Part shown: in pieces, positions 1-64,000 of the stretch
Layout of the letters: each line of letters starts with the position of its first letter
Numbering within the stretch: position 1 is the stretch's first letter
Source of the DNA: Candidatus Woesearchaeota archaeon
GTDB lineage: Archaea > Nanobdellota > Nanobdellia > Woesearchaeales > JABGUJ01
Reading direction: 5' to 3'
Assembly (NCBI GenBank): GCA_018646625.1
Contig: JABGUJ010000003.1
Location: forward strand, 268,355-332,354
DNA: 64,000 nucleotides
Made by a program: the position numbers and the translations under genes
The notes under the pieces: model-generated
Told to the model about the DNA's origin: nothing
Database searches by the model: none
The model's input: the letters and a program-made list of their open reading frames with translations, nothing else

Positions 1-908
1 TCACTCTTAGCCATCACAGGAGTTTCAGTAGGTATGTATCCACGTTTGTACTCTTCATCTTCAATAAACCTACGAAGAATTCTCTTAATAGTTGCACCTT
101 TAGGACATAAAAGAGGCAAACCTTTTCCAATAACTTCACTAGTCGTAAAAAGATCCAACTTCCTACCTAATTTATTGTGATCTCGCTTCTCAGCTTCTTC
201 ACGAAGACGAACATATTCCTTCAATTCCTTCTTATCAGGAAATGCCACACCATAAATTCTCTGCAATTGTTTATTCTTAGAATCACCACGCCAATATGCG
301 CCAGCAATTTTAGTTAGTTTAAACGCCTTAATCATTCCAGTATTAGGAACATGTGGTCCTTTGCAAAGATTGTCATACTCTCCTTGAGAATACATGCTCA
401 CCACATCTTCAGGAATGGCATTAGCCAACTCTATTTTGTATGGATCGTTTTTGTAAAACTCAAGAGCTTCCGCTTTAGGAATATCTTTTTGAGTAATCTT
501 AAGTTTTTCCTTAACAATCTTCTTCATTTCTTCTTCAATCTTCACAAGATCATCAGGACGCAAAGGTTCTTCAAGATCATAATCTTGATAAAAACCATCC
601 GTCACTGCAACACCAACACCTAAGCCAATGTTTTGCCCCTTAAACAATCTCAAAATAGCTTGAGTCATCAAATGAGAAGCACTGTGCCAGAAAATATCTT
701 TTCCCTCTTCATCTTTAAATGTTAGAATTTTTAATTCACAATCAGTATTTAACGTAGTAGAAATATCTACCGCCTTACCATTAACCATTGCAGCAACCGA
801 ATTTCTTGCAAGACCTTCCGATATACTCATAGCTACATCGAAAGCCGAAACACCTTTATCAAACTCCGAAACTGAACCGTCCGGAAAAGTTATTTTCACT
901 TTAGTCAT
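1..908 (-). CDS. thrS: Threonyl-tRNA synthetase, bacterial type (N-terminal part, runs off the window)
   Basis: Translating the minus strand from ATG at 908 gives 302 residues of class II ThrRS, which charges tRNA-Thr with threonine in the cytosol. Residues 1-60 form a TGS domain (MTKVKITFPDGSVSEF). The second additional (editing) domain follows, with the zinc-site motifs HSASH (about residue 75) and DNLCKGPH (about 180), then the family signature KLTKIAGAYWRGDS near residue 200. The window ends as the catalytic core begins, so motifs 1-3 are not seen. The TGS plus HxxxH editing layout is the bacterial and eukaryotic form; many archaea use a different, DTD-like editing domain. A 337-nt gap with a structured element separates it from the next gene upstream. 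Confidence 0.95.
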   Translation of the reverse strand, partial: MTKVKITFPDGSVSEFDKGVSAFDVAMSISEGLARNSVAAMVNGKAVDISTTLNTDCELKILTFKDEEGKDIFWHSASHLMTQAILRLFKGQNIGLGVGVAVTDGFYQDYDLEEPLRPDDLVKIEEEMKKIVKEKLKITQKDIPKAEALEFYKNDPYKIELANAIPEDVVSMYSQGEYDNLCKGPHVPNTGMIKAFKLTKIAGAYWRGDSKNKQLQRIYGVAFPDKKELKEYVRLREEAEKRDHNKLGRKLDLFTTSEVIGKGLPLLCPKGATIKRILRRFIEDEEYKRGYIPTETPVMAKS

Positions 909-1103
909 ATTCATTCACCTATATCTGCCGTCTAGAGGCCCTGTATTTTTATATCTTTCTAGTTAGAAACAATTAGAACATATAGAAAATGAGGGGCCTA
1001 TGGGCCTAACATGTGGTTGTAGTGGTAGAACTATACAAAGGAAGATCAAATATAATCTCAAACAAATAGTCCAATACCATCTTAGAATAGAATACGCATC
1101 TAT

Positions 1104-1217
1104 AATATTTAAAGTTATTGAAAATAAAAAAAAGAGGCCACAAACGTTCGGCAGATCCCTTGACAATAAAAGGGGTGGTTTAAGTATCCTACCGAACGGT
1201 TAGGTGGCCCACAGGAT
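1104..1217 (+). ncRNA. Possible structured RNA in a 337-nt gene-free gap
   Basis: The gap at 909-1244 has no convincing gene. A TATA-like ATATTTAAAG at about 1104-1113 lies about 25 nt before a compact fold on the plus strand. The outer stem is GGCCAC/GTGGCC (about 1135-1140 with 1204-1209). The middle stem is CGTTCGGCAG/CTACCGAACG (one mismatch), and the apical stem is CCCTT/AAGGG. An ACA follows the outer stem and an A-run follows that. Read on the minus strand, the same fold ends in eight T residues and could be a terminator for the gene at 1245-3401 or a leader of thrS. I cannot match it to 5S, SRP, RNase P or a tRNA. Strand and function are uncertain. Confidence 0.35.
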
Positions 1218-1244
1218 GAGTGTAAAAAAACAAAAAAAATTGTT

Positions 1245-3401
1245 TTACGCGAGACCTACCCATTTAAGGAATCTGTAAAACAATCCACGACTTTCTACAC
1301 ACTGACCTTCCACACACAAATTAGTTTCACACTCAAAACCATTTTGGCATTTCATATCGCTACCTAATTGTTTCTCAAAAAGTCCAGTCATTGGCGCGCA
1401 ATACTTTGGATCTCTTCCATCAACAATTCTAGTACCGAAAGGTATGCATCTGTCATCCATAAAACAACCATTGCATTCCTTGATCTGAGGAACAACTTCT
1501 TCAACTGTTTCTTCAACAAGCATTGGTTTTATTTCAGCAGCATCTACTGCGTCAATTAAGCATTGCTCATATGCATCATTAGTTGGTTTTGCTGCACCGT
1601 ACTCAACTTTCTTTAGACAAGGGTCCAGATCAATTAGGAAAGATTTCAAGTCAACTTTACAACTTGCAAAACACTGGATAACATCCTCGTCCGCGTCGCT
1701 ATAAACTTCTTCCCAACCATCAACAATCAAATCTTCCATCACACTTTCACTAAAATCACAGTCTTTCAAATCAAGACACTGGATAGCTTCAGGAATTTCT
1801 TTTTCGTCAACAGTTATAGGTTGAACAACTCTTCTCTCTCTCTGCTCAACATAATCTCTTTGATACCTTTTATCTTGATAAGGTGTACTCAAAGATGTTG
1901 CGCAAGCATAGTCTGCATTGTTTTGTAAGTACTCAAACTTATTTGCGTTTGTGTTGATTTGACAAAGTCTATCCCCATCAGTACCAAAGTTTTTGTAAGG
2001 AGGAGCTCCAAAAATCCAACTAGTTGCAGCTTGAGCATTGCCTTTATTCACAAAACCAACAAAACCAACAACTTCTCCAGGTTTAACTTTAACAGTTGCA
2101 ACACCAGATCTATCAGTTTGGATTGTCTCTCTCAACCAACCTTTGTAATTACTAGGTTGGAATCTATCAACAACATACACGTTAACATATGCACCTACTA
2201 AGTTCTTAGACAAAGAATAGTCTTGGTGTTCTGGATAGTTGTTAACACCAACTTCGAACGATACAAAGGATCCCGGAATAGGAACCTCAACAGGCACCAC
2301 TACAGGAACAACAGGTGTTTCCACAGCTTGTTCTTCTTTAACACAAGCACCGTAAGAACATCCTTCAGGACATTTATACCATTGCTTATGCACGTAAGGG
2401 TTATCTGTTGGACCACTACAATGTGTTTCAATTACATAAGATCCAGAATCTTTTCCAGTATCTCCAACATAATCACCACAACTATCTCTGTAATGACCAT
2501 ATACTCTCATTCCTTCACTCTCACCATTAGTGTAGCCAGAAGTAAAGTACTGAATTCCACCATCGCTGTCTTTACAAACAGGAACTACATCTTCAACTTC
2601 AACATCTTCTTCAACAACTTGACTTGAAGTTTTACATGCACCATCTTCACATCCATTTGGACAATAATAATCAGGCATTACATCCCAACCCGCATATCCA
2701 ACAGAACATCTAAATTCAGCAACATGCGTTGCATCTCTACAGAAATCTTCAGCAATTAAACCATTACCTAACTTAACTCTTCCAGCATGATAATAGCTCA
2801 CACCACCATCAGTTTCTGTACAGTCATTAACAAACTCGTCATCTTCGTTTTCACAGTAACACTGATCTAGATTCTTTTCACAATAAGCAGAACCCATTGC
2901 GTTACCTTCAAAAGAATTAGGACCACAAGCTCCCTTATCATAATCATAGTAGTTCTTACATGCGTAATCACAACTTGGATAATCACAAGTTCCTTGTATG
3001 CACTCTTTATGTGCTCCAAACTTATTACAGTCAGAATCTACATCGCAGCTGTAATCTGTTTCAACAACTTCTTGCTTACATGCACCATCAGCACATTGAT
3101 ATCCTTCAGGACATTTTGCTTTTTTATGCTCATAAGCAAACTCAGCATCATCTTCCAAACAGACTAGCTCTTCAACATAGCCACCAGTTGAAAGTTTATT
3201 ACCACTCTCACTCACGCAGTACTCAAAAACTGTTTGAGAACCAAAGTTAGGAGTGTATACATCTAATTTCCCCTTTTCAAATATATCATACCCACCATCA
3301 GAATCCTGACAGGTAGGCATTACATCAGTAGCAAAGACGGATATACTAAGCACCATCAATACCACAAAAGCCAACATAATTTTTGACATTTTTTGTTTCA
3401 T
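1245..3401 (-). CDS. Secreted Cys-rich protein with repeated DSDGG modules
   Basis: 718 aa from ATG at 3401; the choice is supported by GAGGTTA 8 nt upstream and by the signal peptide that starts there (MKQKMSKIMLAF, hydrophobic to about residue 24). Three or four modules begin with C-x-DSDGG or C-x-ETDGG followed by an aromatic/gly segment and end in CP-G-C-GAC (first at about residue 30, others at about 195 and 275). The cysteine count suggests disulfide-bonded extracellular domains. A Pro/Val-rich spacer follows (about 365-380), then a region without recognised domain and a last Cys-rich stretch. The C-terminus GLFYRFLKWVGLA could be a short amphipathic tail. Probably an exported surface protein; function unknown. 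Confidence 0.75.
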   Translation of the reverse strand: MKQKMSKIMLAFVVLMVLSISVFATDVMPTCQDSDGGYDIFEKGKLDVYTPNFGSQTVFEYCVSESGNKLSTGGYVEELVCLEDDAEFAYEHKKAKCPEGYQCADGACKQEVVETDYSCDVDSDCNKFGAHKECIQGTCDYPSCDYACKNYYDYDKGACGPNSFEGNAMGSAYCEKNLDQCYCENEDDEFVNDCTETDGGVSYYHAGRVKLGNGLIAEDFCRDATHVAEFRCSVGYAGWDVMPDYYCPNGCEDGACKTSSQVVEEDVEVEDVVPVCKDSDGGIQYFTSGYTNGESEGMRVYGHYRDSCGDYVGDTGKDSGSYVIETHCSGPTDNPYVHKQWYKCPEGCSYGACVKEEQAVETPVVPVVVPVEVPIPGSFVSFEVGVNNYPEHQDYSLSKNLVGAYVNVYVVDRFQPSNYKGWLRETIQTDRSGVATVKVKPGEVVGFVGFVNKGNAQAATSWIFGAPPYKNFGTDGDRLCQINTNANKFEYLQNNADYACATSLSTPYQDKRYQRDYVEQRERRVVQPITVDEKEIPEAIQCLDLKDCDFSESVMEDLIVDGWEEVYSDADEDVIQCFASCKVDLKSFLIDLDPCLKKVEYGAAKPTNDAYEQCLIDAVDAAEIKPMLVEETVEEVVPQIKECNGCFMDDRCIPFGTRIVDGRDPKYCAPMTGLFEKQLGSDMKCQNGFECETNLCVEGQCVESRGLFYRFLKWVGLA

Positions 3402-3547
3402 TCTTCTTAACCTCGCAAAATCAATATGATTTGTGTTCATTACAGTACATAATGTCCGGTCAGATATATTAAAAGTCGGTGGGAAAACAATCCAGAAATC
3501 GTTTCAATAACCTCTAATCACAGAAAAAACAAATACAATCTACCCAA

Positions 3548-4513
3548 CTAGTCTTTACCCAAGAACCAAGCTGTTAAAGCAACATCCCTTTGCTTACCGC
3601 GTGCCTTTATCTGTACAACGTTTCTTCGCTCTAAAGATTTCAAACATCTTGACAAACTAGTTCTAGGTATTCCAGTATTGTGTCTCAAAGACGCTTGAGT
3701 ACTCTTATTTTCATTACACATCAAGAAATTAACTATCTCTTTTTCATTAGTGCCAAGAGTAGGTAATATATCATCACAGCGCCCTTTCTTCACTTTTTTA
3801 GGCTTCTTAACCTTTTCAACAGAATTTTTAGAAGATAAAAAATAATACATTACACCTGCCGCAACAAGTAAAGCAATCAAAGCCACACCAAGCACATAAC
3901 CTAAAGAGAACGTCTTGTCTTTACCCTTAACCTTCATTTCAAGCGCTATATTCACACTTTCAAGATTCCCTTGCGTCACAGTAATCTCAGAATAACCCAA
4001 ATAACCTTCACTAGAAGCATACACAACATATCCACCAACTGGTAGAATATCAACTCTAAACGAACCAAAACTATCAGATTTGGTAGGAAGATCAAATTCT
4101 CCGCACACAGCACACTCAAACTTCAACTCAGCATCTGGCACAACATTATCTAAATCATCTTTAACAAACCCAGACACAGATCCTACCTTTTCTAGATATA
4201 AAGCAGCAGGACTCACTGAATCTTCTGTAACAACAACACTATCTTCACCATAATACATCGCCCTACCATTATCCATGACCCTCAAAGAAACAAACCATTC
4301 ACCTTCTGTAAAAGGATAGTCGAAAACCCCATTCTCTAAGAATGTAGTAAAACTCTTTTGTTCTCCAGATTGAGAATTAATAAGCGTAAAAGAAACCTGC
4401 ACCCCACCTAAATGAACATTATCAGAAGCATCCTTTAATACAATAGAATGCGACAACACAGAAAGAGGTAAAACCAGTGCGAAAAACAATAAGAAAAACA
4501 GATTGCGCCTCAT
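3548..4513 (-). CDS. Membrane-anchored regulator: exported CarboxypepD_reg-like domains, one TM helix, cytoplasmic winged helix
   Basis: 321 aa from ATG at 4513; a TATA box (TTTATATA, about 4533-4544) lies about 25 nt upstream, so the transcript is probably leaderless. A signal peptide (MRRNLFFLLFFALVLPLSV) is followed by two beta-rich segments resembling carboxypeptidase regulatory-like domains (about 25-110 and 115-195). A TM helix (about 203-225) and a basic linker come next, then a C-terminal winged helix of about 70 residues with IPRTSLSRCLKSLERRN as its recognition helix region. The outside-sensor and inside-DNA-binding layout suggests a one-component membrane regulator. Targets are not evident; the divergent neighbour at 4612 is an obvious candidate. 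Confidence 0.75.
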   Translation of the reverse strand: MRRNLFFLLFFALVLPLSVLSHSIVLKDASDNVHLGGVQVSFTLINSQSGEQKSFTTFLENGVFDYPFTEGEWFVSLRVMDNGRAMYYGEDSVVVTEDSVSPAALYLEKVGSVSGFVKDDLDNVVPDAELKFECAVCGEFDLPTKSDSFGSFRVDILPVGGYVVYASSEGYLGYSEITVTQGNLESVNIALEMKVKGKDKTFSLGYVLGVALIALLVAAGVMYYFLSSKNSVEKVKKPKKVKKGRCDDILPTLGTNEKEIVNFLMCNENKSTQASLRHNTGIPRTSLSRCLKSLERRNVVQIKARGKQRDVALTAWFLGKD

Positions 4514-4611
4514 ATCATAAATTACCTTTGAGAGATATATAAACGTTTTCTTAGATTCAATGCATAAACACATCAAAATCTTTAAATACTAACTAAACAG
4601 AAAAACTCAAC

Positions 4612-5460
4612 ATGGCAAAAGGGGTGAAGAGTAAAAAGAACACTAAACGTATTTCTCCACTTAGAAAGACAATCCAAGCCATAAAAAGACATAAACTAAT
4701 ATTTCTAATGATCATCATAACTCAAATATTATTCTCATCACTATTACTATATTCACACTACAAAATCCAAATACCAATCTTAACTGATGGAAAGGATATA
4801 ATTGTAGGCGTACAAGAAAACATGCAAACCCAATCCAATCCCGCAGGCGACTATAACGTTATGCGAGATTCCATCACATCAATAGTAGGCATTCAAAGTT
4901 TAGTTGATAGATTAATTAAAAACTTAATTTATTTATGCGGAATAAGCTTCGCACTATGGATAATACTAAACGGATTAAACTGGTTCTTCACAATAAACAT
5001 GCACAAGAAAAAGAAGTTGCATAATTTTTGTTTAAGATTTACTTTAACATCAATAATATATCTAGTACCAATGACTCTAGCTCTCTGGTGGTTCATGAGT
5101 TCGTCGGTAAAAACATACCTTTTTGGAACTGCAAGAACCGCACCAGCAATAGGAAGCGCAGTAATCATCTTGATATTCGCATACTTCTTTTACATCACAC
5201 TTAGTTTACTTCACAAAGATTCATTCAAAGAAATCATTAAACTAACATTCAAGATTGGAATTAAAAAGATAGGAAGAGTACTGGCAACATACATCCCAAT
5301 AATAATACTATACATAGCATTATTTCTTACAATGTATCATTCTTTAGAAGCCAACATATACTTAATATATCTAGAAATCATTGCATTCTTATTCCTAATA
5401 ATCCTATCACGAAGCTACATCTATTTCTCAATAAATAATATAGAAAAAGAAATAAAATAA
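4612..5460 (+). CDS. Polytopic membrane protein, function unknown
   Basis: 282 aa. A basic N-terminus (MAKGVKSKKNTKR) precedes about six hydrophobic helices (about 28-48, 105-125, 142-165, 180-198, 225-245, 250-268). An extracellular loop of about 55 residues follows TM1. A TATA element (CTTTAAATAC, about 4580) lies about 27 nt before the ATG and there is no Shine-Dalgarno sequence, consistent with leaderless mRNA. It is transcribed divergently from the membrane regulator at 3548-4513 and could be its target. I do not recognise a family. Confidence 0.75.
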   Translation: MAKGVKSKKNTKRISPLRKTIQAIKRHKLIFLMIIITQILFSSLLLYSHYKIQIPILTDGKDIIVGVQENMQTQSNPAGDYNVMRDSITSIVGIQSLVDRLIKNLIYLCGISFALWIILNGLNWFFTINMHKKKKLHNFCLRFTLTSIIYLVPMTLALWWFMSSSVKTYLFGTARTAPAIGSAVIILIFAYFFYITLSLLHKDSFKEIIKLTFKIGIKKIGRVLATYIPIIILYIALFLTMYHSLEANIYLIYLEIIAFLFLIILSRSYIYFSINNIEKEIK

Positions 5461-5472
5461 AAAAGATACAAT

Positions 5473-6012
5473 CTATTTTAGATAAGACTGTTCTTTAGCA
5501 AGATTATGAGCCTTAGCATAATGACCCTTAAGATCTTTTAAAACGTCTCCAGGTTTTGAACCAAGCTTAGCCGCCAAACCACCAGAAATCTTAGAACCAT
5601 GAGGTTCAACATGCATATGATAATGACCCGTTCTTAAATTGTCAAGTTCATTAGCTGAGTGAGATCTTTGAATTTGATCAAGAGCTTGATAATCACCACT
5701 TCTGACTTTATTAAGAAACTCGCCCGGAGTCATCTCCAGTCTTTCCGCCATAGACCTGACTTCAGCAAAAGCAATTTCAACATCGGCTTCATTTACTTTA
5801 CCTTTACCGACACCACCAGCTCTCGCATCGGCCCTATACTGAGCAATTACCGTTCCAATATATTTTCTAACCTCAGCGTCACTTGAATCAGCTTTGGGCA
5901 TATTTTTGGCTTTAGCCTGAATATAAGCTTTAGCATGAATTTCTTCTGCTTTTTTTACTTTATCGACTCCTGCGCCGATTAATTTATCAAGATTTATTTC
6001 ATCATCTGCCAT
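5473..6012 (-). CDS. Soluble protein of unknown function
   Basis: 179 aa starting MADDEINLDKLIGAG, preceded by a strong Shine-Dalgarno (AAGGAGG, around 6030). It is Ala- and Lys-rich and mainly helical by eye, with no signal peptide or TM helix. A His-containing segment HYHMHVEPHG lies near residue 130. Its 3' end faces the end of the gene at 4612 with a 12-nt gap. No family recognised. Confidence 0.65.
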   Translation of the reverse strand: MADDEINLDKLIGAGVDKVKKAEEIHAKAYIQAKAKNMPKADSSDAEVRKYIGTVIAQYRADARAGGVGKGKVNEADVEIAFAEVRSMAERLEMTPGEFLNKVRSGDYQALDQIQRSHSANELDNLRTGHYHMHVEPHGSKISGGLAAKLGSKPGDVLKDLKGHYAKAHNLAKEQSYLK

Positions 6013-6269
6013 ATTACTCTCACCTTCCTCCTTTTAGATTAAACAATAAGCATTAGCTTGTTATCAAATACCATACTAATATACCCATATAAAGCTTTCG
6101 CTTAGAGAAGACACCCAAAGTACTATTATTCTACACAACAAACAATGACATTTTTGTGACATTAATATAGACTCCAGCTCAACACTCTTTAAAAAGCATT
6201 TTACCATAGTAACTAACAAGTAACGATAATGTCCCAATTATATAACTAGTAACATGAGGTACTAATAAA

Positions 6270-8123
6270 ATGGCAAAAAAGCAAGTCAAGAAGAAACAAG
6301 AGAAAAAAGACATTGAGAAAAAGAAAAAAGAAATAACTCTTACTGAAGAAGAAAAGAAATTACCTAAAGAGTCTCAAGAAAAATTAATCAAGATCAAAAA
6401 AGAACTTGAACAATTCAAGGAAGAAGTTCTAAAGAAATTTGATAAATACATCACAGGCATTGCTTTGCTGCCACCTCCAAAACCTGAACAAGGTAAACAA
6501 GTTGATAAAGATAAAATCAATGTGCTAGTTCTTGTTGATGATTCGGACTCACAGAAAATGAGTAAAGAAGAGTTAAGATCAAAACTCGGCGCAATCATTG
6601 AAAAGATTGGAAAAGACATTAACAAAAACATTGTAACACAAACAATTATTCATACAGAATTATGGCAAACATGTTACGACAGCAAACACGAACTTCTACA
6701 AACGATTGCACTTGGTGCTCCAATATACGATACAGGAATGTTATCAGCTGTAAAGATCGGAGAAATCCACAAAAGCATGGTTCTAAAAAAGTTCGAGAAA
6801 TATATTGTAAGCTATGTCTTATTTGGTTCATTAACTAGAGGAGAAGCAACTCCTGAAAGTGATATTGACGTTGCAATCATAATCGATGATACTGACGTTA
6901 AGAAGATGACCAGAGCAGAGCTTAAAGATAAGTTAAGAGCAATCATCATCGGAATGGGTGTTGAAGCTGGCGAAATGACTGGCATCAGAAACAAACTAAA
7001 CATCCAAGTATATATTTTAACTGACTTCTGGGACAGCCTAAAAGAAGCAAACCCTGTTATCTTTACTGTTCTTAGAGATGGTGTTCCTTTCTACGACAGA
7101 GGAATTTTCATGCCATGGAAACAGTTGCTAAGAATGGGTAAAATAAAACCATCCGCTGAAGCAATTGACATGTTTATGCATACTGGAGAACAAATGGTTT
7201 CCAGAGTAAAAGCCAAGATTAAAGGATTAATCGAAGCAGACATTTACTGGGCAACTTTAACTCCAACTCAGGCAGCTTTAATGTTGTATGGTATTCCGCC
7301 ACCAACCCCAAATGAAACTATCAACTTGTTGGAAGACATTTTCTGTAAGAAAGAGAAACTTTTAGAGAAAGAATATGTTGACATCATGAAAGAGATCAGA
7401 AAATACTACAAAGAGTTAGAACACAACTCAAAAATGGAGATCTCTGGAAAAGAAGTTGACGATTTGCTTGCAAAATCTGAGAAATACTTGAAAAGAATCA
7501 AGAAACTTTTCGAAGAGATTGAAGTCATGAAAGAAAAAGAAGAAATGGTCAACACTTACGAATCTGTTGTAACCATCATAAGAGATATTCTAAGGCTTGA
7601 AGGCATTGAAAGAGTAAAGAACGCAGAAATCATTAAACTATTCGAAACAGAAATGATACATCTAGGAAAAATGCCTGAGAAGTACATTAGGATTTTAAAC
7701 CACATAGTTAAAGCAAAGAAAGACTACGACACTGGTAAGCTAAACAAAGCAGAGATCAACAAAGTAAGAACAGAATCTCGCGGCTTTATTAAGTTCATGG
7801 TTGAGTACATGCAAAGAAAACGAGGAAAAGAACTCGAAAGAACCAAGATAAGAGTTAAGCACGGAGACAAGTACGGCGAAGTCATATTGCTAGACAAAGT
7901 AGCATTCATCGTACATGATCTAGACGCCGAAGAAAGAAACGTTACTAAAGCAGACATTAAAGCTGACGGCAGCCTAGGACCCACAAACGACTCTTCACTT
8001 GAAGAACTCGAGCAACATCTTGCAAAGATTGAACTTCCTCCAAAGGTTTTCATCAAAGAACCAATCTTTGAAAACTTGAAAGGCGTCTTTGGAAAAGATG
8101 TTGAAATTCTAATGAACTACTAA
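6270..8123 (+). CDS. Protein with two tandem Pol-beta-type nucleotidyltransferase domains and a long helical region
   Basis: 617 aa. After a very basic, Lys-rich N-terminus come two related nucleotidyltransferase folds. The first (about 50-160) has lost the signature loop: PPPKPEQGKQVDKDKINVLV replaces the GS motif, but VLVDDSDSQKM remains. The second (about 170-290) keeps GSLTRG-x6-SDIDVAIIIDD, the metal- and nucleotide-binding motif. Residues 300-530 are mainly helical with coiled-coil character, followed by a small beta-rich C-terminal domain. The family transfers nucleotides to RNA, protein or small molecules; the substrate here is unknown. Upstream are TTATATAA (about 6239) and GAGGT (about 6257). 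Confidence 0.75.
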   Translation: MAKKQVKKKQEKKDIEKKKKEITLTEEEKKLPKESQEKLIKIKKELEQFKEEVLKKFDKYITGIALLPPPKPEQGKQVDKDKINVLVLVDDSDSQKMSKEELRSKLGAIIEKIGKDINKNIVTQTIIHTELWQTCYDSKHELLQTIALGAPIYDTGMLSAVKIGEIHKSMVLKKFEKYIVSYVLFGSLTRGEATPESDIDVAIIIDDTDVKKMTRAELKDKLRAIIIGMGVEAGEMTGIRNKLNIQVYILTDFWDSLKEANPVIFTVLRDGVPFYDRGIFMPWKQLLRMGKIKPSAEAIDMFMHTGEQMVSRVKAKIKGLIEADIYWATLTPTQAALMLYGIPPPTPNETINLLEDIFCKKEKLLEKEYVDIMKEIRKYYKELEHNSKMEISGKEVDDLLAKSEKYLKRIKKLFEEIEVMKEKEEMVNTYESVVTIIRDILRLEGIERVKNAEIIKLFETEMIHLGKMPEKYIRILNHIVKAKKDYDTGKLNKAEINKVRTESRGFIKFMVEYMQRKRGKELERTKIRVKHGDKYGEVILLDKVAFIVHDLDAEERNVTKADIKADGSLGPTNDSSLEELEQHLAKIELPPKVFIKEPIFENLKGVFGKDVEILMNY

Positions 8124-8128
8124 GTTCA

Positions 8129-8150
8129 TTTTTTCTTTCTTTATTATTTT
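8129..8150 (+). terminator. T-rich terminator after the nucleotidyltransferase gene
   Basis: Immediately after the stop codon the plus strand is a run of T interrupted by single C or A residues. This is the usual archaeal intrinsic termination signal and needs no hairpin. Confidence 0.45.
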
Positions 8151-8219
8151 GTTGTTATAAAGCCTCATTCTATGAAATAGAACGAAAACTATAAAAACTC
8201 ACCAAAACAAGATAATAGC

Positions 8220-8750
8220 ATGTCTACTAAAGCTAGAGGTGGTCCACCGTCAAGAATCAAATTTGAAGGAGTATATGATTGGGATAATCTATACAAACTC
8301 TTCCATAGCTGGTTTGAAGAAAGAGGATGGGACCATGATGACAAGACATACAAACACAAGACTTCTAGCTTGGGAAGGGAAGAAGAACTAATAATAAACT
8401 GCTGGGTAAAAGAATCAGAATACATCAAATATCACATAAGCCTAGATATTCATACCTGGAGTAACCAACCAGCAGAAGTAATCAAAGATGGCAAAAAAGT
8501 TCAATTGTGGAAAGGAAGAATTAGAATTATAATTAGTAATGAAATAGAATATGATTGGCAAAACAGATTTGAGGGTAGTAGCTTCTTAACAAAAATAAGA
8601 GAATTTTATCACAAACATGTGTTTGTAGATGAAGATAACGCATTAATACAAGACAAAGTATACTATATTTCATATAATTTACACGAAGCAATCAAAAAGT
8701 TTTTAGACATGTACTCACAAGAGAATGTATATAGTAAATCATCGTTTTAA
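8220..8750 (+). CDS. Uncharacterised protein, paralogue of the next gene
   Basis: 176 aa. A TATA box (CTATAAAAAC, about 8190) lies 26 nt upstream and points to leaderless translation. The protein shares its plan with the 8757-9257 product: Y/F-D/N-W/F-x-LY near residue 20, a W of the -SW- motif, an acidic segment, a beta-rich centre with K-x-G-x-I-I (KGRIRIIIS), an FY/FF motif and a C-terminal helix ending in KKFLDM. There is no signal peptide, TM helix or known catalytic motif. Function unknown. Confidence 0.7.
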   Translation: MSTKARGGPPSRIKFEGVYDWDNLYKLFHSWFEERGWDHDDKTYKHKTSSLGREEELIINCWVKESEYIKYHISLDIHTWSNQPAEVIKDGKKVQLWKGRIRIIISNEIEYDWQNRFEGSSFLTKIREFYHKHVFVDEDNALIQDKVYYISYNLHEAIKKFLDMYSQENVYSKSSF

Positions 8751-8756
8751 TAGAAA

Positions 8757-9257
8757 ATGGCTGAAAGAAAAGTATTAGTTGATGGCGTAAATCTGAAGTA
8801 TGAAGGATTATTCAACTTCAAAGACCTGTACAACATATTAGATAGCTGGTTATCTGAGAATTCATATGATAAACGAGAACACGAAAATCTTGAAAAAGTT
8901 ACACCCACGGGAAAATTCATAAGAATAGAACTAAGACCTTGGCGTACTTCTTCAGATTATGAGAAAGTAGAAATGAAAATTGTTCTTACAGTACATGATA
9001 TGGTAGATGTTGTTGTTGAAAAAGACGGCATGAAAATGAAACTCAACAAAGGCAGCGTCAGCATAGTATTCAGCGGATTTTTATTAACAGATGTAGAAGG
9101 AAGATGGACATCTAAAGCATTCTTTTTCTTTTTATCTCAAGTATTTGATAAATTCATATACAAAACTCAACTGGGAAGATTAGAGGCCACACTGAAACAT
9201 GATGTTATGATGCTTCACAAAACATTGAAATCTTTCCTTAACATGCACAGATATTAG
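8757..9257 (+). CDS. Uncharacterised protein, paralogue of the previous gene
   Basis: 166 aa, starting 6 nt after the previous stop, so probably co-transcribed. The shared layout includes GLFNFKDLYNILDSWL near residue 17 (GVYDWDNLYKLFHSWF in the partner), KGSVSIVFSG in the centre and LHKTLKSFLNM at the end. Overall identity looks low, so the duplication is old. The pair may form a heteromer. Function unknown. Confidence 0.7.
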   Translation: MAERKVLVDGVNLKYEGLFNFKDLYNILDSWLSENSYDKREHENLEKVTPTGKFIRIELRPWRTSSDYEKVEMKIVLTVHDMVDVVVEKDGMKMKLNKGSVSIVFSGFLLTDVEGRWTSKAFFFFLSQVFDKFIYKTQLGRLEATLKHDVMMLHKTLKSFLNMHRY

Positions 9258-9301
9258 AGCAAAGTTTAAATATGGACCTTTTTCTCTGGGAACCACCTCA
9301 A

Positions 9302-9423
9302 GTGGGGGTAGCAAAGTCTGGTCAAATGCGCAGGACTTAAGGCTATCTTTATGAGACACTTACCTCGTAAGTAAGATATCCTGTCTCTTAGTGAGTTCGT
9401 GGGTTCGAATCCCATCCCCCACA
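9302..9423 (+). tRNA. tRNA-Leu(UAA) with a 36-nt intron
   Basis: The acceptor GTGGGGG/CCCCCAC, with discriminator A, is closed by a T arm GTGGG-TTCGAAT-CCCAT. A D arm (GCA/TGC) and a class II variable arm (CTC/GAG) are present. The anticodon stem CAGGA/TCCTG encloses CTTAAG, giving anticodon TAA. A 36-nt insert (9342-9377) after position 37 contains the hairpin CTTAC/GTAAG and an ATCTT/AAGAT pairing, as expected for an archaeal bulge-helix-bulge intron. The mature length is 86 nt and CCA is not encoded. A TATA-like TTTAAATA lies at about 9267. Confidence 0.9.
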
Positions 9424-9510
9424 TTTTCTTTCATGTATAGCTAAGAAAAACGAATTTGTATATACAGTATTTAGCAATTCTAATATATCAGTTCTAAAAC
9501 AATTTTTGTC

Positions 9511-9981
9511 ATGGGGGAACAACCAAGCAGACAAGAACTAACAGATCTATTAGATAGAATAGAAAGAAGACTCACTCCCGAATTAGATTCTAACGATTCA
9601 AGGATTATTAGAGTAAGAGCTACAGATTTTAGAATAAAAGATGGCGGATCATTAGAACGATGGTACGTTGTTCCGAACGGATTCTGGGGCAGAGTCGCCG
9701 ATGAGTTTCAAAGAATTGTTACATTCGACGACAGTCCAGATCTTGGAATTGCATACAGTGCAAGAGATAATGGTAGATTAAACATAACTACGCGCATGAG
9801 ATACAGAAACGGAAGAGCTTTAGTAAGAACAGCAAGAGCAGAATTAGTTAGAACAAGGATGAACGGAGGAACTGCCTTCAAGCTATATGACTTATTCAAT
9901 ACAGATGATGTAATGGAACTACATCGAGAAGTTGATGCACTATGTCTCGAACCTTCACCAAGAAGACCCTATAATACTTAG
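9511..9981 (+). CDS. Small Arg-rich protein, function unknown
   Basis: 156 aa (MGEQPSRQELTDLLDRIERR). A TATA element (CTAATATATC, about 9480) lies about 27 nt upstream and there is no Shine-Dalgarno, so it is probably leaderless. It is rich in Arg and Asp, with a likely beta-rich core, and has no TM helix or recognisable motif. It sits alone between tRNA genes. Confidence 0.6.
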   Translation: MGEQPSRQELTDLLDRIERRLTPELDSNDSRIIRVRATDFRIKDGGSLERWYVVPNGFWGRVADEFQRIVTFDDSPDLGIAYSARDNGRLNITTRMRYRNGRALVRTARAELVRTRMNGGTAFKLYDLFNTDDVMELHREVDALCLEPSPRRPYNT

Positions 9982-10042
9982 TTTAATTCTATATAAGAAA
10001 ACATTAATATATGGCTAGTTAGTTCTGGCAAGAAAACAAAGT

Positions 10043-10115
10043 GCCTCTGTGGCTTAGTGGCTATAGCGGCCGCCTAGTAAGCGGCAGGTCGGGAGTTCAA
10101 GTCTCCCCAGAGGCT
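10043..10115 (+). tRNA. tRNA-Thr with anticodon AGU
   Basis: 73 nt. Acceptor GCCTCTG/CAGAGGC with discriminator T (usual for archaeal tRNA-Thr), T arm GGGAG-TTCAAGT-CTCCC and a D arm with GG in the loop. The anticodon stem GCCGC/GCGGC is perfect and encloses CTAGTAA, so positions 34-36 read A-G-T. A34 is very rare in archaea, where G34 normally reads both pyrimidine-ending codons. The fold leaves no room for another register. Confidence 0.88.
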
Positions 10116-10249
10116 TTCTTATTATTACAAAATAACTAGATAATGCTCTAAAAACAGCAAACTACATAAACAGTTAATAGTACACATATACAGTACAACT
10201 ATATAAACAAAAAGCTTTAATAGCATACCTCAACAAAAACACATAAAAT

Positions 10250-10321
10250 GCTTCAGTGGCACAGTGGTAGCGCACTACCTTGGTAAGGTAGAGGTCGAGG
10301 GTTCAACTCCCTCCTGAAGCT
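10250..10321 (+). tRNA. tRNA-Thr(GGU)
   Basis: 72 nt. Acceptor GCTTCAG/CTGAAGC, discriminator T, T arm GAGGG-TTCAACT-CCCTC. Anticodon stem CTACC/GGTAG encloses TTGGTAA, giving anticodon GGT. This is the canonical archaeal tRNA for ACC and ACU codons. It lies 134 nt after the A34 tRNA-Thr but differs from it in all stems, so the pair is not a recent duplication. Confidence 0.93.
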
Positions 10322-10370
10322 TTTCTAATTTCTATTATACACCCTTATAGAAAAATTGATAAATGATAAA

Positions 10371-10429
10371 CCCCTAAAAGTCAATGTGGTCGTAAGACAA
10401 CATAGGGGGGTTAAATTCTACAGAATTTA
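10371..10429 (+). promoter_or_regulatory. Two hairpins upstream of the surface-operon promoter
   Basis: CCCCTA (10371-10376) pairs with TAGGGG (10403-10408), with weak inner pairing. TAAATTC (10412-10418) pairs with GAATTTA (10423-10429) around a 4-nt loop. They lie just before the TATA box of the 10578 operon. They could be an operator region or processing signals for the upstream tRNA transcript; no function can be assigned. Confidence 0.4.
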
Positions 10430-10445
10430 GCTAAGTAGCGAAACA

Positions 10446-10577
10446 TTTATATATGAAATAACCACACGTGAGTAACAACAGGGTGGGATTCGTATAACTT
10501 TGCACGCAAAGCTATGTAAGTTATAGCTAAGCAATAGTAGGTCGTCGACGATCAAATGCAAATGTTGGGGGAGTAAA
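10446..10577 (+). promoter_or_regulatory. Promoter and structured 5' leader of the surface operon
   Basis: A TATA box (TTTATATA, 10446-10453) predicts a start near 10476 and a leader of about 100 nt, long for this genome. Two mutually exclusive hairpins share bases: TATAACT (10493-10499) with AGTTATA (10519-10525), or CTTTG (10498-10502) with CAAAG (10507-10511). A perfect 10-bp palindrome TCGTCGACGA follows at 10542-10551. GGGGGAG (10567-10572) is the ribosome binding site for the TTG start at 10578. The alternative pairings suggest a switch, but no known riboswitch class is recognised. Confidence 0.5.
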
Positions 10578-13577
10578 TTGGATACAACTAATAATAAAGC
10601 ACTCATTTTGGCATTAAGAGATAAAGGAGTTAGTTCTACAGATGCAGATAATATAGCCAGAAGAACACAATCTGGTGAATTTGGAACCCCCGCAGAATTT
10701 CTAAGTATTGTTCAATCCGACCAATTCGATCCTACATTCTTAACTCCCGCAAGTAATTTTGTAGCAGAAGCAGAATCCACACTCGACTCAGTTCTAAATA
10801 GATATCAACCAGACTTAACAAGAATACAAGATGTTGTAAGAAGAAGTTATGACGCACTTGCAACTGTTAGCAGAATAGAAGACAAAACTCCCGCAGACAT
10901 CACACTTACAGAAGAATTAGCTTCAACAATTGTTGATGCAGTAAATTTATTCGAACAAACTCAACTAAAAGCACTAAACGCAGCAGAAGAAGCTACAGAT
11001 TTAGTACACGATACATTCTATGAAAAAGAAGGAAACTTCACTTATGATACTGATAATCTATTATTCGCAGAAAATGGCGCAAACATAATTAGAGCAGTAA
11101 CTCAACCCGCAGTTGATCTTGCAGCAAATTTAATTCCTAATTCTTTAATCGACAAAGAAAAACTCCAAGCAGCATATAGATTTGCAACAAAAGCAACAGC
11201 AGTAAGTGTTGCTGCAGCAGTTGGATTTTTTGCTCTACCCCACGTTGGTAGTATGTTTATGAACGCAGTAGACAATTACTCAGCAGGAAATGGCGTTGAT
11301 TTTGCTAACATGACTCCTTTTGATTTAGTACCTTCTGCTTATGCACAAGACGCAGATCCACCTGAACCAAACTTGGGAGATCTTGTTGAACAACCACCTG
11401 CCAAAGCAGCAGACGCACCAAGACCAAGGCACAGAATAATTGGAACAGGTACTAGCGATCTAGGTGACAGAGATCCTAGTCTAGAACCAGGACCAGCTGG
11501 CGTCACAGGACCAGTAGTTCTCGGAACACAATATTCTGATCGCGTTACAACTACAGCAGTAACTGGAGATTCACCACTAGAACAAATCATACTTCAAAGA
11601 AATGCAGAAGGCAGTCATTACATCGGCATTAAAATGCGAAATGGTGCCACAAGTGGAAAATCTGTGTGGTCTATTTTAAGAAGCATGGGCGCAAAAAAAC
11701 TTGGACCTCTCATTAGATACATAAGAGATGAACAAGTGGATTTACTCGACGATGCAATCGCACTAGCAATAACTCAAGATAATCCCAGAGAACGCACTCG
11801 TTACAGAAGACTTAAACATGCATTCATGACTTCAGATACTCAAAAGGTTACTGATTGCGATAGAGTAAGTGACCAAAGCGTAGTTCTCAAAAGATATGGT
11901 TCAGAAAGATGCCTAGTTCCATTTCCAGATGGCATTCCATTAGATAAAAAAGTTACAGACATTTACTATTTAGATATTGATACATTAGTAAGAACATACG
12001 GACTAGATCCTGAGAAAATAGCAAGAGTACACCAACAAATAGTCGAAGGAACACACCCTGCTGCTGAAGATGCAACCCCTGGAAAAACAGATGATCTTGT
12101 TGCAAGACCTCCTGTAGAACCAGAACCTGTTGCTGGAAGAGGACCAATAACAGGAACAGATTGCACAGATTGTTCCGACGAAGAAGCCAGACGAAGAGTT
12201 GGCGCACTAGAAGGAAGAGTAGGTGGAATTGAAGATCATATTCTTACTGATTTGCGACCCAGAATTGATGCTTTAGAATTAGTCAAAAGATTCGAAGATG
12301 GTCCTAGTCAAGGAATGCACATTACTGATTACGATCAACTTGCAAGAGGTTACATTAGAAACCATCACGCATTAAGAACTAATTCAAGAGCAATGATAGA
12401 ATACAATCAAGCTGTTGATCACGCATTAGCAACTATTGATCCAGCTCTAGTTGATAGACACCAATATTTACTATTCTTAAGAACAGATAATGGAGCAAAA
12501 GAATTACTAGCATTTAATCCATTTAGCGCACAGGTTGTAGGCTCAGCAGTAGTTAGCGACGAACTTGCCACATTTATGAAAGACATGATAGAAAACGATA
12601 AAGTATACACTTCAAATTTCTTTGAATTCAGAAGCTTAAGAAACATAGAAAGCCTGGTTCCTAATTTTGGTGAAAAGATCGGTCCAGGAAAGTTTACAGA
12701 ATTAGATGACCCAAGGGAACTAAAAGGTGCAGATCGCGCAGCTTACAGCGTAAACAGAGTTATTCAATATATGCTTAAAGGAACTTCCGAACAACCGGGA
12801 GGTATTGAAGCAGTTTTACAATCAGAAGACAGCAGACAAGAATTATCAAGAATAACTAAAACAGAAGTTACAGCAGATGATTTAGATAATCTGGCTTTCG
12901 GACTTGCAGGAGATAGAGTAGTTCTATACAATACAGAAAATGGTGTAGTCTATGATACAGGAATGTTAGATGAAGAAACTTCAGAGTTCATAAGACAAAA
13001 CATCCCAGAAACAGAACCAATGATTCTTGCAAGATATGTAAATCCTAGTAATAAACCCGCAGTTAAAACACACATTCGTGGATTAGATAATATTGAACAA
13101 TTTAACCATGACATGTTTCCGGATGTTACAGAAACAACAAGATCATACAAGGTCACTTACTGGACTGACGATAAACAAACACAAGTCATGTTCGAAATAC
13201 CTGACATTGACAGTAGAGGTGCAATGGTGTATGACACATTAGATCAAATGCCTGGTTTAGATTTTGCAAAACCAGTTCGAGTTGGAGACAGATATGATTG
13301 TACAATCAAAATTGATCCAGCAACAGGAGAAGTTCTTCAATTTGGAGATGCAGCAGGAGAAACGGCTAATGTATTCAACCCTTGGGGTCCAACACATTTA
13401 GCAATTGAGAATGGTCAAGGTCATATTTACACAGAACAAGCACTAACTGAAGTTACATACTTAGGTATTGCAGCAGCGATTATTTATGGAATTGTGAAAG
13501 CATCCACAGGTGGTAAAGGCGGATCAGGCAATGGCCCACAAGGTGGATTCAGGAACACAGATCCATGGGATCGATAA
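10578..13577 (+). CDS. Large two-TM protein of the surface operon, function unknown
   Basis: 999 aa with a TTG start set by GGGGGAG 5 nt upstream. Residues 1-200 are helical and acidic without a signal peptide. A TM helix (about 203-228, TAVSVAAAVGFFALPHVG) is followed by a long region, largely soluble, with Pro/Ala-rich and acidic spacers (about 260-310, 500-530) and a short coiled-coil segment (about 535-565, RVGALEGRVGGIEDHI). A second TM helix (about 965-983) precedes a Gly-rich tail. It is the first gene of a four-gene operon, with 21 nt to the next gene and its own Shine-Dalgarno there. No family is recognised. Its position suggests an assembly or anchoring partner of the adhesin. Confidence 0.75.
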   Translation: MDTTNNKALILALRDKGVSSTDADNIARRTQSGEFGTPAEFLSIVQSDQFDPTFLTPASNFVAEAESTLDSVLNRYQPDLTRIQDVVRRSYDALATVSRIEDKTPADITLTEELASTIVDAVNLFEQTQLKALNAAEEATDLVHDTFYEKEGNFTYDTDNLLFAENGANIIRAVTQPAVDLAANLIPNSLIDKEKLQAAYRFATKATAVSVAAAVGFFALPHVGSMFMNAVDNYSAGNGVDFANMTPFDLVPSAYAQDADPPEPNLGDLVEQPPAKAADAPRPRHRIIGTGTSDLGDRDPSLEPGPAGVTGPVVLGTQYSDRVTTTAVTGDSPLEQIILQRNAEGSHYIGIKMRNGATSGKSVWSILRSMGAKKLGPLIRYIRDEQVDLLDDAIALAITQDNPRERTRYRRLKHAFMTSDTQKVTDCDRVSDQSVVLKRYGSERCLVPFPDGIPLDKKVTDIYYLDIDTLVRTYGLDPEKIARVHQQIVEGTHPAAEDATPGKTDDLVARPPVEPEPVAGRGPITGTDCTDCSDEEARRRVGALEGRVGGIEDHILTDLRPRIDALELVKRFEDGPSQGMHITDYDQLARGYIRNHHALRTNSRAMIEYNQAVDHALATIDPALVDRHQYLLFLRTDNGAKELLAFNPFSAQVVGSAVVSDELATFMKDMIENDKVYTSNFFEFRSLRNIESLVPNFGEKIGPGKFTELDDPRELKGADRAAYSVNRVIQYMLKGTSEQPGGIEAVLQSEDSRQELSRITKTEVTADDLDNLAFGLAGDRVVLYNTENGVVYDTGMLDEETSEFIRQNIPETEPMILARYVNPSNKPAVKTHIRGLDNIEQFNHDMFPDVTETTRSYKVTYWTDDKQTQVMFEIPDIDSRGAMVYDTLDQMPGLDFAKPVRVGDRYDCTIKIDPATGEVLQFGDAAGETANVFNPWGPTHLAIENGQGHIYTEQALTEVTYLGIAAAIIYGIVKASTGGKGGSGNGPQGGFRNTDPWDR

Positions 13578-13598
13578 TTACATTTACGGAGGATTACA

Positions 13599-15077
13599 AT
13601 GTTTAGAAGAAAAGCACAAAACATCAAACCGGTAACATCACTTGACGATATTAGACACGAGCCTACTACACAACCAAAAGCTAGAAGCTATGGTTTTGGA
13701 ATGTTTGCATCTGCGGCACTATTACTCCTAGCATTAGGCGTAGGCGCATGTAGCGGAAGTTCAGTAGAAGGTGAAGATTTACACGGCGCTCCAGATAATA
13801 TTTGTGCTTTAGCTGATTGCTCCGGACCAGACCCAATTCCTCCAAGATACGATCCTATAGATACTTTTGATGAACTATCAGATTACGTAACTTTTGATCC
13901 TAACCCTGTTAGCGGTGGACTAGATATCCAACCAGATGAAATGGAAAAACTTTACGCTAGCAATACTAACAATATAAGAGAATTACTAGGAAAATACTTC
14001 GCAGATGTTGTAGAAGCAAATCCTGACTTATCTCCCGTTCCTTTAACTTCAACAGATGAGTATCAAACTAACAGAACTGTTGACAACTTAATTGGAGAAT
14101 TGGCAAACGGCGACGATGCATTTGACGCTTACAGATTCTTAGTAAAAGACGGAAAATTATACTTAGAATTAATTGATGAAGATGGAGACTTCACTAACGG
14201 AGTATTCGTGTTTGACGACATGGATCTTGCAGATGCTGTAAGAAAAGCAGTTGAAGAACCCGATCCAGTTGTACCAACAATCGAATACAAAGTCGATTTA
14301 ACAAAAAGCGTAAATGAAGTTATCTTAGGTAATGATTTAACAGAAGATGATTCCATTTTATACAATCTTAACGTTCAAAGAATCACAAGATATGGTTTAG
14401 ATGATGCAGAGATAGAAAACATCGAAGTACCAAATGTACTATACACAGTAAGACTTGGCGGCTCTGACAGTTATCAGTTAAGAGCAGGAGAAAGCGTTGA
14501 GTTTGATTACGAAGGAAATACTGTTAATGCATTTGTTGATGAACTAGGAGATCTTTTAGTAGATTTCTCAGGTAATGGTACAAGTGAAGTATTTGTAGCT
14601 TCGGCAACTGTAGAACTTGAACCAGGATTAGATGAAACAGTTAGTGGTAGCAACCCTGTTACTCACCAAGCGCCTTCAGTAGAAGATCCAGAATACGATC
14701 TACAAGATGCAGAACTTCTATACGGAGTAGCATTTGATAGCTATACAGATAGTATGCCAACTGGTATGGATTACATACTAGATGGAGCAACTCTAAGAAA
14801 TGTATTACAAAACGCAGTAGCATCTGACTCTGTTGAAGGAAACCCAACACTTAGCTCAGAAGTTCTACCAGGCGTAACATTAGTAGACGCGATCTTAGGT
14901 ATTGAAACTGCAGATGGCAACGTTGGTTACTTAGATGGAATTGGAGATGATATAATCTCAGTTGCAGCTAGTCCAGATCAAGTTGCATTTGAATTTGCAG
15001 ATGGAACATACGGTGTAGCTACAGGAACAATGGCAGCAGATCTTTACGATCCAATTGACGAATCTATGCAATGGTAA
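13599..15077 (+). CDS. Acidic surface lipoprotein
   Basis: 492 aa. GGAGG (13588-13592) fixes the ATG, so the unusually long 33-residue n-region before the hydrophobic segment is real. The signal sequence ends in a lipobox (LGVGAC, Cys at about 51), so the mature protein is probably lipid-anchored outside the cell. The rest is very acidic, with D/E-rich beta segments and many Gly, consistent with an extracellular fold that may bind cations. It ends 7 nt before the start of the giant adhesin. No domain recognised. Confidence 0.75.
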   Translation: MFRRKAQNIKPVTSLDDIRHEPTTQPKARSYGFGMFASAALLLLALGVGACSGSSVEGEDLHGAPDNICALADCSGPDPIPPRYDPIDTFDELSDYVTFDPNPVSGGLDIQPDEMEKLYASNTNNIRELLGKYFADVVEANPDLSPVPLTSTDEYQTNRTVDNLIGELANGDDAFDAYRFLVKDGKLYLELIDEDGDFTNGVFVFDDMDLADAVRKAVEEPDPVVPTIEYKVDLTKSVNEVILGNDLTEDDSILYNLNVQRITRYGLDDAEIENIEVPNVLYTVRLGGSDSYQLRAGESVEFDYEGNTVNAFVDELGDLLVDFSGNGTSEVFVASATVELEPGLDETVSGSNPVTHQAPSVEDPEYDLQDAELLYGVAFDSYTDSMPTGMDYILDGATLRNVLQNAVASDSVEGNPTLSSEVLPGVTLVDAILGIETADGNVGYLDGIGDDIISVAASPDQVAFEFADGTYGVATGTMAADLYDPIDESMQW

Positions 15078-15084
15078 AATAAAA

Positions 15085-18000
15085 ATGGCAGAAAGAAAAC
15101 AATTAAGACAATTATTCGCATTGATTTGCATCGTAGTAATGCTTTTCGCAAACGCACAGTTCGCATTAGCAGGTGCATCACCAATAACAACCTCTGCAAG
15201 TGTACTTACCAGTCCATTGTTAATTAACCAACCCATCTCTATCAGAGTTTCTGCATCCGATCTAGATGATAACGTTAATTCACTAAAACTAGCAAGAATC
15301 GAATTAGGATCTCAAACAGAACAACAATACTATTACGGATGTAGTAGTGGCAGTTGTACTCATGATTTTGTTATTTACCACAACACTCCCGGTACTTACG
15401 AATACACAGCATTTGGTAGAAACGCAATCAATCAAATTAGCGCAACATCATTCACAATCACAGTTAGCGAAGCAGCAAGCATTGACAGCTTCACCGTTAA
15501 AGCAAAAGCTTACGATCTAACAACTACAGCATCAATCAACCCATTCACATTCAACGTATTTAACGAAAACGAAAACTACATAACTGGAACTACAGGAAAT
15601 CCTGAAGCAGCAGTATACAATATTGACAGCAACGCAGTATTAAATTTAGAATATCTAGCAGATGGATACGAAAGAGATGGAGACATGGCATATTTTGATG
15701 CAGATCTATCTACTTGTTCAGGTTCAAGCTGTTCAGTTAGTAGTAATGGGTATTCAACTGATTGTACTTTCATCACTGCAAATAGCAGATGGACTTGTAC
15801 AGTAGACAACATTGGTGGCGGAACTTTTGATTACCAATACAAAAAAGAAGGCAGCCAAGATGTTATTTATTTATACAATAATATGCTAGAGGAAGCAGCA
15901 GCCCTCCCTCCTGCAATTGTAGGATTCCCTGATTCAATCACAATCCACGAAGGAAGTTATAGCGATTTCTACTTACTAGACAACTATGTAATTGATGAAG
16001 ATACCAGCTTTGCATATTTAGACTGGAGCATTTCATATGATTCACAAATTGGATACAATCTAGATTCTGAAAAAGTAAGATTCTATGCAAAGAACTCAGA
16101 CTACCACGGAACTAGAACATTAACACTTACAGTAGAAGATCCAGAAGGCGGAGAAGATACTCATGATGTTGACATTGTTGTAGAAAACATTAATGACGCA
16201 CCAGTACTTGCACCTCTTTCAGATGTAGAAATTGATGAAAACGAAACTGCAACTTTTACAGTTAGTGCAACAGACTCTGATCTAGACGATTTAACATATT
16301 CATACATTTCAGGTCTAACTTTAACTGAAGGCAGCCTAAACACTTACAGCTACACTTCAACTTATGATGATGTAACAACTGGAGCATACGAAGAATATCA
16401 AGTTGAATTCAAAGTAGAAGACGGAAATGGTGGCGAAGACACTGAAACTGTTACAATCAAAATTAATCATGTAAACAGAGCACCAACTTTAGACTCTGTA
16501 GAAATAACACCTCTTAGCCCAGTATTAGATGAAACACTAACTTGTTCATACACTGGACTAAATGATGAAGATGTTCAAGACACACCAGTTGTCCAATATG
16601 AATGGCGACTTAATGACGCAATGTTCCTATCAGGAGAAAGCGCCAGCACTCTAGATCTTTCATTAATTGACGAAGTAATTGGAGACGAAATAACATGTAT
16701 TGCAACTCCTAATGATGGAACTATAGATGGTGAAAGCAAACAAGCTACTGTAACTGTAGTAGATGCTAGCAGCCCAATCATACATTCAATTGACGTAACT
16801 CAGCCAGCATACATTGGAAATACTTTAACATTTAGCGCGACTGTAACTGATGACATCTCAGTCAGCGAAGTAACATTCACAATTAACTCAATCGCATATT
16901 CAAGCGAATTAACACAAGTAGGACAATTATACACTCTACAACTTAGTGCAGAAAGCATCGGTGTTGGAACATTTAACTTCAGAGTTGACGCAGAAGACAA
17001 CTCAGGTAACGCAGCAACACCTCAAGACATGAATTTTACTATTGAAAATGAACAAGTTATTCCTGTAATCCAAGAAGTACTTGCAGTTCCTAGTTCAGTA
17101 GTTCAAGGAAACGATGTACAGCTTAGAGCAAGAGTAACTGATAACGACGCAGTATCATCTGTAGAAGTAACATTTAACGGAATCACATTAGGTATGAGTT
17201 CAATTGGTGGAGATTGGTATCAAGCAACCATCTCAACTACAACTCTGGCACCTAACACATATACATTTACTGTTAATGCAGAAGATAACGTAGGAAACGC
17301 AGCAGTTCCAATGGATGGAACATTCGACGTAACTATATTAGATACTGAAGCTCCAGTTATTGAAGAAACTAATGCAACACCTAATCCAGTAACTCAAGGA
17401 GACGATGTAACTCTTAGTGCAAGAGTAACTGATAATGTTGCAGTCAGTACTGTAACTACAACAATCAGTGGAATCACACTTAACGCATTTCCAGCTGGCG
17501 GAGATTGGTACGAAGTAACCATCTCAACTCTAGTATTGCCTCTAGGAACTAACCTATTCTCATTCAACGCAGTAGATAATGAAGGTAATGTAGCTACAAC
17601 AATTGTTGACTCATTCACAATTGTAGAAGAAGACACTACTGGACCATCTATCTCAAACATTACTGTAACTCCAAATCCAGTTACTGAAGGTAACATAGTA
17701 ACCATCACAGTAGTTGTTGATGATATTTCTGGTGTAGATGAAGTTGTTCTAACTTACGGCACCACAGATGTAACTATGACAAATACTGGTGGAAATACAT
17801 ACTCAGTAGAAATTGACACAACTGGTTTCGCTGCAGCAGAATACACATTTACTATTGCAGCTACAGATAATGAAGCTAATATTAATACTGCAGACAGCAG
17901 CTTTACTGTTGAAGATGCAGATACTGAAGCACCAGTTATTGAAGAAACTGACGCAGTTCCTAATCCAGTAACTATTGGAGATGAGGTAACTCTTAGTGCA

Positions 18001-21000
18001 AGAGTAACTGATAATGTCGCAGTAACTTCTGTAACATTTATTCTAAACGGAATTCCATTTACTATGGCCGCTGTTGGAGGAGACTGGTATGAAGCAAATA
18101 TCGATACTGGCGCTTTGTCGCTAGGAACTCACAATTTCACTGTTAATGCAATTGATGCAGAAGATAACAACGCAGTTCCAGTTAACGACACTTTTGAAGT
18201 AACTGACGTACCAGATACTGAAGATCCCACTATAGAAGATATTACTTTAACTCCTAACCCAGTAACTCAAGGAGAAAACGTTACAGTATTAGTTAAAGCA
18301 TCTGACAACACAGGTGTCGATACAGTTACTGCAGAAATTGATGGAGTTGAATACAATTTACCTCTAAACGCAGCAGGACATTACGTAGTTGATGTTGACA
18401 GCTCAAGCCTGGCACCCGGAAACTACACAGTCACTATCACCGTTACAGACGCAGCTGGAAACAGCGTAGTAGATACTAGCAACACATTGGAAGTTCTTCC
18501 TGGAATTGTAGTAGATGCTGAAGCTCCAGTTATTGAAGAAGTTGAAGCAACTCCTAACATAGTAACTCAAGGAGATAGTATAGCAATTGGAGCAAAAGTA
18601 ACTGATAATATTGCAGTAACATATGTATTATTCACTCTAGATGGAGTATCACTAGAGATGTCTTCAGTTGGTGGAGATTGGTATCAAGCAACCATCGGCA
18701 CAGCAACTTTAGCACCAGGATCACACACATTCACAATTAACGCAAATGATGCAGAAGGAAACAATGCATTACCAGTTAACGGCACATTCACTGTTGAAGA
18801 AGATGTAGACAGCGAAGCACCTGTATTCATTGATACTACCATCCCAACTAACACAATCAATCTAGGAGATGGATTCACACTCGAAGCAGAAGTTACTGAC
18901 AATGTCGCAGTTGACGATGTAAGAGTATCATTCGGAGTTGGCAGCATAAACATGCCTAACTTAGGAGGAGATGATTACGGAGCAGGACTCAACTCAAGCT
19001 CATTAGGTGTGGGAATATTCTCAGTACAAATGACTGCAGAAGACACATCAGGAAACATAGCTTACGAATACGCAGGATTAATCTCTATCATAGACAATTC
19101 TACAAATTCAAGCGATGATCACGAAGCTCCACTTATTACAATAACCAGTCCAGTACAAGATGCAACTTACAATTACACAGACATCTTAGTTAGCATTTCA
19201 GCTACAGATAACGTAGGAGTATCATATATTAGATACTCAGTTAACGGAGCACCATTTGTTCCATACACCAGCATTACAACCGAAAGCTTTGTTGACATGC
19301 AAGAAAACACACTAGAAGTTGTTGCAAATGATGTTGCAGGAAATGTAGCATATGCACAAATAACATTCTTAGTTAATACTTCAAGTAACAACGAAAATGG
19401 AACTGATGATTCATTCCCTGTTGCTACACTAATTACAACACCAGAATCAGGAGAAGCCCCACTAAATGTTGCATTCAATTGCTTCGTTAATGGCGGAGAT
19501 TCAAGCTATGATTTTGAAATGAACTACAACGACAGCACAGCATCAGACATGGTAAACAACACACTTACTACGTTACAAGGATTCTTGCACCAATATACTC
19601 TTGCAGGAGATTACGGAGCAGCATGTATTGTTTCAGACGATGATGGAGACTATTCCATCGCAACAGCAAACATACACGTAACTGCACCACCTCAAGTTAA
19701 TCATTCCCCCGTTATTGAAATGGTTGGAGCATCACCTAATCCGGTTACCGAAGGCACAGATGTAAATCTACAAGCAACTGTAACTGATGTTGATGGAGAC
19801 ATGAACCTTGTTCAGTTTGAATTCCAAGGAACATTCTATAACAATGTGTACGATGGAGATGATAATTACGAATTTGACTTACCAACTACAGGATTAGCAC
19901 CTGGAGTATACTACTTCAACGTTGGCGCTGAAGATTTAGCATTCCTAACTGATGGACCGGTACAAGGAAACTTTACAGTAATTGGAAATATAATTAACGA
20001 TACAGAAGCACCGGTATTCAACTTTGTAGACTATCCAACTCAAATTGAACTAGGACATCCTGCCACATTCAGAGCAAACATAACTGATAATGTTGCTGTA
20101 AATGATGCAAGACTAGAAGCATACAACACATGGGCAATGCCAAACGTTGGCAGCGACTGGTACGAAACTACTCAAATAATTCCCGTCCCAAGTCCAGGAT
20201 TATACTCCTTCTGGATGGCAGCACAAGATACTTCAGGTAATCTAGGATTTGAATACTTAAGTCCAATCAACTTTACAAACAGCAGCGTTGATCCAAATGA
20301 GGATAACGAAGCTCCAACTATCAAAATATACAGTCCAAAGAATAATGCAACTTACAACTACACAAATATCAAAGTAAGCATTGATGCTCAGGACAATGCA
20401 GGAATTGCTAGCTTAGAATATTCTATTGATGGCACATTACCTCAAGCATATCCTGGAGTATTTTACTACAACTTTACAGACATGCAAACTCATACTCTAA
20501 GAGTTATAGCTATTGACATTGCAGGAAATACAGCAATTGTTGAAATATCATTTGATGTTAACACCAGTGCTAACTACACAGAAGGTGTTGATCACTTCCC
20601 TGCAGCAACTCTTACAGCAAACGTTACTGAAGGAACTGAACCACTAGACGTACTATTTACTTGTGCAACTACTGATGGAGACGCAGACTTCAACTATCAT
20701 TTATCATTCGGAAACGGTCAAGCACCTGAAGATGTAACTACAAACGCAACTTCGGCAGAATTCACTTCAACCTACAATCAAGGAGTATACACAGCAGTGT
20801 GTAAGCTAACTGATGTAGATGGAGATTATTCGCAAGCAAGCATCAATCTTAACGTTACAGAAGATCCTAACACAAACCACAGTCCAAGTATTGACGCTGT
20901 CGGTTCATCACCTCTTGGTGTTGTAACAGGCAACAATGTAACTTTACAAGCATCTGTTAGCGACTTAGATAACGACATGAACACAGTATTCTTCGAATTC

Positions 21001-24000
21001 GAAGGAATCAACTACACAGATTTATACAACGGAGATAACAATTACGAATTTAACTTACCAACTACAGGTCTAGCACCAGGACTATACTACTTCAATGTTT
21101 ATGCAGAAGATTTAGGACTATTAACTGCAGGACCAGTCATGGGTAGTTTTTTAGTAATTAATCTAACTCCAATAAACCATCCACCAGTTATCAATGGCGC
21201 ATTTGCAGTTGCACCAACTACAGAAACACTATTTGCAAACGTAGATTTCTACGCAGATGTAAGTGATGTAGATAACAACATGGGCTCAGTAACTTTCGAA
21301 TTTGAAGGTATTAACATGACTGACCTATATAATGGAGATAATGCATACTCCGCAGGCGTTATTATTGCAAATCTAACTGCAGGAACATACTACTTTAATG
21401 TTTACGCAGAAGACTTAACATTCTTAACTGACGGACCAGTACAAGGAAACTTTACAGTCTTACCAGCTCCAAGCACAAACAATTCACCAGTTATTGAAAG
21501 TGTAAACTCACCATCCGTATTAGAAGGAGATGTTGCAGAGCTTATTGCAAACGTAACAGACCTAGACAACAACATGGGAACAGTAACATTTACTCTATTC
21601 AATACAACTAGTGAAATCGTTTTATTCAATGGAGACACACTATACAACTTTAACGTTCCAACTACAGGACTAGCACCTGGCGTATATGCATTTAATGTAT
21701 ATGCAGAAGACACTGCAAGTCTAAGTGATGGACCAGTTTCAAGCAACTTTACAGTTGTATTCAACCCAGCTCTAAATCACAGTCCAAGCATTGACATGGT
21801 TGGCGCATCACCTAATCCAGTTACTGAAGGAAACAACGTAACTTTACAGGCAACTGTAAGCGATCTAGATGGTGACATGAATAATACTTACTTTGAATTC
21901 CAAGGAGCTAACTACACAAATACATACGATGGAGATGATAATTACGAATTTAATCTACCTACTACTGGCTTAGCGGCAGGAACATACTACTTCAACGTTT
22001 ACGCTGAAGATTTAGCATTCCTAACTGATGGACCTACACAAGGTAGCTTTACAGTATTAACATCACCATTAAATGATACAGTACCTCCAACAATTTGGGA
22101 TGTAGATTATCTACAAAACTATGAACTAGGTACTTTGATGACTTTCACAGCTAACGTAACTGATGACGGTGGCGTAGCAAATGTTGTTTTAATCACAAGC
22201 TTAGGAGAGACTACTTTAGTCCCACTAGGAAACGATTTATTCCAAGCAACTCTAAACTCTAGTTTATTCGGAGCAGGATTATTCCAGTTCTCAGTAAGAG
22301 CTACAGATGTTGCAGGAAATGAGCAACTCGAATTCCTAAACACCATTAACATTAGTAACAGCAGTGTAAATCCAAATACTGATAACGAAGCACCACAAAT
22401 TACACTATTCAGTCCAATTGACGGTGCACTATACAATTATACAGACATTTTAGTACAGATGCAAGCAACTGACAACGTAGGAGTCAACACATTACAATAC
22501 TCCATCAACTCAGGAGCATTCCAAGATTACATTGGAGCAATAACTGAAACGTTTGTTGATTTACAAACTAACACACTACATGTTGTTGCAGAAGATCTTG
22601 CAGGAAACACAGCAAGCGTATACATTAGTTTTGACGTTAATACAACTAACAACAACACTAATGGAACTACTGACTTGTTCCCTCAAATCTCAATCTCAGC
22701 AAACGTTACTGAAGGTCAAGAACCTCTTGACGTAACATTCACTTGTACTGTTAATAGCGGCAATCCTGGATACCATTATGGTATTGACTTTGGAAACGGC
22801 TTACCAGGACAAGGCGCTGTTACAACAAACACTTCAGTAACTTTCAGTACAACTTACAACGCAGCAGGACTATATACTGCAATGTGCGAAGTAACAGATG
22901 TAGATACTGATTATTCATCAGCACAAATGCAAATCAACGTTAGTGCAGATCCTAACCTAAACCACAGTCCAAGTATTGACGCAGTTGGCGCATCACCTAC
23001 AACAGTAACCGCGGGTGACAATGTAACTCTACAAGCAACTGTAAGCGATCTAGATGGCGACATGAATAATACTTACTTTGAATTCCAAGGAGCTAACTAC
23101 ACAAATACATACGACGGAGATGATAATTACGAATTTAATCTACCTACCACAGGCCTAGCACCAGGAACATACTACTTCAATGTTTACGCAGAAGACCTAG
23201 CGTTCCTAACTGATGGACCAGCACAAGGTAGCTTTACGATATTAACAGCTCCAAGCACAAACAATTCACCAGTTATTGAAAGTGTAAATTCACCATCTGT
23301 ATTAGAAGGAGATGTTGCAGAGCTTATTGCAAACGTAACAGATCTAGACAACAACATGGGAACAGTAACATTTACTCTATTCAACACAACTAGTGAAATC
23401 GTTTTATTCAATGGAGACACACTATACAACTTTAACGTTCCAACCACAGGACTAGCACCGGGTGTATATGCATTCAATGTATATGCAGAAGACGCTGCAA
23501 GTCTAAGTGATGGACCAGTTTCAAGTAACTTTACAGTTGTATTTAACCCAGCTCTAAATCACAGTCCAAGCATTGACGCAGTAGGAGCATCACCTTCAAC
23601 AGTTGTTGCAGGAGATAACGTAACTCTACAAGCATCCGTTAGTGACTTAGATAATGACATGGGAACAGTATTCTTCGAATTCGAAGGAACAAACTATACT
23701 GATCTATACAACGGAGATAACTCATACGAGTATAATCTACCAACAACTGGCTTAGCGGCAGGAGTATACTACTTCAACGTTTACGCTGAAGATTTAGCAT
23801 TCTTAGCTGACGGACCAGTACAAGGTAGCTTCACCGTTACTAACACATCAGTTAACGACACAACTCCAATAGTTAACCTAACAGGTACTCCAACTACTGG
23901 ATTAAGAGAATTGTCAGTTAGCTTTACTTGTGATGTAACTGAAGGAGAAACTCCATATGCATATAACATGGCATTCGGAGATGGAAACTTCGAGACTAGA

Positions 24001-25152
24001 AGCACAAACTCAACTTCAGAAATATTTGCACACAATTACACAACTGGAGATTACACTTCAACTTGTACTGTAACAGATGTAGATGGAGACTCAGATGTTG
24101 ACACTCTCAACATTAATGTAACTCCAAACACTGTACCAATCGCAGACGCAGGACTTGACCAGACAATAAATGTAAGCACAGTAGCAACTCTTAATGGTTC
24201 AAACTCCAGTGATGCAGATAATGACACTTTAACATTTGCATGGATCCAAGTATCTGGACCAGAAAATGTTACACTTGACAATTCAAGTGCAGCTATAACT
24301 ACATTTACTCCAACAACACCAGGAGTCTTTGTGTTCGAATTAAATGTATCCGACGGCTACAACTCTAGCACAGACCAAGTCACTATTAACGTAGGAGACA
24401 TTAACGGAGTAGTTGGCGGTTACGTACTTGACGAAAACAATGTAGGTGTAGCAAATGCAATTGTAGAAATCAAATTAAACAACTACACTGTAGATTCAAC
24501 TTTTACTGACGCAACAGGTATGTATTCACTTAACGTGACTGCAGGCACATACAGCCTAAGAGCACTTAAACCAGGATACAGTATCGCAACAGAATCAGCA
24601 ACAATCATACAAGAACAAACTATCGAAGTTAATCTAACTATTGAATCAAACAATGGCGGCTTCATAGGTGAAACTAAAGAAATTGATGATTCTGCTGAAG
24701 AAGACGTAAATGTCAGTGTTGATTTAACGAGCATGTTCGATTTGAGTGATTCAAATGGTGACTATTATATAGGAAATGTTCCAGTTAGCTCATATAACTT
24801 GAGTGCAGAAAAGACTGGTTTCCTACCACAACAGAGCACGGGACATTCAATAGTAGATGATCAAAACACTACAGTTGACTTTGCGATGAGTGAACCTGGA
24901 ACAGTGAGTGGTACTATCTATGACTACTTTAATTATCCAAACACTGTTGCAAACGCAACAATTACAGTAACACAAGACGGAGTTGTAATAAACATAACCA
25001 CTGCGAATACCGCGGGTGTTTATTCAATTGCAGACCTGGCACCAGGATTGTACACAATCACTGCAAGTGCACCAGGATACAACGACCAGACATTTAGTCC
25101 TGTACAGATATTATCTGGACAAGCAACGACTAGAAACTTCGCACTAGCATAA
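15085..25152 (+). CDS. Giant secreted adhesin-like protein with Ig-like, cadherin-like and PKD repeats
   Basis: 3355 aa from ATG at 15085, where a signal peptide begins (MAERKQLRQLFALICIVVML). After a Cys-containing N-terminal region come cadherin-like modules (about 270-560, with NDAPVLAPLSD). Bacterial Ig-like repeats of about 95 residues follow (about 560-1330, each starting EAPVIEE-x-A-x-PNPVT). PKD modules lie at about 1445, 1835, 2530 and 2930. About eight copies of another Ig-like repeat (NHSPSIDAVGASP ... YYFNVYAEDLAFLTDGP) fall between about 1540 and 2920. A PKD/REJ-type module (about 3015-3110) and carboxypeptidase-regulatory-like domains close the protein. Dozens of N-x-S/T sequons suggest heavy glycosylation. 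There is no C-terminal TM helix, so the next gene product may hold it to the cell. Likely role: attachment to host or surface. Confidence 0.88.
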   Translation: MAERKQLRQLFALICIVVMLFANAQFALAGASPITTSASVLTSPLLINQPISIRVSASDLDDNVNSLKLARIELGSQTEQQYYYGCSSGSCTHDFVIYHNTPGTYEYTAFGRNAINQISATSFTITVSEAASIDSFTVKAKAYDLTTTASINPFTFNVFNENENYITGTTGNPEAAVYNIDSNAVLNLEYLADGYERDGDMAYFDADLSTCSGSSCSVSSNGYSTDCTFITANSRWTCTVDNIGGGTFDYQYKKEGSQDVIYLYNNMLEEAAALPPAIVGFPDSITIHEGSYSDFYLLDNYVIDEDTSFAYLDWSISYDSQIGYNLDSEKVRFYAKNSDYHGTRTLTLTVEDPEGGEDTHDVDIVVENINDAPVLAPLSDVEIDENETATFTVSATDSDLDDLTYSYISGLTLTEGSLNTYSYTSTYDDVTTGAYEEYQVEFKVEDGNGGEDTETVTIKINHVNRAPTLDSVEITPLSPVLDETLTCSYTGLNDEDVQDTPVVQYEWRLNDAMFLSGESASTLDLSLIDEVIGDEITCIATPNDGTIDGESKQATVTVVDASSPIIHSIDVTQPAYIGNTLTFSATVTDDISVSEVTFTINSIAYSSELTQVGQLYTLQLSAESIGVGTFNFRVDAEDNSGNAATPQDMNFTIENEQVIPVIQEVLAVPSSVVQGNDVQLRARVTDNDAVSSVEVTFNGITLGMSSIGGDWYQATISTTTLAPNTYTFTVNAEDNVGNAAVPMDGTFDVTILDTEAPVIEETNATPNPVTQGDDVTLSARVTDNVAVSTVTTTISGITLNAFPAGGDWYEVTISTLVLPLGTNLFSFNAVDNEGNVATTIVDSFTIVEEDTTGPSISNITVTPNPVTEGNIVTITVVVDDISGVDEVVLTYGTTDVTMTNTGGNTYSVEIDTTGFAAAEYTFTIAATDNEANINTADSSFTVEDADTEAPVIEETDAVPNPVTIGDEVTLSARVTDNVAVTSVTFILNGIPFTMAAVGGDWYEANIDTGALSLGTHNFTVNAIDAEDNNAVPVNDTFEVTDVPDTEDPTIEDITLTPNPVTQGENVTVLVKASDNTGVDTVTAEIDGVEYNLPLNAAGHYVVDVDSSSLAPGNYTVTITVTDAAGNSVVDTSNTLEVLPGIVVDAEAPVIEEVEATPNIVTQGDSIAIGAKVTDNIAVTYVLFTLDGVSLEMSSVGGDWYQATIGTATLAPGSHTFTINANDAEGNNALPVNGTFTVEEDVDSEAPVFIDTTIPTNTINLGDGFTLEAEVTDNVAVDDVRVSFGVGSINMPNLGGDDYGAGLNSSSLGVGIFSVQMTAEDTSGNIAYEYAGLISIIDNSTNSSDDHEAPLITITSPVQDATYNYTDILVSISATDNVGVSYIRYSVNGAPFVPYTSITTESFVDMQENTLEVVANDVAGNVAYAQITFLVNTSSNNENGTDDSFPVATLITTPESGEAPLNVAFNCFVNGGDSSYDFEMNYNDSTASDMVNNTLTTLQGFLHQYTLAGDYGAACIVSDDDGDYSIATANIHVTAPPQVNHSPVIEMVGASPNPVTEGTDVNLQATVTDVDGDMNLVQFEFQGTFYNNVYDGDDNYEFDLPTTGLAPGVYYFNVGAEDLAFLTDGPVQGNFTVIGNIINDTEAPVFNFVDYPTQIELGHPATFRANITDNVAVNDARLEAYNTWAMPNVGSDWYETTQIIPVPSPGLYSFWMAAQDTSGNLGFEYLSPINFTNSSVDPNEDNEAPTIKIYSPKNNATYNYTNIKVSIDAQDNAGIASLEYSIDGTLPQAYPGVFYYNFTDMQTHTLRVIAIDIAGNTAIVEISFDVNTSANYTEGVDHFPAATLTANVTEGTEPLDVLFTCATTDGDADFNYHLSFGNGQAPEDVTTNATSAEFTSTYNQGVYTAVCKLTDVDGDYSQASINLNVTEDPNTNHSPSIDAVGSSPLGVVTGNNVTLQASVSDLDNDMNTVFFEFEGINYTDLYNGDNNYEFNLPTTGLAPGLYYFNVYAEDLGLLTAGPVMGSFLVINLTPINHPPVINGAFAVAPTTETLFANVDFYADVSDVDNNMGSVTFEFEGINMTDLYNGDNAYSAGVIIANLTAGTYYFNVYAEDLTFLTDGPVQGNFTVLPAPSTNNSPVIESVNSPSVLEGDVAELIANVTDLDNNMGTVTFTLFNTTSEIVLFNGDTLYNFNVPTTGLAPGVYAFNVYAEDTASLSDGPVSSNFTVVFNPALNHSPSIDMVGASPNPVTEGNNVTLQATVSDLDGDMNNTYFEFQGANYTNTYDGDDNYEFNLPTTGLAAGTYYFNVYAEDLAFLTDGPTQGSFTVLTSPLNDTVPPTIWDVDYLQNYELGTLMTFTANVTDDGGVANVVLITSLGETTLVPLGNDLFQATLNSSLFGAGLFQFSVRATDVAGNEQLEFLNTINISNSSVNPNTDNEAPQITLFSPIDGALYNYTDILVQMQATDNVGVNTLQYSINSGAFQDYIGAITETFVDLQTNTLHVVAEDLAGNTASVYISFDVNTTNNNTNGTTDLFPQISISANVTEGQEPLDVTFTCTVNSGNPGYHYGIDFGNGLPGQGAVTTNTSVTFSTTYNAAGLYTAMCEVTDVDTDYSSAQMQINVSADPNLNHSPSIDAVGASPTTVTAGDNVTLQATVSDLDGDMNNTYFEFQGANYTNTYDGDDNYEFNLPTTGLAPGTYYFNVYAEDLAFLTDGPAQGSFTILTAPSTNNSPVIESVNSPSVLEGDVAELIANVTDLDNNMGTVTFTLFNTTSEIVLFNGDTLYNFNVPTTGLAPGVYAFNVYAEDAASLSDGPVSSNFTVVFNPALNHSPSIDAVGASPSTVVAGDNVTLQASVSDLDNDMGTVFFEFEGTNYTDLYNGDNSYEYNLPTTGLAAGVYYFNVYAEDLAFLADGPVQGSFTVTNTSVNDTTPIVNLTGTPTTGLRELSVSFTCDVTEGETPYAYNMAFGDGNFETRSTNSTSEIFAHNYTTGDYTSTCTVTDVDGDSDVDTLNINVTPNTVPIADAGLDQTINVSTVATLNGSNSSDADNDTLTFAWIQVSGPENVTLDNSSAAITTFTPTTPGVFVFELNVSDGYNSSTDQVTINVGDINGVVGGYVLDENNVGVANAIVEIKLNNYTVDSTFTDATGMYSLNVTAGTYSLRALKPGYSIATESATIIQEQTIEVNLTIESNNGGFIGETKEIDDSAEEDVNVSVDLTSMFDLSDSNGDYYIGNVPVSSYNLSAEKTGFLPQQSTGHSIVDDQNTTVDFAMSEPGTVSGTIYDYFNYPNTVANATITVTQDGVVINITTANTAGVYSIADLAPGLYTITASAPGYNDQTFSPVQILSGQATTRNFALA
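21465..21795 (+). repeat. 331-bp intragenic repeat, copy A (partner at 23247-23577)
   Basis: This segment encodes one Ig-like module starting NNSPVIESVNSPSVLEG. It is nearly identical at the DNA level to 23247-23577, with only scattered, mostly silent changes. That points to recent duplication or gene conversion inside the adhesin gene. Confidence 0.85.
21838..22035 (+). repeat. 198-bp intragenic repeat, copy A (partner at 23023-23220)
   Basis: It encodes most of the module with FQGANYTNTYDGDDNYEF and matches 23023-23220 nearly base for base. The offset between copies (1185 bp) differs from that of the neighbouring repeat (1782 bp), so the modules moved or converted separately. Confidence 0.85.
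23023..23220 (+). repeat. 198-bp intragenic repeat, copy B
   Basis: Partner of 21838-22035. The differences seen are mostly at third codon positions, for example GATGGT/GATGGC and ACTACT/ACCACA. Confidence 0.85.
23247..23577 (+). repeat. 331-bp intragenic repeat, copy B
   Basis: Partner of 21465-21795. Module order is swapped relative to the 198-bp repeat: there A precedes B, here it follows. Domain shuffling rather than a single block duplication explains this. Confidence 0.85.
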
Positions 25153-25157
25153 GAAAA

Positions 25158-26870
25158 ATGAGAAATAAAAAAAACCTAACAATTTTCAGCGTAATGCTAC
25201 TAGTATTACTTCCAGCAGTATTTGCAGGATCATGGAGCGGAAACGTTTATGACACAGCAGGAACTGCAGTGGACCAAGCAGACGTAGCACTATTACTTAA
25301 CAGTGCAACAGAAAACTCATCACAAACAGACGCTAGTGGATTCTTCGAAGTCTCAGGACTACAAGATGGATATTATACTATCGCAGTAACAAAAACAGGT
25401 TACTACGACGCATCATTAGTTACAGGTATTTACCTAAACAACTCAGATGCAAGTAAAACAAACTTATCACTAATACCTGGCATTATGGACATTATTATGG
25501 TAGAGCAACTTCCTGGAAATTTAGCAGGAACAGTAACTGACCCAAATGGGAACGTAACTGACGCAACAATAAACTTAACACAACCAAGTGGCACTATTGC
25601 ATCAGGCAACTCTGACGCAACTGGTAACTATGATATTTCAGTAATAGAAGGCACCTATACAGTAACTATTAGTGCACCTGGCAGAATAACTCAAACTAGA
25701 AACAACGTTGTAATTGCACCTAATGCAACAACAACTTTAAACATATACCTTAGCCTACAACCAGGCGATGTACAAGGTACTGTACGAGACGCAATTAACA
25801 ATAACATAATTGAGAATTCAACTGTAGTTATTGAAGGTACTAGCCATGTTGCATTTACTGACGCAACAGGACAATACCTAATAACTAATGTTCCTCAAGG
25901 AACATATATCTGCACGGCATCAGCTGCAGGATACTATGATTCTAGTGTTGGATGTACTATACTTCCCAGTGGAATCATCACTGTTGATTTTTATTTAACT
26001 CCAACCAACATCAACGATACAGATGGAGATGGAATTGAAGATAGCCTAGACAACTGCCCACTAACATCTAACCCAGGTCAAGGAGACTCAGATAATGATG
26101 GAGTAGGTAACGTATGTGACAACTGTAAGAGTAACTCTAACTCAAACCAGAAAGATACTGACAACGACGGAGTAGGTAACGTGTGTGACAACTGTCCAAG
26201 CCATTCTAACTCTAATCAGTATGATAGTGATGGAGACGGTCAAGGCGAAGTATGTGACACTACTAACCGACGTAGAGGCGGCGGTGGCGGCAACAGCGGA
26301 GGTTCCTTCGTTGTAACTAAAACATTAGATTTTAGTAGTACTAATCCAGTATGTGACGAATATAGCAGATACGAACAGATTAGTTTCAACTTTAACAATA
26401 AAGCTTATACACTAAATTTCGAAAAAGTTAAGATTGCACCTATGTACTTATCAAAATCAGAAGTAACTATGATGTTCAGTGGAGCATCAAAAGAAAGTTT
26501 CTCAGTTAAGTACAACCAGAGACAATATCTTGACTTAAACGGAGATGGAATTAACGACATCAAAGTAAGTTTTGACAAAGTTAATGCAATCAAGAACAAA
26601 GTGTACCTATGTTTTGAACTACTTCCACAAGATGTAACAAGCGTAGTTACTAAAAAAGATGATACACCAATAGACAAACCTGCTGCAGAAAAGGTTAAAG
26701 AAGACGTTAAAGAAATCGTTGAAAAAGTTAAGGAAGGAATCCTAAACATTTTTGGTGAAGTAACTGAAAAGAAACCAGCATCTGCATTAGTCGGTGCATT
26801 AATCATCCTAGCAATTGTCTTGCCAGGAATCTTATTGTATTTGTTCTTGTTTAGAAAAAGAAGGTACTAA
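25158..26870 (+). CDS. Membrane-anchored surface protein with CarboxypepD_reg and thrombospondin type 3 repeats
   Basis: 570 aa, starting 5 nt after the adhesin stop. A signal peptide (MRNKKNLTIFSVMLLVLLPAVFA) is followed by three carboxypeptidase-regulatory-like domains (about 25-105, 115-195, 200-280). Calcium-binding thrombospondin type 3 repeats follow (about 287-370, D-x-DGDGIED, DNDGVGNVCDNC twice). A poly-Gly linker and a beta-rich domain (about 385-490) lead to a Lys/Glu-rich stalk, a TM helix (about 545-566) and a basic end FRKRRY. It is the only gene of the operon with a canonical C-terminal anchor and so is a good candidate for tethering the giant secreted protein. Confidence 0.85.
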   Translation: MRNKKNLTIFSVMLLVLLPAVFAGSWSGNVYDTAGTAVDQADVALLLNSATENSSQTDASGFFEVSGLQDGYYTIAVTKTGYYDASLVTGIYLNNSDASKTNLSLIPGIMDIIMVEQLPGNLAGTVTDPNGNVTDATINLTQPSGTIASGNSDATGNYDISVIEGTYTVTISAPGRITQTRNNVVIAPNATTTLNIYLSLQPGDVQGTVRDAINNNIIENSTVVIEGTSHVAFTDATGQYLITNVPQGTYICTASAAGYYDSSVGCTILPSGIITVDFYLTPTNINDTDGDGIEDSLDNCPLTSNPGQGDSDNDGVGNVCDNCKSNSNSNQKDTDNDGVGNVCDNCPSHSNSNQYDSDGDGQGEVCDTTNRRRGGGGGNSGGSFVVTKTLDFSSTNPVCDEYSRYEQISFNFNNKAYTLNFEKVKIAPMYLSKSEVTMMFSGASKESFSVKYNQRQYLDLNGDGINDIKVSFDKVNAIKNKVYLCFELLPQDVTSVVTKKDDTPIDKPAAEKVKEDVKEIVEKVKEGILNIFGEVTEKKPASALVGALIILAIVLPGILLYLFLFRKRRY

Positions 26871-26876
26871 ACCTTC

Positions 26877-26898
26877 ATTTTTCTCATTTTTTCTATCT
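26877..26898 (+). terminator. T-rich terminator of the surface operon
   Basis: Two T-runs separated by CTCA follow the stop codon of the last surface gene within 10 nt and precede the tRNA-Val promoter (TTTATAAAT at about 26917). Confidence 0.45.
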
Positions 26899-26947
26899 TA
26901 TACTAAATAATAATCTTTATAAATAAACATCTAATCGGTTTATACAT

Positions 26948-27020
26948 GGGCTTGTAGTCTAGCGGCTATGACATCGCCTCGACATGGCGGGAGTCCCCGG
27001 TTCGAGTCCGGGCAGGCCCA
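26948..27020 (+). tRNA. tRNA-Val(GAC), with C at position 33
   Basis: 73 nt. Acceptor GGGCTTG/CAGGCCC (one G-T pair), discriminator A, T arm CCCGG-TTCGAGT-CCGGG, D stem GTC/GAC. Anticodon stem TCGCC/GGCGG encloses TCGACAT, giving anticodon GAC. Position 33, nearly always U in tRNAs, is C here. CCA is not encoded. All other identity features fit archaeal tRNA-Val. Confidence 0.88.
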
Positions 27021-27105
27021 TCCTACTTTTTTCTCAAACCTCTATTTACATAGCAACATTTATAAAGAAAACAAGCCAGTATTTAAATAAAAAAAGAGGT
27101 GGAAA

Positions 27106-27585
27106 GTGGTTGAAAACCTTCTGTACACAGTTAGGCCAGTAATCAAAAAAGTAGTGATTAAAGAAATCATAAAAATGATTGGCCTTTGCGCGGTATTCTT
27201 TGCGGGAGTAATCGTATTTCTTTCATCATTAAAAATACCCAGTTCAGCTATAATCTATCTTCTAACTAGCTTAATGCTTGTTGTAATGGCAGGTCTACAA
27301 GTGTTCATAACCTATGGTAAAACAAAACCAATCATATACAAATACTATGCAGACAGAATTGAGGTTGTTGGAGCACCCAAACTACAAACCTTTTACTTTT
27401 CCCAAATAGAAGAAGCCACTATAACTCAGAATATATTTGATAAAATAACCAACACAGCATCATTAAAGTTATCAAAAAAAGGATCATTAGAAAACATTTC
27501 AAATTCCCCAGAAGTTGCCACTTACACTCAAAGATTAATTGACGCATCAAAACGAACAACAAATTATCCACAACAAAATGCATAA
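27106..27585 (+). CDS. Small membrane protein with a PH-like (bPH2-type) domain
   Basis: 159 aa from a GTG start with GAGGTGG 4 nt upstream. Two TM helices (about 22-42 and 48-66) precede a cytoplasmic segment with the bacterial PH pattern: YYADRIEVVG, then FYFSQIEEATITQ and a beta strand with LKLSKKG. Bacterial PH proteins of this kind are membrane-associated and poorly characterised. The stop overlaps the start of the next gene, so the two are translationally coupled. Confidence 0.65.
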   Translation: MVENLLYTVRPVIKKVVIKEIIKMIGLCAVFFAGVIVFLSSLKIPSSAIIYLLTSLMLVVMAGLQVFITYGKTKPIIYKYYADRIEVVGAPKLQTFYFSQIEEATITQNIFDKITNTASLKLSKKGSLENISNSPEVATYTQRLIDASKRTTNYPQQNA

Positions 27586-28648
27586 AAAACAAACAAGAGT
27601 TTTTGCAATCATATTGTTCTTAATAGTTTTAAGCCTAGTAATACTTATCCTGAAACCGTTCATCTCTGCAATAATCATTGCAATCATCATCGCATACTTA
27701 TTTCACCCAGTATACAGATATTTTGTTAAAAAGACAAAGAAAGAAACACTCTCAGCATTTTTGACGTCAGTACTCGTCGTCCTATTACTAACCATCCCAT
27801 TTTTACTGATGATAAATACAGTTTCAAAGGAAGTACTAACATTCTCAAAATCATTCAAAGAAAGAATGACTAGCGGAGAAATATTCGAAGTAGATTGCGA
27901 TGAAACACCAAATTCCACTCTTTGTAAAGTAAACACATACCTATCAACCGTTTCAGAAGAAAGCACAATCGATCATTATCTTGCAACCGGTATGAATAGA
28001 CTAGCTTCAAATATCGCTAGCGCCACATCCAGACTAATCCTTCAAATTCCATTAGTTATATTAAACATATTTGTAATGCTCTTCACAACATTTTACTTGT
28101 TTAGAGATGGAGAAAAACTCATCAAAGTTGTTAAGAATGTCATACCCGTAAATAAGAAAAACACGGAACACATCATCTCACAAAGTGCAGAGGTTCTAAA
28201 TGGCGTACTCTACGGACAACTAGTTACCGCATTAATACAGGGTATGATCGCCGGACTAGGTTATTATCTCTTCGGCTTCAGTTCACCAATCTTCTGGGGA
28301 ATTGTCACTGCAATCGCAGCCTTAATTCCAATAGTAGGTACAGGACTTATCTGGCTACCAATGGCACTATACAGTTTAACAACAGGATTATCCACATCTA
28401 ATAGACCTGAAATAATTGCAGGTACAGGATTAATGATATACGGAGCAATACTCATCTCCAGTTTAGACAACATAATAAAACCAAAATTAATAGGAGACCG
28501 AGCCAAGATTCATCCACTTCTAGTTCTTCTGGGAGTCTTAGGAGGATTAAGCTTATTCGGCCCGTTAGGAGTAATTATAGGACCAATAATTTTAGCACTT
28601 TTCGTAGTTCTAATAGAGATATACAGATCGGAGAAGATATTAGGTTAA
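27578..28648 (+). CDS. AI-2E family (PerM/TqsA-like) permease
   Basis: 356 aa from ATG at 27578, which overlaps the previous stop by 8 nt. The family layout is clear: two or three N-terminal TM helices (about 7-55), a soluble loop (about 85-150), then the conserved pore half with LYGQLVTALIQG, FWGIVTAIAALIPIVGTGLIWLP and the C-terminal HPLLVLLGVLGGLSLFGPLG. Family members export autoinducer-2 or other small solutes, or act as Na+/H+ antiporters; the substrate here is unknown. Confidence 0.88.
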   Translation: MHKKQTRVFAIILFLIVLSLVILILKPFISAIIIAIIIAYLFHPVYRYFVKKTKKETLSAFLTSVLVVLLLTIPFLLMINTVSKEVLTFSKSFKERMTSGEIFEVDCDETPNSTLCKVNTYLSTVSEESTIDHYLATGMNRLASNIASATSRLILQIPLVILNIFVMLFTTFYLFRDGEKLIKVVKNVIPVNKKNTEHIISQSAEVLNGVLYGQLVTALIQGMIAGLGYYLFGFSSPIFWGIVTAIAALIPIVGTGLIWLPMALYSLTTGLSTSNRPEIIAGTGLMIYGAILISSLDNIIKPKLIGDRAKIHPLLVLLGVLGGLSLFGPLGVIIGPIILALFVVLIEIYRSEKILG

Positions 28649-28649
28649 A

Positions 28650-30149
28650 ATGCATAAACTAAAAGTAAAAGACATGGATTTAGAAAGCGGAGGACCGCTA
28701 ATAGCCATCATAAATCAAGAAGACGCAACCACTCTTGATCTATACACCGCAGACAGAATTAGAATCAAAAAAGGCAGAAAAGAGATCGTTGCCATCACAG
28801 ACATTGCAATTTCTAACAAACTTCTGAAACCTGGAGAAATCGGACTATTTGAAGAAGGTTTAATCAGATTAGGTGTTAAAAACCGAGAAACAGTTAGCAT
28901 AAACATAGACCGAAAACCTGAATCTCTTCACATCATCAAGAAAAAAATGAATAAAGAATCCTTGAATGATAAAGAGATTAGGAAAATTGTAGAAGATATA
29001 GTTGAAGGAAATCTCAACCAAATCGAATTAACCTACTACGTCGCTGCCAACTACATAAACGGTATGAACGATAAAGAGACTGTTGCTCTAACTAAAGCAA
29101 TGATCGATACAGGAGACAGAATAGAAATAAAAGGAAAAGACAAAATTGTTGTTGATAAACACTGTATTGGTGGAGTGGCTGGAAACAGAACCACGACAAT
29201 TGTAGTTCCAATTCTTGCAGCCGCAGGACTATATGTACCAAAAACATCTTCAAGATCAATTACATCTCCAGCAGGAACTGCAGATACTATGGAAGTTATT
29301 TGTAACGTAACATTACCTATTGAAAAAATTGAAAAAACAATTAAAAAAACAAACGGATGCATGGTTTGGGGAGGCGCAGTCAACTTGGCACCCGCAGACG
29401 ACACAATCATCAACGTCGAACACCCGCTAAGCATCGATGCAGAAGGACAATTATTAGCATCCATCTTAGCAAAGAAAGGATCAGTTTCTGCAAAATATGT
29501 TTTAATTGATATTCCAACAGGAAAAGAAGCTAAAGTTAAAACATTAAAGAAAGCAAATCACCTTGCAAACCAATTCAAAAAAATCGGATCAAAGATTGGC
29601 ATGAAAGTTATTTGTACATTAACTGACGGTAACGAGCCAGTTGGAAATGGCATAGGTCCTGGATTAGAAGCTCGTGATATTCTATGGTTATTCAAAGGAG
29701 ATAAGCGCGCACCTCAAGATCTTATCGAAAAATCCGTTAACCTTGCAGGTTTAATGTTAGAATTAACAGGAAAAGCAAAGAAAGGCAAAGGAAAAGAAAT
29801 GGCGAAAGAACTATTAGATTCTGGCGCGGCTTCAAAGAAGTTCATGGAAATTGTTAAAGCACAAGGTGCAAGGATCACAAAACCAGAAAAAATACCATTA
29901 GGTAAGTACAAATTCAATTATGTTTCTAAAAAGACTGGCAAAATAAAACACATATCAAATAAACACATTGCAAAAATTGCAAGAATCGCAGGCTGCCCTA
30001 AAGACAAAAAAGCAGGACTTTATTTACATAAAAAGAAAGGCGATTGGGTGAAAAAAGGAGACATAATCATGACCATCTACTCCGACAACAGCACTAGATT
30101 AAAGTACGCCAAAGCAACGTTTGAAGAGATTAATGGCATAAAGCTCTAA
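28650..30149 (+). CDS. deoA: AMP phosphorylase (archaeal DeoA-like)
   Basis: 499 aa, the usual length of archaeal AMP phosphorylases, which carry an extra N-terminal domain (about 1-85) absent from bacterial thymidine phosphorylase. The catalytic region has KHCIGGVAGNRTTT (phosphate and nucleobase binding), KTSSRSITSPAGTADTME and the C-terminal pyrimidine-phosphorylase domain. Known reaction: AMP plus phosphate gives adenine and ribose 1,5-bisphosphate, which feeds the R15P isomerase/type III RuBisCO route. It starts 1 nt after the permease stop. Neither isomerase nor RuBisCO is in the window. Confidence 0.92.
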   Translation: MHKLKVKDMDLESGGPLIAIINQEDATTLDLYTADRIRIKKGRKEIVAITDIAISNKLLKPGEIGLFEEGLIRLGVKNRETVSINIDRKPESLHIIKKKMNKESLNDKEIRKIVEDIVEGNLNQIELTYYVAANYINGMNDKETVALTKAMIDTGDRIEIKGKDKIVVDKHCIGGVAGNRTTTIVVPILAAAGLYVPKTSSRSITSPAGTADTMEVICNVTLPIEKIEKTIKKTNGCMVWGGAVNLAPADDTIINVEHPLSIDAEGQLLASILAKKGSVSAKYVLIDIPTGKEAKVKTLKKANHLANQFKKIGSKIGMKVICTLTDGNEPVGNGIGPGLEARDILWLFKGDKRAPQDLIEKSVNLAGLMLELTGKAKKGKGKEMAKELLDSGAASKKFMEIVKAQGARITKPEKIPLGKYKFNYVSKKTGKIKHISNKHIAKIARIAGCPKDKKAGLYLHKKKGDWVKKGDIIMTIYSDNSTRLKYAKATFEEINGIKL

Positions 30150-30234
30150 ACAGCCCCTAAAGCAATAATTCTACAATTTAAGCCAGATTAGAGCTTCCGA
30201 AAGCTATATAAAGGAGTGAAACTACTACACAGTC

Positions 30235-31263
30235 ATGACAGAGCTAGGTATTTTGGTAGAAAAGCTAAGTATGGCAGTTACAGGGCTAGAAAGCTCATTT
30301 GATATTGAGACATCTAGAACACGAGTTACTGAACTAGAAAGATTAATGATAGAAGGTCAAACGACTGCAGCACTGTCTAGAGAATATAACAGACTAGAAC
30401 CATTAGTTAGAAATTATGAAGATCTCAGCAAATCAGCAGAAGATGCAAGAGGATTCTGCGATTTAACAATAGTAGAAGGGGATGATGAAGATCAAGCCTC
30501 CGCCGCAGAAGAAATTACAGAATGTATAGATGGAATAAGAGACTTTGTTCTTGGTAGAAGTTTCAAAGGAAAATATGATAACAATAATACAGTCATCACA
30601 CTTCAAAGAGCAACCGTAGGAAAAGATGAAGTCACATTCGCTATGAATAAACTTGCAGAAGCATACGTAAACTATGCCAAGTCAAAAGGACTAAAAGCAG
30701 ATGTTCTAGATTCAGATCCAAAATCATACACAATTAAGATTAGCGGAGAAAACGCATACGGATTGTTCAAAGGAGAACACGGAAAACACAGAGTAATTTA
30801 CACAGGAGATAGAAGTAAAACCCATACTGCTTATGTAATTGCGTCTGTCGAACCAGAGATCGAAAGAACCAGAAGAACCTTCCAGAGATCAGAAGTAAGA
30901 TACGAATTTTTATCAGCTAGCAGCAAAGGCGGACAACACGCAAACAAAGCAGAAACTGGAGTTAGACTAACACACACACCAACTGGAAAGACGGCAACAG
31001 TAAGAACACGATCTCGTGCACAGAGCCTAAGAGCTGCAGAAAAAATATTAGCAAGCAGAATCGCCATAGCAGAAATAGGAGCAACAAGAGTCGTACCCGA
31101 AATTGATCCAGGAAAAGGCGGATATCTAAGAACTTACAGATTTGCTAGCGGACAATACATTAAAGATCATAGAACAGAAACAAGGACAACAGACATGAAT
31201 GCATTTTTTAGAGGAGATGGAATAGACGCATTTATTTTAGCATATCACAATCTTAACTTTTAA
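30235..31263 (+). CDS. Bacterial-type class I release-factor-like protein (RF2/PrfH superfamily)
   Basis: 342 aa. A TATA box (GCTATATAAAGG, about 30204) 27 nt upstream indicates leaderless mRNA. A helical N-terminal domain resembling RF domain 1 (about 1-105) precedes a middle domain with KISGENAYGLFKGEHGKHRV (compare RF2 YGWL/F...G-HRL). The GGQ loop is SSKGGQHANKAETGVRLTH with HTPTGKTA after it (about 226-250). The C-terminal YRFASGQYIKDHRTETRT corresponds to the RF2 R-SYV-x-RIKDLRT end. The stop-codon reading loop (SPF in RF2, PxT in RF1) is replaced by a short YTGDRSK segment. Canonical archaeal aRF1 is unrelated in fold. Likely a ribosome rescue or specialised peptidyl-tRNA hydrolase. 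Confidence 0.88.
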   Translation: MTELGILVEKLSMAVTGLESSFDIETSRTRVTELERLMIEGQTTAALSREYNRLEPLVRNYEDLSKSAEDARGFCDLTIVEGDDEDQASAAEEITECIDGIRDFVLGRSFKGKYDNNNTVITLQRATVGKDEVTFAMNKLAEAYVNYAKSKGLKADVLDSDPKSYTIKISGENAYGLFKGEHGKHRVIYTGDRSKTHTAYVIASVEPEIERTRRTFQRSEVRYEFLSASSKGGQHANKAETGVRLTHTPTGKTATVRTRSRAQSLRAAEKILASRIAIAEIGATRVVPEIDPGKGGYLRTYRFASGQYIKDHRTETRTTDMNAFFRGDGIDAFILAYHNLNF

Positions 31264-31264
31264 A

Positions 31265-32026
31265 ATGAAAAGACTAATAGCAATACTAGTATTGGCACTT
31301 TTCTTAGTTAGCGGATGCAGTACTCAAATACAAGAAGAAGTAGATTATCAAATATCGCCAAATCCTATAGCCAAAACATACACTACAAGTCATATGCCTG
31401 TACAAGGTTTTGCAATAGAGCATGATAATAGAAATGAAATACTAGAATTCTATAAAGAAGCACAAAAAAGAAAACAAGCAAGAAATAAACTATTAGCAGA
31501 AAGTGATGCAGAAGAAGATGCTAACAACCTTGCAGAAAAGAGATGGCAAAGAAGATTCACTATATCAACACCTCTTGGAAATTATCATAGCGTTGACGAA
31601 GTAGAATCAATCTTCGGCACAAGAAGAGCAGCACAAGACTTCTCATTTTTAGGATTAGTATACGCAATGAAATATGCATGTTACAAATTCGAAGATGATG
31701 ACAAACAGTTCGAATCCATATGTTACGAATACAGAGCTTTTGAAAAAAGCTATCCCGATTTTATAGATAAAGAAATGTACAAAGAAATGAAAGAAAGATT
31801 GAAAAGAGAATATGAACTAATGGGCATCGAAAAATACTATGAATATCAAGAAAAGATTGGCCAACACGATATCAACAACTTCAGATCATTCGTCATGTTC
31901 ATACAAAAATACAAAATAGAAGATCCAAAAGAATATGATAAGTTTAGAGATGAAGTAAGAAAAGTCTACCAAGACTTCCATTCACAACATGTTACTAGTG
32001 ACGAATCTAAACCTAGCTTCTACTAA
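31265..32026 (+). CDS. Lipoprotein of unknown function
   Basis: 253 aa beginning 1 nt after the release-factor-like gene. A signal peptide with lipobox LVSGC (Cys at about 18) is followed by a mainly helical, charged domain (about 50-245) with many E/K residues and three Cys in the centre. Exported and lipid-anchored by prediction. No family recognised. Its tail overlaps the convergent gene at 32023 by 4 nt. Confidence 0.7.
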   Translation: MKRLIAILVLALFLVSGCSTQIQEEVDYQISPNPIAKTYTTSHMPVQGFAIEHDNRNEILEFYKEAQKRKQARNKLLAESDAEEDANNLAEKRWQRRFTISTPLGNYHSVDEVESIFGTRRAAQDFSFLGLVYAMKYACYKFEDDDKQFESICYEYRAFEKSYPDFIDKEMYKEMKERLKREYELMGIEKYYEYQEKIGQHDINNFRSFVMFIQKYKIEDPKEYDKFRDEVRKVYQDFHSQHVTSDESKPSFY

Positions 32027-33273
32027 CCCAAGAATAAAATATTAGCGTTCTGCCCAACATAATCAGTTGGAATTCTACCAATTCTCGCATCTTCACTAAC
32101 TGGTTCTAGATAATAATACTTATCTTCATCAAACTCAAAGAATATCCCGCCACATTTGAAACAATCAACACCCACACTAACGTGATCGTCATAGTAAATT
32201 AATATGACATGCTCACCAACCGCATTCATCAAAGAAGACAACAACAAAGACAAATCTTCACTATCTCCTTCTTCCTCTACAAGCGTTTGCAATGGAAATT
32301 GAGTATCTTTATCAAAACCTTCATCCCCATCTTCAACATAATCTAATGATTGATAGAATGCCAAAACAAGCTCATAAGGATATTTTATGGATTGATTATC
32401 AGCATAGTCCAAAAGATGTTCTACAATCTGCTCTATCGTATCATCATCAGGAGTAAAATAATCTCCAGCAGTTATATTATCAGGATGATTAGCCAAGAAA
32501 CCATAATAATCTGAATTATATTCAACAGTAAAACTAACGTCCTCCCCCTCATATTCAAAATCAAAGTCTAACTCAAGTTCCTTGCCAGGAGAAATAGGAT
32601 TAGGATCATCTTTATCATTTAATCCATCAGCATCAGAATCATCATTATAATCTGATGTTCCTTGTGCAGCTTCTTCATCTATACTCAAGCCATCATTATC
32701 ATAATCAAAAACAGTTGTATTGACTTGCTCTTCTTCTTCCTCTTCAACTTCAACAACAACTTCCTTCTTTTTCTCTACTACTACAACTTCCTTTTCAACA
32801 GGAGCACTAACAGGACCACCATCTAGTACTTTCCTAAACGCAACCAACTCATTACGTACTTCTTGCAACAATTCAGCAGTTTCACTCATTTGATTATTCT
32901 GTTGATTTATTATAGCAGTTTGAGTATAGATCACTTTCTGTTTACCATATATCTCAAAAGATTCAAAGATAACAAAGAAAGCAAGAATAATCATTATCGC
33001 AACAATCAAGAAAGATTTTACCACTTCTTTTCTATCGAGACCAACTTCCTCGTTGAGATGATCATAAAACATCTTGGCTAGAAAGCCAATAGTCAAAAAC
33101 AAAACTAACCATAACAATAGTAGAAAATAATCATAAGCTGTAGCAGTACATGGAATATCTCTAGCTAAAGAGAAGAACTTAATCCCAAAATTACCCAGAT
33201 TGCAATTAGAATTAGTCGCTACATGATGAAAAGGCAGCATTGCATCAATTACTCCAGCCATATACCTAAACAC
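32023..33273 (-). CDS. Membrane protein with calcium-binding repeats and a transglutaminase-like domain lacking the catalytic Cys
   Basis: 416 aa. Two TM helices (about 42-65 and 80-102) and a coiled coil (about 110-145) precede an acidic spacer and thrombospondin-type-3-like repeats (about 190-230, DYDNDGLSIDE, DSDADGLNDKDD). The C-terminal domain (about 240-405) has the pattern of archaeal transglutaminase-like proteins: YPYELVLAFYQSL, FPLQTLVEEEGDSEDLSLLLSSLM and ILIYYDDHVSVGV. In active relatives the motif is GDCEDxS; here Cys is Ser (GDSEDLS), so it is probably not a cysteine protease or cross-linker. Acts at the cell surface by topology. Confidence 0.72.
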   Translation of the reverse strand: MFRYMAGVIDAMLPFHHVATNSNCNLGNFGIKFFSLARDIPCTATAYDYFLLLLWLVLFLTIGFLAKMFYDHLNEEVGLDRKEVVKSFLIVAIMIILAFFVIFESFEIYGKQKVIYTQTAIINQQNNQMSETAELLQEVRNELVAFRKVLDGGPVSAPVEKEVVVVEKKKEVVVEVEEEEEEQVNTTVFDYDNDGLSIDEEAAQGTSDYNDDSDADGLNDKDDPNPISPGKELELDFDFEYEGEDVSFTVEYNSDYYGFLANHPDNITAGDYFTPDDDTIEQIVEHLLDYADNQSIKYPYELVLAFYQSLDYVEDGDEGFDKDTQFPLQTLVEEEGDSEDLSLLLSSLMNAVGEHVILIYYDDHVSVGVDCFKCGGIFFEFDEDKYYYLEPVSEDARIGRIPTDYVGQNANILFLG

Positions 33274-33360
33274 CCAAGATTAGTTTTTAAAGCTAATGAT
33301 AAAAACCAGAAAATATTCCCCAAGTAAGGACAAAACACGTTACCTCAAATTCTAAAAGAA

Positions 33361-34326
33361 TTATTCATAAATCTCAGATGGTTTATATGAATAAGTTGTT
33401 GTTCTAAGCAACGTAATAGATTCCACTTTCTTAACTACACCTGCAAATTCGCTCTTTAAGTCTAGAAGAAAAGACCTCAACTCAGAATTCTCATTAAAAT
33501 AAACAGTATATTCAACGTCCCAACCACCCACACAACGACCATAAAACGCAATATTAGAATGTTGATTAGCATACTCTTCAAACTTCTTAATCACAGAGTC
33601 AGATAAATTAGAACAAGAGATAAACACACTAAATCTTTGAAAACCTTGACTAATTGGATCTAAAATCATACGATAATACTTAATCACCCCTAACTCTTCC
33701 ATTTTCTTTATACGATAATTAACAGTATCGATAGGAATCTTTGTTTTTGCACTAATCTCAGACAATTTAATTCTAACATTAGGATGTATAAGCCTAGCAA
33801 TCGCTCTATCTTTATCATCTAGATCTAGTACATGATCATGAGACACTTTTTTTTCTCTTACAGAATTGGATCTACCAAAAAAATAATTATCCCCATAAGT
33901 CTTAGTTCCAATAGTTATAGAAAACTTATAGTCGTGAAAATACTCACCAGTCTTAGATATGATCTCTCTCAACACAACATCAAAATGTGCAGGATTCTTT
34001 GCCATTATAACAAAAGCCAAATCCCAATGCCCAAAACAAGGGGTCACCCATGTCACAAGATCGTGTTTCTCGAGAAACGCTATCAAAGCCTGTTCATCCT
34101 TACGTGTAATCTTCTCAAAATGCAATAGCACCTTATACGAATGATAACCAAAATCAAAACTTGTTACAAAGCTTCTAATTACCCCATTAGAAATAAGCCG
34201 TTTAACACGATAATTAACAACCTCTTTAGAACTTCTAACCTCTCTAGCGATCGCAGAAAAATGCTTCCTAGGATCCCTACTTAAAGCACCTAAGATCTTC
34301 TTATCCAACACATCTAATTTCAACAC
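33361..34326 (-). CDS. Double Lrp/AsnC-type transcription regulator
   Basis: 321 aa if read from GTG at 34326, which lies about 26 nt from the TATA box (GATATAAATA, about 34350-34359) and fits a leaderless start; TTG at 34338 or 34323 are alternatives. The protein is two fused Lrp units. Each has an AsnC-type HTH (about 3-60, LDKKILGALSRDPR and YRVKRLISNGVI; about 170-225, DKDRAIARLIHPNVR and VNYRIKKMEELGVI) followed by a RAM-like domain. A single chain would thus mimic an Lrp dimer. Divergent from purA, which it may regulate. Confidence 0.85.
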   Translation of the reverse strand: MLKLDVLDKKILGALSRDPRKHFSAIAREVRSSKEVVNYRVKRLISNGVIRSFVTSFDFGYHSYKVLLHFEKITRKDEQALIAFLEKHDLVTWVTPCFGHWDLAFVIMAKNPAHFDVVLREIISKTGEYFHDYKFSITIGTKTYGDNYFFGRSNSVREKKVSHDHVLDLDDKDRAIARLIHPNVRIKLSEISAKTKIPIDTVNYRIKKMEELGVIKYYRMILDPISQGFQRFSVFISCSNLSDSVIKKFEEYANQHSNIAFYGRCVGGWDVEYTVYFNENSELRSFLLDLKSEFAGVVKKVESITLLRTTTYSYKPSEIYE

Positions 34327-34449
34327 AATACATCTCAAAGTCGCAGCCTATTTATATCTATTTCGAATTTGATAAAAAATCAACAAGGTACTTTTAATTT
34401 AATACGCACCCGCCCAAATTGTATCAAAGACCGCACGGAGGGTGTATTG

Positions 34450-36084
34450 ATGACAACAGCAACAGGCAGTAGAACGCTCGATGAGACAACAGAAAGACTT
34501 CTTGAACAAGTGATAGGAAAACCAAGAGTTAGCAGAAGCGTAGTGGTCCTTGGAACTCAATGGGGAGATGAAGGAAAAGGAAGCGAAATAGATCTTTTAA
34601 CAAATTATGTTGATAATGTTGTAAGATACAATGGTGGAGCAAACGCAGGTCACACCATTGTTGTTGATGGAAGAGAAATTATTCTACACGTATTACCCTC
34701 AGGCGTATTAAATCCAAACGCAAATATAATTCTAGCAGATGGTGTTGCAGTCCAACCTAAAGATATTCTAAGTGAAAAAGCCAGCCTACCAAATGATGTA
34801 GATCTTGAAGGCAGACTATTCATTGCAGAAAACGCAAACATCGTTACACCTATGCACATAAAAGATGATATTGATCGAGAAAATGCAGGAAAGGGCGTTG
34901 GCTCAACTAGAAACGGAATACGCCCCTGCTATGTAGACAGAGTAGATAGAATGGCAGTAACATTTGGAGATGTTCTTAGAAGACCCGAAACTGCAAAAGA
35001 AAGAATCCAAATGCAGATTGACAAGTATGGCTATACTGAACAAACTGCAGATGAAGTTTACGATGCACTGAAAGCAGATGTAGACAAACTTGCAGAATGC
35101 ATCATAAACACTAGCCGAATGATCAACGAGGAGCTAGAAGCTGGAAGAAACGTACTATTCGAAGCAGGCCAAGGAACATTATTAGATGTGTATCATGGCT
35201 CCTACAGAAATGTAACTTCATCCATTCCAACTGCAGGCGGAGCGCTAGTCGGTGCAGGTGTTGGTCCTGAAGCTATTGATGAAGTTATCGGAGTTGCAAA
35301 ACTAGTAATGACAAGAGTAGGCAACGGACCATTCCCGTCGGAACTTGTTGATGAACAAAAACAAAAAGATGACTACATGAAATTCGTTCTCGGAAAAGCA
35401 AAGTTAACTCAAGAAGAATTCGATGAATTGGAACCTGCAGAACAAAACGCAGTAAGAAGAAAATGGTGTGGAAAGTTCAAGCTTCCGAAAAATTACCAAT
35501 ACGTCGTAGATCACATGAGAGACGTAGAAGACCTTATTTCCGGAAAATTCATTTCTAAAGGAGTCAAGAAAAAACTTGATGACATTCTCGGAACTGAAGA
35601 TAGAGAAACTGCATACAACCACATAATGGGTATGTACTTCATGAAAGAAGCAGGAGAATTTGGCGCAACAACCGGAAGACCAAGAAGAACTGGTTGGCTA
35701 GACGCAGCCGAGCTAAGATACGCTAAAAGAATTAACGGACTAACAGGTCTTGCAGTCACAAAACTAGATTGTCTTGGAGATCTAGCACTAGTTAAGATGG
35801 TTGTAGGTTATAAACTAGGTGACCAAGAATTCAACGAATTACCAATAGAACATATCGAAGACAGAAACCTAAAACCAATTTACGAAACTTTCGAAGGATG
35901 GAGTGCAGAAGAAGTCAAAAAAGCAAGAACATTCGAACAACTTCCAGTCAATGCACAAAAGTATCTTGCAAGAGTCGCAGAAGTTGCAGGTGTTGGAATC
36001 TGCTCCATAGGTGTTGGTCCAGATAGAGAACAGACCATTGAACTCTACAATCCAATCACGCAACAAACTCCAGCATACAAATAA
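34450..36084 (+). CDS. purA: Adenylosuccinate synthetase
   Basis: 544 aa from ATG at 34450, with GGAGGG 7 nt upstream; an in-frame upstream extension has no ribosome binding site. It makes adenylosuccinate from IMP, aspartate and GTP, the first committed step to AMP. Motifs: GTQWGDEGKG (GTP/IMP loop, about 45), GGANAGHT, GSTRNGIRPCY, EAGQGTLLD and GATTGRPRRTGW. The protein is about 110 residues longer than usual. Most of the excess is a charged insert of about 85 residues between NGPFPSEL and the FGATTGRPRR loop (about 305-390), plus an N-terminal extension of about 30. Confidence 0.93.
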   Translation: MTTATGSRTLDETTERLLEQVIGKPRVSRSVVVLGTQWGDEGKGSEIDLLTNYVDNVVRYNGGANAGHTIVVDGREIILHVLPSGVLNPNANIILADGVAVQPKDILSEKASLPNDVDLEGRLFIAENANIVTPMHIKDDIDRENAGKGVGSTRNGIRPCYVDRVDRMAVTFGDVLRRPETAKERIQMQIDKYGYTEQTADEVYDALKADVDKLAECIINTSRMINEELEAGRNVLFEAGQGTLLDVYHGSYRNVTSSIPTAGGALVGAGVGPEAIDEVIGVAKLVMTRVGNGPFPSELVDEQKQKDDYMKFVLGKAKLTQEEFDELEPAEQNAVRRKWCGKFKLPKNYQYVVDHMRDVEDLISGKFISKGVKKKLDDILGTEDRETAYNHIMGMYFMKEAGEFGATTGRPRRTGWLDAAELRYAKRINGLTGLAVTKLDCLGDLALVKMVVGYKLGDQEFNELPIEHIEDRNLKPIYETFEGWSAEEVKKARTFEQLPVNAQKYLARVAEVAGVGICSIGVGPDREQTIELYNPITQQTPAYK

Positions 36085-36148
36085 TAGTTAGAATTGGAAT
36101 AATTTTTTTGATCGATGTAATTACAGATAATTAGACCGAGGTGAACCT

Positions 36149-37837
36149 GTGAGTACAGAAGAAAAACCATACTTTGAAGGACGAGATGTTGTATCAATGC
36201 GAGACTTCACTCGAGAAGAGATTGATGCCATACTTGATGTTGCGGACGATGTTAAAAGAGCCATCCACGATCAAAGCGCAGCATCTGAATTTAAACGCAA
36301 ATACGGTAAAGACATTAATGATCTTTTCCAAGGCATCAAAATTGCGACACTCTTCAGAGAAAACAGCACTAGAACTAATTTTTCATTTAGAGCTGCAGTG
36401 GGAGGACTTGAAGGTTTTGTTGATGGATTTCCTTCTGATGACTATACTTCTTTTAAAAAAGGCGAGACCTGGGGTCACGCTGTTGCTATGTTCGCGGGCT
36501 GGGGTTATGATGCATTGGTATGCAGAACCAAAACTGAAGGAATTCCTAGATGGACTCAAGAATATCTAGAGCGCGTTCATGCAAGTATGATTTCGAAACA
36601 CAAAAGAATGGGACAAGGCTATTCTTATCGTCGTCCAATGATTTTAAATGGAGGTGATGGGAAGAACCAGCACCCAACACAATGTTTTCTAGATTTATTT
36701 ACGATGCGAGAAATCGCCCGCATGGAAGGCAAAGAGCTAGACGGTTTAGAAGTTGCTCTACTTAATGATTTAGCGCATGGAAGAACTAATGCTTCGTTGA
36801 TGTCTGTTGCACACCTTTTTGATTGGAAATTACATTTTGCTTATCCTGATAGATTTGGCCCTCAACAACATAGACTAGACGACCTAATTAGAAATGGAGT
36901 TAGCATAGAAGATCATGGTTCTGATTTTAAATCAGCAATGACTGCCGCTTTAATCGCATATCACTCCCGACCACAGAAAGAAAGAGTGGGTGTAGGAGAA
37001 GATTTAATTTCCATAAAAGAATTAGGTAGAATTAATAGAGTAATGTATGATGCTTTAGGTATAAACGCACCTTATTTGATGCATCCACTACCAATTGATG
37101 CAGAAACTTTTGAAGAAATAGCTTTTGATATTGATAGTCATGAAATGAATTGGACAAAAGTGCAGTCATCGAATGGTTTGTATGTTAGAGTTGCATTAAT
37201 GGCTTTAGGTTTAGGACTTATCGATTCTCAAGCAGATCTACAGGGAAAAGACCTCATTGAAATTGTAGGTCTTTCTTCTAAAATGTTAGATCTCAGTATT
37301 GGTGATAAAGATTTAACTCATGCCCGTTCGGGCGTCATACCAAAGGATGGATTAGTTATTGATCACATACCCCCAGGAATGTCGCGAAGACTTGATGGTA
37401 TTCTAGGACTCGAGCAATCCAGGTTACCAATCATATCTTCACGTTATCTTGAAGTTGATGGAGGCAAACAACCAGAGAAAGACATGGTCAAAATCCATTG
37501 TGGTTATGATCTTTCTGAACCCCAATTAGAAGCAATTGCTCTATTAGCACCTGATGCCACCGTTAGTGTTGTAAGAGGAGGGAGAGTTGTAAGAAAATAT
37601 CGCCCGTTAATAGGTAATCATGTCGCAGATAGGGTTACATGTGGCAATGGTGCTTGCGTGACTAATGTAGGTATTGAACATGTAATACCTAAACATCACT
37701 TAGAGTCTTCCGAAAGTGGTCCTGTACTAAGTTGTGAATACTGCGAACATACCGACACTGTGCCTAGCGTATATGCCGCAAACCGCTTCAGATATTTATC
37801 TCCTGACCATGCATTGATTGGCATAAGACGGCCTTGA
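36149..37837 (+). CDS. pyrBI: Aspartate carbamoyltransferase, catalytic and regulatory chains fused
   Basis: 562 aa from a GTG start with GAGGTGA 4 nt upstream. Residues 1-360 are PyrB: FRENSTRTNFSF (carbamoyl-phosphate binding), GDGKNQHPTQ, LNDLAHGRTNAS and HPLPID. Residues about 370-555 are PyrI: an allosteric domain (IEIVGLSSKMLDLSIGDKDL, AKHGVI-like HARSGVIPKDGLVIDHI) and a zinc domain with CGNGACVTN and CEYC. It catalyses carbamoyl phosphate plus aspartate to carbamoyl aspartate in pyrimidine synthesis. Fusion of the chains is known in Thermotoga-type bacteria; archaea usually keep pyrB and pyrI separate. CGN arginine codons and T-richness are higher than in purA next door. Confidence 0.93.
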   Translation: MSTEEKPYFEGRDVVSMRDFTREEIDAILDVADDVKRAIHDQSAASEFKRKYGKDINDLFQGIKIATLFRENSTRTNFSFRAAVGGLEGFVDGFPSDDYTSFKKGETWGHAVAMFAGWGYDALVCRTKTEGIPRWTQEYLERVHASMISKHKRMGQGYSYRRPMILNGGDGKNQHPTQCFLDLFTMREIARMEGKELDGLEVALLNDLAHGRTNASLMSVAHLFDWKLHFAYPDRFGPQQHRLDDLIRNGVSIEDHGSDFKSAMTAALIAYHSRPQKERVGVGEDLISIKELGRINRVMYDALGINAPYLMHPLPIDAETFEEIAFDIDSHEMNWTKVQSSNGLYVRVALMALGLGLIDSQADLQGKDLIEIVGLSSKMLDLSIGDKDLTHARSGVIPKDGLVIDHIPPGMSRRLDGILGLEQSRLPIISSRYLEVDGGKQPEKDMVKIHCGYDLSEPQLEAIALLAPDATVSVVRGGRVVRKYRPLIGNHVADRVTCGNGACVTNVGIEHVIPKHHLESSESGPVLSCEYCEHTDTVPSVYAANRFRYLSPDHALIGIRRP

Positions 37838-37876
37838 TTAGATACCTTTTTATTATCTTTTTCTTTTTTTCTTATA

Positions 37877-39022
37877 ATGAGAGACGTTGTGTATGAACCA
37901 AGAGAGGATTCTTTTCTTTTAGAAAAATATGTTAAAAAATTAGCTCTTGGCAAAGTGCTAGATGTTGGAACTGGTTCAGGCATTCAAGCTTTAACAGCCT
38001 CTAGATTAAAGAAAGTCAAAAGTGTTCTGGCAGTTGATATTAATCAGAATGCTGTTGATGCATTAAAACACACAAAACTAAAAGTTAAAATCTCAAATTT
38101 ATTTTCAAATGTTAAAGGCGAATACGATACAATAATATTTAACGCACCATATCTACCTAATGATCCAAGAGTTAAAGACTTGGCTCTGGACGGAGGAAAA
38201 AACGGTTATGAGGTTACCGAGAGATTTCTTAACACATTACCAAATCACCTATCTAAAAACGGAATTACCATATTATTAATTAGTTCTCTAACCAAAAAAG
38301 AATACATTGAATCAGTACTAAACAATAATTTACTAAGTTTCGAAATTCTAGAAGAAGAAAGCTGTTCTTTCGAAATAATGTATGTATATAAAATCTGGAA
38401 AAATAGTTTAAGACTTGAACTTGAAAAAAAAGGAGTTAGAAATCTTTGTAAACTCACTCACGGCAAGAGAGGAAATATTTTTACAGGTCAATACAAAGAT
38501 AAAAGAATAGCAGTTAAAGCGAAAAGGGAAGAAAGCGATGCAATGGGCACAATAAATAGAGAATTTAAAGTATTAAATAGATTGAATAGACACAACATCG
38601 GGCCAAATGTTCTATTCTCAGGAGATAATTATTTTGCATATGATTTCATACCAGGTAAATTCATTCTAGATTATTTTGAGAACTCGTCTAACGAAAGAAT
38701 AATCACCATTCTAAAGAATGTAATGAAGCAAATGCGAACCTTAGACAAACTAGGTTTCAACAAAGAAGAAATGCACCACCCATACAAACATGTTATTATA
38801 GGTAAAAGAATCGCTTTATTAGATTTTGAAAGGTGTGTTCCAACGGAAAATCCGCACAATGTTACACAGTTCTGTCAATTTTTGATATCTAATATGTTAA
38901 ATAATGTGGTTTCTAAGAAAAAGATTAAGTTTGATAAGAAGAAAATAATCGCTTTGGCTAGAAAATACAAAGCAGAACAATCTGAAGAAAACTTCAAAGA
39001 AATATTTAACATAATAAAATGA
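37877..39022 (+). CDS. Mtq2/HemK2-like N5-glutamine methyltransferase fused to a COG2112-like kinase domain
   Basis: 381 aa. Residues 1-180 are a class I SAM methyltransferase: YEPREDSFLL (typical of Mtq2), VLDVGTGSGIQAL (SAM site) and NAPYLPND in the NPPY position that holds the target Gln. Residues about 185-380 resemble the RIO/Bud32-like COG2112 kinases: GKRGNIFTG (P-loop), AVKAKRE (Lys), REFKVLNRL (Glu), KEEMHHPYKHVII and LLDFERC (metal-binding Asp). Mtq2 with Trm112 methylates the GGQ Gln of class I release factors. The gene overlaps ogt by ATGA. The fusion partner is unusual for this enzyme. Confidence 0.85.
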   Translation: MRDVVYEPREDSFLLEKYVKKLALGKVLDVGTGSGIQALTASRLKKVKSVLAVDINQNAVDALKHTKLKVKISNLFSNVKGEYDTIIFNAPYLPNDPRVKDLALDGGKNGYEVTERFLNTLPNHLSKNGITILLISSLTKKEYIESVLNNNLLSFEILEEESCSFEIMYVYKIWKNSLRLELEKKGVRNLCKLTHGKRGNIFTGQYKDKRIAVKAKREESDAMGTINREFKVLNRLNRHNIGPNVLFSGDNYFAYDFIPGKFILDYFENSSNERIITILKNVMKQMRTLDKLGFNKEEMHHPYKHVIIGKRIALLDFERCVPTENPHNVTQFCQFLISNMLNNVVSKKKIKFDKKKIIALARKYKAEQSEENFKEIFNIIK

Positions 39023-39315
39023 ATTTTGCAGAAAAAGTATACAAATTATGTAAAAAGATCCCAAAAGGAAAAGTATCAACCTACAAAGAAATCGCAAGAG
39101 CTATGAATTCTAAAGCTTACAGAGCAGTCGGCTCCGCACTAAACAAAAACCCTTACTCTCCAAAAGTCCCTTGTCACAGAGTTATCAATAGCAATGGCAA
39201 AATTGGAGGCTTCGCTTCAGGTTCTAAGAAGAAAATCAAGTTATTAAGACAAGAAGGTATAGTGGTTTTAAACAATAGAATAAACTTAAATAAATTTCAC
39301 CACACATTTAGTTAA
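39019..39315 (+). CDS. ogt: O6-alkylguanine-DNA alkyltransferase
   Basis: 98 aa, comprising only the DNA-binding and active-site domain. Motifs: IPKGKVSTYKEIARAM, RAVGSALNKNP, the acceptor cysteine in PCHRVI and GGFASGSKKK. It removes alkyl groups from O6 of guanine by a suicide transfer to Cys. The N-terminal domain of longer family members is absent, as in ATL-like and minimal archaeal forms, but the Cys is retained, so activity is expected. ATGA overlap with the methyltransferase-kinase gene implies coupling; its 3' end overlaps the convergent 39308 gene by 8 nt. Confidence 0.92.
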   Translation: MNFAEKVYKLCKKIPKGKVSTYKEIARAMNSKAYRAVGSALNKNPYSPKVPCHRVINSNGKIGGFASGSKKKIKLLRQEGIVVLNNRINLNKFHHTFS

Positions 39316-40981
39316 ACGCATCATCAACAAACGCATTCATGGCTTCTTCAACCCCATTTCTTCTAAATACTTCTCTTGCTTCATCTTCAGTATAGAACAA
39401 TATTCCTTCTCCCACATATTTCTTTGTGAGAACACCTCGAAATACTGGTGAAACATCTCCAAGCGCCGAAGAAATCTTTCCTTCCGCCATTAACCTATCC
39501 CTATGATACTCTAAGAACAGTCTCTTTGCAATCCCGGGCTCTAACCCATACGTCCGATTCAACTCCAAATTACAAGCTTCAAGTCTTCTTTCAAGCCTGT
39601 CTATTTGTCTCTGAAGATCTCTCCTAGGTCTTCCACTTTTGAATTCTGGTCTCTTGCTTTTTCCCCTCTCGGTATAAAGTCGCAACTTCATTGCATCAGC
39701 ATTAAAATATGATGCAGGCAGCGCACTACCATATTGATTTATAACATCAACAAGCATAGCAGTCGTGTTTGGTGCAAGACCACTAATTTCATCAACGACC
39801 CCCAAACCCAAATCCCTCATAAATTCATCATGTAAAATCTCAGCATCCAAAACAATTTGTTTGATCGATTTTTGCTTATCAGATTGACGAGACAAATAAC
39901 CTCGCGTAATTTCTTCAAGATCCGACTCATAGGTTCTTCTTTCAGACATGTTATGTGCTAACAACATATTGCATGTGTAAGGTGCCGAGACTATCTCAGC
40001 TATGGCCCTCGCACCTACTGATTTAGGACGTCTATTTTGTTGTCTCTTGAAACAATATTTGTTTATAATATCATAAAGTGCAAGTTTTAACAAACGATAC
40101 TCATCTCTAACCTGATTAACATCCGCCAGTTCTAATTCTTCAATTTCCGCAGTACATATTCCTTTTTTTAATCTTGGATCAGGTCTTGTGCCTTTACCTT
40201 CCGCTCTTTCTCTCTCATGTCTAGAAAGTCTTCGTATATTCGTTACTCTACTCGCAGAACGTGTATCATCAACTTCTTGTAGAAATTGTTTAACCACTAA
40301 TTCAATCTCATCACTATATACCCCGAAATTAGGCATTCTTGCAGAAGATCTAGAAGCTCCTGATGAATCACCAGTTCTTATAGCAATATACTGCATTATT
40401 GTTCTATGAATACCAGTGTAAATCATATATGAATGATGAAATCCAGTCGGTTCATCTTGACTGTCGAAAATAACTTGAAACTCTGGATTAATCGTTACCA
40501 GTTTAGAAAAATTACCCCAGTTCCGTGGAGCAATTGTACCACCTTTAAGCCATTCTCTAGTCTGATCTTCCGAAACATCAACACTAGTATCAACAATTCT
40601 ACTTTGAAAAGCACGATAGTCACCTAATTCAAAATCCAGCCCACCATCTTTCAGAATTCTTTCTTCCAATCTTGGCATAGATGAATCAGTTAATCCTCTT
40701 AACAAAAGAGTTCTAAGTTTGGGAATCCACAAACCCGCACCGTTCTTTTCAAACAAATCTTGTCTTGCAACTTGATATCTGGTACTTTTTTCAAGAGTTG
40801 GAATAATATCTTCTAATGTCCTATCTATGCTTTCATTATCAATAACAACCAGATCCCCTTCTTGCAAGTCTTTTGCTCTCTTTCTAATATGTTTCTCACC
40901 AATTCTGACATAAGCCCATGTTAATTCCCTAACAATAGAACTAACCAAACCTGTTTCTACAAGTAATGCTTGTCCTTTCAT
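39308..40981 (-). CDS. Large protein of unknown function, tandem paralogue of the 40983 gene
   Basis: 557 aa. It shares with its neighbour an N-terminal beta-rich domain (WAYVRIGEKHIRKRAKDLQEGDLVVID), a motif GAGLWIPKLRTLLL-x-G, an acidic segment and a helix-turn-helix-like stretch (EDQTREWLKGGTIAPRNWGNFSKL, about 155-178). A Lys/Arg-rich centre follows, with KKGICTAEIEELELADV. The N-terminal G-D-L/W-V-V pattern may be an SH3-like barrel. It starts 1 nt after the partner stop. A DNA- or RNA-binding role is a guess from charge and the HTH-like segment only. Confidence 0.65.
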   Translation of the reverse strand: MKGQALLVETGLVSSIVRELTWAYVRIGEKHIRKRAKDLQEGDLVVIDNESIDRTLEDIIPTLEKSTRYQVARQDLFEKNGAGLWIPKLRTLLLRGLTDSSMPRLEERILKDGGLDFELGDYRAFQSRIVDTSVDVSEDQTREWLKGGTIAPRNWGNFSKLVTINPEFQVIFDSQDEPTGFHHSYMIYTGIHRTIMQYIAIRTGDSSGASRSSARMPNFGVYSDEIELVVKQFLQEVDDTRSASRVTNIRRLSRHERERAEGKGTRPDPRLKKGICTAEIEELELADVNQVRDEYRLLKLALYDIINKYCFKRQQNRRPKSVGARAIAEIVSAPYTCNMLLAHNMSERRTYESDLEEITRGYLSRQSDKQKSIKQIVLDAEILHDEFMRDLGLGVVDEISGLAPNTTAMLVDVINQYGSALPASYFNADAMKLRLYTERGKSKRPEFKSGRPRRDLQRQIDRLERRLEACNLELNRTYGLEPGIAKRLFLEYHRDRLMAEGKISSALGDVSPVFRGVLTKKYVGEGILFYTEDEAREVFRRNGVEEAMNAFVDDAFN

Positions 40982-40982
40982 T

Positions 40983-42677
40983 TTAGATAAATGTATATTC
41001 AGATAATATATTCACTGCCGCAGGGTCTATATAATATTTATCAAGAATTTGCCGAGCTTCACGTCTTGTAAAGAACGATACACCATTTCGTTCATAGACT
41101 GCTTTTTGTTCTGCCAAACCATCAATTGCTATCTCCTGACCAACACGCATCTCGGAATCATATGCTGCAAATAGTCTTTTTATATCAACATACCTAAATT
41201 CATGTTCTGCTTCAAGTACTTCCCTGTGTCCATGGTATCTATCTCTTTCTCTGAATTTTTCTTTTCTTGCTCTCTTTCTCGCCCCATTAACACCACGTCC
41301 TCTCGCAGTCTTTAAATCTTCCACTTCAGAAGATAATATTCTATATTTAACTTCCGCAGTTCTCATATCAAAATAAGTTATTGGTAATGCTCTTCTTAAC
41401 TGATTCACAACATCAATTAAAGATGCAACTGTGTGTGGCACCAAACTATTTGCTTCATCAACAATACCAGCTTTTAAGTCACTCTCAAATTTATCATAAA
41501 GTCGCGCAAGTCTTTTGTTCATTCTCTCCTCAACTTTATGAGTGCCCCTCAGAGTAGATCTATATTCTGGACTGCAAACAGTCCTATTGTTTACCAATAA
41601 TGCTTTTTCAAATCTTGTTTCATGTAGTAGCCTAGTACAAGCATACATGTCAAAGCAATCTATAAACAAAAGCCGATCTCCTTGATTTTCTGTTTGGTCT
41701 GATTGTTCAAATGCATAATTTCTAATTGCATCATACAAAACATTCTCTAAGAATTTGTGTTCATTAGCAACAGGCAACAGATCTGACAACTCAATACCAT
41801 CAACAGCTCCAACCCTAATCCCTCTTTTTAATTTAGGACCACCATTTCTTCCACCTTTAGCGGCGCCCTCTGGTTTTTTGTGACCATTACTAACTCTCTT
41901 CACACCAGTAACTTGAAATATAGGATGATCATGACTGATTTCAGCAGCGAATCTTTCAACCGCATGTTCTCTCATACCTCTGTAATCAGATCTACCTTTC
42001 GGCCTCTCACGAAGTTTTCCACCCTCAGTTCTTTTTCCTGTTTGTGGCGTCCTACCTAAATATTTCATAACAGAAATTCTACTTCCAACCCAAAAAACAT
42101 AATCCGCATGATAACCAGTTTCTTGTCCATGACTATCTGCAATTTGTTGAAAGATTGGATTGATTGTAGCTAAAAACGCAAAGTCGCTCCATGGTTTCAT
42201 TGCGGCAACATCACCATATAACCAATTTCTTATAGAATATTCACCTTTTTGGATTCCGGTTTCATTAACTGCATCAACCATTGCCCTATATTCTTGTTTA
42301 CTAAAATCCGCACCATCTTCTTTTAGAATTCTATCTTCAAGATCGCCTAATCCCAAACCTTGTTGCCCATTAATGCCTTCAATAAGATATCTTCTCATTC
42401 GAGGAAGCCACAACCCTGCGGAGTTTTGCTCAAATACAGTATCTCTGGCTTGATTATATGTAAGAAAATTCTCAAGAACTTGCTTTTCGGCTCTATCAAT
42501 ATCAACATCTACCCTTTCATAATCAGTAACAACCCAATCTCCATCTCGCAAATCTCCAGCCTTCTTTCTAACATATATTTTGCCAACTCTAACTGTTACC
42601 CAGTTATCTCTATGTACAAGAGAATTATTGCCTTCACCAAGGCTTACTAATAGAGTGCCGTTGTCCATTTTCCCCAA
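40983..42677 (-). CDS. Large protein of unknown function, tandem paralogue of the 39308 gene
   Basis: 564 aa. The corresponding elements are WVTVRVGKIYVRKKAGDLRDGDWVVTD, SAGLWLPRMRRYLIEG, KGEYSIRNWLYGDVAAMKPWSDF (HTH-like) and KLKRGIRVGAVDGIELSDL. The C-terminal third has a basic region (about 455-490, GRGVNGARKRARKEKFRERD). Identity between the two is moderate and runs the full length, so this is an old tandem duplication kept as a pair, perhaps a heterodimer. No family recognised. Confidence 0.65.
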   Translation of the reverse strand: MGKMDNGTLLVSLGEGNNSLVHRDNWVTVRVGKIYVRKKAGDLRDGDWVVTDYERVDVDIDRAEKQVLENFLTYNQARDTVFEQNSAGLWLPRMRRYLIEGINGQQGLGLGDLEDRILKEDGADFSKQEYRAMVDAVNETGIQKGEYSIRNWLYGDVAAMKPWSDFAFLATINPIFQQIADSHGQETGYHADYVFWVGSRISVMKYLGRTPQTGKRTEGGKLRERPKGRSDYRGMREHAVERFAAEISHDHPIFQVTGVKRVSNGHKKPEGAAKGGRNGGPKLKRGIRVGAVDGIELSDLLPVANEHKFLENVLYDAIRNYAFEQSDQTENQGDRLLFIDCFDMYACTRLLHETRFEKALLVNNRTVCSPEYRSTLRGTHKVEERMNKRLARLYDKFESDLKAGIVDEANSLVPHTVASLIDVVNQLRRALPITYFDMRTAEVKYRILSSEVEDLKTARGRGVNGARKRARKEKFRERDRYHGHREVLEAEHEFRYVDIKRLFAAYDSEMRVGQEIAIDGLAEQKAVYERNGVSFFTRREARQILDKYYIDPAAVNILSEYTFI

Positions 42678-42718
42678 TGTAATTAATCACACTCTTTATT
42701 CAAGAAAAATAATGAAAA

Positions 42719-43645
42719 TTAATCTTTCTTCTTTTTCTTGGTTTTCTTAATGTCTTTTTCTAAACCAAGTTTTTCAAGAAGTTCTTTGTATCTGTTTCGA
42801 ATTGTAACTTCAGTAACACCAGCTACATCTGCAACTTCTCTTTGAGTTCTTTTCTCTCCAAAGATTAAAGCAGAAACATAAAGAGCGGCAGCAGCAATTC
42901 CAGTAGGACCTCTTCCTGAAGTTAACTCAACTCTTTGAGCCATTTCAAGAATCTCAATCGCTTTAGATTGTGCTTCTGCACTCAACTTTAGACTAGATGC
43001 AAATCTTGCAATATAGTCTGCAGGATTACTAGGTAAAATTGAAATTCCAAGTTCTCTAGTTACAAATCTATAAGTTCTTCCAACTTCTTTTTTGTCAATA
43101 CCTGAAGCTTCACTTAATTCATCAAGTGTTCTAGGAACATCATGTCTTCTACATGCTGCATATAAGCTACCCGCAACAACAGATTCCATGCTTCTTCCTC
43201 TTACAAGACCCCTCTGAACAGCCAGGGTGTATATTCTTGCAGCTTCTTCTTCAACTGATTTTGGAAGTTTTAAGTAGGATGAAACTCTTTTAAGTTCTGC
43301 AAGTGCAAGTTTCAAGTTTCGTTCAATCGCAGTAGATATTCTATATTGCCATTTTCTCAATCTAAAGAATTTATTTTTTTCTTTAGTTCCAAGCTTGTAT
43401 AGGTCTGCTTTTTGACCAACTTCAGTACCTAAACCTTGATCGTACTGAGTATAAGTCATTGGAGCTCCAGTTCTTCGCTTTTTATCGCCTGAATCTGAGT
43501 CGAATTCTCTCCACTCTTGACCGAAGTCAACCATTTTTTCTTCTACTACAAGGCCGCAATCTTTACAGATAACTTCTCCTTTGTCTTTATTAAGAAATAA
43601 ATTAATGCTTCCACATTCTGGACATTTTTTAACGAGATTTGACAT
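42719..43645 (-). CDS. tfb: Transcription initiation factor TFB (TFIIB)
   Basis: 308 aa. An N-terminal zinc ribbon (CPECGSINL...CKDCGLVV) precedes the B-reader/linker (EWREFDSDSGDKKRRTGAPMT) and two cyclin repeats (about 105-200 and 205-295), the second with an HTH that contacts the BRE (TQREVADVAGVTEVTIRNRYKEL). A Lys-rich tail ends it. It recruits RNA polymerase to TBP-bound promoters. AAGGTGA precedes the ATG. A palindromic TATA (TTTATATATAAA, about 43759) gives a leader of about 90 nt, in contrast to the leaderless genes around it. Confidence 0.97.
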   Translation of the reverse strand: MSNLVKKCPECGSINLFLNKDKGEVICKDCGLVVEEKMVDFGQEWREFDSDSGDKKRRTGAPMTYTQYDQGLGTEVGQKADLYKLGTKEKNKFFRLRKWQYRISTAIERNLKLALAELKRVSSYLKLPKSVEEEAARIYTLAVQRGLVRGRSMESVVAGSLYAACRRHDVPRTLDELSEASGIDKKEVGRTYRFVTRELGISILPSNPADYIARFASSLKLSAEAQSKAIEILEMAQRVELTSGRGPTGIAAAALYVSALIFGEKRTQREVADVAGVTEVTIRNRYKELLEKLGLEKDIKKTKKKKKD

Positions 43646-43866
43646 TTTATTTCACCTTCGCATAGAGCTAACTATATTTCATTTAGCACCTACACCCCCA
43701 TTTTTTCGCAAATTTTTTAAACCCATTTTTAATCGTCACCGTGATGACTACAATAGATTTATATATAAATCCAAGTCTCTCTTTATAAACTTTTGCTTTT
43801 TTGGGAAAGCTTTTTAAATACTAGTTGTGTTTTTAGGTATATTTCAGTTTATAAATGGTGTTATTG

Positions 43867-44022
43867 ATGAAAGAAGAAATTTCTGAAAGAATGCTTAAAA
43901 TTCTTGTTTGTCCCTCTGATAAATCTAAGCTAGAGTATAACGAGAAAAAAACTCATTTGATATGCAGTACTTGCGGCAACAAATATGAAGTAAAAGATGG
44001 GATTCCTGTTTTCTTAGATTAA
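43867..44022 (+). CDS. trm112: Trm112-family zinc protein
   Basis: 51 aa (ATG 43867; in-frame ATG at 43855 is an alternative). The sequence MLKILVCPSDKSKLEY, then ICSTCGNKYEVKDGIPVFL, is the full Trm112/UPF0434 pattern with zinc-ligand-like Cys at CP and CxxC. Trm112 activates several SAM methyltransferases, including Mtq2, Trm9/Trm11 types. The Mtq2-like fusion at 37877 is a likely client. A TTTTTAAATA box lies at about 43811. The tRNA-Ser follows 37 nt later. Confidence 0.88.
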   Translation: MKEEISERMLKILVCPSDKSKLEYNEKKTHLICSTCGNKYEVKDGIPVFLD

Positions 44023-44059
44023 GAACTTTTATATACAACTGTAAGAAAGTTCTTTGCAT

Positions 44060-44143
44060 GCTGCTGTGGCGCAATCTGGTACCGCGCTGGCCTTGAGAGC
44101 CAGTTTCCTCCGGGATATCCCGGTTCAAATCCGGGCGGCAGCG
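44060..44143 (+). tRNA. tRNA-Ser(UGA)
   Basis: 84 nt, class II. Acceptor GCTGCTG/CGGCAGC with discriminator G (serine identity in archaea), T arm CCCGG-TTCAAAT-CCGGG. Anticodon stem CTGGC/GCCAG encloses CTTGAGA, anticodon TGA. The variable arm pairs TCC with GGA. No intron and no encoded CCA. Confidence 0.95.
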
Positions 44144-44240
44144 TTTTTAATTTATTCTTAGCGACAGGTTTTATAAAGATTAAACAGAATGTATAGTTAT
44201 TGAGTTTCCTGTAACAAAACATAAAAAAGAGGTAAAGTAA

Positions 44241-45104
44241 ATGGCTATTGGTATCATAATTACAATTGTTCTGGTTATAGTTTTTATTTTAGGAATAAGA
44301 ATTGTCAGACCCGTTGAGCGTGGAGTAATAGAATTCTTAGGTAAATACAAATATACTGCTCAACCCGGATTTCATTGGATTATTCCCCTTGTGTTTAAAA
44401 TGATAAAAGTCAACGTTACTGAGCAGAAAGTCGATGTTGAGCCACAAAATATAATCACAAAAGACAAACTTAACGCAGAGGTTGATGCAGTCGTTTATTA
44501 TAAAGTCGTTGATCCAACAAAATCATTATACAATGTAAACAAATTCCATTGCGCAGTACCTTCTCTTGCAAAAACTACACTTCGTGCAATAATTGGTAAA
44601 ATGACCTTAACTGATGCAAACGAAAATAGAGATAAAATCAATACAGATGTTGAAAAAGAATTGGACAAACAAACTGATCCTTGGGGTATTGATGTTATTC
44701 GTGTTGAGCTTCAGAGAATTGAACCACCAAAAGACGTTCAGGACGCTATGAATAAAGTTGTAAAAGCAGAAAACGAGAAAATAGCAGCTAAAGATTTAGC
44801 AACCGCTATAGAAACACAAGCAGATGGTGAACGTCGTGCAGAGATTAAAATTGCAGAGGGAACTTCACAAGCAGTGAGATTAAAAGCATCTGCTGAAGCT
44901 GAAGCAATCAAATTAGTAAATGACTCCGCAAACAAACATTTTATTGGTAATGCACAGCTGCTAAAACGACTTGAGACTGTTGAGAAGTCACTATCTCAAA
45001 ATGCTAAGATCGTAGTTCCATCCAATACAGAGTTAGTTAACGTTATTGGCGAACTTGCAGGAACCAAAGTACTGCCTTTACCTAAAAAAAATAAAAAGGA
45101 GTAG
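44241..45104 (+). CDS. SPFH/Band 7 (stomatin-like) membrane protein
   Basis: 287 aa with GAGGTA 6 nt upstream. One N-terminal TM helix (about 3-22) is followed by the SPFH domain (about 24-190: IVRPVERGVIEFLGKY, PGFHWIIP, VDVEPQNIITKDKL, AVVYYKV) and a coiled-coil region with A/E/K-rich heptads (about 180-245). Stomatin-like proteins form oligomeric membrane microdomain scaffolds and often pair with a NfeD-type protein; none is seen here. Confidence 0.93.
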   Translation: MAIGIIITIVLVIVFILGIRIVRPVERGVIEFLGKYKYTAQPGFHWIIPLVFKMIKVNVTEQKVDVEPQNIITKDKLNAEVDAVVYYKVVDPTKSLYNVNKFHCAVPSLAKTTLRAIIGKMTLTDANENRDKINTDVEKELDKQTDPWGIDVIRVELQRIEPPKDVQDAMNKVVKAENEKIAAKDLATAIETQADGERRAEIKIAEGTSQAVRLKASAEAEAIKLVNDSANKHFIGNAQLLKRLETVEKSLSQNAKIVVPSNTELVNVIGELAGTKVLPLPKKNKKE

Positions 45105-45133
45105 TTTGTAACGCCATTTAGAAGATTTTCACC

Positions 45134-45658
45134 ATGGATGTTTCTAAAGCAATACGGAGAAGGAAAAGTGTACGAAAGTATAAAGCAGATTCCGTTTCCA
45201 AAAAACATGTTGATGAAATAATTGAAGCTGCAAGATTAGCTCCATCTGGTAACAATGCACAACCGTGGAGATTTGTTGTAGTCAGTGATGATAAAACAAA
45301 AACCTTGCTTAAAGAAAATAATATCTTTCCGCAAGACTTTGTTTACACTTCACCTACAATACTTGTTTGTTGTTCAGATCCTAAAGCTTATTCTAAAAAC
45401 TTAGCAGGATTAGATGATGATAACAAAGTAAGAGCAGTAAGAGATGTTTCTATTGCATCAGCTTTCATGGTTTTAAGAGCGGAAGAATTAGGTTTAAGCA
45501 CTTGCTATGTAGGTTGGTTAAAAAAAGAAGAAATAAAACCACTTTTGAACATTCCCAAAGAGTGTGTTGTACCTTACATTCTAACTTTAGGTTATTCTGA
45601 TGAAAATCCTCATGAAACATCTCGTAAAGATGTCTCAGAGATTTTAATAAAAAAATAA
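45134..45658 (+). CDS. Nitroreductase-family FMN enzyme
   Basis: 174 aa. The FMN-binding N-terminus is clear: AIRRRKSVRKYKADSVSK and RLAPSGNNAQPWRFVVV. The central helix is SIASAFMVLRAEELGLSTCYVGW, and LTLGYSDENPHE is near the end. The family reduces nitro groups, quinones or flavins with NAD(P)H; the physiological substrate is unknown. It is shorter than typical 200-residue members but has the complete core. It ends 1 nt before the convergent pyrF. Confidence 0.92.
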   Translation: MDVSKAIRRRKSVRKYKADSVSKKHVDEIIEAARLAPSGNNAQPWRFVVVSDDKTKTLLKENNIFPQDFVYTSPTILVCCSDPKAYSKNLAGLDDDNKVRAVRDVSIASAFMVLRAEELGLSTCYVGWLKKEEIKPLLNIPKECVVPYILTLGYSDENPHETSRKDVSEILIKK

Positions 45659-46504
45659 TTACCTAGATCCTTCAGTCAATCGTGCAACAGCTTGATCTCT
45701 ATAACCTCTAATAACTTCGGCAGCTTTAGCAGGATCTTCATCCTTATAGATCGCCGAACCAACAATCGCAGCAGAATTTGGTCCAACAATTCTCGCCCAA
45801 TTTTCAAACTGTTTATCCATTGTAACATCCGATTGTCTACCAAATCCAGGACACCACAATTCACCATCAGTTCTTTCTCTATACCGACGCAATAATGCAG
45901 GATTATTACCAGGAGCAATAAATCCATCAACACCAAAATGCTGACCAAGCAACAAGATCACATCAGTTATTGTATCACACGTACAAAGATCTACACGAAG
46001 ATTAGTAGAATCAATATCCAAATACCTCTCAAGCACATCTTCAATATGATTATGTTGCGCATCATCTAAAGGCATACCAAAAAACAGGTCAGCGCCTTTA
46101 TGAGTCATATAAGGTAAAGTCAAAACTCGACCACCAGTTTCATGAGCAACCGCTATAGCTTCTTCAATACTTGAAAGTCCAGGAAAAGTATGCACAGTAA
46201 TATAACTCGCATCAGCGGCTGTCAACGCTCTAACAATTTTCGCGTTTGTTCCTTGCCAACTTTCATCTTTTGCTCTAAAACCAATATCTGCAACTTTATA
46301 ATCCGCCAGGACAGGTTTCCCATTCATTGCGGCCTTAGCTCTCTCAAAAATGTCAACACCAGGCACCATAGAAGAAGTTATTCCAATCTTAACTGCATCT
46401 ACATAAGGTTCGGCAGCCACACAAACCTCTAACATCCTAACAGGATCATCCACAATATCATTAGACAATACTATTGCATAATCATCTATTACTTTCTCAC
46501 CCAT
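45659..46504 (-). CDS. pyrF: Orotidine 5'-phosphate decarboxylase
   Basis: 281 aa with GAGGTAA before the ATG. It decarboxylates OMP to UMP. The catalytic array K/D-x-K-x-x-D is seen as LADYKVADIG (about 75-84). VKIGI is the first substrate strand, TVHTFPG the next, and GFGRQSD followed by IVGSAIY form the phosphate site. It is about 50-60 residues longer than most archaeal PyrF, with an insertion around DDAQHNHIEDVLERYLDI. It is coupled to pyrE (5-nt gap). Confidence 0.9.
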   Translation of the reverse strand: MGEKVIDDYAIVLSNDIVDDPVRMLEVCVAAEPYVDAVKIGITSSMVPGVDIFERAKAAMNGKPVLADYKVADIGFRAKDESWQGTNAKIVRALTAADASYITVHTFPGLSSIEEAIAVAHETGGRVLTLPYMTHKGADLFFGMPLDDAQHNHIEDVLERYLDIDSTNLRVDLCTCDTITDVILLLGQHFGVDGFIAPGNNPALLRRYRERTDGELWCPGFGRQSDVTMDKQFENWARIVGPNSAAIVGSAIYKDEDPAKAAEVIRGYRDQAVARLTEGSR

Positions 46505-46509
46505 CTTAT

Positions 46510-47691
46510 TTACCTCGCATCTACTCCATAAGTATGTTGATATCGTTCAAACTGACCGTGCGTTCCTGCAGGCAACTGCTGCATAACATCATCAACCTTT
46601 AGTTCAATACCATGTTCACGCACTGCATCAATCATTGCAGTAATTCCTAAAACACTGCTAACGAACATATGGCGATTTTGATCTAGGAACTCTCCAATAG
46701 CATCGTCCCCTCTAACACCATGCTGCACAGTACTCGTATCTCCTGGAACAGTATAAACAGGACCACACTGTTCTCGATCTACAAAAATATAAACACCAGA
46801 TGCTTGAACATCATCAACTCCTCGTCGAAAAGCTTCTTCAGTTACTAAACCCATAGCATCAACTTTTGTTTTCATAGAAGTACCAACATCATCAATAATC
46901 GCAGGTCGATCTCCAGAAACAAATGATAAACCATCATCAAGAGAATAAGGCATTCTCATAGTACCAAAAGGTGTTGCGCCTTGATCTTCCAGAACTCGTC
47001 CAAAATCAACAACTCGGTCAGGAGTAGTATACAAAGAATTATGAACAATCATAACAGTTCTTCCCTTAGGTTTAACACCAACATATTGAACATTACCTTT
47101 AAACCCGGTTTCATCACCATGAGTCTTTGCAACTAATCGATCATAAGCAAAGCCAACATCCATTCCACGCCGACGTGCAAGTTCTGAAGCAACAGCAACA
47201 GCCAAAACACTCGACTCAGGAGAAGGAGAAGCAATCAAATCAACATCGTGATCAACAATATTAGAAACAACATCATCTAAATGTTCTCCAACAACTTCAG
47301 CCATACCTTTACCAGTATGATGTGGATTAAAAACCAATCTGCCAGAAACTTTATCATCAAAAACAAAAGGCAAATTGATATCATGATTATGGTATAGAGA
47401 TAAAGCAGTTGCAGTTGCAATTGCATTACCTTTGTAAGCAGGACCAAACAAGTGAGTAATCAAAGTACCGCCTTCAATATCTGCAGCAATCATTTCAGCG
47501 AAAGCATCGCCCATAATATTAACTAAACTACCAGTATTAAACGCACCGGCGTTAAAAAAATACGGTGTAGTTCTACCGTCTTTTAAGTTCAAAGTACTCT
47601 CAGCCCCAGGATCTTCCCAGTTACCTCTAAAAAACAAAGCACCAATCTTACAAGAAGTCCGCACTGCATCTAAAAAAGCATCATTAGCCAT
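46510..47691 (-). CDS. pyrE: Orotate phosphoribosyltransferase with a nested second PRTase-like domain
   Basis: 393 aa from ATG at 47691 (GGGTGAT upstream; TATA CTATATATAG at about 47723). It attaches ribose phosphate from PRPP to orotate. The N-terminal half of OPRT is clear (YFFNAGAFNTG, LFGPAYKGNAIATATA, LPFVFDDK). The PRPP loop comes only at about residue 265 (PAIIDDVGTSMKTK) and the C-terminal strand VYIFVDREQ after it. The extra 130 residues or so between them look like a degenerate OPRT-like unit (LARRRGMDVGFAYDRLVAKTHGDETG, then VMIVHNSLYTT in the PRPP-loop position). Normal OPRT is about 200 aa. Confidence 0.85.
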   Translation of the reverse strand: MANDAFLDAVRTSCKIGALFFRGNWEDPGAESTLNLKDGRTTPYFFNAGAFNTGSLVNIMGDAFAEMIAADIEGGTLITHLFGPAYKGNAIATATALSLYHNHDINLPFVFDDKVSGRLVFNPHHTGKGMAEVVGEHLDDVVSNIVDHDVDLIASPSPESSVLAVAVASELARRRGMDVGFAYDRLVAKTHGDETGFKGNVQYVGVKPKGRTVMIVHNSLYTTPDRVVDFGRVLEDQGATPFGTMRMPYSLDDGLSFVSGDRPAIIDDVGTSMKTKVDAMGLVTEEAFRRGVDDVQASGVYIFVDREQCGPVYTVPGDTSTVQHGVRGDDAIGEFLDQNRHMFVSSVLGITAMIDAVREHGIELKVDDVMQQLPAGTHGQFERYQHTYGVDAR

Positions 47692-47777
47692 TATATCACC
47701 CAAGAAAAACATAGGGCAAATACTATATATAGTTTGTTTTGTCCATAGACGGTGACAAATTAAATATAAAGAAAGTA

Positions 47778-48266
47778 TTATAAAGTTTCAGACGACTCTA
47801 ATTTCAACAATTTGTTATCACTAAATTCTTCATCAATTTTAACACAATACTCTTCTATTCTATCCATCATAGAATTCACTAAATATTGCCTTATTCCTTT
47901 TCGAAAAATATCACCAACAGGTTGACACTCAGTAATTCTATATTTATTTTTCACCTTCTCAACAAGAAACAACGCTCTCAACCGTTTCAATTGTCTTCTG
48001 ATATTAGAACCAGCAACACCACTCAACACAAGATTATGTTCTTCTCTGTATGCAGTAACCAATTCACGTATTTGTTCACTGCTGATTGCATCACCAAACA
48101 TCAATAAAACATAAAGAATATCCACAACAACATCTCGCGAATCACCAGGCTGCAACAAGCCAAGAGATAGACATAATTTTTTAACCAGCTCCCGCTTCTT
48201 TAACCTACTTGGTTTTTCGTACTTCCTTAATGTAACCTCAGAAAGAGGCAACTCTTTTATCGCCAT
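47778..48266 (-). CDS. Winged-helix-like protein, probable regulator
   Basis: 162 aa from the internal ATG at 48266, which has a G-rich ribosome binding site (GGGTG) upstream; GTG/ATG codons further up are possible. The N-terminal MAIKELPLSEVTLRKYEKP is followed by a wHTH-like module (about 22-115): helices ELVKKLCLSLGLL and VVVDILYVLLMFGDAISSEQIRELV, a recognition helix NIRRQLKRLRALFL and a wing VEKVKNKYRITE. The C-terminus is helical. Assignment rests on pattern only. Confidence 0.6.
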   Translation of the reverse strand: MAIKELPLSEVTLRKYEKPSRLKKRELVKKLCLSLGLLQPGDSRDVVVDILYVLLMFGDAISSEQIRELVTAYREEHNLVLSGVAGSNIRRQLKRLRALFLVEKVKNKYRITECQPVGDIFRKGIRQYLVNSMMDRIEEYCVKIDEEFSDNKLLKLESSETL

Positions 48267-48311
48267 AACAACACCCAATATCACCCCAAGACGTTGGTGT
48301 TAAGTGCATGA

Positions 48312-48431
48312 TCAGAAAAATGATTCTCCTTTAGGTTGCCATCTAAATTGATTCATGAAATCATTACTATCTGCAACATACTGTGCTTGATCACAACTTT
48401 CTTTTCTCTCGGCATCAAAAAAAACAATCAT
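48312..48431 (-). CDS. Short protein (39 aa), function unknown
   Basis: ATG at 48431 is preceded by an ideal GAGGTGA (48438-48444, 6-nt spacing) and, further up, by a TATA box (ATATTTAAAG, about 48466-48476). The product starts MIVFFDAERKESCDQ and ends PKGESFF. It lies 45 nt before the wHTH gene on the same strand and may be co-transcribed. No motif is recognised. The ribosome binding site and promoter are the main reasons to believe it. Confidence 0.5.
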   Translation of the reverse strand: MIVFFDAERKESCDQAQYVADSNDFMNQFRWQPKGESFF

Positions 48432-48487
48432 ATCAATTCACCTCAAGAATAAGAACACCAAAATCCTTTAAATATCTCACACGACCA

Positions 48488-48505
48488 ACTGTCCAGTGTC
48501 CAGTG
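48488..48505. repeat. Short motif shared with 62381-62398
   Basis: ACTGTCCAGTGTCCAGTG, containing a tandem GTCCAGT. It matches 17 of 18 bases at 62381-62398, and the flanks (CGAC before it) also agree. It lies between two divergent promoters, upstream of the HEPN/MNT module. Confidence 0.6.
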
Positions 48506-48559
48506 AATAGACGCGCTAAAACCACAAGATTTAAATAAGATGTTATTATAAAATAACAC

Positions 48560-49120
48560 ATGTCACAAAAAAATAACATAAATCCATTCAAAAAAAGCAC
48601 CGAAAAAATACTATCAATAATCTTCACACATCCAAATAGAACCTTCCATGTAAGAAATTTAGCAAGACTAGCAAACCTTTCAACCACTTCAGTAACTAAA
48701 GCCATTAAAGATCTTGAATCATTAAAAATAGTTAAAGTAGAAAGCACAGACATAACAAAGAACATAAAAGCAAATCTAGAATCTGATTCGTTCACAAGAT
48801 ACAAAAGAATTCTAAATCTTCACCAAATAGAAAAAAACAAACTAACTGAAATAATAACAAATGAACTAAATCCCTCAGCCATAGTCCTATTCGGATCATA
48901 CGCAAAAGGCGAAGACATAGAAGAAAGCGACATAGATATAGTCACCATAAGTAACAAAAAAAGTACAAAAGAACTCGAAAAAAGTTTAGAAAAAACTGAG
49001 AAAGCATTAAAAAGAAAAATAAGTTTACAAATACTACCCTCCTTGGAAAAGAGCTCAAAAGAGTTCAAAAATGCAATAATAAACGGAATTGTGCTTCAAG
49101 GATATATCAAAGTAGTATGA
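48560..49120 (+). CDS. MNT nucleotidyltransferase with N-terminal winged helix (antitoxin-like)
   Basis: 186 aa. A wHTH (about 10-75: KILSIIFTHPNRTFHVRNLAR, LSTTSVTKAIKDLESLK) precedes a minimal nucleotidyltransferase domain with GSYAKGEDIEESDIDIV (about 110-126). MNT proteins paired with HEPN RNases modify the toxin by adding AMP residues. The TATA box TTTAAATAA lies at about 48531, 27 nt before the ATG. ATGA overlap with the HEPN gene. Confidence 0.87.
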   Translation: MSQKNNINPFKKSTEKILSIIFTHPNRTFHVRNLARLANLSTTSVTKAIKDLESLKIVKVESTDITKNIKANLESDSFTRYKRILNLHQIEKNKLTEIITNELNPSAIVLFGSYAKGEDIEESDIDIVTISNKKSTKELEKSLEKTEKALKRKISLQILPSLEKSSKEFKNAIINGIVLQGYIKVV

Positions 49121-49575
49121 TAAACTCATTTGACAATTATCTAAAGCAAGGAAAAGCAAAAAGAAAAACCCCAGACCCTGAAGAAGCAGAAGCTCTAATA
49201 AAACAATCACAAGAAAGAATAAACTACATCAAAAACAATAAAATAAACAAAACAACCGCAAAATTCATTCTAGAAGATTCATACGAAGCAATAAGAGAGT
49301 CATCACAATCACTTATGTCAATAAAAGGATTCAAACCATACAGTCATGAAGCCACAATAAGTTTTATCAAAGAAAATCATAAAGAGTTTACAGAAGAAGA
49401 GATAAATACAATAAATCAATTAAGAATCATGCGAAACAACTCGATCTATAAAGCTCAACCCATTAATAAAAAAGACGCAGAACAAGCACTGGATTTCGCA
49501 ATCAAATTCACTAAAAAGGCCAAAATTACCTTAAGAAATACAGCTGTTGCTTCTTGTGATGCTTTTTCTTCTTAA
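49117..49575 (+). CDS. HEPN-domain protein (toxin-like partner of the MNT)
   Basis: 152 aa, all helical. The N-terminal region has coiled-coil character (EEAEALIKQSQERINYIK), then the HEPN core FILEDSYEAIRESSQSLMSIKGFKPYSHEATISFI and IMRNNSIYKAQPI. The usual catalytic R-x4-6-H of RNase HEPNs appears as R-N-N-S-I-Y, with Tyr in place of His, as in many archaeal HEPN proteins. Its last 50 bases overlap the convergent gene at 49526. Confidence 0.85.
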   Translation: MINSFDNYLKQGKAKRKTPDPEEAEALIKQSQERINYIKNNKINKTTAKFILEDSYEAIRESSQSLMSIKGFKPYSHEATISFIKENHKEFTEEEINTINQLRIMRNNSIYKAQPINKKDAEQALDFAIKFTKKAKITLRNTAVASCDAFSS

Positions 49576-49789
49576 CAAAAAAACGAAGACGTACTAAATC
49601 GTATGCAGCCGCAATAGTAAAAACAACCTGCAACACAATAAAAATCCAGTTTTTCAAGCTCAAACTGTATATCGCAAGACAAAACCCTCCAAAAACATAA
49701 AGAATATCCTGTACTCGTCTTTCTCTATCAATTATACCAATAATTATCAAGACCAAGCCAAGAATTCCAAACATCTCTGCATACATCAT
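49526..49789 (-). CDS. Small three-TM membrane protein
   Basis: 87 aa with hydrophobic helices at about 6-20, 30-45 and 48-66 and a basic tail (FFVKKKKHHKKQQ). ERRVQDILY between TM1 and TM2 suggests a cytoplasmic loop. It overlaps the end of the HEPN gene by 50 nt on the other strand. No function can be assigned. Confidence 0.6.
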   Translation of the reverse strand: MMYAEMFGILGLVLIIIGIIDRERRVQDILYVFGGFCLAIYSLSLKNWIFIVLQVVFTIAAAYDLVRLRFFVKKKKHHKKQQLYFLR

Positions 49790-49827
49790 ACTATAGAAAT
49801 CACAAATTGCATTTAAAAAAGTAACTA

Positions 49828-50256
49828 TTAGAACTTAATCTTCTTCTCTAAAAACACAAAACAAGTACCTATGGCAATAGCGATAAAGAAAGCCAAAATC
49901 ACCTTATACACAAAGAACATCACTCCAAAATAACTAGATTCTAAAAACAATCTCATAGGACCAATCATTGCTTGCCCAGTAATAAACGCAGCAACAATAC
50001 TCAAAGGCAAACCCTTCTTCTTAAAATCTTTAAGTAAAGGCAAGAAAGCCATCAAAGGACCAGGAGTCATTATACCAACAGCCGATGCTTTAGCAATATT
50101 ACTTTCACTCTCCTTAAACTTACTAGAAATTTTTCTATGAGATAAATAACCTTTAACAACTTGAGACGCTACGACCGCCACAATCAAAATTGGCAAGACT
50201 TTTACAAATTTAATAATGGAAGTTACTAAAATGTCATTAACAACACCGTCAATCAT
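49828..50256 (-). CDS. Half-size permease of the DUF318/ArsP-like family (second subunit)
   Basis: 142 aa with four TM helices (about 15-32, 55-75, 85-105, 112-135). The conserved reentrant segment reads GIMTPGPLMAFLPLLKDFKKKGLPLSIVAAFITGQAMIGP, which corresponds to one half of COG0701 permeases. It is coupled to the upstream partner by a 4-nt overlap. Substrate unknown. Confidence 0.72.
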   Translation of the reverse strand: MIDGVVNDILVTSIIKFVKVLPILIVAVVASQVVKGYLSHRKISSKFKESESNIAKASAVGIMTPGPLMAFLPLLKDFKKKGLPLSIVAAFITGQAMIGPMRLFLESSYFGVMFFVYKVILAFFIAIAIGTCFVFLEKKIKF

Positions 50257-50666
50257 AGTAACACCTCCATAACAAATCCACCAATAGAAATAAACACAAT
50301 ACTCAACAATAATCTAACTGTAAAATACTTCAAACCAAAGAACTTGGCTTCCATAACATCTCCAATGATATTTTCACAGATAACTTCTCCAGCAATTAAC
50401 GCAAAAATAACACCAATAGAAGCACCTTTAGTGAACAAAGCAAATGCAACAGGATAAGTAGCATAACGAGGAATAGGCAATACAACCCCAATAAACGCAG
50501 CCAAAGGTACCGCAATAAACAAATTATCCCCTAAAACTGCAAAGATAAAGTCACTAGGAATAAATCTCTCAATCAGTACAGCAACTACGACCGATAAGAA
50601 AAATATTGGCAAAAGAAACTTGAATTCCTTGATTGATCCTTCAAAAACCCTCTTAAAAGCATACAT
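50253..50666 (-). CDS. Half-size permease of the DUF318/ArsP-like family (first subunit)
   Basis: 137 aa, four TM helices. The segment VLPIPRYATYPVAFALFTKGASIGVIFALIAGEVIC mirrors the reentrant motif of the second subunit, so the two proteins look like the halves of one inverted-repeat permease encoded separately. ArsP-type family members export organoarsenicals or other solutes; the usual Cys-rich site is absent. Confidence 0.72.
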   Translation of the reverse strand: MYAFKRVFEGSIKEFKFLLPIFFLSVVVAVLIERFIPSDFIFAVLGDNLFIAVPLAAFIGVVLPIPRYATYPVAFALFTKGASIGVIFALIAGEVICENIIGDVMEAKFFGLKYFTVRLLLSIVFISIGGFVMEVLL

Positions 50667-50765
50667 AGTATAGAAACCTCTTACACCCTATAAAAAGATT
50701 ATGAATAAAAATAACAAAACTCTTTTAAACCAAGATAACTAAATATCCACATACTAACTCAAGAG

Positions 50766-51668
50766 GTGATTCCAACGGGATACACAAACGCACTATTGAT
50801 TCTACCATTTGATCATAGAGGTTCTTTCGCAAAGACATTATTGGGTTTCAAACCCCCTTTGACAAGAGCAGAGAAGAAAACGATTTCTGATATGAAAGAA
50901 ATGGTTTACAAAGGATTCCTCAAAGCCAGATCAAAAAGAAAAGATAAAGCAAGCTACGGAATTCTGGTTGATGAAGAATACGGATCAAAAATTCTTAAAG
51001 ACGCTAACAAAAGAGGCATCATCACAGCATGCCCCGTAGAAAAAAGCGGACAGAAGGAATTCATGTTCGATTTTGGAAACAAATTCAGAGAACATATTAG
51101 AAAAGTAAATCCATCAATCGTAAAAGTATTAGTTAGATACAATCCAACAAACAATAAAGAATCTAACAAAAGGCAACTAAAACGATTACACACATTATCT
51201 ACGTTCTGCCATAAAGAAAAATACAAATTAATGTTTGAACTACTTGTACCGCCAAGCGAAAAAGATCTAAAAAAGTGTAAGACAGCAGAAAAATATGATA
51301 CAACACTAAGATTAGATCGAACAGTAAAGGCAATCAAAGAAGTACAAACCAAAGTTCATCCAGACATATGGAAACTAGAAGGTTTCGCAGGTCCAAAGTG
51401 GAAAAAAATAATTGCTCAAGTTAAAAAACAAGATACAAAAGAAGGAATAATAGTTTTAGGTCGTGGTGCTGACAAAGAAAAGGTTAAGAAATGGCTTATA
51501 GGCGCAGACCAATACAAACAAATAGTGGGCTTTGCAGTCGGAAGAACAGTTTTCTTTAAACCATTAGAAGACTACAAAAACAAAAAGATAACAAAAACTC
51601 AAGCGATAGACAGAATTGCAAAACGTTACGGATCATTCATCAATCTATGGAAGAAATACAGAAAATGA
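50766..51668 (+). CDS. Class I aldolase-like protein (DUF2090, IolC C-terminal/LacD type)
   Basis: 300 aa from a GTG start 25 nt after a TATA-like CTAAATATCC, so probably leaderless. The family opening LLILPFDHRGSF is present, followed by YGILVDEEYGSKIL, KVLVRYNPTNN, KLMFELLVP, WKLEGFAG and VGFAVGRTVFFKPL, a TIM-barrel pattern related to tagatose-bisphosphate aldolase. The Schiff-base lysine is probably in DIWKLEG or VKVLVRY. The aldol substrate is unknown. ATGA overlap with the phosphatase downstream suggests a two-step pathway. Confidence 0.82.
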   Translation: MIPTGYTNALLILPFDHRGSFAKTLLGFKPPLTRAEKKTISDMKEMVYKGFLKARSKRKDKASYGILVDEEYGSKILKDANKRGIITACPVEKSGQKEFMFDFGNKFREHIRKVNPSIVKVLVRYNPTNNKESNKRQLKRLHTLSTFCHKEKYKLMFELLVPPSEKDLKKCKTAEKYDTTLRLDRTVKAIKEVQTKVHPDIWKLEGFAGPKWKKIIAQVKKQDTKEGIIVLGRGADKEKVKKWLIGADQYKQIVGFAVGRTVFFKPLEDYKNKKITKTQAIDRIAKRYGSFINLWKKYRK

Positions 51669-52360
51669 ATGATAAAATCAAATTAGTATTTTTTGACATG
51701 GAAGGCACCATTTTCAAGAAAGTCTACAAAGATGCCAAAGGCAACACAGCCCCAAGTGCGTGGTGTCTCCTAGCAGAACACTTAGGTGAGCAAGCTCTTA
51801 AAGACGAAGAAATCAACAAAGATAAATGGAATAACAAAGAGTACGCAGGCTATGTTGAATGGATGGAAGACACCATCAGAATCCATAAAAAATATGGCCT
51901 AGACAAAGAATTCTTTGAAAATGTGATTAACCAAATAGAATATCATCCTGGTGTAAAAGAAACATTCTTAGAACTAAAAAAACGAGGAATAAGAACTTCC
52001 CTAATATCAGGAGGATTCAAAGCACAATCTGACAGAGCACAAAAAGATCTTAAAATCAATCATGCATTCGCTGCTTGCGAATATTTCTGGGACGACGATG
52101 GAAAACTTCTACATTGGAACCTCCTCCCTTGCGATTATGAAGGTAAAGCAGATTTCATGGAATTAATCATAAAAGAACACGGCTTAAAGAAAAACGAATG
52201 CGCATTTGTCGGCGATGGAAAGAACGATATTTTTCTTGCAAAAGAAGTAGGACTCTCAATAGCTTTCAACGGCCCTAGAGAACTACAAGATGCCTGCACT
52301 CATTCAATTAACCAAGAAAATGGCAATGAAGATTTCATAGAAGTTCTGAAATATCTATAA
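51665..52360 (+). CDS. HAD-superfamily phosphatase, phosphoserine-phosphatase-like
   Basis: 231 aa from ATG at 51665, overlapping the aldolase stop by 4 nt. HAD motifs: FFDMEGTIF (motif I; the second Asp is replaced by Glu as in some SerB-like enzymes), SLISGGF (motif II), a Lys near residue 150 (motif III) and FVGDGKNDIFLAKEVG (motif IV). A helical cap lies at about 20-90. It probably dephosphorylates the aldolase product or substrate. Confidence 0.85.
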   Translation: MNDKIKLVFFDMEGTIFKKVYKDAKGNTAPSAWCLLAEHLGEQALKDEEINKDKWNNKEYAGYVEWMEDTIRIHKKYGLDKEFFENVINQIEYHPGVKETFLELKKRGIRTSLISGGFKAQSDRAQKDLKINHAFAACEYFWDDDGKLLHWNLLPCDYEGKADFMELIIKEHGLKKNECAFVGDGKNDIFLAKEVGLSIAFNGPRELQDACTHSINQENGNEDFIEVLKYL

Positions 52361-52363
52361 AAA

Positions 52364-52969
52364 ATGAAAAGACAAACTAACTACTACATAGAAATTAGAT
52401 ACTTTGGAAAAGCTAAAGCCAAGTTCAAGCATTTAACTAGAGAAGTAGACAAAAAATTCAAACTGAAACCAGGCCACAAAGTACCACATATAACTTTAAT
52501 CCAACCATTCAAAACAGAAAACCAAAGAAAATTAGTTTCAGATTTCAAACGAATTTGCTCAAAATACAAATTAATGAAATTCACAGTTGACGGAATAGGT
52601 GTGTTTCCCTTCTTTGTTGTTTTTGCAAGAGTAAAACCTGAAAAAGAATTAATCAGATTCCGGCACCATTTGATGAATATCCTCAAACCCTACTGTCGCA
52701 TAAAAGACGTTAATCGAGCATACAAACCACACACAACCATAGCTCTGAAAATGGGGTTCATCAAATTCTTCAGAATATGGATGTATTTGGTCTGTAAACC
52801 CAGAATTGTGTTCACTAATCACGTTATGAGAATCACCCTCTTGAAAGGCCAGAAAATCTTATATGAATATGATTTCACAAATCGTAGATTACTAAATCGG
52901 AGAAAAGCTAAGAGTAGAAAAGAATTATCTAAAACATTCAAAGGATTGAAAAGACACAAAAAGAAGTAG
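52364..52969 (+). CDS. 2H phosphoesterase (LigT/2'-5' RNA ligase-like)
   Basis: 201 aa, third gene of the aldolase operon (3-nt gap). Two H-x-T motifs, PHITLI (about residue 45) and PHTTIA (about 123), mark the 2H active site. Archaeal members ligate or cleave 2',5' or cyclic phosphodiester bonds in RNA. A basic C-terminal tail (RKAKSRKELSKTFKGLKRHK) would suit RNA binding. The link to the two carbohydrate-type genes upstream is not obvious. Confidence 0.85.
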   Translation: MKRQTNYYIEIRYFGKAKAKFKHLTREVDKKFKLKPGHKVPHITLIQPFKTENQRKLVSDFKRICSKYKLMKFTVDGIGVFPFFVVFARVKPEKELIRFRHHLMNILKPYCRIKDVNRAYKPHTTIALKMGFIKFFRIWMYLVCKPRIVFTNHVMRITLLKGQKILYEYDFTNRRLLNRRKAKSRKELSKTFKGLKRHKKK

Positions 52970-53097
52970 AATAATTACAAAAAACAGTTTAAAAACAACA
53001 TTTCTTCCAAAATAACTAAACAAACCATCAACAAAACCAAACAACCTACGACTTCTAACAAATAAAACACTTATTAACAAAACCAACAAACAAAGTA

Positions 53098-53688
53098 ATG
53101 AAACCAATAAGTTGGCAGAGAAAACTATTACTTTACGTAGTCACACACGCCACATTGTTCTCATCATTCTATCTATTAGGTGTACAAAACGCAGAAGAAA
53201 CTAGAAAAGCATACCACAGAGTTGTAGAAGGAGAAAAAGTCGAAGAAGGATTTAACAAGAACCCATACGGTGTAAAGTTACACTATGAGAGAAACGGAGA
53301 TGGACAAATCCAAGTATTCCTGCAGTATAATGATAGAGACACAATAAAAAGAAAAATCAACTCAGATCTAACCTGCGGCACAAACCAAGAAAACATAGAA
53401 TCAATAGTAGAAAAAGCCAGACAAAGCCCGCAGCAAGAATTAAATGAAACATTAGATTCACTAACCGGTGCAAGAAGAAGCATTTTTTCAGAAAGATACG
53501 ATAACCGACAACTAGAGCAAGGCTTTGCAGACATCGACGACATAGTATACACTGTAAACCCTAATGACAAAATAGAGACATTCTACAAATTGTCAGAAGA
53601 ACTTTATCCTATGACAGAACAACCTGGTCTTGTAGGACAAGGAAAACGTGCAATGAAACGCATCTCTGACTATTTGTTTAGTGAATAA
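53098..53688 (+). CDS. Membrane-anchored or secreted protein, function unknown
   Basis: 196 aa. An N-terminal hydrophobic helix (about 9-27, LLLYVVTHATLFSSFYLLGV) could be a signal anchor. The rest is soluble, charged and helical with no known motif. It is preceded by a 128-nt gap with no other gene and followed by the DUF4870 gene. Confidence 0.6.
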   Translation: MKPISWQRKLLLYVVTHATLFSSFYLLGVQNAEETRKAYHRVVEGEKVEEGFNKNPYGVKLHYERNGDGQIQVFLQYNDRDTIKRKINSDLTCGTNQENIESIVEKARQSPQQELNETLDSLTGARRSIFSERYDNRQLEQGFADIDDIVYTVNPNDKIETFYKLSEELYPMTEQPGLVGQGKRAMKRISDYLFSE

Positions 53689-53742
53689 CTACAAACCACA
53701 GAAACCTTTAAAAAGGGAAATAACTAAATCTAGGCTAAGGGG

Positions 53743-53769
53743 GTATTACAGTAATACTCTAAAAGGAGG
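53743..53769 (+). promoter_or_regulatory. Hairpin and strong ribosome binding site before the DUF4870-like gene
   Basis: GTATTA (53743-53748) pairs with TAATAC (53752-53757) around CAG, immediately followed by AAAGGAGGT (53761-53769). A TTTAAAAAGG box at about 53707 gives a leader of about 40 nt. The hairpin may influence access to the ribosome binding site. Confidence 0.4.
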
Positions 53770-53779
53770 TAGATTGATA

Positions 53780-54097
53780 ATGGCTAAAAAAAACGCTGGC
53801 GATGATCACATCATTGCATGTTTGTCTTATTTAGGAATTCTATTCTTAATTCCACTGTTAGCAAAAAAAGATAGTAAGTTTTGTATGTTTCACGCAAAAC
53901 AAGGACTTGCACTATTCATAGTATCTATTATAATTTCATTCCTAGGAATGATTCCACTACTTGGATGGTTCATAATCCTGCCACTAGGAATGTTATTTGT
54001 TTTAATCCTTGCAATCTGGGGAATAGTTGCAGCATTACAAGGAAAAGAAACTAAACTACCATTGATTGGATCTCTAGCAGAGAAATTCGATCTTTGA
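53780..54097 (+). CDS. DUF4870/Tic20-like small membrane protein
   Basis: 105 aa from ATG at 53780, 10 nt after GGAGGT; TTG at 53774 is also possible, and the longer in-frame extension is not supported. Three TM helices (about 12-27, 42-62, 66-88) with the family features HIIACLSYLGILFLIPLL, FCMFHAKQGLAL and IWGIVAALQGKE. The role of the family is not well established. Confidence 0.82.
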   Translation: MAKKNAGDDHIIACLSYLGILFLIPLLAKKDSKFCMFHAKQGLALFIVSIIISFLGMIPLLGWFIILPLGMLFVLILAIWGIVAALQGKETKLPLIGSLAEKFDL

Positions 54098-54140
54098 TAT
54101 TTTTATTTTTTTATTAAATTTTATCAGGGGGTCATAAAAC

Positions 54141-54941
54141 ATGAATAATAAACTATTAGTAGTACTATTCGCAGTTGTAATTGTTCTGATGTATGGATGT
54201 ACTCAAACTCCAGCAACAGAACCTCAAGAAACAGTTTCCGCAGAAATACCTGCAGAACCTGCACCAACAGAAACAGCACCAGAAGAACCTGTTCAAGCAG
54301 AAGCAACTGGCGCTAAAGATGTTCTAAAATCATTAGTTGGATCTAAACCTGACTATCTAGTCAAGTATACATTCAGTACAATAAGTGGTGGAGAAGAATT
54401 AGCAGGAACTCAAGCTCACTATATCAAAGGCGAAAACTTCAGAACTGATTCAGAGATTAGCATCGACGGTCAGAAAATGGTCTCCGCAACATACGTTCTT
54501 GATTCAAAGTTATACACTTGCTCAAAAACAATGGGTAACTGGATGTGTATGGAATTCCCTCAAATGGACGGAGAAGATACATCAACATTCGATCCTAGAG
54601 CAACAAACGAAGACTTTGCTGAAGAACTAGATAGCTGGTTTGTAGAAGAACTTCCTGACAGAACCATTGCAGAAGAAACGGCTAAATGCTTCTCAACAAC
54701 AATGGCAGAAGTAGCCTCACAAGAAACAGAGGTTTGCTATAGTTCAGAAGGTGTGCCTTTATACATCGGACATGTAAATCCTGATGGATCATACACACTT
54801 GAAGCAATTGAGTTCTCTAGAACTGTAAGTGATTCTGATTTCGAACTTCCTGCAGAACCTGAAGATTTCCCTATAATGGGTATGGGTGGCGAAGGAATGA
54901 CAGAAGAAGAACTTCAAGCAATGGCTGAGCAATACAGCTAA
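54141..54941 (+). CDS. Lipoprotein of unknown function
   Basis: 266 aa with CAGGGGG 9 nt upstream. Lipobox LMYGC (Cys 20) is followed by a Pro/Glu/Thr-rich spacer (about 22-58) and a beta-rich domain (about 65-240) with four Cys that could pair (TCSK, MCME, KCFS, VCYS). The fold may resemble LolA/LppX-like barrel lipoproteins, but identity is too low to say. An exposed outer-surface location is likely. Confidence 0.75.
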   Translation: MNNKLLVVLFAVVIVLMYGCTQTPATEPQETVSAEIPAEPAPTETAPEEPVQAEATGAKDVLKSLVGSKPDYLVKYTFSTISGGEELAGTQAHYIKGENFRTDSEISIDGQKMVSATYVLDSKLYTCSKTMGNWMCMEFPQMDGEDTSTFDPRATNEDFAEELDSWFVEELPDRTIAEETAKCFSTTMAEVASQETEVCYSSEGVPLYIGHVNPDGSYTLEAIEFSRTVSDSDFELPAEPEDFPIMGMGGEGMTEEELQAMAEQYS

Positions 54942-55615
54942 CTTTTTCTTTTTTTAAATTCTATTTTATCTTCTAACAATACACCTTGATGCAATTCTAC
55001 AGGTCTCCACTTATCTTCTACCAACTTAGCTTCTAACCAATCAGCCAAATCATTAGGATTACCTATTGTAGCACTCAAAGCAATTATCTGTACGTTCTTC
55101 AAAAGATCTCTAAGAATTGTTAATAGTATCTCTAACGTCGGTCCTCTTGAAGCATCATTAAGCAAATGCACCTCATCCACTACAACAGTCGCAACATCCT
55201 TCAACCATTCAGCCCTATGTCTAATTAAACTATCAAGCTTTTCAGACGTACAGAATATAAGATCATTTTGCGCAATATACGGATCTGCAGAATCCAAATC
55301 ACCAATCGAAACCCCAACTTTAAGCAAATGACCATATCTTTGCTTCATTTCTTTATACTTCTCTGTCGCCAAAGCCTTCAAAGGAACAATATAGATGGCT
55401 TTCCCTTTTCTTTTTAGAATACCATCAATCATTGCCAGTTCCGCAACTAGAGTTTTACCTGACGCAGTCGGAGTACAAACCAAAAGATTTTCTCCATCAA
55501 ACAAACCTGCATCTATAGATTTCTCTTGAGAAGGTCTTAGTTCTTTGATACCTAACCCATCTAATACTTCATAGAATTGCGGTTCAATCTTAGTTTTTAG
55601 AGCGTCTAAATGCAT
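54938..55615 (-). CDS. Hel308/Ski2-like helicase fragment: RecA1 domain only
   Basis: 225 aa. Motifs Q (RPSQ), I (TPTASGKTLVAE), Ia (VPLKALA), Ib (TSEK), II (DEVHLL) and III (ALSATIGN) are all intact. The protein then stops in WRPVELHQGVL...KKRKS, just where the linker to RecA2 begins. A full Hel308 has about 700 residues with RecA2, winged helix and ratchet domains. The downstream DNA is the 3' end of the convergent lipoprotein gene, so no in-line remainder exists. Either a split gene with the second half elsewhere or a truncated copy. Confidence 0.88.
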   Translation of the reverse strand: MHLDALKTKIEPQFYEVLDGLGIKELRPSQEKSIDAGLFDGENLLVCTPTASGKTLVAELAMIDGILKRKGKAIYIVPLKALATEKYKEMKQRYGHLLKVGVSIGDLDSADPYIAQNDLIFCTSEKLDSLIRHRAEWLKDVATVVVDEVHLLNDASRGPTLEILLTILRDLLKNVQIIALSATIGNPNDLADWLEAKLVEDKWRPVELHQGVLLEDKIEFKKRKS

Positions 55616-55777
55616 AATTCAAAGGAAGAACATAGAAGTTGTTATGTCTTTCTATTAAGAAAAAGACGACGCAACAGAGAGTTACAACCAAACAGAGACC
55701 AATGAGCAGCCCCATTCAAAAAAGAAAAGTTAATAAATAAGCTAACACCTCAATAATAAACAAGGAGGGGCAGATTA

Positions 55778-55814
55778 TTTGCTAAGACAGCCAAAAAGAC
55801 CGGCGTTTAGCAAA
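55778..55814 (+). promoter_or_regulatory. Stem-loop hiding the TTG start of the short ORF
   Basis: TTTGCTAA (55778-55785) pairs perfectly with TTAGCAAA (55807-55814), with GCC/GGC inside. The TTG start (55779-55781) lies in the 5' arm. AAGGAGGGG (55762-55770) is just outside. A TTAATAAATA box (about 55728) would start transcription near 55755. Confidence 0.5.
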
Positions 55815-55838
55815 AAAAGGACCACTCTCGTCAGTTAA
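55779..55838 (+). CDS. Short basic peptide ORF (19 aa) heading the 55.9-61 kb cluster
   Basis: TTG start 8 nt after AAGGAGGGG, the best ribosome binding site in this part of the window. The product MLRQPKRPAFSKKRTTLVS is strongly basic. It ends 30 nt before the PLP enzyme gene. It may be a leader peptide, a small protein or a peptide substrate for the ATP-grasp ligase downstream. Ribosome binding site and promoter position support it; length and lack of homologues that I know of argue for caution. Confidence 0.4.
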   Translation: MLRQPKRPAFSKKRTTLVS

Positions 55839-55868
55839 ACCACAAAAGGAGCGTTATTTAAACCCAAA

Positions 55869-56837
55869 ATGAGAGTAAAAGGAATTCTGGATCTTATTGG
55901 CAACACGCCAACCGTAAAACTTGAGAAAATAATTCAACAAGAAGGTGTTGAGATATTTGCAAAGTTAGAAGGTCATAACCTAACAGGAAGCATGAAAGCA
56001 AGATCCGCATTAGGGATGATCGAAGCAGCAGAAGCTAGAGGAGAACTTACCCCTGGAAGAAGCACAATCATTGAATCCACATCAGGAAATCTAGGATATG
56101 CACTTGCCGCAATTGGCGGAGTAAAAGGATATAGAGTAATTCTAGTTTTAGATCCGAAAACTGATGATCTTAAAAGAAATATATTGAAAGGATACGGCGC
56201 CGAATTAGTTACAGTTACAGAATCAGATGAACACGGCGCATTCCAACCAACAAGAATTGCAAGAGTACAAGAAATGTTAGGAGAAACTCCTAATTCGTGG
56301 ACACCAAACCAATATCACAATCCAGACAATCTGGATGCACACTACAAAACAATGGGTCCTGAGATATTCGCAGATTTAGAAGGAAGAGTAGATGTGGTTG
56401 TTGGAGCAATTGGTACATGCGGTCATTTAGGAGGAGCTGCAAAATTCTTAATGGAACAAAATCCAGATCTAAGAGTAATTGGAGTAGAACCAGAAGGATC
56501 CGTATTATCTGGAGGAGAATTCTGTCCATACTTAATTCAAGGTCCAGGACTTAGCTTCAAACCATCAAATCTAGATTTAGGAGTTATAAGAGAAATAGTA
56601 AAAGTATCAGATAAAGACGCAATGTATGCTGCCAGAGAACTTGCAAGAAAAGAAGCAATACTATCAGGGAGCTCGGCAGGAAGTGTAATATATGCTACAA
56701 GACAGATTGCACCAGAACTTCCAGAAGGATCTAGAGTCGCAGTAATATTAGCAGATGGGGGATTCCGTTACGGAACCAATTTCTATGATGATAATTGGAT
56801 GGTAACACACGCAATGCAACCTCCGTCATCACAATAA
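55869..56837 (+). CDS. PLP-dependent beta-replacement enzyme (cysteine synthase/SbnA-like)
   Basis: 322 aa, fold type II PLP family. ILDLIGNTPTVKL opens the protein, the PLP lysine lies in LTGSMKARSA (about 44), the phosphate-proximal loop is ESTSGNLGYALA (about 75) and GTCGHLGGAAKF is the PLP phosphate site (about 180). S/GSSAGSV lies near the C-terminus. SGNLG (instead of SGNTG) and the DPK segment after it resemble SbnA-type enzymes, which make non-protein amino acids, more than housekeeping CysK. First full gene of a cluster with an ATP-grasp ligase. Confidence 0.87.
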   Translation: MRVKGILDLIGNTPTVKLEKIIQQEGVEIFAKLEGHNLTGSMKARSALGMIEAAEARGELTPGRSTIIESTSGNLGYALAAIGGVKGYRVILVLDPKTDDLKRNILKGYGAELVTVTESDEHGAFQPTRIARVQEMLGETPNSWTPNQYHNPDNLDAHYKTMGPEIFADLEGRVDVVVGAIGTCGHLGGAAKFLMEQNPDLRVIGVEPEGSVLSGGEFCPYLIQGPGLSFKPSNLDLGVIREIVKVSDKDAMYAARELARKEAILSGSSAGSVIYATRQIAPELPEGSRVAVILADGGFRYGTNFYDDNWMVTHAMQPPSSQ

Positions 56838-56853
56838 TCGTTGGGGAAATCAA

Positions 56854-57648
56854 ATGAGTACAAATCAAAACTTAGGGATAGTTCTAAGAGTAGACAATGT
56901 TCTAAAACCAGGAACATATGAAAACTTTAAAGCTATGATGGATGTGATAAACAGCAAAGGAGCTACTGCAGTAATTGACGTCACACCAAAATGGCATGGC
57001 ACCACAGACCATGATCCAGAATACGTCGCAGTCATCAAAAATCAACTCGACAAAGGTCACGTTCTTGCATTACATGGTGTCGAACACAGATGCAGAATTC
57101 TTCAAGAACACGAACACAAAGTTTCATGGTTACCAAGCGAAGATGAGTTTGATTGTAAAGACTATCACAGAATTCACGGCACAGATATTCCTATAGAAAT
57201 ACAAAGAGAATGGTTAAGAGAAGGTAATCAACTACTAGAAAAAATTCTAGGACAAAGAACCGATCTACTTATGCCTCCAGCACACGCATTTAATTCTAAT
57301 ACACTTGCCGCAATGAAAGAAGAAGGATTCGTTGCAACTTCAGATTACGGACGATGGGACGCAAGACCATATCAAAAAGATGGAATCTGGGTGCTACCTT
57401 TTGACTTTGAAGATTACATGAAAAACACCGATGAAGATGGTGGAAACGCAGAAGCCATCTTCAAAATGTATACTAAATATTTTGAAGCCAGCGTAAGACA
57501 ACAAGGTTTCTATGCGATGTTTACACACTGCGATTTTAGCGGAGAAGGAAACGCAAGTCCAGAAAGACTAAAGATATTAGATCGAATGATCACATATGCA
57601 CAAGATAAAGATCATAGATTCATAGACCCAAGAGAAATTTTAAGATGA
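56854..57648 (+). CDS. NodB-like/DUF2334 polysaccharide-deacetylase-fold protein
   Basis: 264 aa. The metal-site Asp is in LRVDNVLKPG (about 11) and the HxxxH motif in ALHGVEHR (about 72-79). MPPAHAFNSNTLAAMKEEGF and FTHCDF lie near the third and fourth strands. The fold is that of carbohydrate esterase 4/DUF2334; substrates may be amides other than chitin. It overlaps the ATP-grasp gene by 4 nt. Confidence 0.78.
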   Translation: MSTNQNLGIVLRVDNVLKPGTYENFKAMMDVINSKGATAVIDVTPKWHGTTDHDPEYVAVIKNQLDKGHVLALHGVEHRCRILQEHEHKVSWLPSEDEFDCKDYHRIHGTDIPIEIQREWLREGNQLLEKILGQRTDLLMPPAHAFNSNTLAAMKEEGFVATSDYGRWDARPYQKDGIWVLPFDFEDYMKNTDEDGGNAEAIFKMYTKYFEASVRQQGFYAMFTHCDFSGEGNASPERLKILDRMITYAQDKDHRFIDPREILR

Positions 57649-58922
57649 AAGCAGTAGGAAAAACACTAAGAGATATAATTAGTGAAGATGAGAAAGACCA
57701 AATCATTTTTGGGTATGAGATTCTTTCACAACCCGACCCAACCATCCTAACAAGAATTCCACACATAACACATCGAAATCAAGCCATTGCAACAATAGCA
57801 AAAGAAGGCGATATAGTACTTTTAAATCAACCAATAAATCAACAATATCAACAATGGCTAAGAGAAGTTGGTTTTGGAACTGACGCAATACACGAAGTTG
57901 AAACCGATGGACAAACTCCAATAACCGAACTAGTTACAGATCTCAGATTCAAAATCCCGTCACAAGAAGGAACAAGAATATATGTTCCAAGAATGGTTTC
58001 GGATACAGATCATGATGCCGCATCAGCACTTAACGCCGTCCTTTTTGGAGGAAATACAGACCTCGTTCTAAAGTATTACGATAAAGGTGAATTCAAAACT
58101 AGATGTCAAGAACTAGAAATTCCGGTTGTAGAATTTAGAGTTCTAGAGGCACCAAAAGGAATCAAGGTAAGTGCATTATCGGATGCGATAAGAGAAATAC
58201 TAGAGACAAGTGAAGGCGCCATCGTAAAAGCCATGACATCATCAGCAGGAGCTGATACTTACAGAGTTAACAAAGAAAACATAGCAGCAATAGCAGAAAC
58301 AGTTGTCAAAGAAGGTAAAACTCGAGTCATTGTAGAAGCTTTAGCAAAAGTAAGAAGAGAATATTCATCTCAGTGGGCAGTAGATCTAAAAGGAAATGTC
58401 AATTTAGTAGGCATCTGCAATATGCACGCAGATCAAAAAGGAAGCCACATAGGCAACACATACCCGACCCCACAAGGAGTATTAGCCACACTCACAAAAT
58501 ATTCACACAGAGTTGGAACCGACATGAGTGAACAAGGATATATTGGAAATTTTCAATTAGATTTATTTGAAACCGAACATGGTATTTTGATGAGCGAAAA
58601 CAATACAAGGATGAGCGGCTCTAGCATCGCATGGGACGTATTCCATAGACTAAACCACAGACACAAGAAAAAAGGAGTATTTATCTCAACAAAGTTTCAG
58701 GTTCCACCTAATTCTTTTGACTGTATTAAAGAAAGTTGTAGAGATATTATTTATACTGGAAGAGACTATAACTGTTTTTTCCCATACGATATTGGAGCCA
58801 TAGACATAACAGGACAATTTATGGGAGTAATCATTGCAGAAGATCAAGAAAAAGCTAAATCAATATTAAAAGAAATAGAACGGAAAGGAATCAAGAGCAG
58901 CATATCTTCAGAGTATTTATAA
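57645..58922 (+). CDS. ATP-grasp ligase, probably forming a peptide or amide bond
   Basis: 425 aa. A pre-ATP-grasp region (about 1-130) is followed by LNAVLFGGNTDLVLKYYDKGEFKTRCQELEIPVV (ATP-grasp entry, about 125-165), GAIVKAMTSSAGADTYRV (P-loop-like, about 195), VIVEALAK (hinge) and LDLFETEHGILMSENNTRMSGSSIAW (Mg2+ Glu/Asn, about 305-330). The pattern fits the D-Ala-D-Ala-ligase/peptide-ligase branch. Substrates cannot be read from sequence. Neighbours suggest joining of a PLP-derived amino acid to a carrier or peptide. Confidence 0.82.
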   Translation: MKAVGKTLRDIISEDEKDQIIFGYEILSQPDPTILTRIPHITHRNQAIATIAKEGDIVLLNQPINQQYQQWLREVGFGTDAIHEVETDGQTPITELVTDLRFKIPSQEGTRIYVPRMVSDTDHDAASALNAVLFGGNTDLVLKYYDKGEFKTRCQELEIPVVEFRVLEAPKGIKVSALSDAIREILETSEGAIVKAMTSSAGADTYRVNKENIAAIAETVVKEGKTRVIVEALAKVRREYSSQWAVDLKGNVNLVGICNMHADQKGSHIGNTYPTPQGVLATLTKYSHRVGTDMSEQGYIGNFQLDLFETEHGILMSENNTRMSGSSIAWDVFHRLNHRHKKKGVFISTKFQVPPNSFDCIKESCRDIIYTGRDYNCFFPYDIGAIDITGQFMGVIIAEDQEKAKSILKEIERKGIKSSISSEYL

Positions 58923-59653
58923 TGAAAATAATCGATTGCCATGCACATATAGGAAAAGAAGGAGATAAAAATATTGACTTGGCTAAAATAAAGATTCATC
59001 TTAAAAGAAATAAAATAAATAAAGTTGTGCTGTTTCCATTTATATCAGACACACTCACCCAAGATTCTTTAAAAATATTAGAACTATCAAAAAAAAATAA
59101 ATTCATAATACCTTTCATAAGATTTAATCCAAACACAATTACTAAAAAAGAATTAGAAAAATTACTAGATAATCCATTCAAAGGTGTAAAATTACACCCT
59201 CGAGCAGAGAAATTCAATCCACTAGACCAAAAATTCGACTGGATCTTCAAAGAAATACAGAAGCATAATATCCCCATACTATTTCACTGCAAATCATATC
59301 ATTTCGATCCTGATAGTCACCCTGAAAAAATACTCAAACTGGCAAAACGACATCCAAAACAGATATTTATCCTGGGTCACTTCGCAGGAGTCAACAAAGA
59401 ATTATTTAAAGAATATGTCAAACAAAAAAATATCTATGTTGAAACCTCTATTGATGTCACACCCAACGCATATCGTGAAGTTGTATTAAAATACGGATTC
59501 AAAAGACTTCTATTCGGAACCGATTTCCCGTATTCTTTTGGAGAGATAGAACTCATGAAGCTAAAGTTTGCCAATTTAGGAAAAGAGATGGAAGAGAGAA
59601 TTCTATACAAAAATGCAGAGAATCTATTAAATAAACAATCCAAGAACTTTTAA
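58922..59653 (+). CDS. Amidohydrolase (COG2159-like), copy 1
   Basis: 243 aa, TAATG overlap with the ATP-grasp gene. TIM-barrel metal motifs: DCHAHIG (HxH), GVKLHPRAEKF (Lys/His), PILFHCKSYHF (His), FILGHFAG (His) and FGTDFPYSFG (Asp). The family hydrolyses or decarboxylates small carboxylic substrates or amides. It is paralogous to the next gene over its full length. Confidence 0.88.
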   Translation: MKIIDCHAHIGKEGDKNIDLAKIKIHLKRNKINKVVLFPFISDTLTQDSLKILELSKKNKFIIPFIRFNPNTITKKELEKLLDNPFKGVKLHPRAEKFNPLDQKFDWIFKEIQKHNIPILFHCKSYHFDPDSHPEKILKLAKRHPKQIFILGHFAGVNKELFKEYVKQKNIYVETSIDVTPNAYREVVLKYGFKRLLFGTDFPYSFGEIELMKLKFANLGKEMEERILYKNAENLLNKQSKNF

Positions 59654-59680
59654 AACAGCAAGACACACAGAATACCAAGA

Positions 59681-60412
59681 ATGATAATAGACATACACAC
59701 ACACATAGGCAAAGACGTAAGCGACCCAAAGTTAGAAAAATACAGCAAAGACCAACTTCTAGCAGACATGGACAAAAACCAAATACAGCACTCCGCAGTA
59801 TTCCCATTCAACAGACCTGACGAAGATCTTCTAAAAGAATCATTAAGAATCCTAGAGTTATCAAAAGAAAACAAAAAAATAATACCATTTCTAAGATTTA
59901 ATCCAAACACAATAACTAAAGAAGAGCTAAACAAACTATTAAGCAAAGGTTTCAAAGGAGTAAAACTCCACCCAAGAGCTCAAAACTTTGTATTCAACAA
60001 AATAGAATATGATCGGATCTATGAAATAATAGAAAAACACAAAGTTCCATTATTAATCCACACAAGAGCCGCAACCATGGAAACTAGCGATCCTGCTTAT
60101 GCAATAGACATCGCACAAAGATTCCCAAACCTAAAGATTATAGCAGCACACTTCTTTGGAGGGGGCCTAAACAACGATCTCCTAAACCAAGTAGCAAAAC
60201 ACAAAAACCTATACGTAGACACATCAGTATATTCCAGCATTATGGAAATGAGAAGAGTTGTAAGAACTTACGATCGGCTAATATATGGCAGTGACGCCCC
60301 TTACAGCGACCAAGAAGTCGAAATCCTAAAAATAAAGAAAGCAAAGCTACCTAAGAAGATAGAAGACAAAATACTCTTCAAAAACGCTTTAGAAGTGCTA
60401 AACCTAAAGTAA
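59681..60412 (+). CDS. Amidohydrolase (COG2159-like), copy 2
   Basis: 243 aa, same length as copy 1. Motifs DIHTHIG, GVKLHPRAQNF, PLLIHTRA, IIAAHFFGG and YGSDAPYSDQE keep all metal ligands, so both copies should be active. The difference after the third His (HTRAATME against HCKSYHFD) falls in the substrate loop and suggests different substrates. Confidence 0.88.
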   Translation: MIIDIHTHIGKDVSDPKLEKYSKDQLLADMDKNQIQHSAVFPFNRPDEDLLKESLRILELSKENKKIIPFLRFNPNTITKEELNKLLSKGFKGVKLHPRAQNFVFNKIEYDRIYEIIEKHKVPLLIHTRAATMETSDPAYAIDIAQRFPNLKIIAAHFFGGGLNNDLLNQVAKHKNLYVDTSVYSSIMEMRRVVRTYDRLIYGSDAPYSDQEVEILKIKKAKLPKKIEDKILFKNALEVLNLK

Positions 60413-60443
60413 CATTTTTAAACCAAAAAAATAACCATAAACT

Positions 60444-61049
60444 ATGCAACCGTACAAGCAATCAACAAAATTCACCTGTTCAATTGCATCATTAATGGCA
60501 ATTCTCAATCATTACGATAAATCCGTTCAACTAAATCGAGAAACCGAGCTCGAATTATGGCAAGAAACGGTTGTTCTACCAACAAGAAGAAGCTCATTAT
60601 TCGCAATGGCAATGGTTGCCAAAGAATACAATGTAGATTTTAAAGTAATAGTAGAAGATACCAGCTTTCTATTCCCGGAATATAGATTCAAGAAATACCG
60701 AAAATTCGAAGTAGAACTGGCAGAAGATAACGAAAAGAGATTTCTAAGATTAGCACAAAAAAAGAACATAAACATAGAAGAAAGAGCGATCTCTTTAGAA
60801 GAAATAAAGACCTTAGTACAAGAAGGAAAGAAAGTATTAGTGAGATTAAACATAGGAGTACTAAGAAACACTAAAGCAAACAGAAGCAAAGCACATTACA
60901 TTGCAATTGACGATTACTACGACAACATATTTGTTGTAATGGACCCAAGAATTGGAATAAAAAAGATAAAAGAAAACAAAATGAAAGAAGCATTTGAAAC
61001 TGTTAAAGACAAATGTAAAAGAGATCACAGAATGATTATCTTTGGTTAA
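60444..61049 (+). CDS. Papain-like C39-type cysteine peptidase domain protein
   Basis: 201 aa. A TATA-like TTTTTAAACC (about 60415) and no ribosome binding site suggest a separate leaderless transcript. The catalytic pattern is QSTKFTCSIASLMAILNHY (Gln and Cys, about 6-24), KAHYIAIDDYYDNIFVVMDPRIG (His at about 153, Asp further on). Peptidase C39 domains cleave after double-Gly leaders in peptide exporters; stand-alone ones also occur. Its place beside an ATP-grasp ligase fits peptide processing, by inference. Confidence 0.78.
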   Translation: MQPYKQSTKFTCSIASLMAILNHYDKSVQLNRETELELWQETVVLPTRRSSLFAMAMVAKEYNVDFKVIVEDTSFLFPEYRFKKYRKFEVELAEDNEKRFLRLAQKKNINIEERAISLEEIKTLVQEGKKVLVRLNIGVLRNTKANRSKAHYIAIDDYYDNIFVVMDPRIGIKKIKENKMKEAFETVKDKCKRDHRMIIFG

Positions 61050-61612
61050 AAACCACGACGTTTCTTCAAGAATTCTATTAAACCATCAGGCAACACAGGC
61101 TTACCATTCTTCAAAACATATCTATAAGGAAAGATCTGACTTTCATTTTTTCCAGTTTCAATCTCAATTTCATCAATAAACTTAATCTCAGAAAACTTAG
61201 CACCATCCGCAATCATCTTAACTACCAAAACGGCAGTATTTGTCGACATTTGCACAGGCCCTAAATTACGAACAGAACACTTAATATTATCAGACAGAGC
61301 AGTCTTAGTTCTACCATCCATCGGATGATTACCCAACACGCCACCGAAAATCATATAATCAAACTTTTTACAATCAGCAGTCGTTAACACTTTAGACGCC
61401 TGAGGATCAAGAACACAAACATTCTTCAGTTTTTGAGTAATTACGCTCTTTATACCGACCCTTCCAATAGTTTCCAATTTAGAAGCAGCAACCGTACCTT
61501 TAACATTTGTAAAAATGATATTCTTCTTACCAACGGTGTCGGAGGCATGCTTATACTCTAACCAACACCACTTATACAATCTACCATCCAAATGTTCTAA
61601 TATATATTTCAT
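61046..61612 (-). CDS. SPOUT-fold methyltransferase, Sfm1/COG2428 family
   Basis: 188 aa. KYILEHLDGRLYKWCWLEYKH is the typical start of this family, followed by NIIFTNVKG, VCVLDPQASK, FDYMIFGGVLGNHPMDGRTKTAL (SPOUT knot, SAM site) and RNLGPVQMSTNTAVLV. The yeast relative Sfm1 methylates an arginine of ribosomal protein Rps3; archaeal members were annotated as RNA methyltransferases. The TATA box CTTAAATAA at about 61635 is 25 nt upstream. Its tail overlaps the convergent C39-like gene by 4 nt. Confidence 0.88.
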   Translation of the reverse strand: MKYILEHLDGRLYKWCWLEYKHASDTVGKKNIIFTNVKGTVAASKLETIGRVGIKSVITQKLKNVCVLDPQASKVLTTADCKKFDYMIFGGVLGNHPMDGRTKTALSDNIKCSVRNLGPVQMSTNTAVLVVKMIADGAKFSEIKFIDEIEIETGKNESQIFPYRYVLKNGKPVLPDGLIEFLKKRRGF

Positions 61613-61651
61613 AAGACAATTAGGAGAATAGAATTATTTAAGTCTTTCCAA

Positions 61652-61960
61652 CTATACTGGAACAACCCTAAAACCAACTTTCTCAGGAATTATAACAAGT
61701 TCTTTAACCTTATCAAGCTTTTCCTTTTTCACAAGATCCTTAGGAATACGCATACCATAACTCTCACCCCATTTAGTGAGCTTAACATTATACTTTCTGA
61801 GTTCTCTATACTCTTTGGCTACGCACTCAAGTTGCTTCATAGAAAGAATCTCCTCCCCACAAGAGTTACAAACAAAATAAGAATATTTAACACCTTCAGG
61901 AGTTTTAGAAACTTTCAGAGCCATAGACTTGCTACACACCGGACATGATTTCTTCTTCAT
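61652..61960 (-). CDS. MqsA-like zinc-finger antitoxin with a SpoVT/AbrB-type domain
   Basis: 102 aa. N-terminal zinc finger CPVCSKSM...CNSCGEE (about 6-37), a helical linker, and a C-terminal AbrB-type swapped-hairpin motif (KLTKWGESYGMRIPKDLVKKEKL, about 60-82). This domain order is usual for MqsA/YgiT-like antitoxins of DUF4258 toxins. Coupled to the upstream toxin gene by a 4-nt overlap. Confidence 0.83.
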   Translation of the reverse strand: MKKKSCPVCSKSMALKVSKTPEGVKYSYFVCNSCGEEILSMKQLECVAKEYRELRKYNVKLTKWGESYGMRIPKDLVKKEKLDKVKELVIIPEKVGFRVVPV

Positions 61961-62190
61961 TTTCTTGTTACGGTTATTACCTTAATAGTTAAGCCACAAA
62001 CTTGGCCAACACATTGTATTGAAAAGTCACCATAAGACCTTACAAACTTGACATAGTTCTTTCCTACAACAACTCGCTTCCCAGACTTGATTGTAGCTTC
62101 AACCATATCTGGATAAATTCTTCTCTGCAATGCACGCTTAAAAGCGTGATGCGAGATATCAATTGTGTAGTCTTCAACATCCATCTTCAC
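61957..62190 (-). CDS. DUF4258 toxin-like protein
   Basis: 77 aa from GTG at 62190; ATG at 62184 is an equally possible start. The family pattern is clear: SHHAFKRALQRRIYPDMVEATIKSGKR, then a beta sheet and VITVTRK at the end. DUF4258 proteins are RelE-like toxin candidates paired with zinc-finger antitoxins. Toxin-first gene order. Expression is likely autoregulated through the palindrome just upstream. Confidence 0.82.
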   Translation of the reverse strand: MKMDVEDYTIDISHHAFKRALQRRIYPDMVEATIKSGKRVVVGKNYVKFVRSYGDFSIQCVGQVCGLTIKVITVTRK

Positions 62191-62194
62191 AAAA

Positions 62195-62220
62195 GATATC
62201 CTAAGATATTAAAGGATATC
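62195..62220 (-). promoter_or_regulatory. Operator palindrome of the toxin-antitoxin module
   Basis: GATATCCT (62195-62202) and AGGATATC (62213-62220) form a perfect 8-bp inverted repeat with a 10-nt A/T spacer. It sits between the TATA box (TTTATATATTA on the minus strand, about 62222-62233) and the start codon, over the expected transcription start. Binding there would block transcription, as is usual for AbrB-type antitoxins. Confidence 0.75.
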
Positions 62221-62276
62221 ATAATATATAAATCTTTTCACTTAATCATATAAATACTCAAATATCACAATAACCA

Positions 62277-62343
62277 ATACCTGGTCAAGGTCAGCAGTCA
62301 TGACTGCTACAATGCCAGATTATGCAACTCCGGTTTTCTTTCT
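62277..62343 (+). ncRNA. Possible small RNA
   Basis: A TATA box (CATATAAATAC, about 62247-62256) lies about 27 nt before a fold in which CTGG (62281-62284) pairs with CCAG (62315-62318) around a perfect 16-bp palindrome AGCAGTCATGACTGCT (62293-62308). CCGGTTTTCTTTCTT at 62330-62343 would terminate it. No ORF is present. C/D or H/ACA boxes are not convincing. Confidence 0.35.
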
Positions 62344-62380
62344 TATTACAAAGAACCAGTATATAATTCTCACACAGACG

Positions 62381-62398
62381 ACTGTCTAGTGTCCAGTG
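62381..62398. repeat. Short motif shared with 48488-48505
   Basis: ACTGTCTAGTGTCCAGTG differs at one base from the copy near the HEPN/MNT module. It lies about 190 bp upstream of the DUF4258 toxin. Confidence 0.6.
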
Positions 62399-62457
62399 CA
62401 ACGTCATCATCCCGCAAACAATAAAATTAAAAGAACACAAACCCAATCGAAAATCCT

Positions 62458-64000
62458 TCAACTGCGCACTATCAAACTTTCATTCATACACTTAGGTTTC
62501 TTCAAACCCATCAATTCCAAAATAGTTGGAGCCACATAAGCAATACTTTTGCCTTTCTTTAACTTATATTTATTCTCAGAAACAATAATAAACGGAACTT
62601 TATTAGTAGTATGAGAAGTTTGATGCAGTCCACTCATTTCTTCAGCATTACCATGATCAGCAGTAATAACAACAGAACCGCCTTTCTTCACAAAAGCCTT
62701 CACAACCCTACCTAAACATTTATCCACAGTTTCACAAGCAGATACTGCTGGAGAAATCATACCGGTATGACCCACCATATCGGCATTTGCAAAATTTAAA
62801 ACAACCAGAGAATAATTACGCGACTTCAATCGTTTCAATAAAGCAGTAGTTAATTTATTTGCAGACATTGCAGGAGTTTTATCATAAGTCCCAACTTTAG
62901 GAGAATTAACCATAATTCTATCTTCACCAACATGAGGTTTCTCCGTACCGCCATTAAAAAAGAACGTAACGTGAGGATATTTCTCAGTTTCTGCCACACG
63001 CAACTGCTTCAATCCCTGAGATGCAATCACAGAACCTAAAGTATGTTTAGGAATAGAAGGAGGAAACACAACAGGCGCTTTGATCTTCTTATCATACTGT
63101 GTTAAACAAGTAAAGTAAAGATTACGCAATTTCTTAGGACGTTTAAACTTGTTAAACTTACCATCAACAAAGGCACGAGTTATTTCTCTAGCCCGATCTG
63201 AACGAAAGTTAAAGAACACAACAGAATCTCCATCCTTTATCGCACCATCTTCTATAACGGTTGGAGCAACAAATTCATCAGTTTCACCGCGCGAATAAGC
63301 TTCATGTAACGCACTTATAGGATCAGAACTAAAGAAAATAAACTCCCCATCCAGCTTTCTAACACAATGCTTACCCCTCTCAGACAAGTTACATTTATTC
63401 AAATAATCAGAATGATTAGTAACTAAAGATGTATATGCTCTAAACTCTCGAGTCCAACGATTATCTCGATCCATTCCATAAAATCGACCCATAATCGAAG
63501 CAAACTTAGCATCCAACTTTAATTTTTTAATCTCTTTTAGAACACGACGAATATATTTCTCCGCACACTTCGGAGGAACATCTCTCCCGTCGAGTAAAGC
63601 ATGAATAAACACTCGCTTTACCTTCTTCTGCTTAGCCATCTTAAGTAAAGCTAAGAGATGGGTACTGTGACTATGCACATTACCATCGCTAAGCAATCCC
63701 AAAAAATGCATATCGCCTTTAGTCTTCTTACTATGACTAAAAGCTTTGTTTAAAACAGAATTTCTAAAAAATGCTCCACTTTTGATTGAATCATTAATTC
63801 TAATCAAATCTTGTTCTATCAATCGCCCAGCACCTAAATGCATATGTCCAACTTCAGAATTCCCAATAACTGGACCTTTCGGCAAACCTACAAACCCATC
63901 ATGAGCATACAACACCGTATTAGAGTTTTGTTTCCTTAAAGAATCTAAGACAGGTGTCTTTGCACGAGATATAGCATTATACTTTCCCGATCTCTTAAGA
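62458..64000 (-). CDS. gpmI: 2,3-bisphosphoglycerate-independent phosphoglycerate mutase (5' end outside the window)
   Basis: About 514 residues are visible and the reading frame stays open to the window edge, so the first 10-20 residues are missing; GTG at 63915 is not the start. The enzyme interconverts 3- and 2-phosphoglycerate in glycolysis. Motifs: YNAISRAKTP near the edge, GNSEVGHMHLGAGR (phosphorylated Ser), HALLDGRDVPPK, GRFYGMDRDNRW, FNFRSDRAREI, NFANADMVGHTG and ITADHGNAEEM (Mn ligands). This is the bacterial-type iPGM; many archaea have the divergent ApgM instead. Confidence 0.94.
   Translation of the reverse strand, partial: LKRSGKYNAISRAKTPVLDSLRKQNSNTVLYAHDGFVGLPKGPVIGNSEVGHMHLGAGRLIEQDLIRINDSIKSGAFFRNSVLNKAFSHSKKTKGDMHFLGLLSDGNVHSHSTHLLALLKMAKQKKVKRVFIHALLDGRDVPPKCAEKYIRRVLKEIKKLKLDAKFASIMGRFYGMDRDNRWTREFRAYTSLVTNHSDYLNKCNLSERGKHCVRKLDGEFIFFSSDPISALHEAYSRGETDEFVAPTVIEDGAIKDGDSVVFFNFRSDRAREITRAFVDGKFNKFKRPKKLRNLYFTCLTQYDKKIKAPVVFPPSIPKHTLGSVIASQGLKQLRVAETEKYPHVTFFFNGGTEKPHVGEDRIMVNSPKVGTYDKTPAMSANKLTTALLKRLKSRNYSLVVLNFANADMVGHTGMISPAVSACETVDKCLGRVVKAFVKKGGSVVITADHGNAEEMSGLHQTSHTTNKVPFIIVSENKYKLKKGKSIAYVAPTILELMGLKKPKCMNESLIVRS

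Follow-up and report, generated by a model that had tools for sequence, protein, structure and literature searches.

A bacterial-type class I release-factor-like protein with an altered stop-codon-reading loop in a Woesearchaeales archaeon

The stretch of DNA analysed here (the window; 64,000 nucleotides from a Woesearchaeota archaeon) encodes a 342-residue protein that belongs to the bacterial class I release factor superfamily by its PCRF and RF-1 domains, its GGQ motif and its fold. The protein has the architecture of a release factor, its host is an archaeon, the motif that reads stop codons has been lost while GGQ has been kept, and the gene coexists in one genome with the archaeal factor aRF1 and a Pelota-like protein. 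We propose that it is a domesticated, RF2-related peptidyl-tRNA hydrolase, which would work on archaeal ribosomes that have stalled or been damaged and would read no stop codon, and we give this functional reading about an even chance of being right. The protein represents a new form within a known superfamily; the fold as such is not new. The parts of the gene and its immediate surroundings are as follows.

30205-30212, plus strand: candidate TATA-like box TATATAAA, 30 nt 5' of the start codon; boxes lie about 30 nt before the ATG in both homologues too
30235-31263, plus strand: release-factor-like gene, bacterial-type class I, 342 aa (open reading frame, Pfam/NCBIfam, predicted structure and PDB matches)
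30235-30564, plus strand: domain 1, the predicted four-helix N-terminal domain, residues 1-110 (predicted structure)
30619-30630, plus strand: start of helix 5, GKDE, residues 129-132, canonically GG[TD]E, the second G being replaced (alignments)
30799-30822, plus strand: shortened decoding loop YTGDRSKT, residues 189-196, at the site of SPF/PxT (alignments; a hairpin in the model)
30928-30936, plus strand: GGQ catalytic motif, residues 232-234 (translation; present in all three members)
31105-31143, plus strand: switch-loop region DPGKGGYLRTYRF, residues 291-303, in which the Trp of RF2 is lost (alignment)
31265-32026, plus strand: small lipoprotein-like open reading frame, 2 nt past the release-factor stop (list of open reading frames)

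A first-pass annotation, made from the sequence letters, had recognised a GGQ loop with RF2-like segments on both sides, and the translation of 30235-31263 indeed contains KGGQHANKAETGVRLTH, YGLFKGEHGKHRV and YIKDHRTETRT. In profile searches both superfamily domains were over their Pfam cut-offs (PCRF, 8.7e-19; RF-1, 1.6e-13), and the top NCBIfam model was prfB, at 156 bits against a cut-off of 370 bits; the two archaeal homologues described below score 138 and 135 bits and likewise stay under it. The match to RF1 (prfA) was weaker, at 102-108 bits where the cut-offs are 400 or more, and solved RF2 chains matched in phmmer from 4e-34. An AlphaFold2 model (pLDDT 85.9, pTM 0.80), built on an input alignment of 20 viral release factors that did not hold the two archaeal homologues, predicts four N-terminal helices (residues 3-21, 24-39, 45-81 and 84-109), a decoding domain, a GGQ loop at low confidence and a C-terminal part. 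This prediction bears out the earlier statement that the protein, unlike ArfB or PrfH, retains an N-terminal helical domain. The best PDB matches of the model are RF2 and RF1 over nearly the full length (Foldseek E 1.6e-24; VIA-align Z up to 27 over 321 residues), and PrfH structures align with about 107 residues, at Z 9-10; mtRF1 structures are also among the PDB matches of the protein, mitochondrial sequences being absent from our alignment and tree. Sequence models and predicted structure agree on a full release-factor architecture with domain 1, decoding domain 2/4 and GGQ domain 3.

For the decoding region we used a 74-sequence alignment and took counts over its 63 canonical-type factors (RF1, RF2 and viral), leaving out the PrfH-type rows. 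In every one of these 63 factors the segment from a conserved His to a conserved Thr is exactly 17 residues long, and in all 63 it holds an SP[FYT] or PxT tripeptide. The corresponding segments of the three archaeal proteins have 14, 13 and 14 residues (HRVIYTGDRSKTHT, HKIIYFDGSKKQT and HRFIYYVADGKKQT) and no such tripeptide; in the window protein the segment runs from H185 to T198, so the earlier claim that SPF/PxT is missing and the loop replaced was upheld. The model predicts a beta hairpin (183-190/196-207) at this place. Further contacts have changed as well: the second Gly of the helix-5 GG motif (G130) is K, D and K in the three members, the near-invariant Arg before the loop (R189) is Tyr in all of them, S199 is lost according to the alignment counts, and the switch-loop Trp of RF2 is missing. 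Domain 3 has also drifted, with an identity to RF2 of 0.30-0.33 that is little above that of domain 2, and the near-invariant I216, D220, G230, N237, A242, T250, Q261 and N264 differ in at least one member; common to all three are G232, G233, Q234, R244, H247 and S260. The loss of the tripeptide, of loop length and of the Gly and Arg, together with a GGQ kept at 35-39% identity, suggests that the stop-codon contacts were dismantled while the catalytic motif was held. A basic C-terminal tail of the ArfB type, which senses an empty mRNA channel, is absent, the C-terminus reading ...AYHNLNF.

A rebuilt loop might instead have given a release factor a new specificity, for a codon or signal in special mRNAs. 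Domains 2 and 4, which are present and well predicted in the AlphaFold2 model, would suit such a factor, as would the invariant Thr198 and the K-x-[HQ]-T loop end that the members have in common; some codon contact is indeed possible, since two residues of the third-base contact region persist, Thr198 in all members and His197 in the window protein alone. The loop, however, varies among the three members in sequence (TGDRS, FDGS and YVADG) and in length, unlike the invariant SPF/PxT, and its shortening and lack of conservation speak against a codon specificity that is both new and fixed. Moreover, genes of the window end in TAA, TAG and TGA alike, which gives no hint that a stop has been recoded in this stretch, and we regard a factor of new specificity as quite improbable.

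The first-pass annotation had placed the gene in an archaeon, and had named contamination or misassembly as the danger should close archaeal homologues be lacking. Contamination, misassembly or a very recent, functionless transfer would be a rival account of a bacterial-type gene in an archaeal assembly, and other release-factor matches in same-order archaeal bins do have canonical motifs and look like bacterial contamination. The contig of the window gene, by contrast, is 339 kb long and belongs to a genome of 1.57 Mb with 96% completeness and 0.64% contamination; the gene adjoins one for an archaeal AMP phosphorylase (592 bits; cut-off 535). The partial 16S gene, which runs off its contig end, has SSU_rRNA_archaea as its best model, and a search of the genome found an intact aRF1 (425.5 bits, TIGR03676), the release-factor locus not being among the aRF1-model matches; the archaeal host was thereby corroborated. 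A PF00472 search of 287 same-order genomes gave five matches, namely the window gene (the sole match in its own genome), two relatives, and two RF1 genes of canonical type that carry PxT. The relatives, in the genomes G133 (344 aa, 39% identity, 234-kb contig) and G269 (345 aa, 35% identity, 68-kb contig), have genes for RpoL, undecaprenyl diphosphate synthase, FtsZ, FKBP26, S24e and RpoE among their neighbours, which marks both loci as resident archaeal ones, and archaeal homologues on long contigs do exist. The two canonical RF1 genes lie on 8-kb and 5-kb contigs and are most likely bin contamination.

All three genes of the family are preceded, in AT-rich stretches, by a candidate TATA-like box about 30 nt 5' of the ATG. 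This is the layout of a leaderless archaeal promoter, and the position of TATATAAA would be fitting for a leaderless archaeal transcript. The archaeal neighbours and the promoter boxes indicate that the gene is resident and, with the long contig and the homologue loci, largely refute contamination of the window gene; an artefact or a functionless recent arrival is, in our view, hardly credible. Canonical bacterial RF1/RF2 genes occur at the loci L024, L025, L037 and L044 in same-order archaeal bins, most likely as bin contamination.

The surroundings of the gene offer several observations of their own. A 9-bp inverted repeat, AAGCTCTAA/TTAGAGCTT, lies at 30141-30149 and 30188-30196, between the AMP phosphorylase stop and the TATA-like box. 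The downstream open reading frame at 31265-32026 is probably co-transcribed with the release-factor gene and had no Pfam or NCBIfam match. No neighbour gene is common to the three loci, and none of the neighbours is a known rescue or RNA-repair partner. Elsewhere in the window are a 3365-aa open reading frame with repeated surface-protein-like domains (15055-25152, plus strand), followed by a second repeat-bearing membrane protein (25158-26870), and a 122-nt tRNA match whose length suggests an intron (9302-9423, plus strand). At 37877-39022 (plus strand), 6.6 kb downstream of the release-factor gene, there is a HemK2/MTQ2-type methyltransferase (TIGR00537, 122 bits, over the cut-off), the type that methylates the GGQ glutamine of aRF1; its active-site motif is NAPY as against NPPY, and a fused C-terminal region looks kinase-like by weak matches only.

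Members of the family were found in three of about 614 genomes of the phylum, belonging to three different families of one order, and this very sparse distribution suggests a dispensable role. The three-member alignment retrieved no further members across the class, the phylum and two families. Other strong matches in these searches were canonical bacterial RF1/RF2 with PxT or SPF; release-factor matches in G064, G197, G574 and G588 combine canonical motifs with bacterial neighbours and are likely contamination, and G515 gave one weak, short match. A viral origin was rejected: viral contigs, searched with the protein and with the family alignment, gave only canonical-type or short GGQ proteins. 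The protein had no match in the defence library. Among the viral loci, seven (L097-L100, L103, L108 and L109) carry an RF2 that keeps SPF and has Phe in place of the switch-loop Trp, and two (L110 and L127) carry PrfH-like release factors.

In the main tree (32 sequences, with the very long-branched PrfH left out) the three archaeal proteins form one clade (100/100) outside both RF1 (100/100) and RF2 (93/91), which is in line with the earlier view that the protein is not a canonical RF2. In a tree with more viral RF2 rows the archaeal clade stands beside a long viral RF2 branch, and that branch breaks up the RF2 grouping. Topology tests rejected a union of the archaeal clade with Lak-phage RF2 (p 0.0003), with patescibacterial RF2 (p 0.021) and with mollicute RF1 (p 0.018); a union with Firmicute-type RF2 (p-AU 0.064) or gammaproteobacterial RF2 (p 0.051) was not clearly rejected. 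Both profile scores and path distances indicate RF2 as the closest relative, and the simplest history would be that an RF2-like gene was transferred long ago and then changed fast.

Since its release-factor body is complete and GGQ is preserved while the stop-codon reader is dismantled, the protein most likely carries out stop-codon-independent peptidyl-tRNA hydrolysis, and ribosome rescue, one of the two roles suggested in the first-pass annotation, would be its likeliest function. Under the mechanism that we propose, the gene would go back to the class I release factors of bacteria, with RF2 as its closest match in sequence, and would have been domesticated by a few members of a single archaeal order. 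Its product would enter the A site of its own archaeal ribosome in a release-factor-like manner; the stop codon would not be read, the loop being shortened and degenerate and the first-base contact motif changed, and GGQ would be placed in the universally conserved peptidyl-transferase centre, such that the nascent chain could be freed from stalled or damaged ribosomes. We infer that the protein is an active hydrolase, that it binds the archaeal ribosome and that it acts independently of the codon, along with the rescue role and a stalling signal. However, bacterial release factors are not known to function on the cytosolic ribosomes of archaea or eukaryotes; we count this against the proposed mechanism, together with the very sparse distribution, the absence of a shared neighbour, of a known partner gene nearby and of an ArfB-type tail, the residual Thr198 and His197, and the drift of domain 3. 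A role in termination as a replacement for aRF1 was rejected: an intact aRF1 with GGQ, NIKS and YxCxxxF is present in all three member genomes, so ordinary termination is covered and the release-factor-like protein is an extra.

The closest functional precedent for rescue is PrfH, which acts on ribosomes whose decoding centre has been cut and sets the peptide free (PMC9223846). The archaeal protein might accordingly serve a damage response of the same kind, in which a decoding centre cut by a ribotoxin or otherwise altered would be recognised and the peptide released so that the rRNA could be repaired. PrfH likewise departs from RF1/RF2 at the helix-5 GG motif (changed to GP) and in the anticodon regions and is sporadic (PMC1586002; our alignment), and RtcB occurs in all three archaea, the window genome having a second, divergent copy. 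That second RtcB is, however, missing from G133 and G269 and lies on another contig than the window gene, among cell-surface and kinase-like genes, and RtcB is adjacent to the release-factor gene at none of the three loci; furthermore, the PrfH loop is of about full length in the aligned sequences. We therefore consider a damage response of this kind rather unlikely, and a coupling to RtcB was rejected for want of a conserved link across the three genomes. The second RtcB-like protein itself (G000, contig C3; 8549-9922 of locus L160, minus strand) is very divergent, scores 105 bits and is surrounded by kinase-like, glycosyltransferase and methyltransferase genes.

In plastids, proteins derived from RF2 have come to serve in stabilising RNA (PrfB3), and by that precedent the archaeal protein could be a retooled RNA- or ribosome-binding protein without on-ribosome hydrolysis, or could act on free peptidyl-tRNA or split large subunits. 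The retention of GGQ in three divergent members speaks against such retooling, which has little probability in our view, and we continue to favour a stop-codon-independent hydrolase acting on the ribosome.

Our literature search, which covered few subscription journals, turned up no description of a class I release factor of bacterial type residing in archaea, and part of a release-factor survey (PMC6514570) discusses transfers of the fold to eukaryotes and mentions none to archaea. Whether some archaea have their own full-length, stop-codon-blind catalytic rescue factor of bacterial type beside aRF1 and Pelota is a proposition that we rate a little short of evenly balanced. Bacterial and archaeal release factors have unrelated folds and are thought not to be interchangeable; if the proposition is true, a bacterial-type GGQ protein would have been rebuilt for the ribosome of another domain of life, and the A site and peptidyl-transferase centre would be similar enough for cross-domain use once codon reading is dropped. 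To our knowledge, splitting by Pelota/ABCE1 is the only form of rescue known in archaea, to which a catalytic route would then be added.

Set beside known systems, the archaeal members resemble RF2 (prfB) in GGQ and, for the window protein, in the predicted four-domain fold and in the best sequence-model (156 bits) and structural matches, but they are without SP[FY], their loop is 3-4 residues shorter, the helix-5 GG and the switch-loop Trp are lost, their scores are far under the prfB cut-off, and their host is archaeal. RF1 (prfA) is alike in fold and GGQ, whereas the archaeal members have no PxT and fall outside the RF1 clade. With PrfH (RFH) they have in common a changed helix-5 motif and decoding region, a sporadic occurrence and a kept GGQ; PrfH, however, has no domain 1 and lies beside RtcB2, while domain 1 is present in the model of the window protein and no RtcB is adjacent. 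ArfB/YaeJ and C12orf65/mtRF-R have the GGQ domain in common with the archaeal members, for which we propose the same stop-codon-independent release, but they are without domains 1, 2 and 4 and carry a basic tail, whereas the window protein has all four domains and no such tail. aRF1 and Pelota would share the ribosomal site, in termination or rescue, but are of unrelated fold and are encoded by separate genes in the same genomes. By the features tested, the window protein is neither RF1/RF2 nor PrfH nor ArfB.

Follow-up and report, generated by a model that had tools for sequence, protein, structure and literature searches.

A compact archaeal operon with an SbnA-like enzyme and a predicted amide ligase lies at a conserved site with exchangeable cargo

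The window analysed here is a stretch of 64,000 nucleotides (G000:C4:268355-332354) from a host genome of 1.57 Mb in four contigs, whose gene content, together with the many families of its order, suggests Woesearchaeales. It contains an operon of six plus-strand genes, which the listing of open reading frames confirmed. These genes, the short ORF at the operon head and the flanking genes are as follows.

54938 to 55615, minus strand: flanking gene, N-terminal half of a Hel308-like helicase, 225 aa (Pfam); the same flank is seen at loci of another genome family, f70
55779 to 55838, plus strand: basic ORF of 19 codons with a TTG start, MLRQPKRPAFSKKRTTLVS, and a Shine-Dalgarno-like site; it may be a leader peptide and is probably not conserved
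55869 to 56837, plus strand: SbnA-like fold-type-II PLP enzyme, 322 aa (PALP; TIGR03945 as best NCBIfam; tree), predicted to carry out beta-substitution of O-phosphoserine
56854 to 57648, plus strand: NodB-like/DUF2334 deacetylase, 264 aa (Pfam; metal ligands intact)
57645 to 58922, plus strand: predicted ATP-grasp amide or peptide ligase, 425 aa (Pfam; structure model; PDB fold matches)
58922 to 59653, plus strand: amidohydrolase 1 (AH1), Amidohydro_2 (Pfam; metal ligands intact)
59681 to 60412, plus strand: amidohydrolase 2 (AH2), Amidohydro_2 (Pfam), a tandem copy 44% identical to AH1
60444 to 61049, plus strand: DUF3335 C39-like papain-fold protein, 201 aa (Pfam), with C12, H151 and D167 present
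62458 to 63915, minus strand: flanking gene, phosphoglycerate mutase (iPGM); the full ORF runs beyond the listed one (L143), and enolase lies further out

The intergenic gaps are, in order, 16, -4, -1, 27 and 31 nt. Thus, the compact gene order and the overlaps of 4 and 1 nt described in the sequence-only reading are real. All Pfam matches were above the cut-off (PALP, DUF2334/Polysacc_deac_1, ATP-grasp, Amidohydro_2 twice and DUF3335, 'Peptidase_C39 like'). The hydrolases had been credited with intact metal sites, and this was confirmed by a motif scan for the positions, with residues taken from the translations. The ligands are D14 and H74-x3-H78 in the NodB-like deacetylase, H7-x-H9, H122, H153 and D201 in AH1, and H6-x-H8, H127, H157 and D205 in AH2. 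The GC content is 0.305 in AH1 vs 0.397 in the PLP gene. A convergent SFM1-like (SPOUT) gene at 61046-61612 on the minus strand overlaps the stop codon of the C39-like gene by 4 nt. It is followed on the same strand, at 61652-62190, by small overlapping genes for a DUF4258 protein (just below the cut-off) and a MazE/AbrB-like protein, a layout that resembles a toxin-antitoxin pair.

For the PLP enzyme, the best NCBIfam match was TIGR03945 (SbnA), with 313.1 bits below the cut-off of 349.95. Among PDB entries the top scores belonged to cystathionine beta-synthases (CBS) and SbnA scored lower. Therefore, these scores alone did not decide the assignment. In a tree of 35 sequences, the window enzyme and its relative from genome G183 grouped with S. 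aureus SbnA, Streptomyces SbnA and five others (100/100). CysK and CBS fell apart from this group, including all 20 sequences sampled from the same order. The phosphoserine-binding residues of SbnA are Arg132, Tyr152 and Ser185 (PMC12414870). Aligned to these, the window enzyme has R129 and Y149 at the first two positions and G182 at Ser185, where a Streptomyces SbnA also has glycine. The arginine is kept on the SbnA side of the tree and absent in CysKs. The proposed SbnA-like synthase was thus borne out, and the enzyme resembles SbnA of staphyloferrin B synthesis in its grouping, in the Arg132 and Tyr152 positions and in a TSGNLG loop. A reading as CysK was ruled out by the tree, by this loop in place of TSGNTG and by the neighbours; neither CysE nor CysRS adjoins the PLP gene, unlike at the CysK loci of relatives. 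The sequence-only reading had named as evidence against itself a PLP enzyme that is the only cysteine synthase of the genome and clusters with CysK. The tree gave SbnA and not CysK, yet the gene is the sole CysK/SbnA-type gene of the host; its second PALP gene resembles threonine synthase. In contrast to the SbnA/SbnB system, the host has no SbnB partner. The SbnB/OCD family (PF02423) is absent from both G000 and G183, which excludes canonical diaminopropionate synthesis via SbnA/SbnB.

Several plasmid loci carry related genes. On two Nostoc plasmids (L064, L072) an SbnA-like gene adjoins an RppAB-type two-component system, and in L064 the gene after it matches an ANKH-like transporter family. 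A Streptomyces plasmid (L070) combines a CysK-type gene with serine acetyltransferase, three ATP-grasp genes and an NRPS. Its enzyme groups as true CysK-type, and L070 was therefore kept as a loose parallel only.

Sequence searches with the ATP-grasp enzyme gave weak matches. It matches PF02222 and not the RimK/LysX family PF08443 in Pfam. An AlphaFold model built from 11 aligned sequences reached a pLDDT of 87.2; an earlier model from two sequences (pLDDT 43) was discarded. The best PDB folds were 8ynd (a Streptomyces ATP-grasp peptide ligase), 7r8q (S. aureus SAOUHSC_02373, which we take to be LdmS), 8yi6 (BesA) and 3wvq/3wvr (presumably PGM1). The overall fold is common to 8ynd/8ynq, 7r8q, 8yi6, 3wvq/3wvr and the window ligase, with a TM of 0.63-0.77 over the protein, at only 14-16% identity. 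In contrast to PGM1, the window ligase lacks the Pfam PGM1-type domains. Because the best folds of the model are such ligases, the comparison supports a predicted amino-acid or peptide ligase, as had been proposed. A viral or plasmid origin was rejected: relatives of the ligase were found in no phages, plasmids or viral contigs, and relatives of the PLP enzyme in no viral contigs. A viral fold search with the ligase returned generic ATP-grasps only. Exact-pattern scans of genome contigs, a method that reaches close relatives only, gave none. A literature search for ATP-grasp in Woesearchaeota found nothing. Radical SAM genes occur near distant ligase relatives at L090, L009 and L092.

The six families had been expected to co-occur as a set, and this was not the case, as the full set is present in one genome only. 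Of the 353 genomes in the order, only G183 encodes an enzyme closely related to the PLP enzyme (68% identical). There, the PLP gene is adjoined by a ligase relative (30-32% identical) and then an M20 peptidase. This pair of PLP and ATP-grasp genes is the only part of the set that recurs, in this one other genome of the order. The genes of more distant ligase relatives in G428 and G483 are likewise followed by an M20-type peptidase gene, and in G472 a ligase homologue occurs with Asparaginase_2, C39-like, possible GCS2-like and GAT-II genes. A search of 108 other genomes gave no relative of the NodB gene. For the amidohydrolases, the better relatives outside the host genome were compared. In G048 the relative is in one operon with GCS2 and a GSH-S-type ATP-grasp, in G148 it is near GCS2 and a Ddl-like ATP-grasp, in G094 near GCS2, and in G203 it stands alone. 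In summary, the six-gene set is not a travelling unit; its modules recur.

Of the 353 genomes, 58 carry the C39-like gene, and 36 of its loci were examined. At many of these it adjoins an amide ligase, of the ATP-grasp or GCS2 type, as well as a hydrolase for amides or peptides. A GCS2-like cluster was found at 11 loci of family f62, at a median distance of 222 bp from the C39-like gene (some GCS2-like members score below Pfam thresholds), and GAT-II likewise at 11. Other loci combine the gene with ATP-grasp, octopine dehydrogenase and LD-carboxypeptidase (L125), with ATP-grasp, octopine dehydrogenase and Peptidase_C26 (L126), with ATP-grasp and a class-I amidotransferase (L127) or with an OCD-family gene (L151). 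No ligase was nearby at several loci, for example in G499, G183 and G203. Two loci (L152, L156) carry D-aminopeptidase M55 and GAT-II, and L152 also an Asp/Glu racemase, a content that suggests amides containing D-amino acids. We then counted Pfam families among the 133 nearest neighbours of the C39-like gene. The 25 commonest included GAT-II (11), GCS2 (9), Peptidase_C26 (4) and YheCD ATP-grasp (3). None of these four is among the commonest 25 families (at least two members each) of 109 CysK-locus proteins, where CysRS and hexapeptide transferases are found instead. This control was picked after the pattern had emerged and both tallies cover the commonest families only, and we therefore take the count as supporting evidence, short of a formal test. 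The C39-like and amidohydrolase genes thus repeatedly adjoin amide ligases elsewhere, which the sequence-only reading did not contain.

The C39-like protein had been read as a trimming protease. It is a single-domain protein lacking an ABC-transporter fusion, and its triad is intact (C12, H151, D167). The triad is complete in only 8 of the 36 proteins, namely that of the window and seven from f70. Most other relatives have Thr or Ser for the cysteine and/or Asn, Lys or Gln for the histidine; E35, W39, P46, R134 and D167 are invariant. Therefore, the label 'protease' is unsafe and trimming is doubtful. Binding is as likely a role as cleavage. The DUF3335 literature search found only a general papain-fold classification.

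In the window and in nine f70 genomes, the C39-like gene has iPGM beside it or, on contigs that reach far enough, enolase and a short helicase gene. The genes beside it differ almost every time:

Window: the SbnA-like set
G238: GSH-S-like ATP-grasp, octopine dehydrogenase and S66
G174: octopine dehydrogenase, B12-binding protein, Ddl-like ATP-grasp and C26
G501: YheCD-like ATP-grasp and GATase (iPGM outside the examined piece)
G496: GATase (piece ends at a contig end)
G498: OCD (piece ends at a contig end)
G207: glycosyltransferase and two PIG-L-like genes
G497: GFO/IDH and a PIG-L-like gene
G500: AstE-like gene
G499: none

Besides G496 and G498, further pieces of the site end at contig ends. 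The tree of the C39-like protein tracks the genome families (f62 100/100, f70 95/86), which fits vertical inheritance, and places the window protein on the f70 side with modest support (90/85). The locus is thus a conserved site with exchangeable cargo, a finding absent from the sequence-only reading. At the helicase flank, the C-terminal half of the Hel308-like gene is found elsewhere on this contig, at about 47 kb of G000:C4 and thus some 275 kb from the N-terminal half. The f70 genomes have short helicase ORFs of similar length at the same site.

We somewhat favour the reading that the operon makes and turns over a small amide-linked metabolite and is one of several exchangeable cargoes at this site. 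It draws on gene order, families, the phylogeny and residues of the SbnA-like enzyme, the ligase fold, the recurring pair, ligase linkage and the conserved position with varying cargo. Against it speak the strongly unequal divergence of the two genes from their G183 counterparts (PLP enzyme vs ligase, given above), the confinement of the full set to one genome, the missing SbnB and the C39 loci with no ligase nearby. Alternatively, unrelated enzymes may have gathered by chance at a site that tolerates integration, with no single operon product; this would match the lack of conservation of the set, the isolated NodB gene, the differing GC content and the varying cargo. We consider it improbable, as it leaves aside the overlaps of 4 and 1 nt, the recurrence of the PLP-ligase pair and the association with ligases that the C39-like and the amidohydrolase genes show independently. 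Slightly better placed, though still unlikely, is a pathway to a low-molecular-weight thiol. Here the PLP enzyme would be the cysteine synthase of the genome, using phosphoserine and sulfide, and the ligase would couple cysteine to a partner by the logic of glutathione or bacillithiol, with NodB as the deacetylase. The status of the PLP gene as the only one of its type, the retained phosphoserine-binding residues and the glutathione-like set of GCS2, GSH-S-type ATP-grasp and GAT-II at related C39 loci agree with this. Its position in the SbnA group with a TSGNLG loop, the missing CysE and CysRS neighbours and the absence of GCS2 from the host genome argue against it.

The 19-residue basic ORF at the operon head exists as described, with TTG at 55779 and AAGGAGGGG just before it. 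When the intergenic stretch was shuffled by dinucleotides, 53% of the shuffles contained an ORF of this size and 2% contained one that also had a Shine-Dalgarno-like site. The latter value and the presence of 3wvq/3wvr ('ATP grasp protein') among the ligase folds would suit a ribosomal peptide route, in which the product of this ORF is the substrate, receives a non-protein amino acid from the ligase as in pheganomycin and is trimmed by the C39-like protein. Reading by eye, no counterpart of the ORF was apparent upstream of the PLP-ligase pair in G183, no precursor-like ORF was identified elsewhere, and the triad of the C39-like protein is degenerate in most relatives. Such a route is very improbable.

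Precedent for an amide metabolite comes from predicted amidoligase systems with ATP-grasp and DUF3335 (Iyer et al. 2009, Mol Biosyst 5:1636, as presented in PMC10318531 and PMC8939145). According to these citing papers, an ATP-grasp or GCS2-type ligase, a DUF3335 papain-like protein and amide or peptide hydrolases share one neighbourhood, and in the window, too, ATP-grasp ligase and DUF3335 protein are in one operon. Compared with the systems as described there, the window adds the SbnA-like PLP enzyme, NodB, the tandem amidohydrolases and the archaeal exchangeable-cargo site. A GNAT domain, a feature of those systems, was found neither in the six proteins nor in those scanned from the flanks. 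The dapdiamide pathway combines Dap synthesis with the ATP-grasp enzyme DdaF. By analogy, the window may follow a similar logic of SbnA-type enzyme and ATP-grasp dipeptide ligase, but it lacks an SbnB-type or a fumaramoyl-forming enzyme.

For an amide-linked metabolite, the SbnA-like enzyme would beta-substitute O-phospho-L-serine with an amine nucleophile to give an amino acid of the 2,3-diaminopropionate type. Because SbnB is missing, the adduct as such, or a different beta-substituted alanine, would serve as the building block. The ATP-grasp enzyme would activate a carboxylate as acyl phosphate and couple it with an amine to yield a dipeptide-like amide. Removal of N-acyl groups or hydrolysis of the amide could then fall to NodB and both amidohydrolases. 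The C39-like protein may bind the product or act on it. It could be a peptidase in this operon, but such activity is not a conserved property of the family. Thus, of the biosynthetic cluster first proposed, the general form stands, a predicted amide-linked metabolite with an unusual amino acid, and the conserved six-gene cluster and its trimming protease do not. A wider proposal is more doubtful: the site may be a fixed slot in this archaeal order, where the C39-like protein stays, vertically inherited and often without catalytic residues, and sets of amino-acid maker, amide ligase and matching hydrolase are swapped in. The protein would then be the shared partner of different amide metabolites, as binder, sensor or processing factor.

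If the favoured reading is true, archaea with small genomes, usually called metabolically minimal, would keep a diversified small-molecule chemistry based on amide ligases and hydrolases that can replace one another. Such loci are marked by a conserved papain-fold protein, catalytically degenerate in most cases, which would make further ones easy to find. This also raises the question of what the protein recognises.
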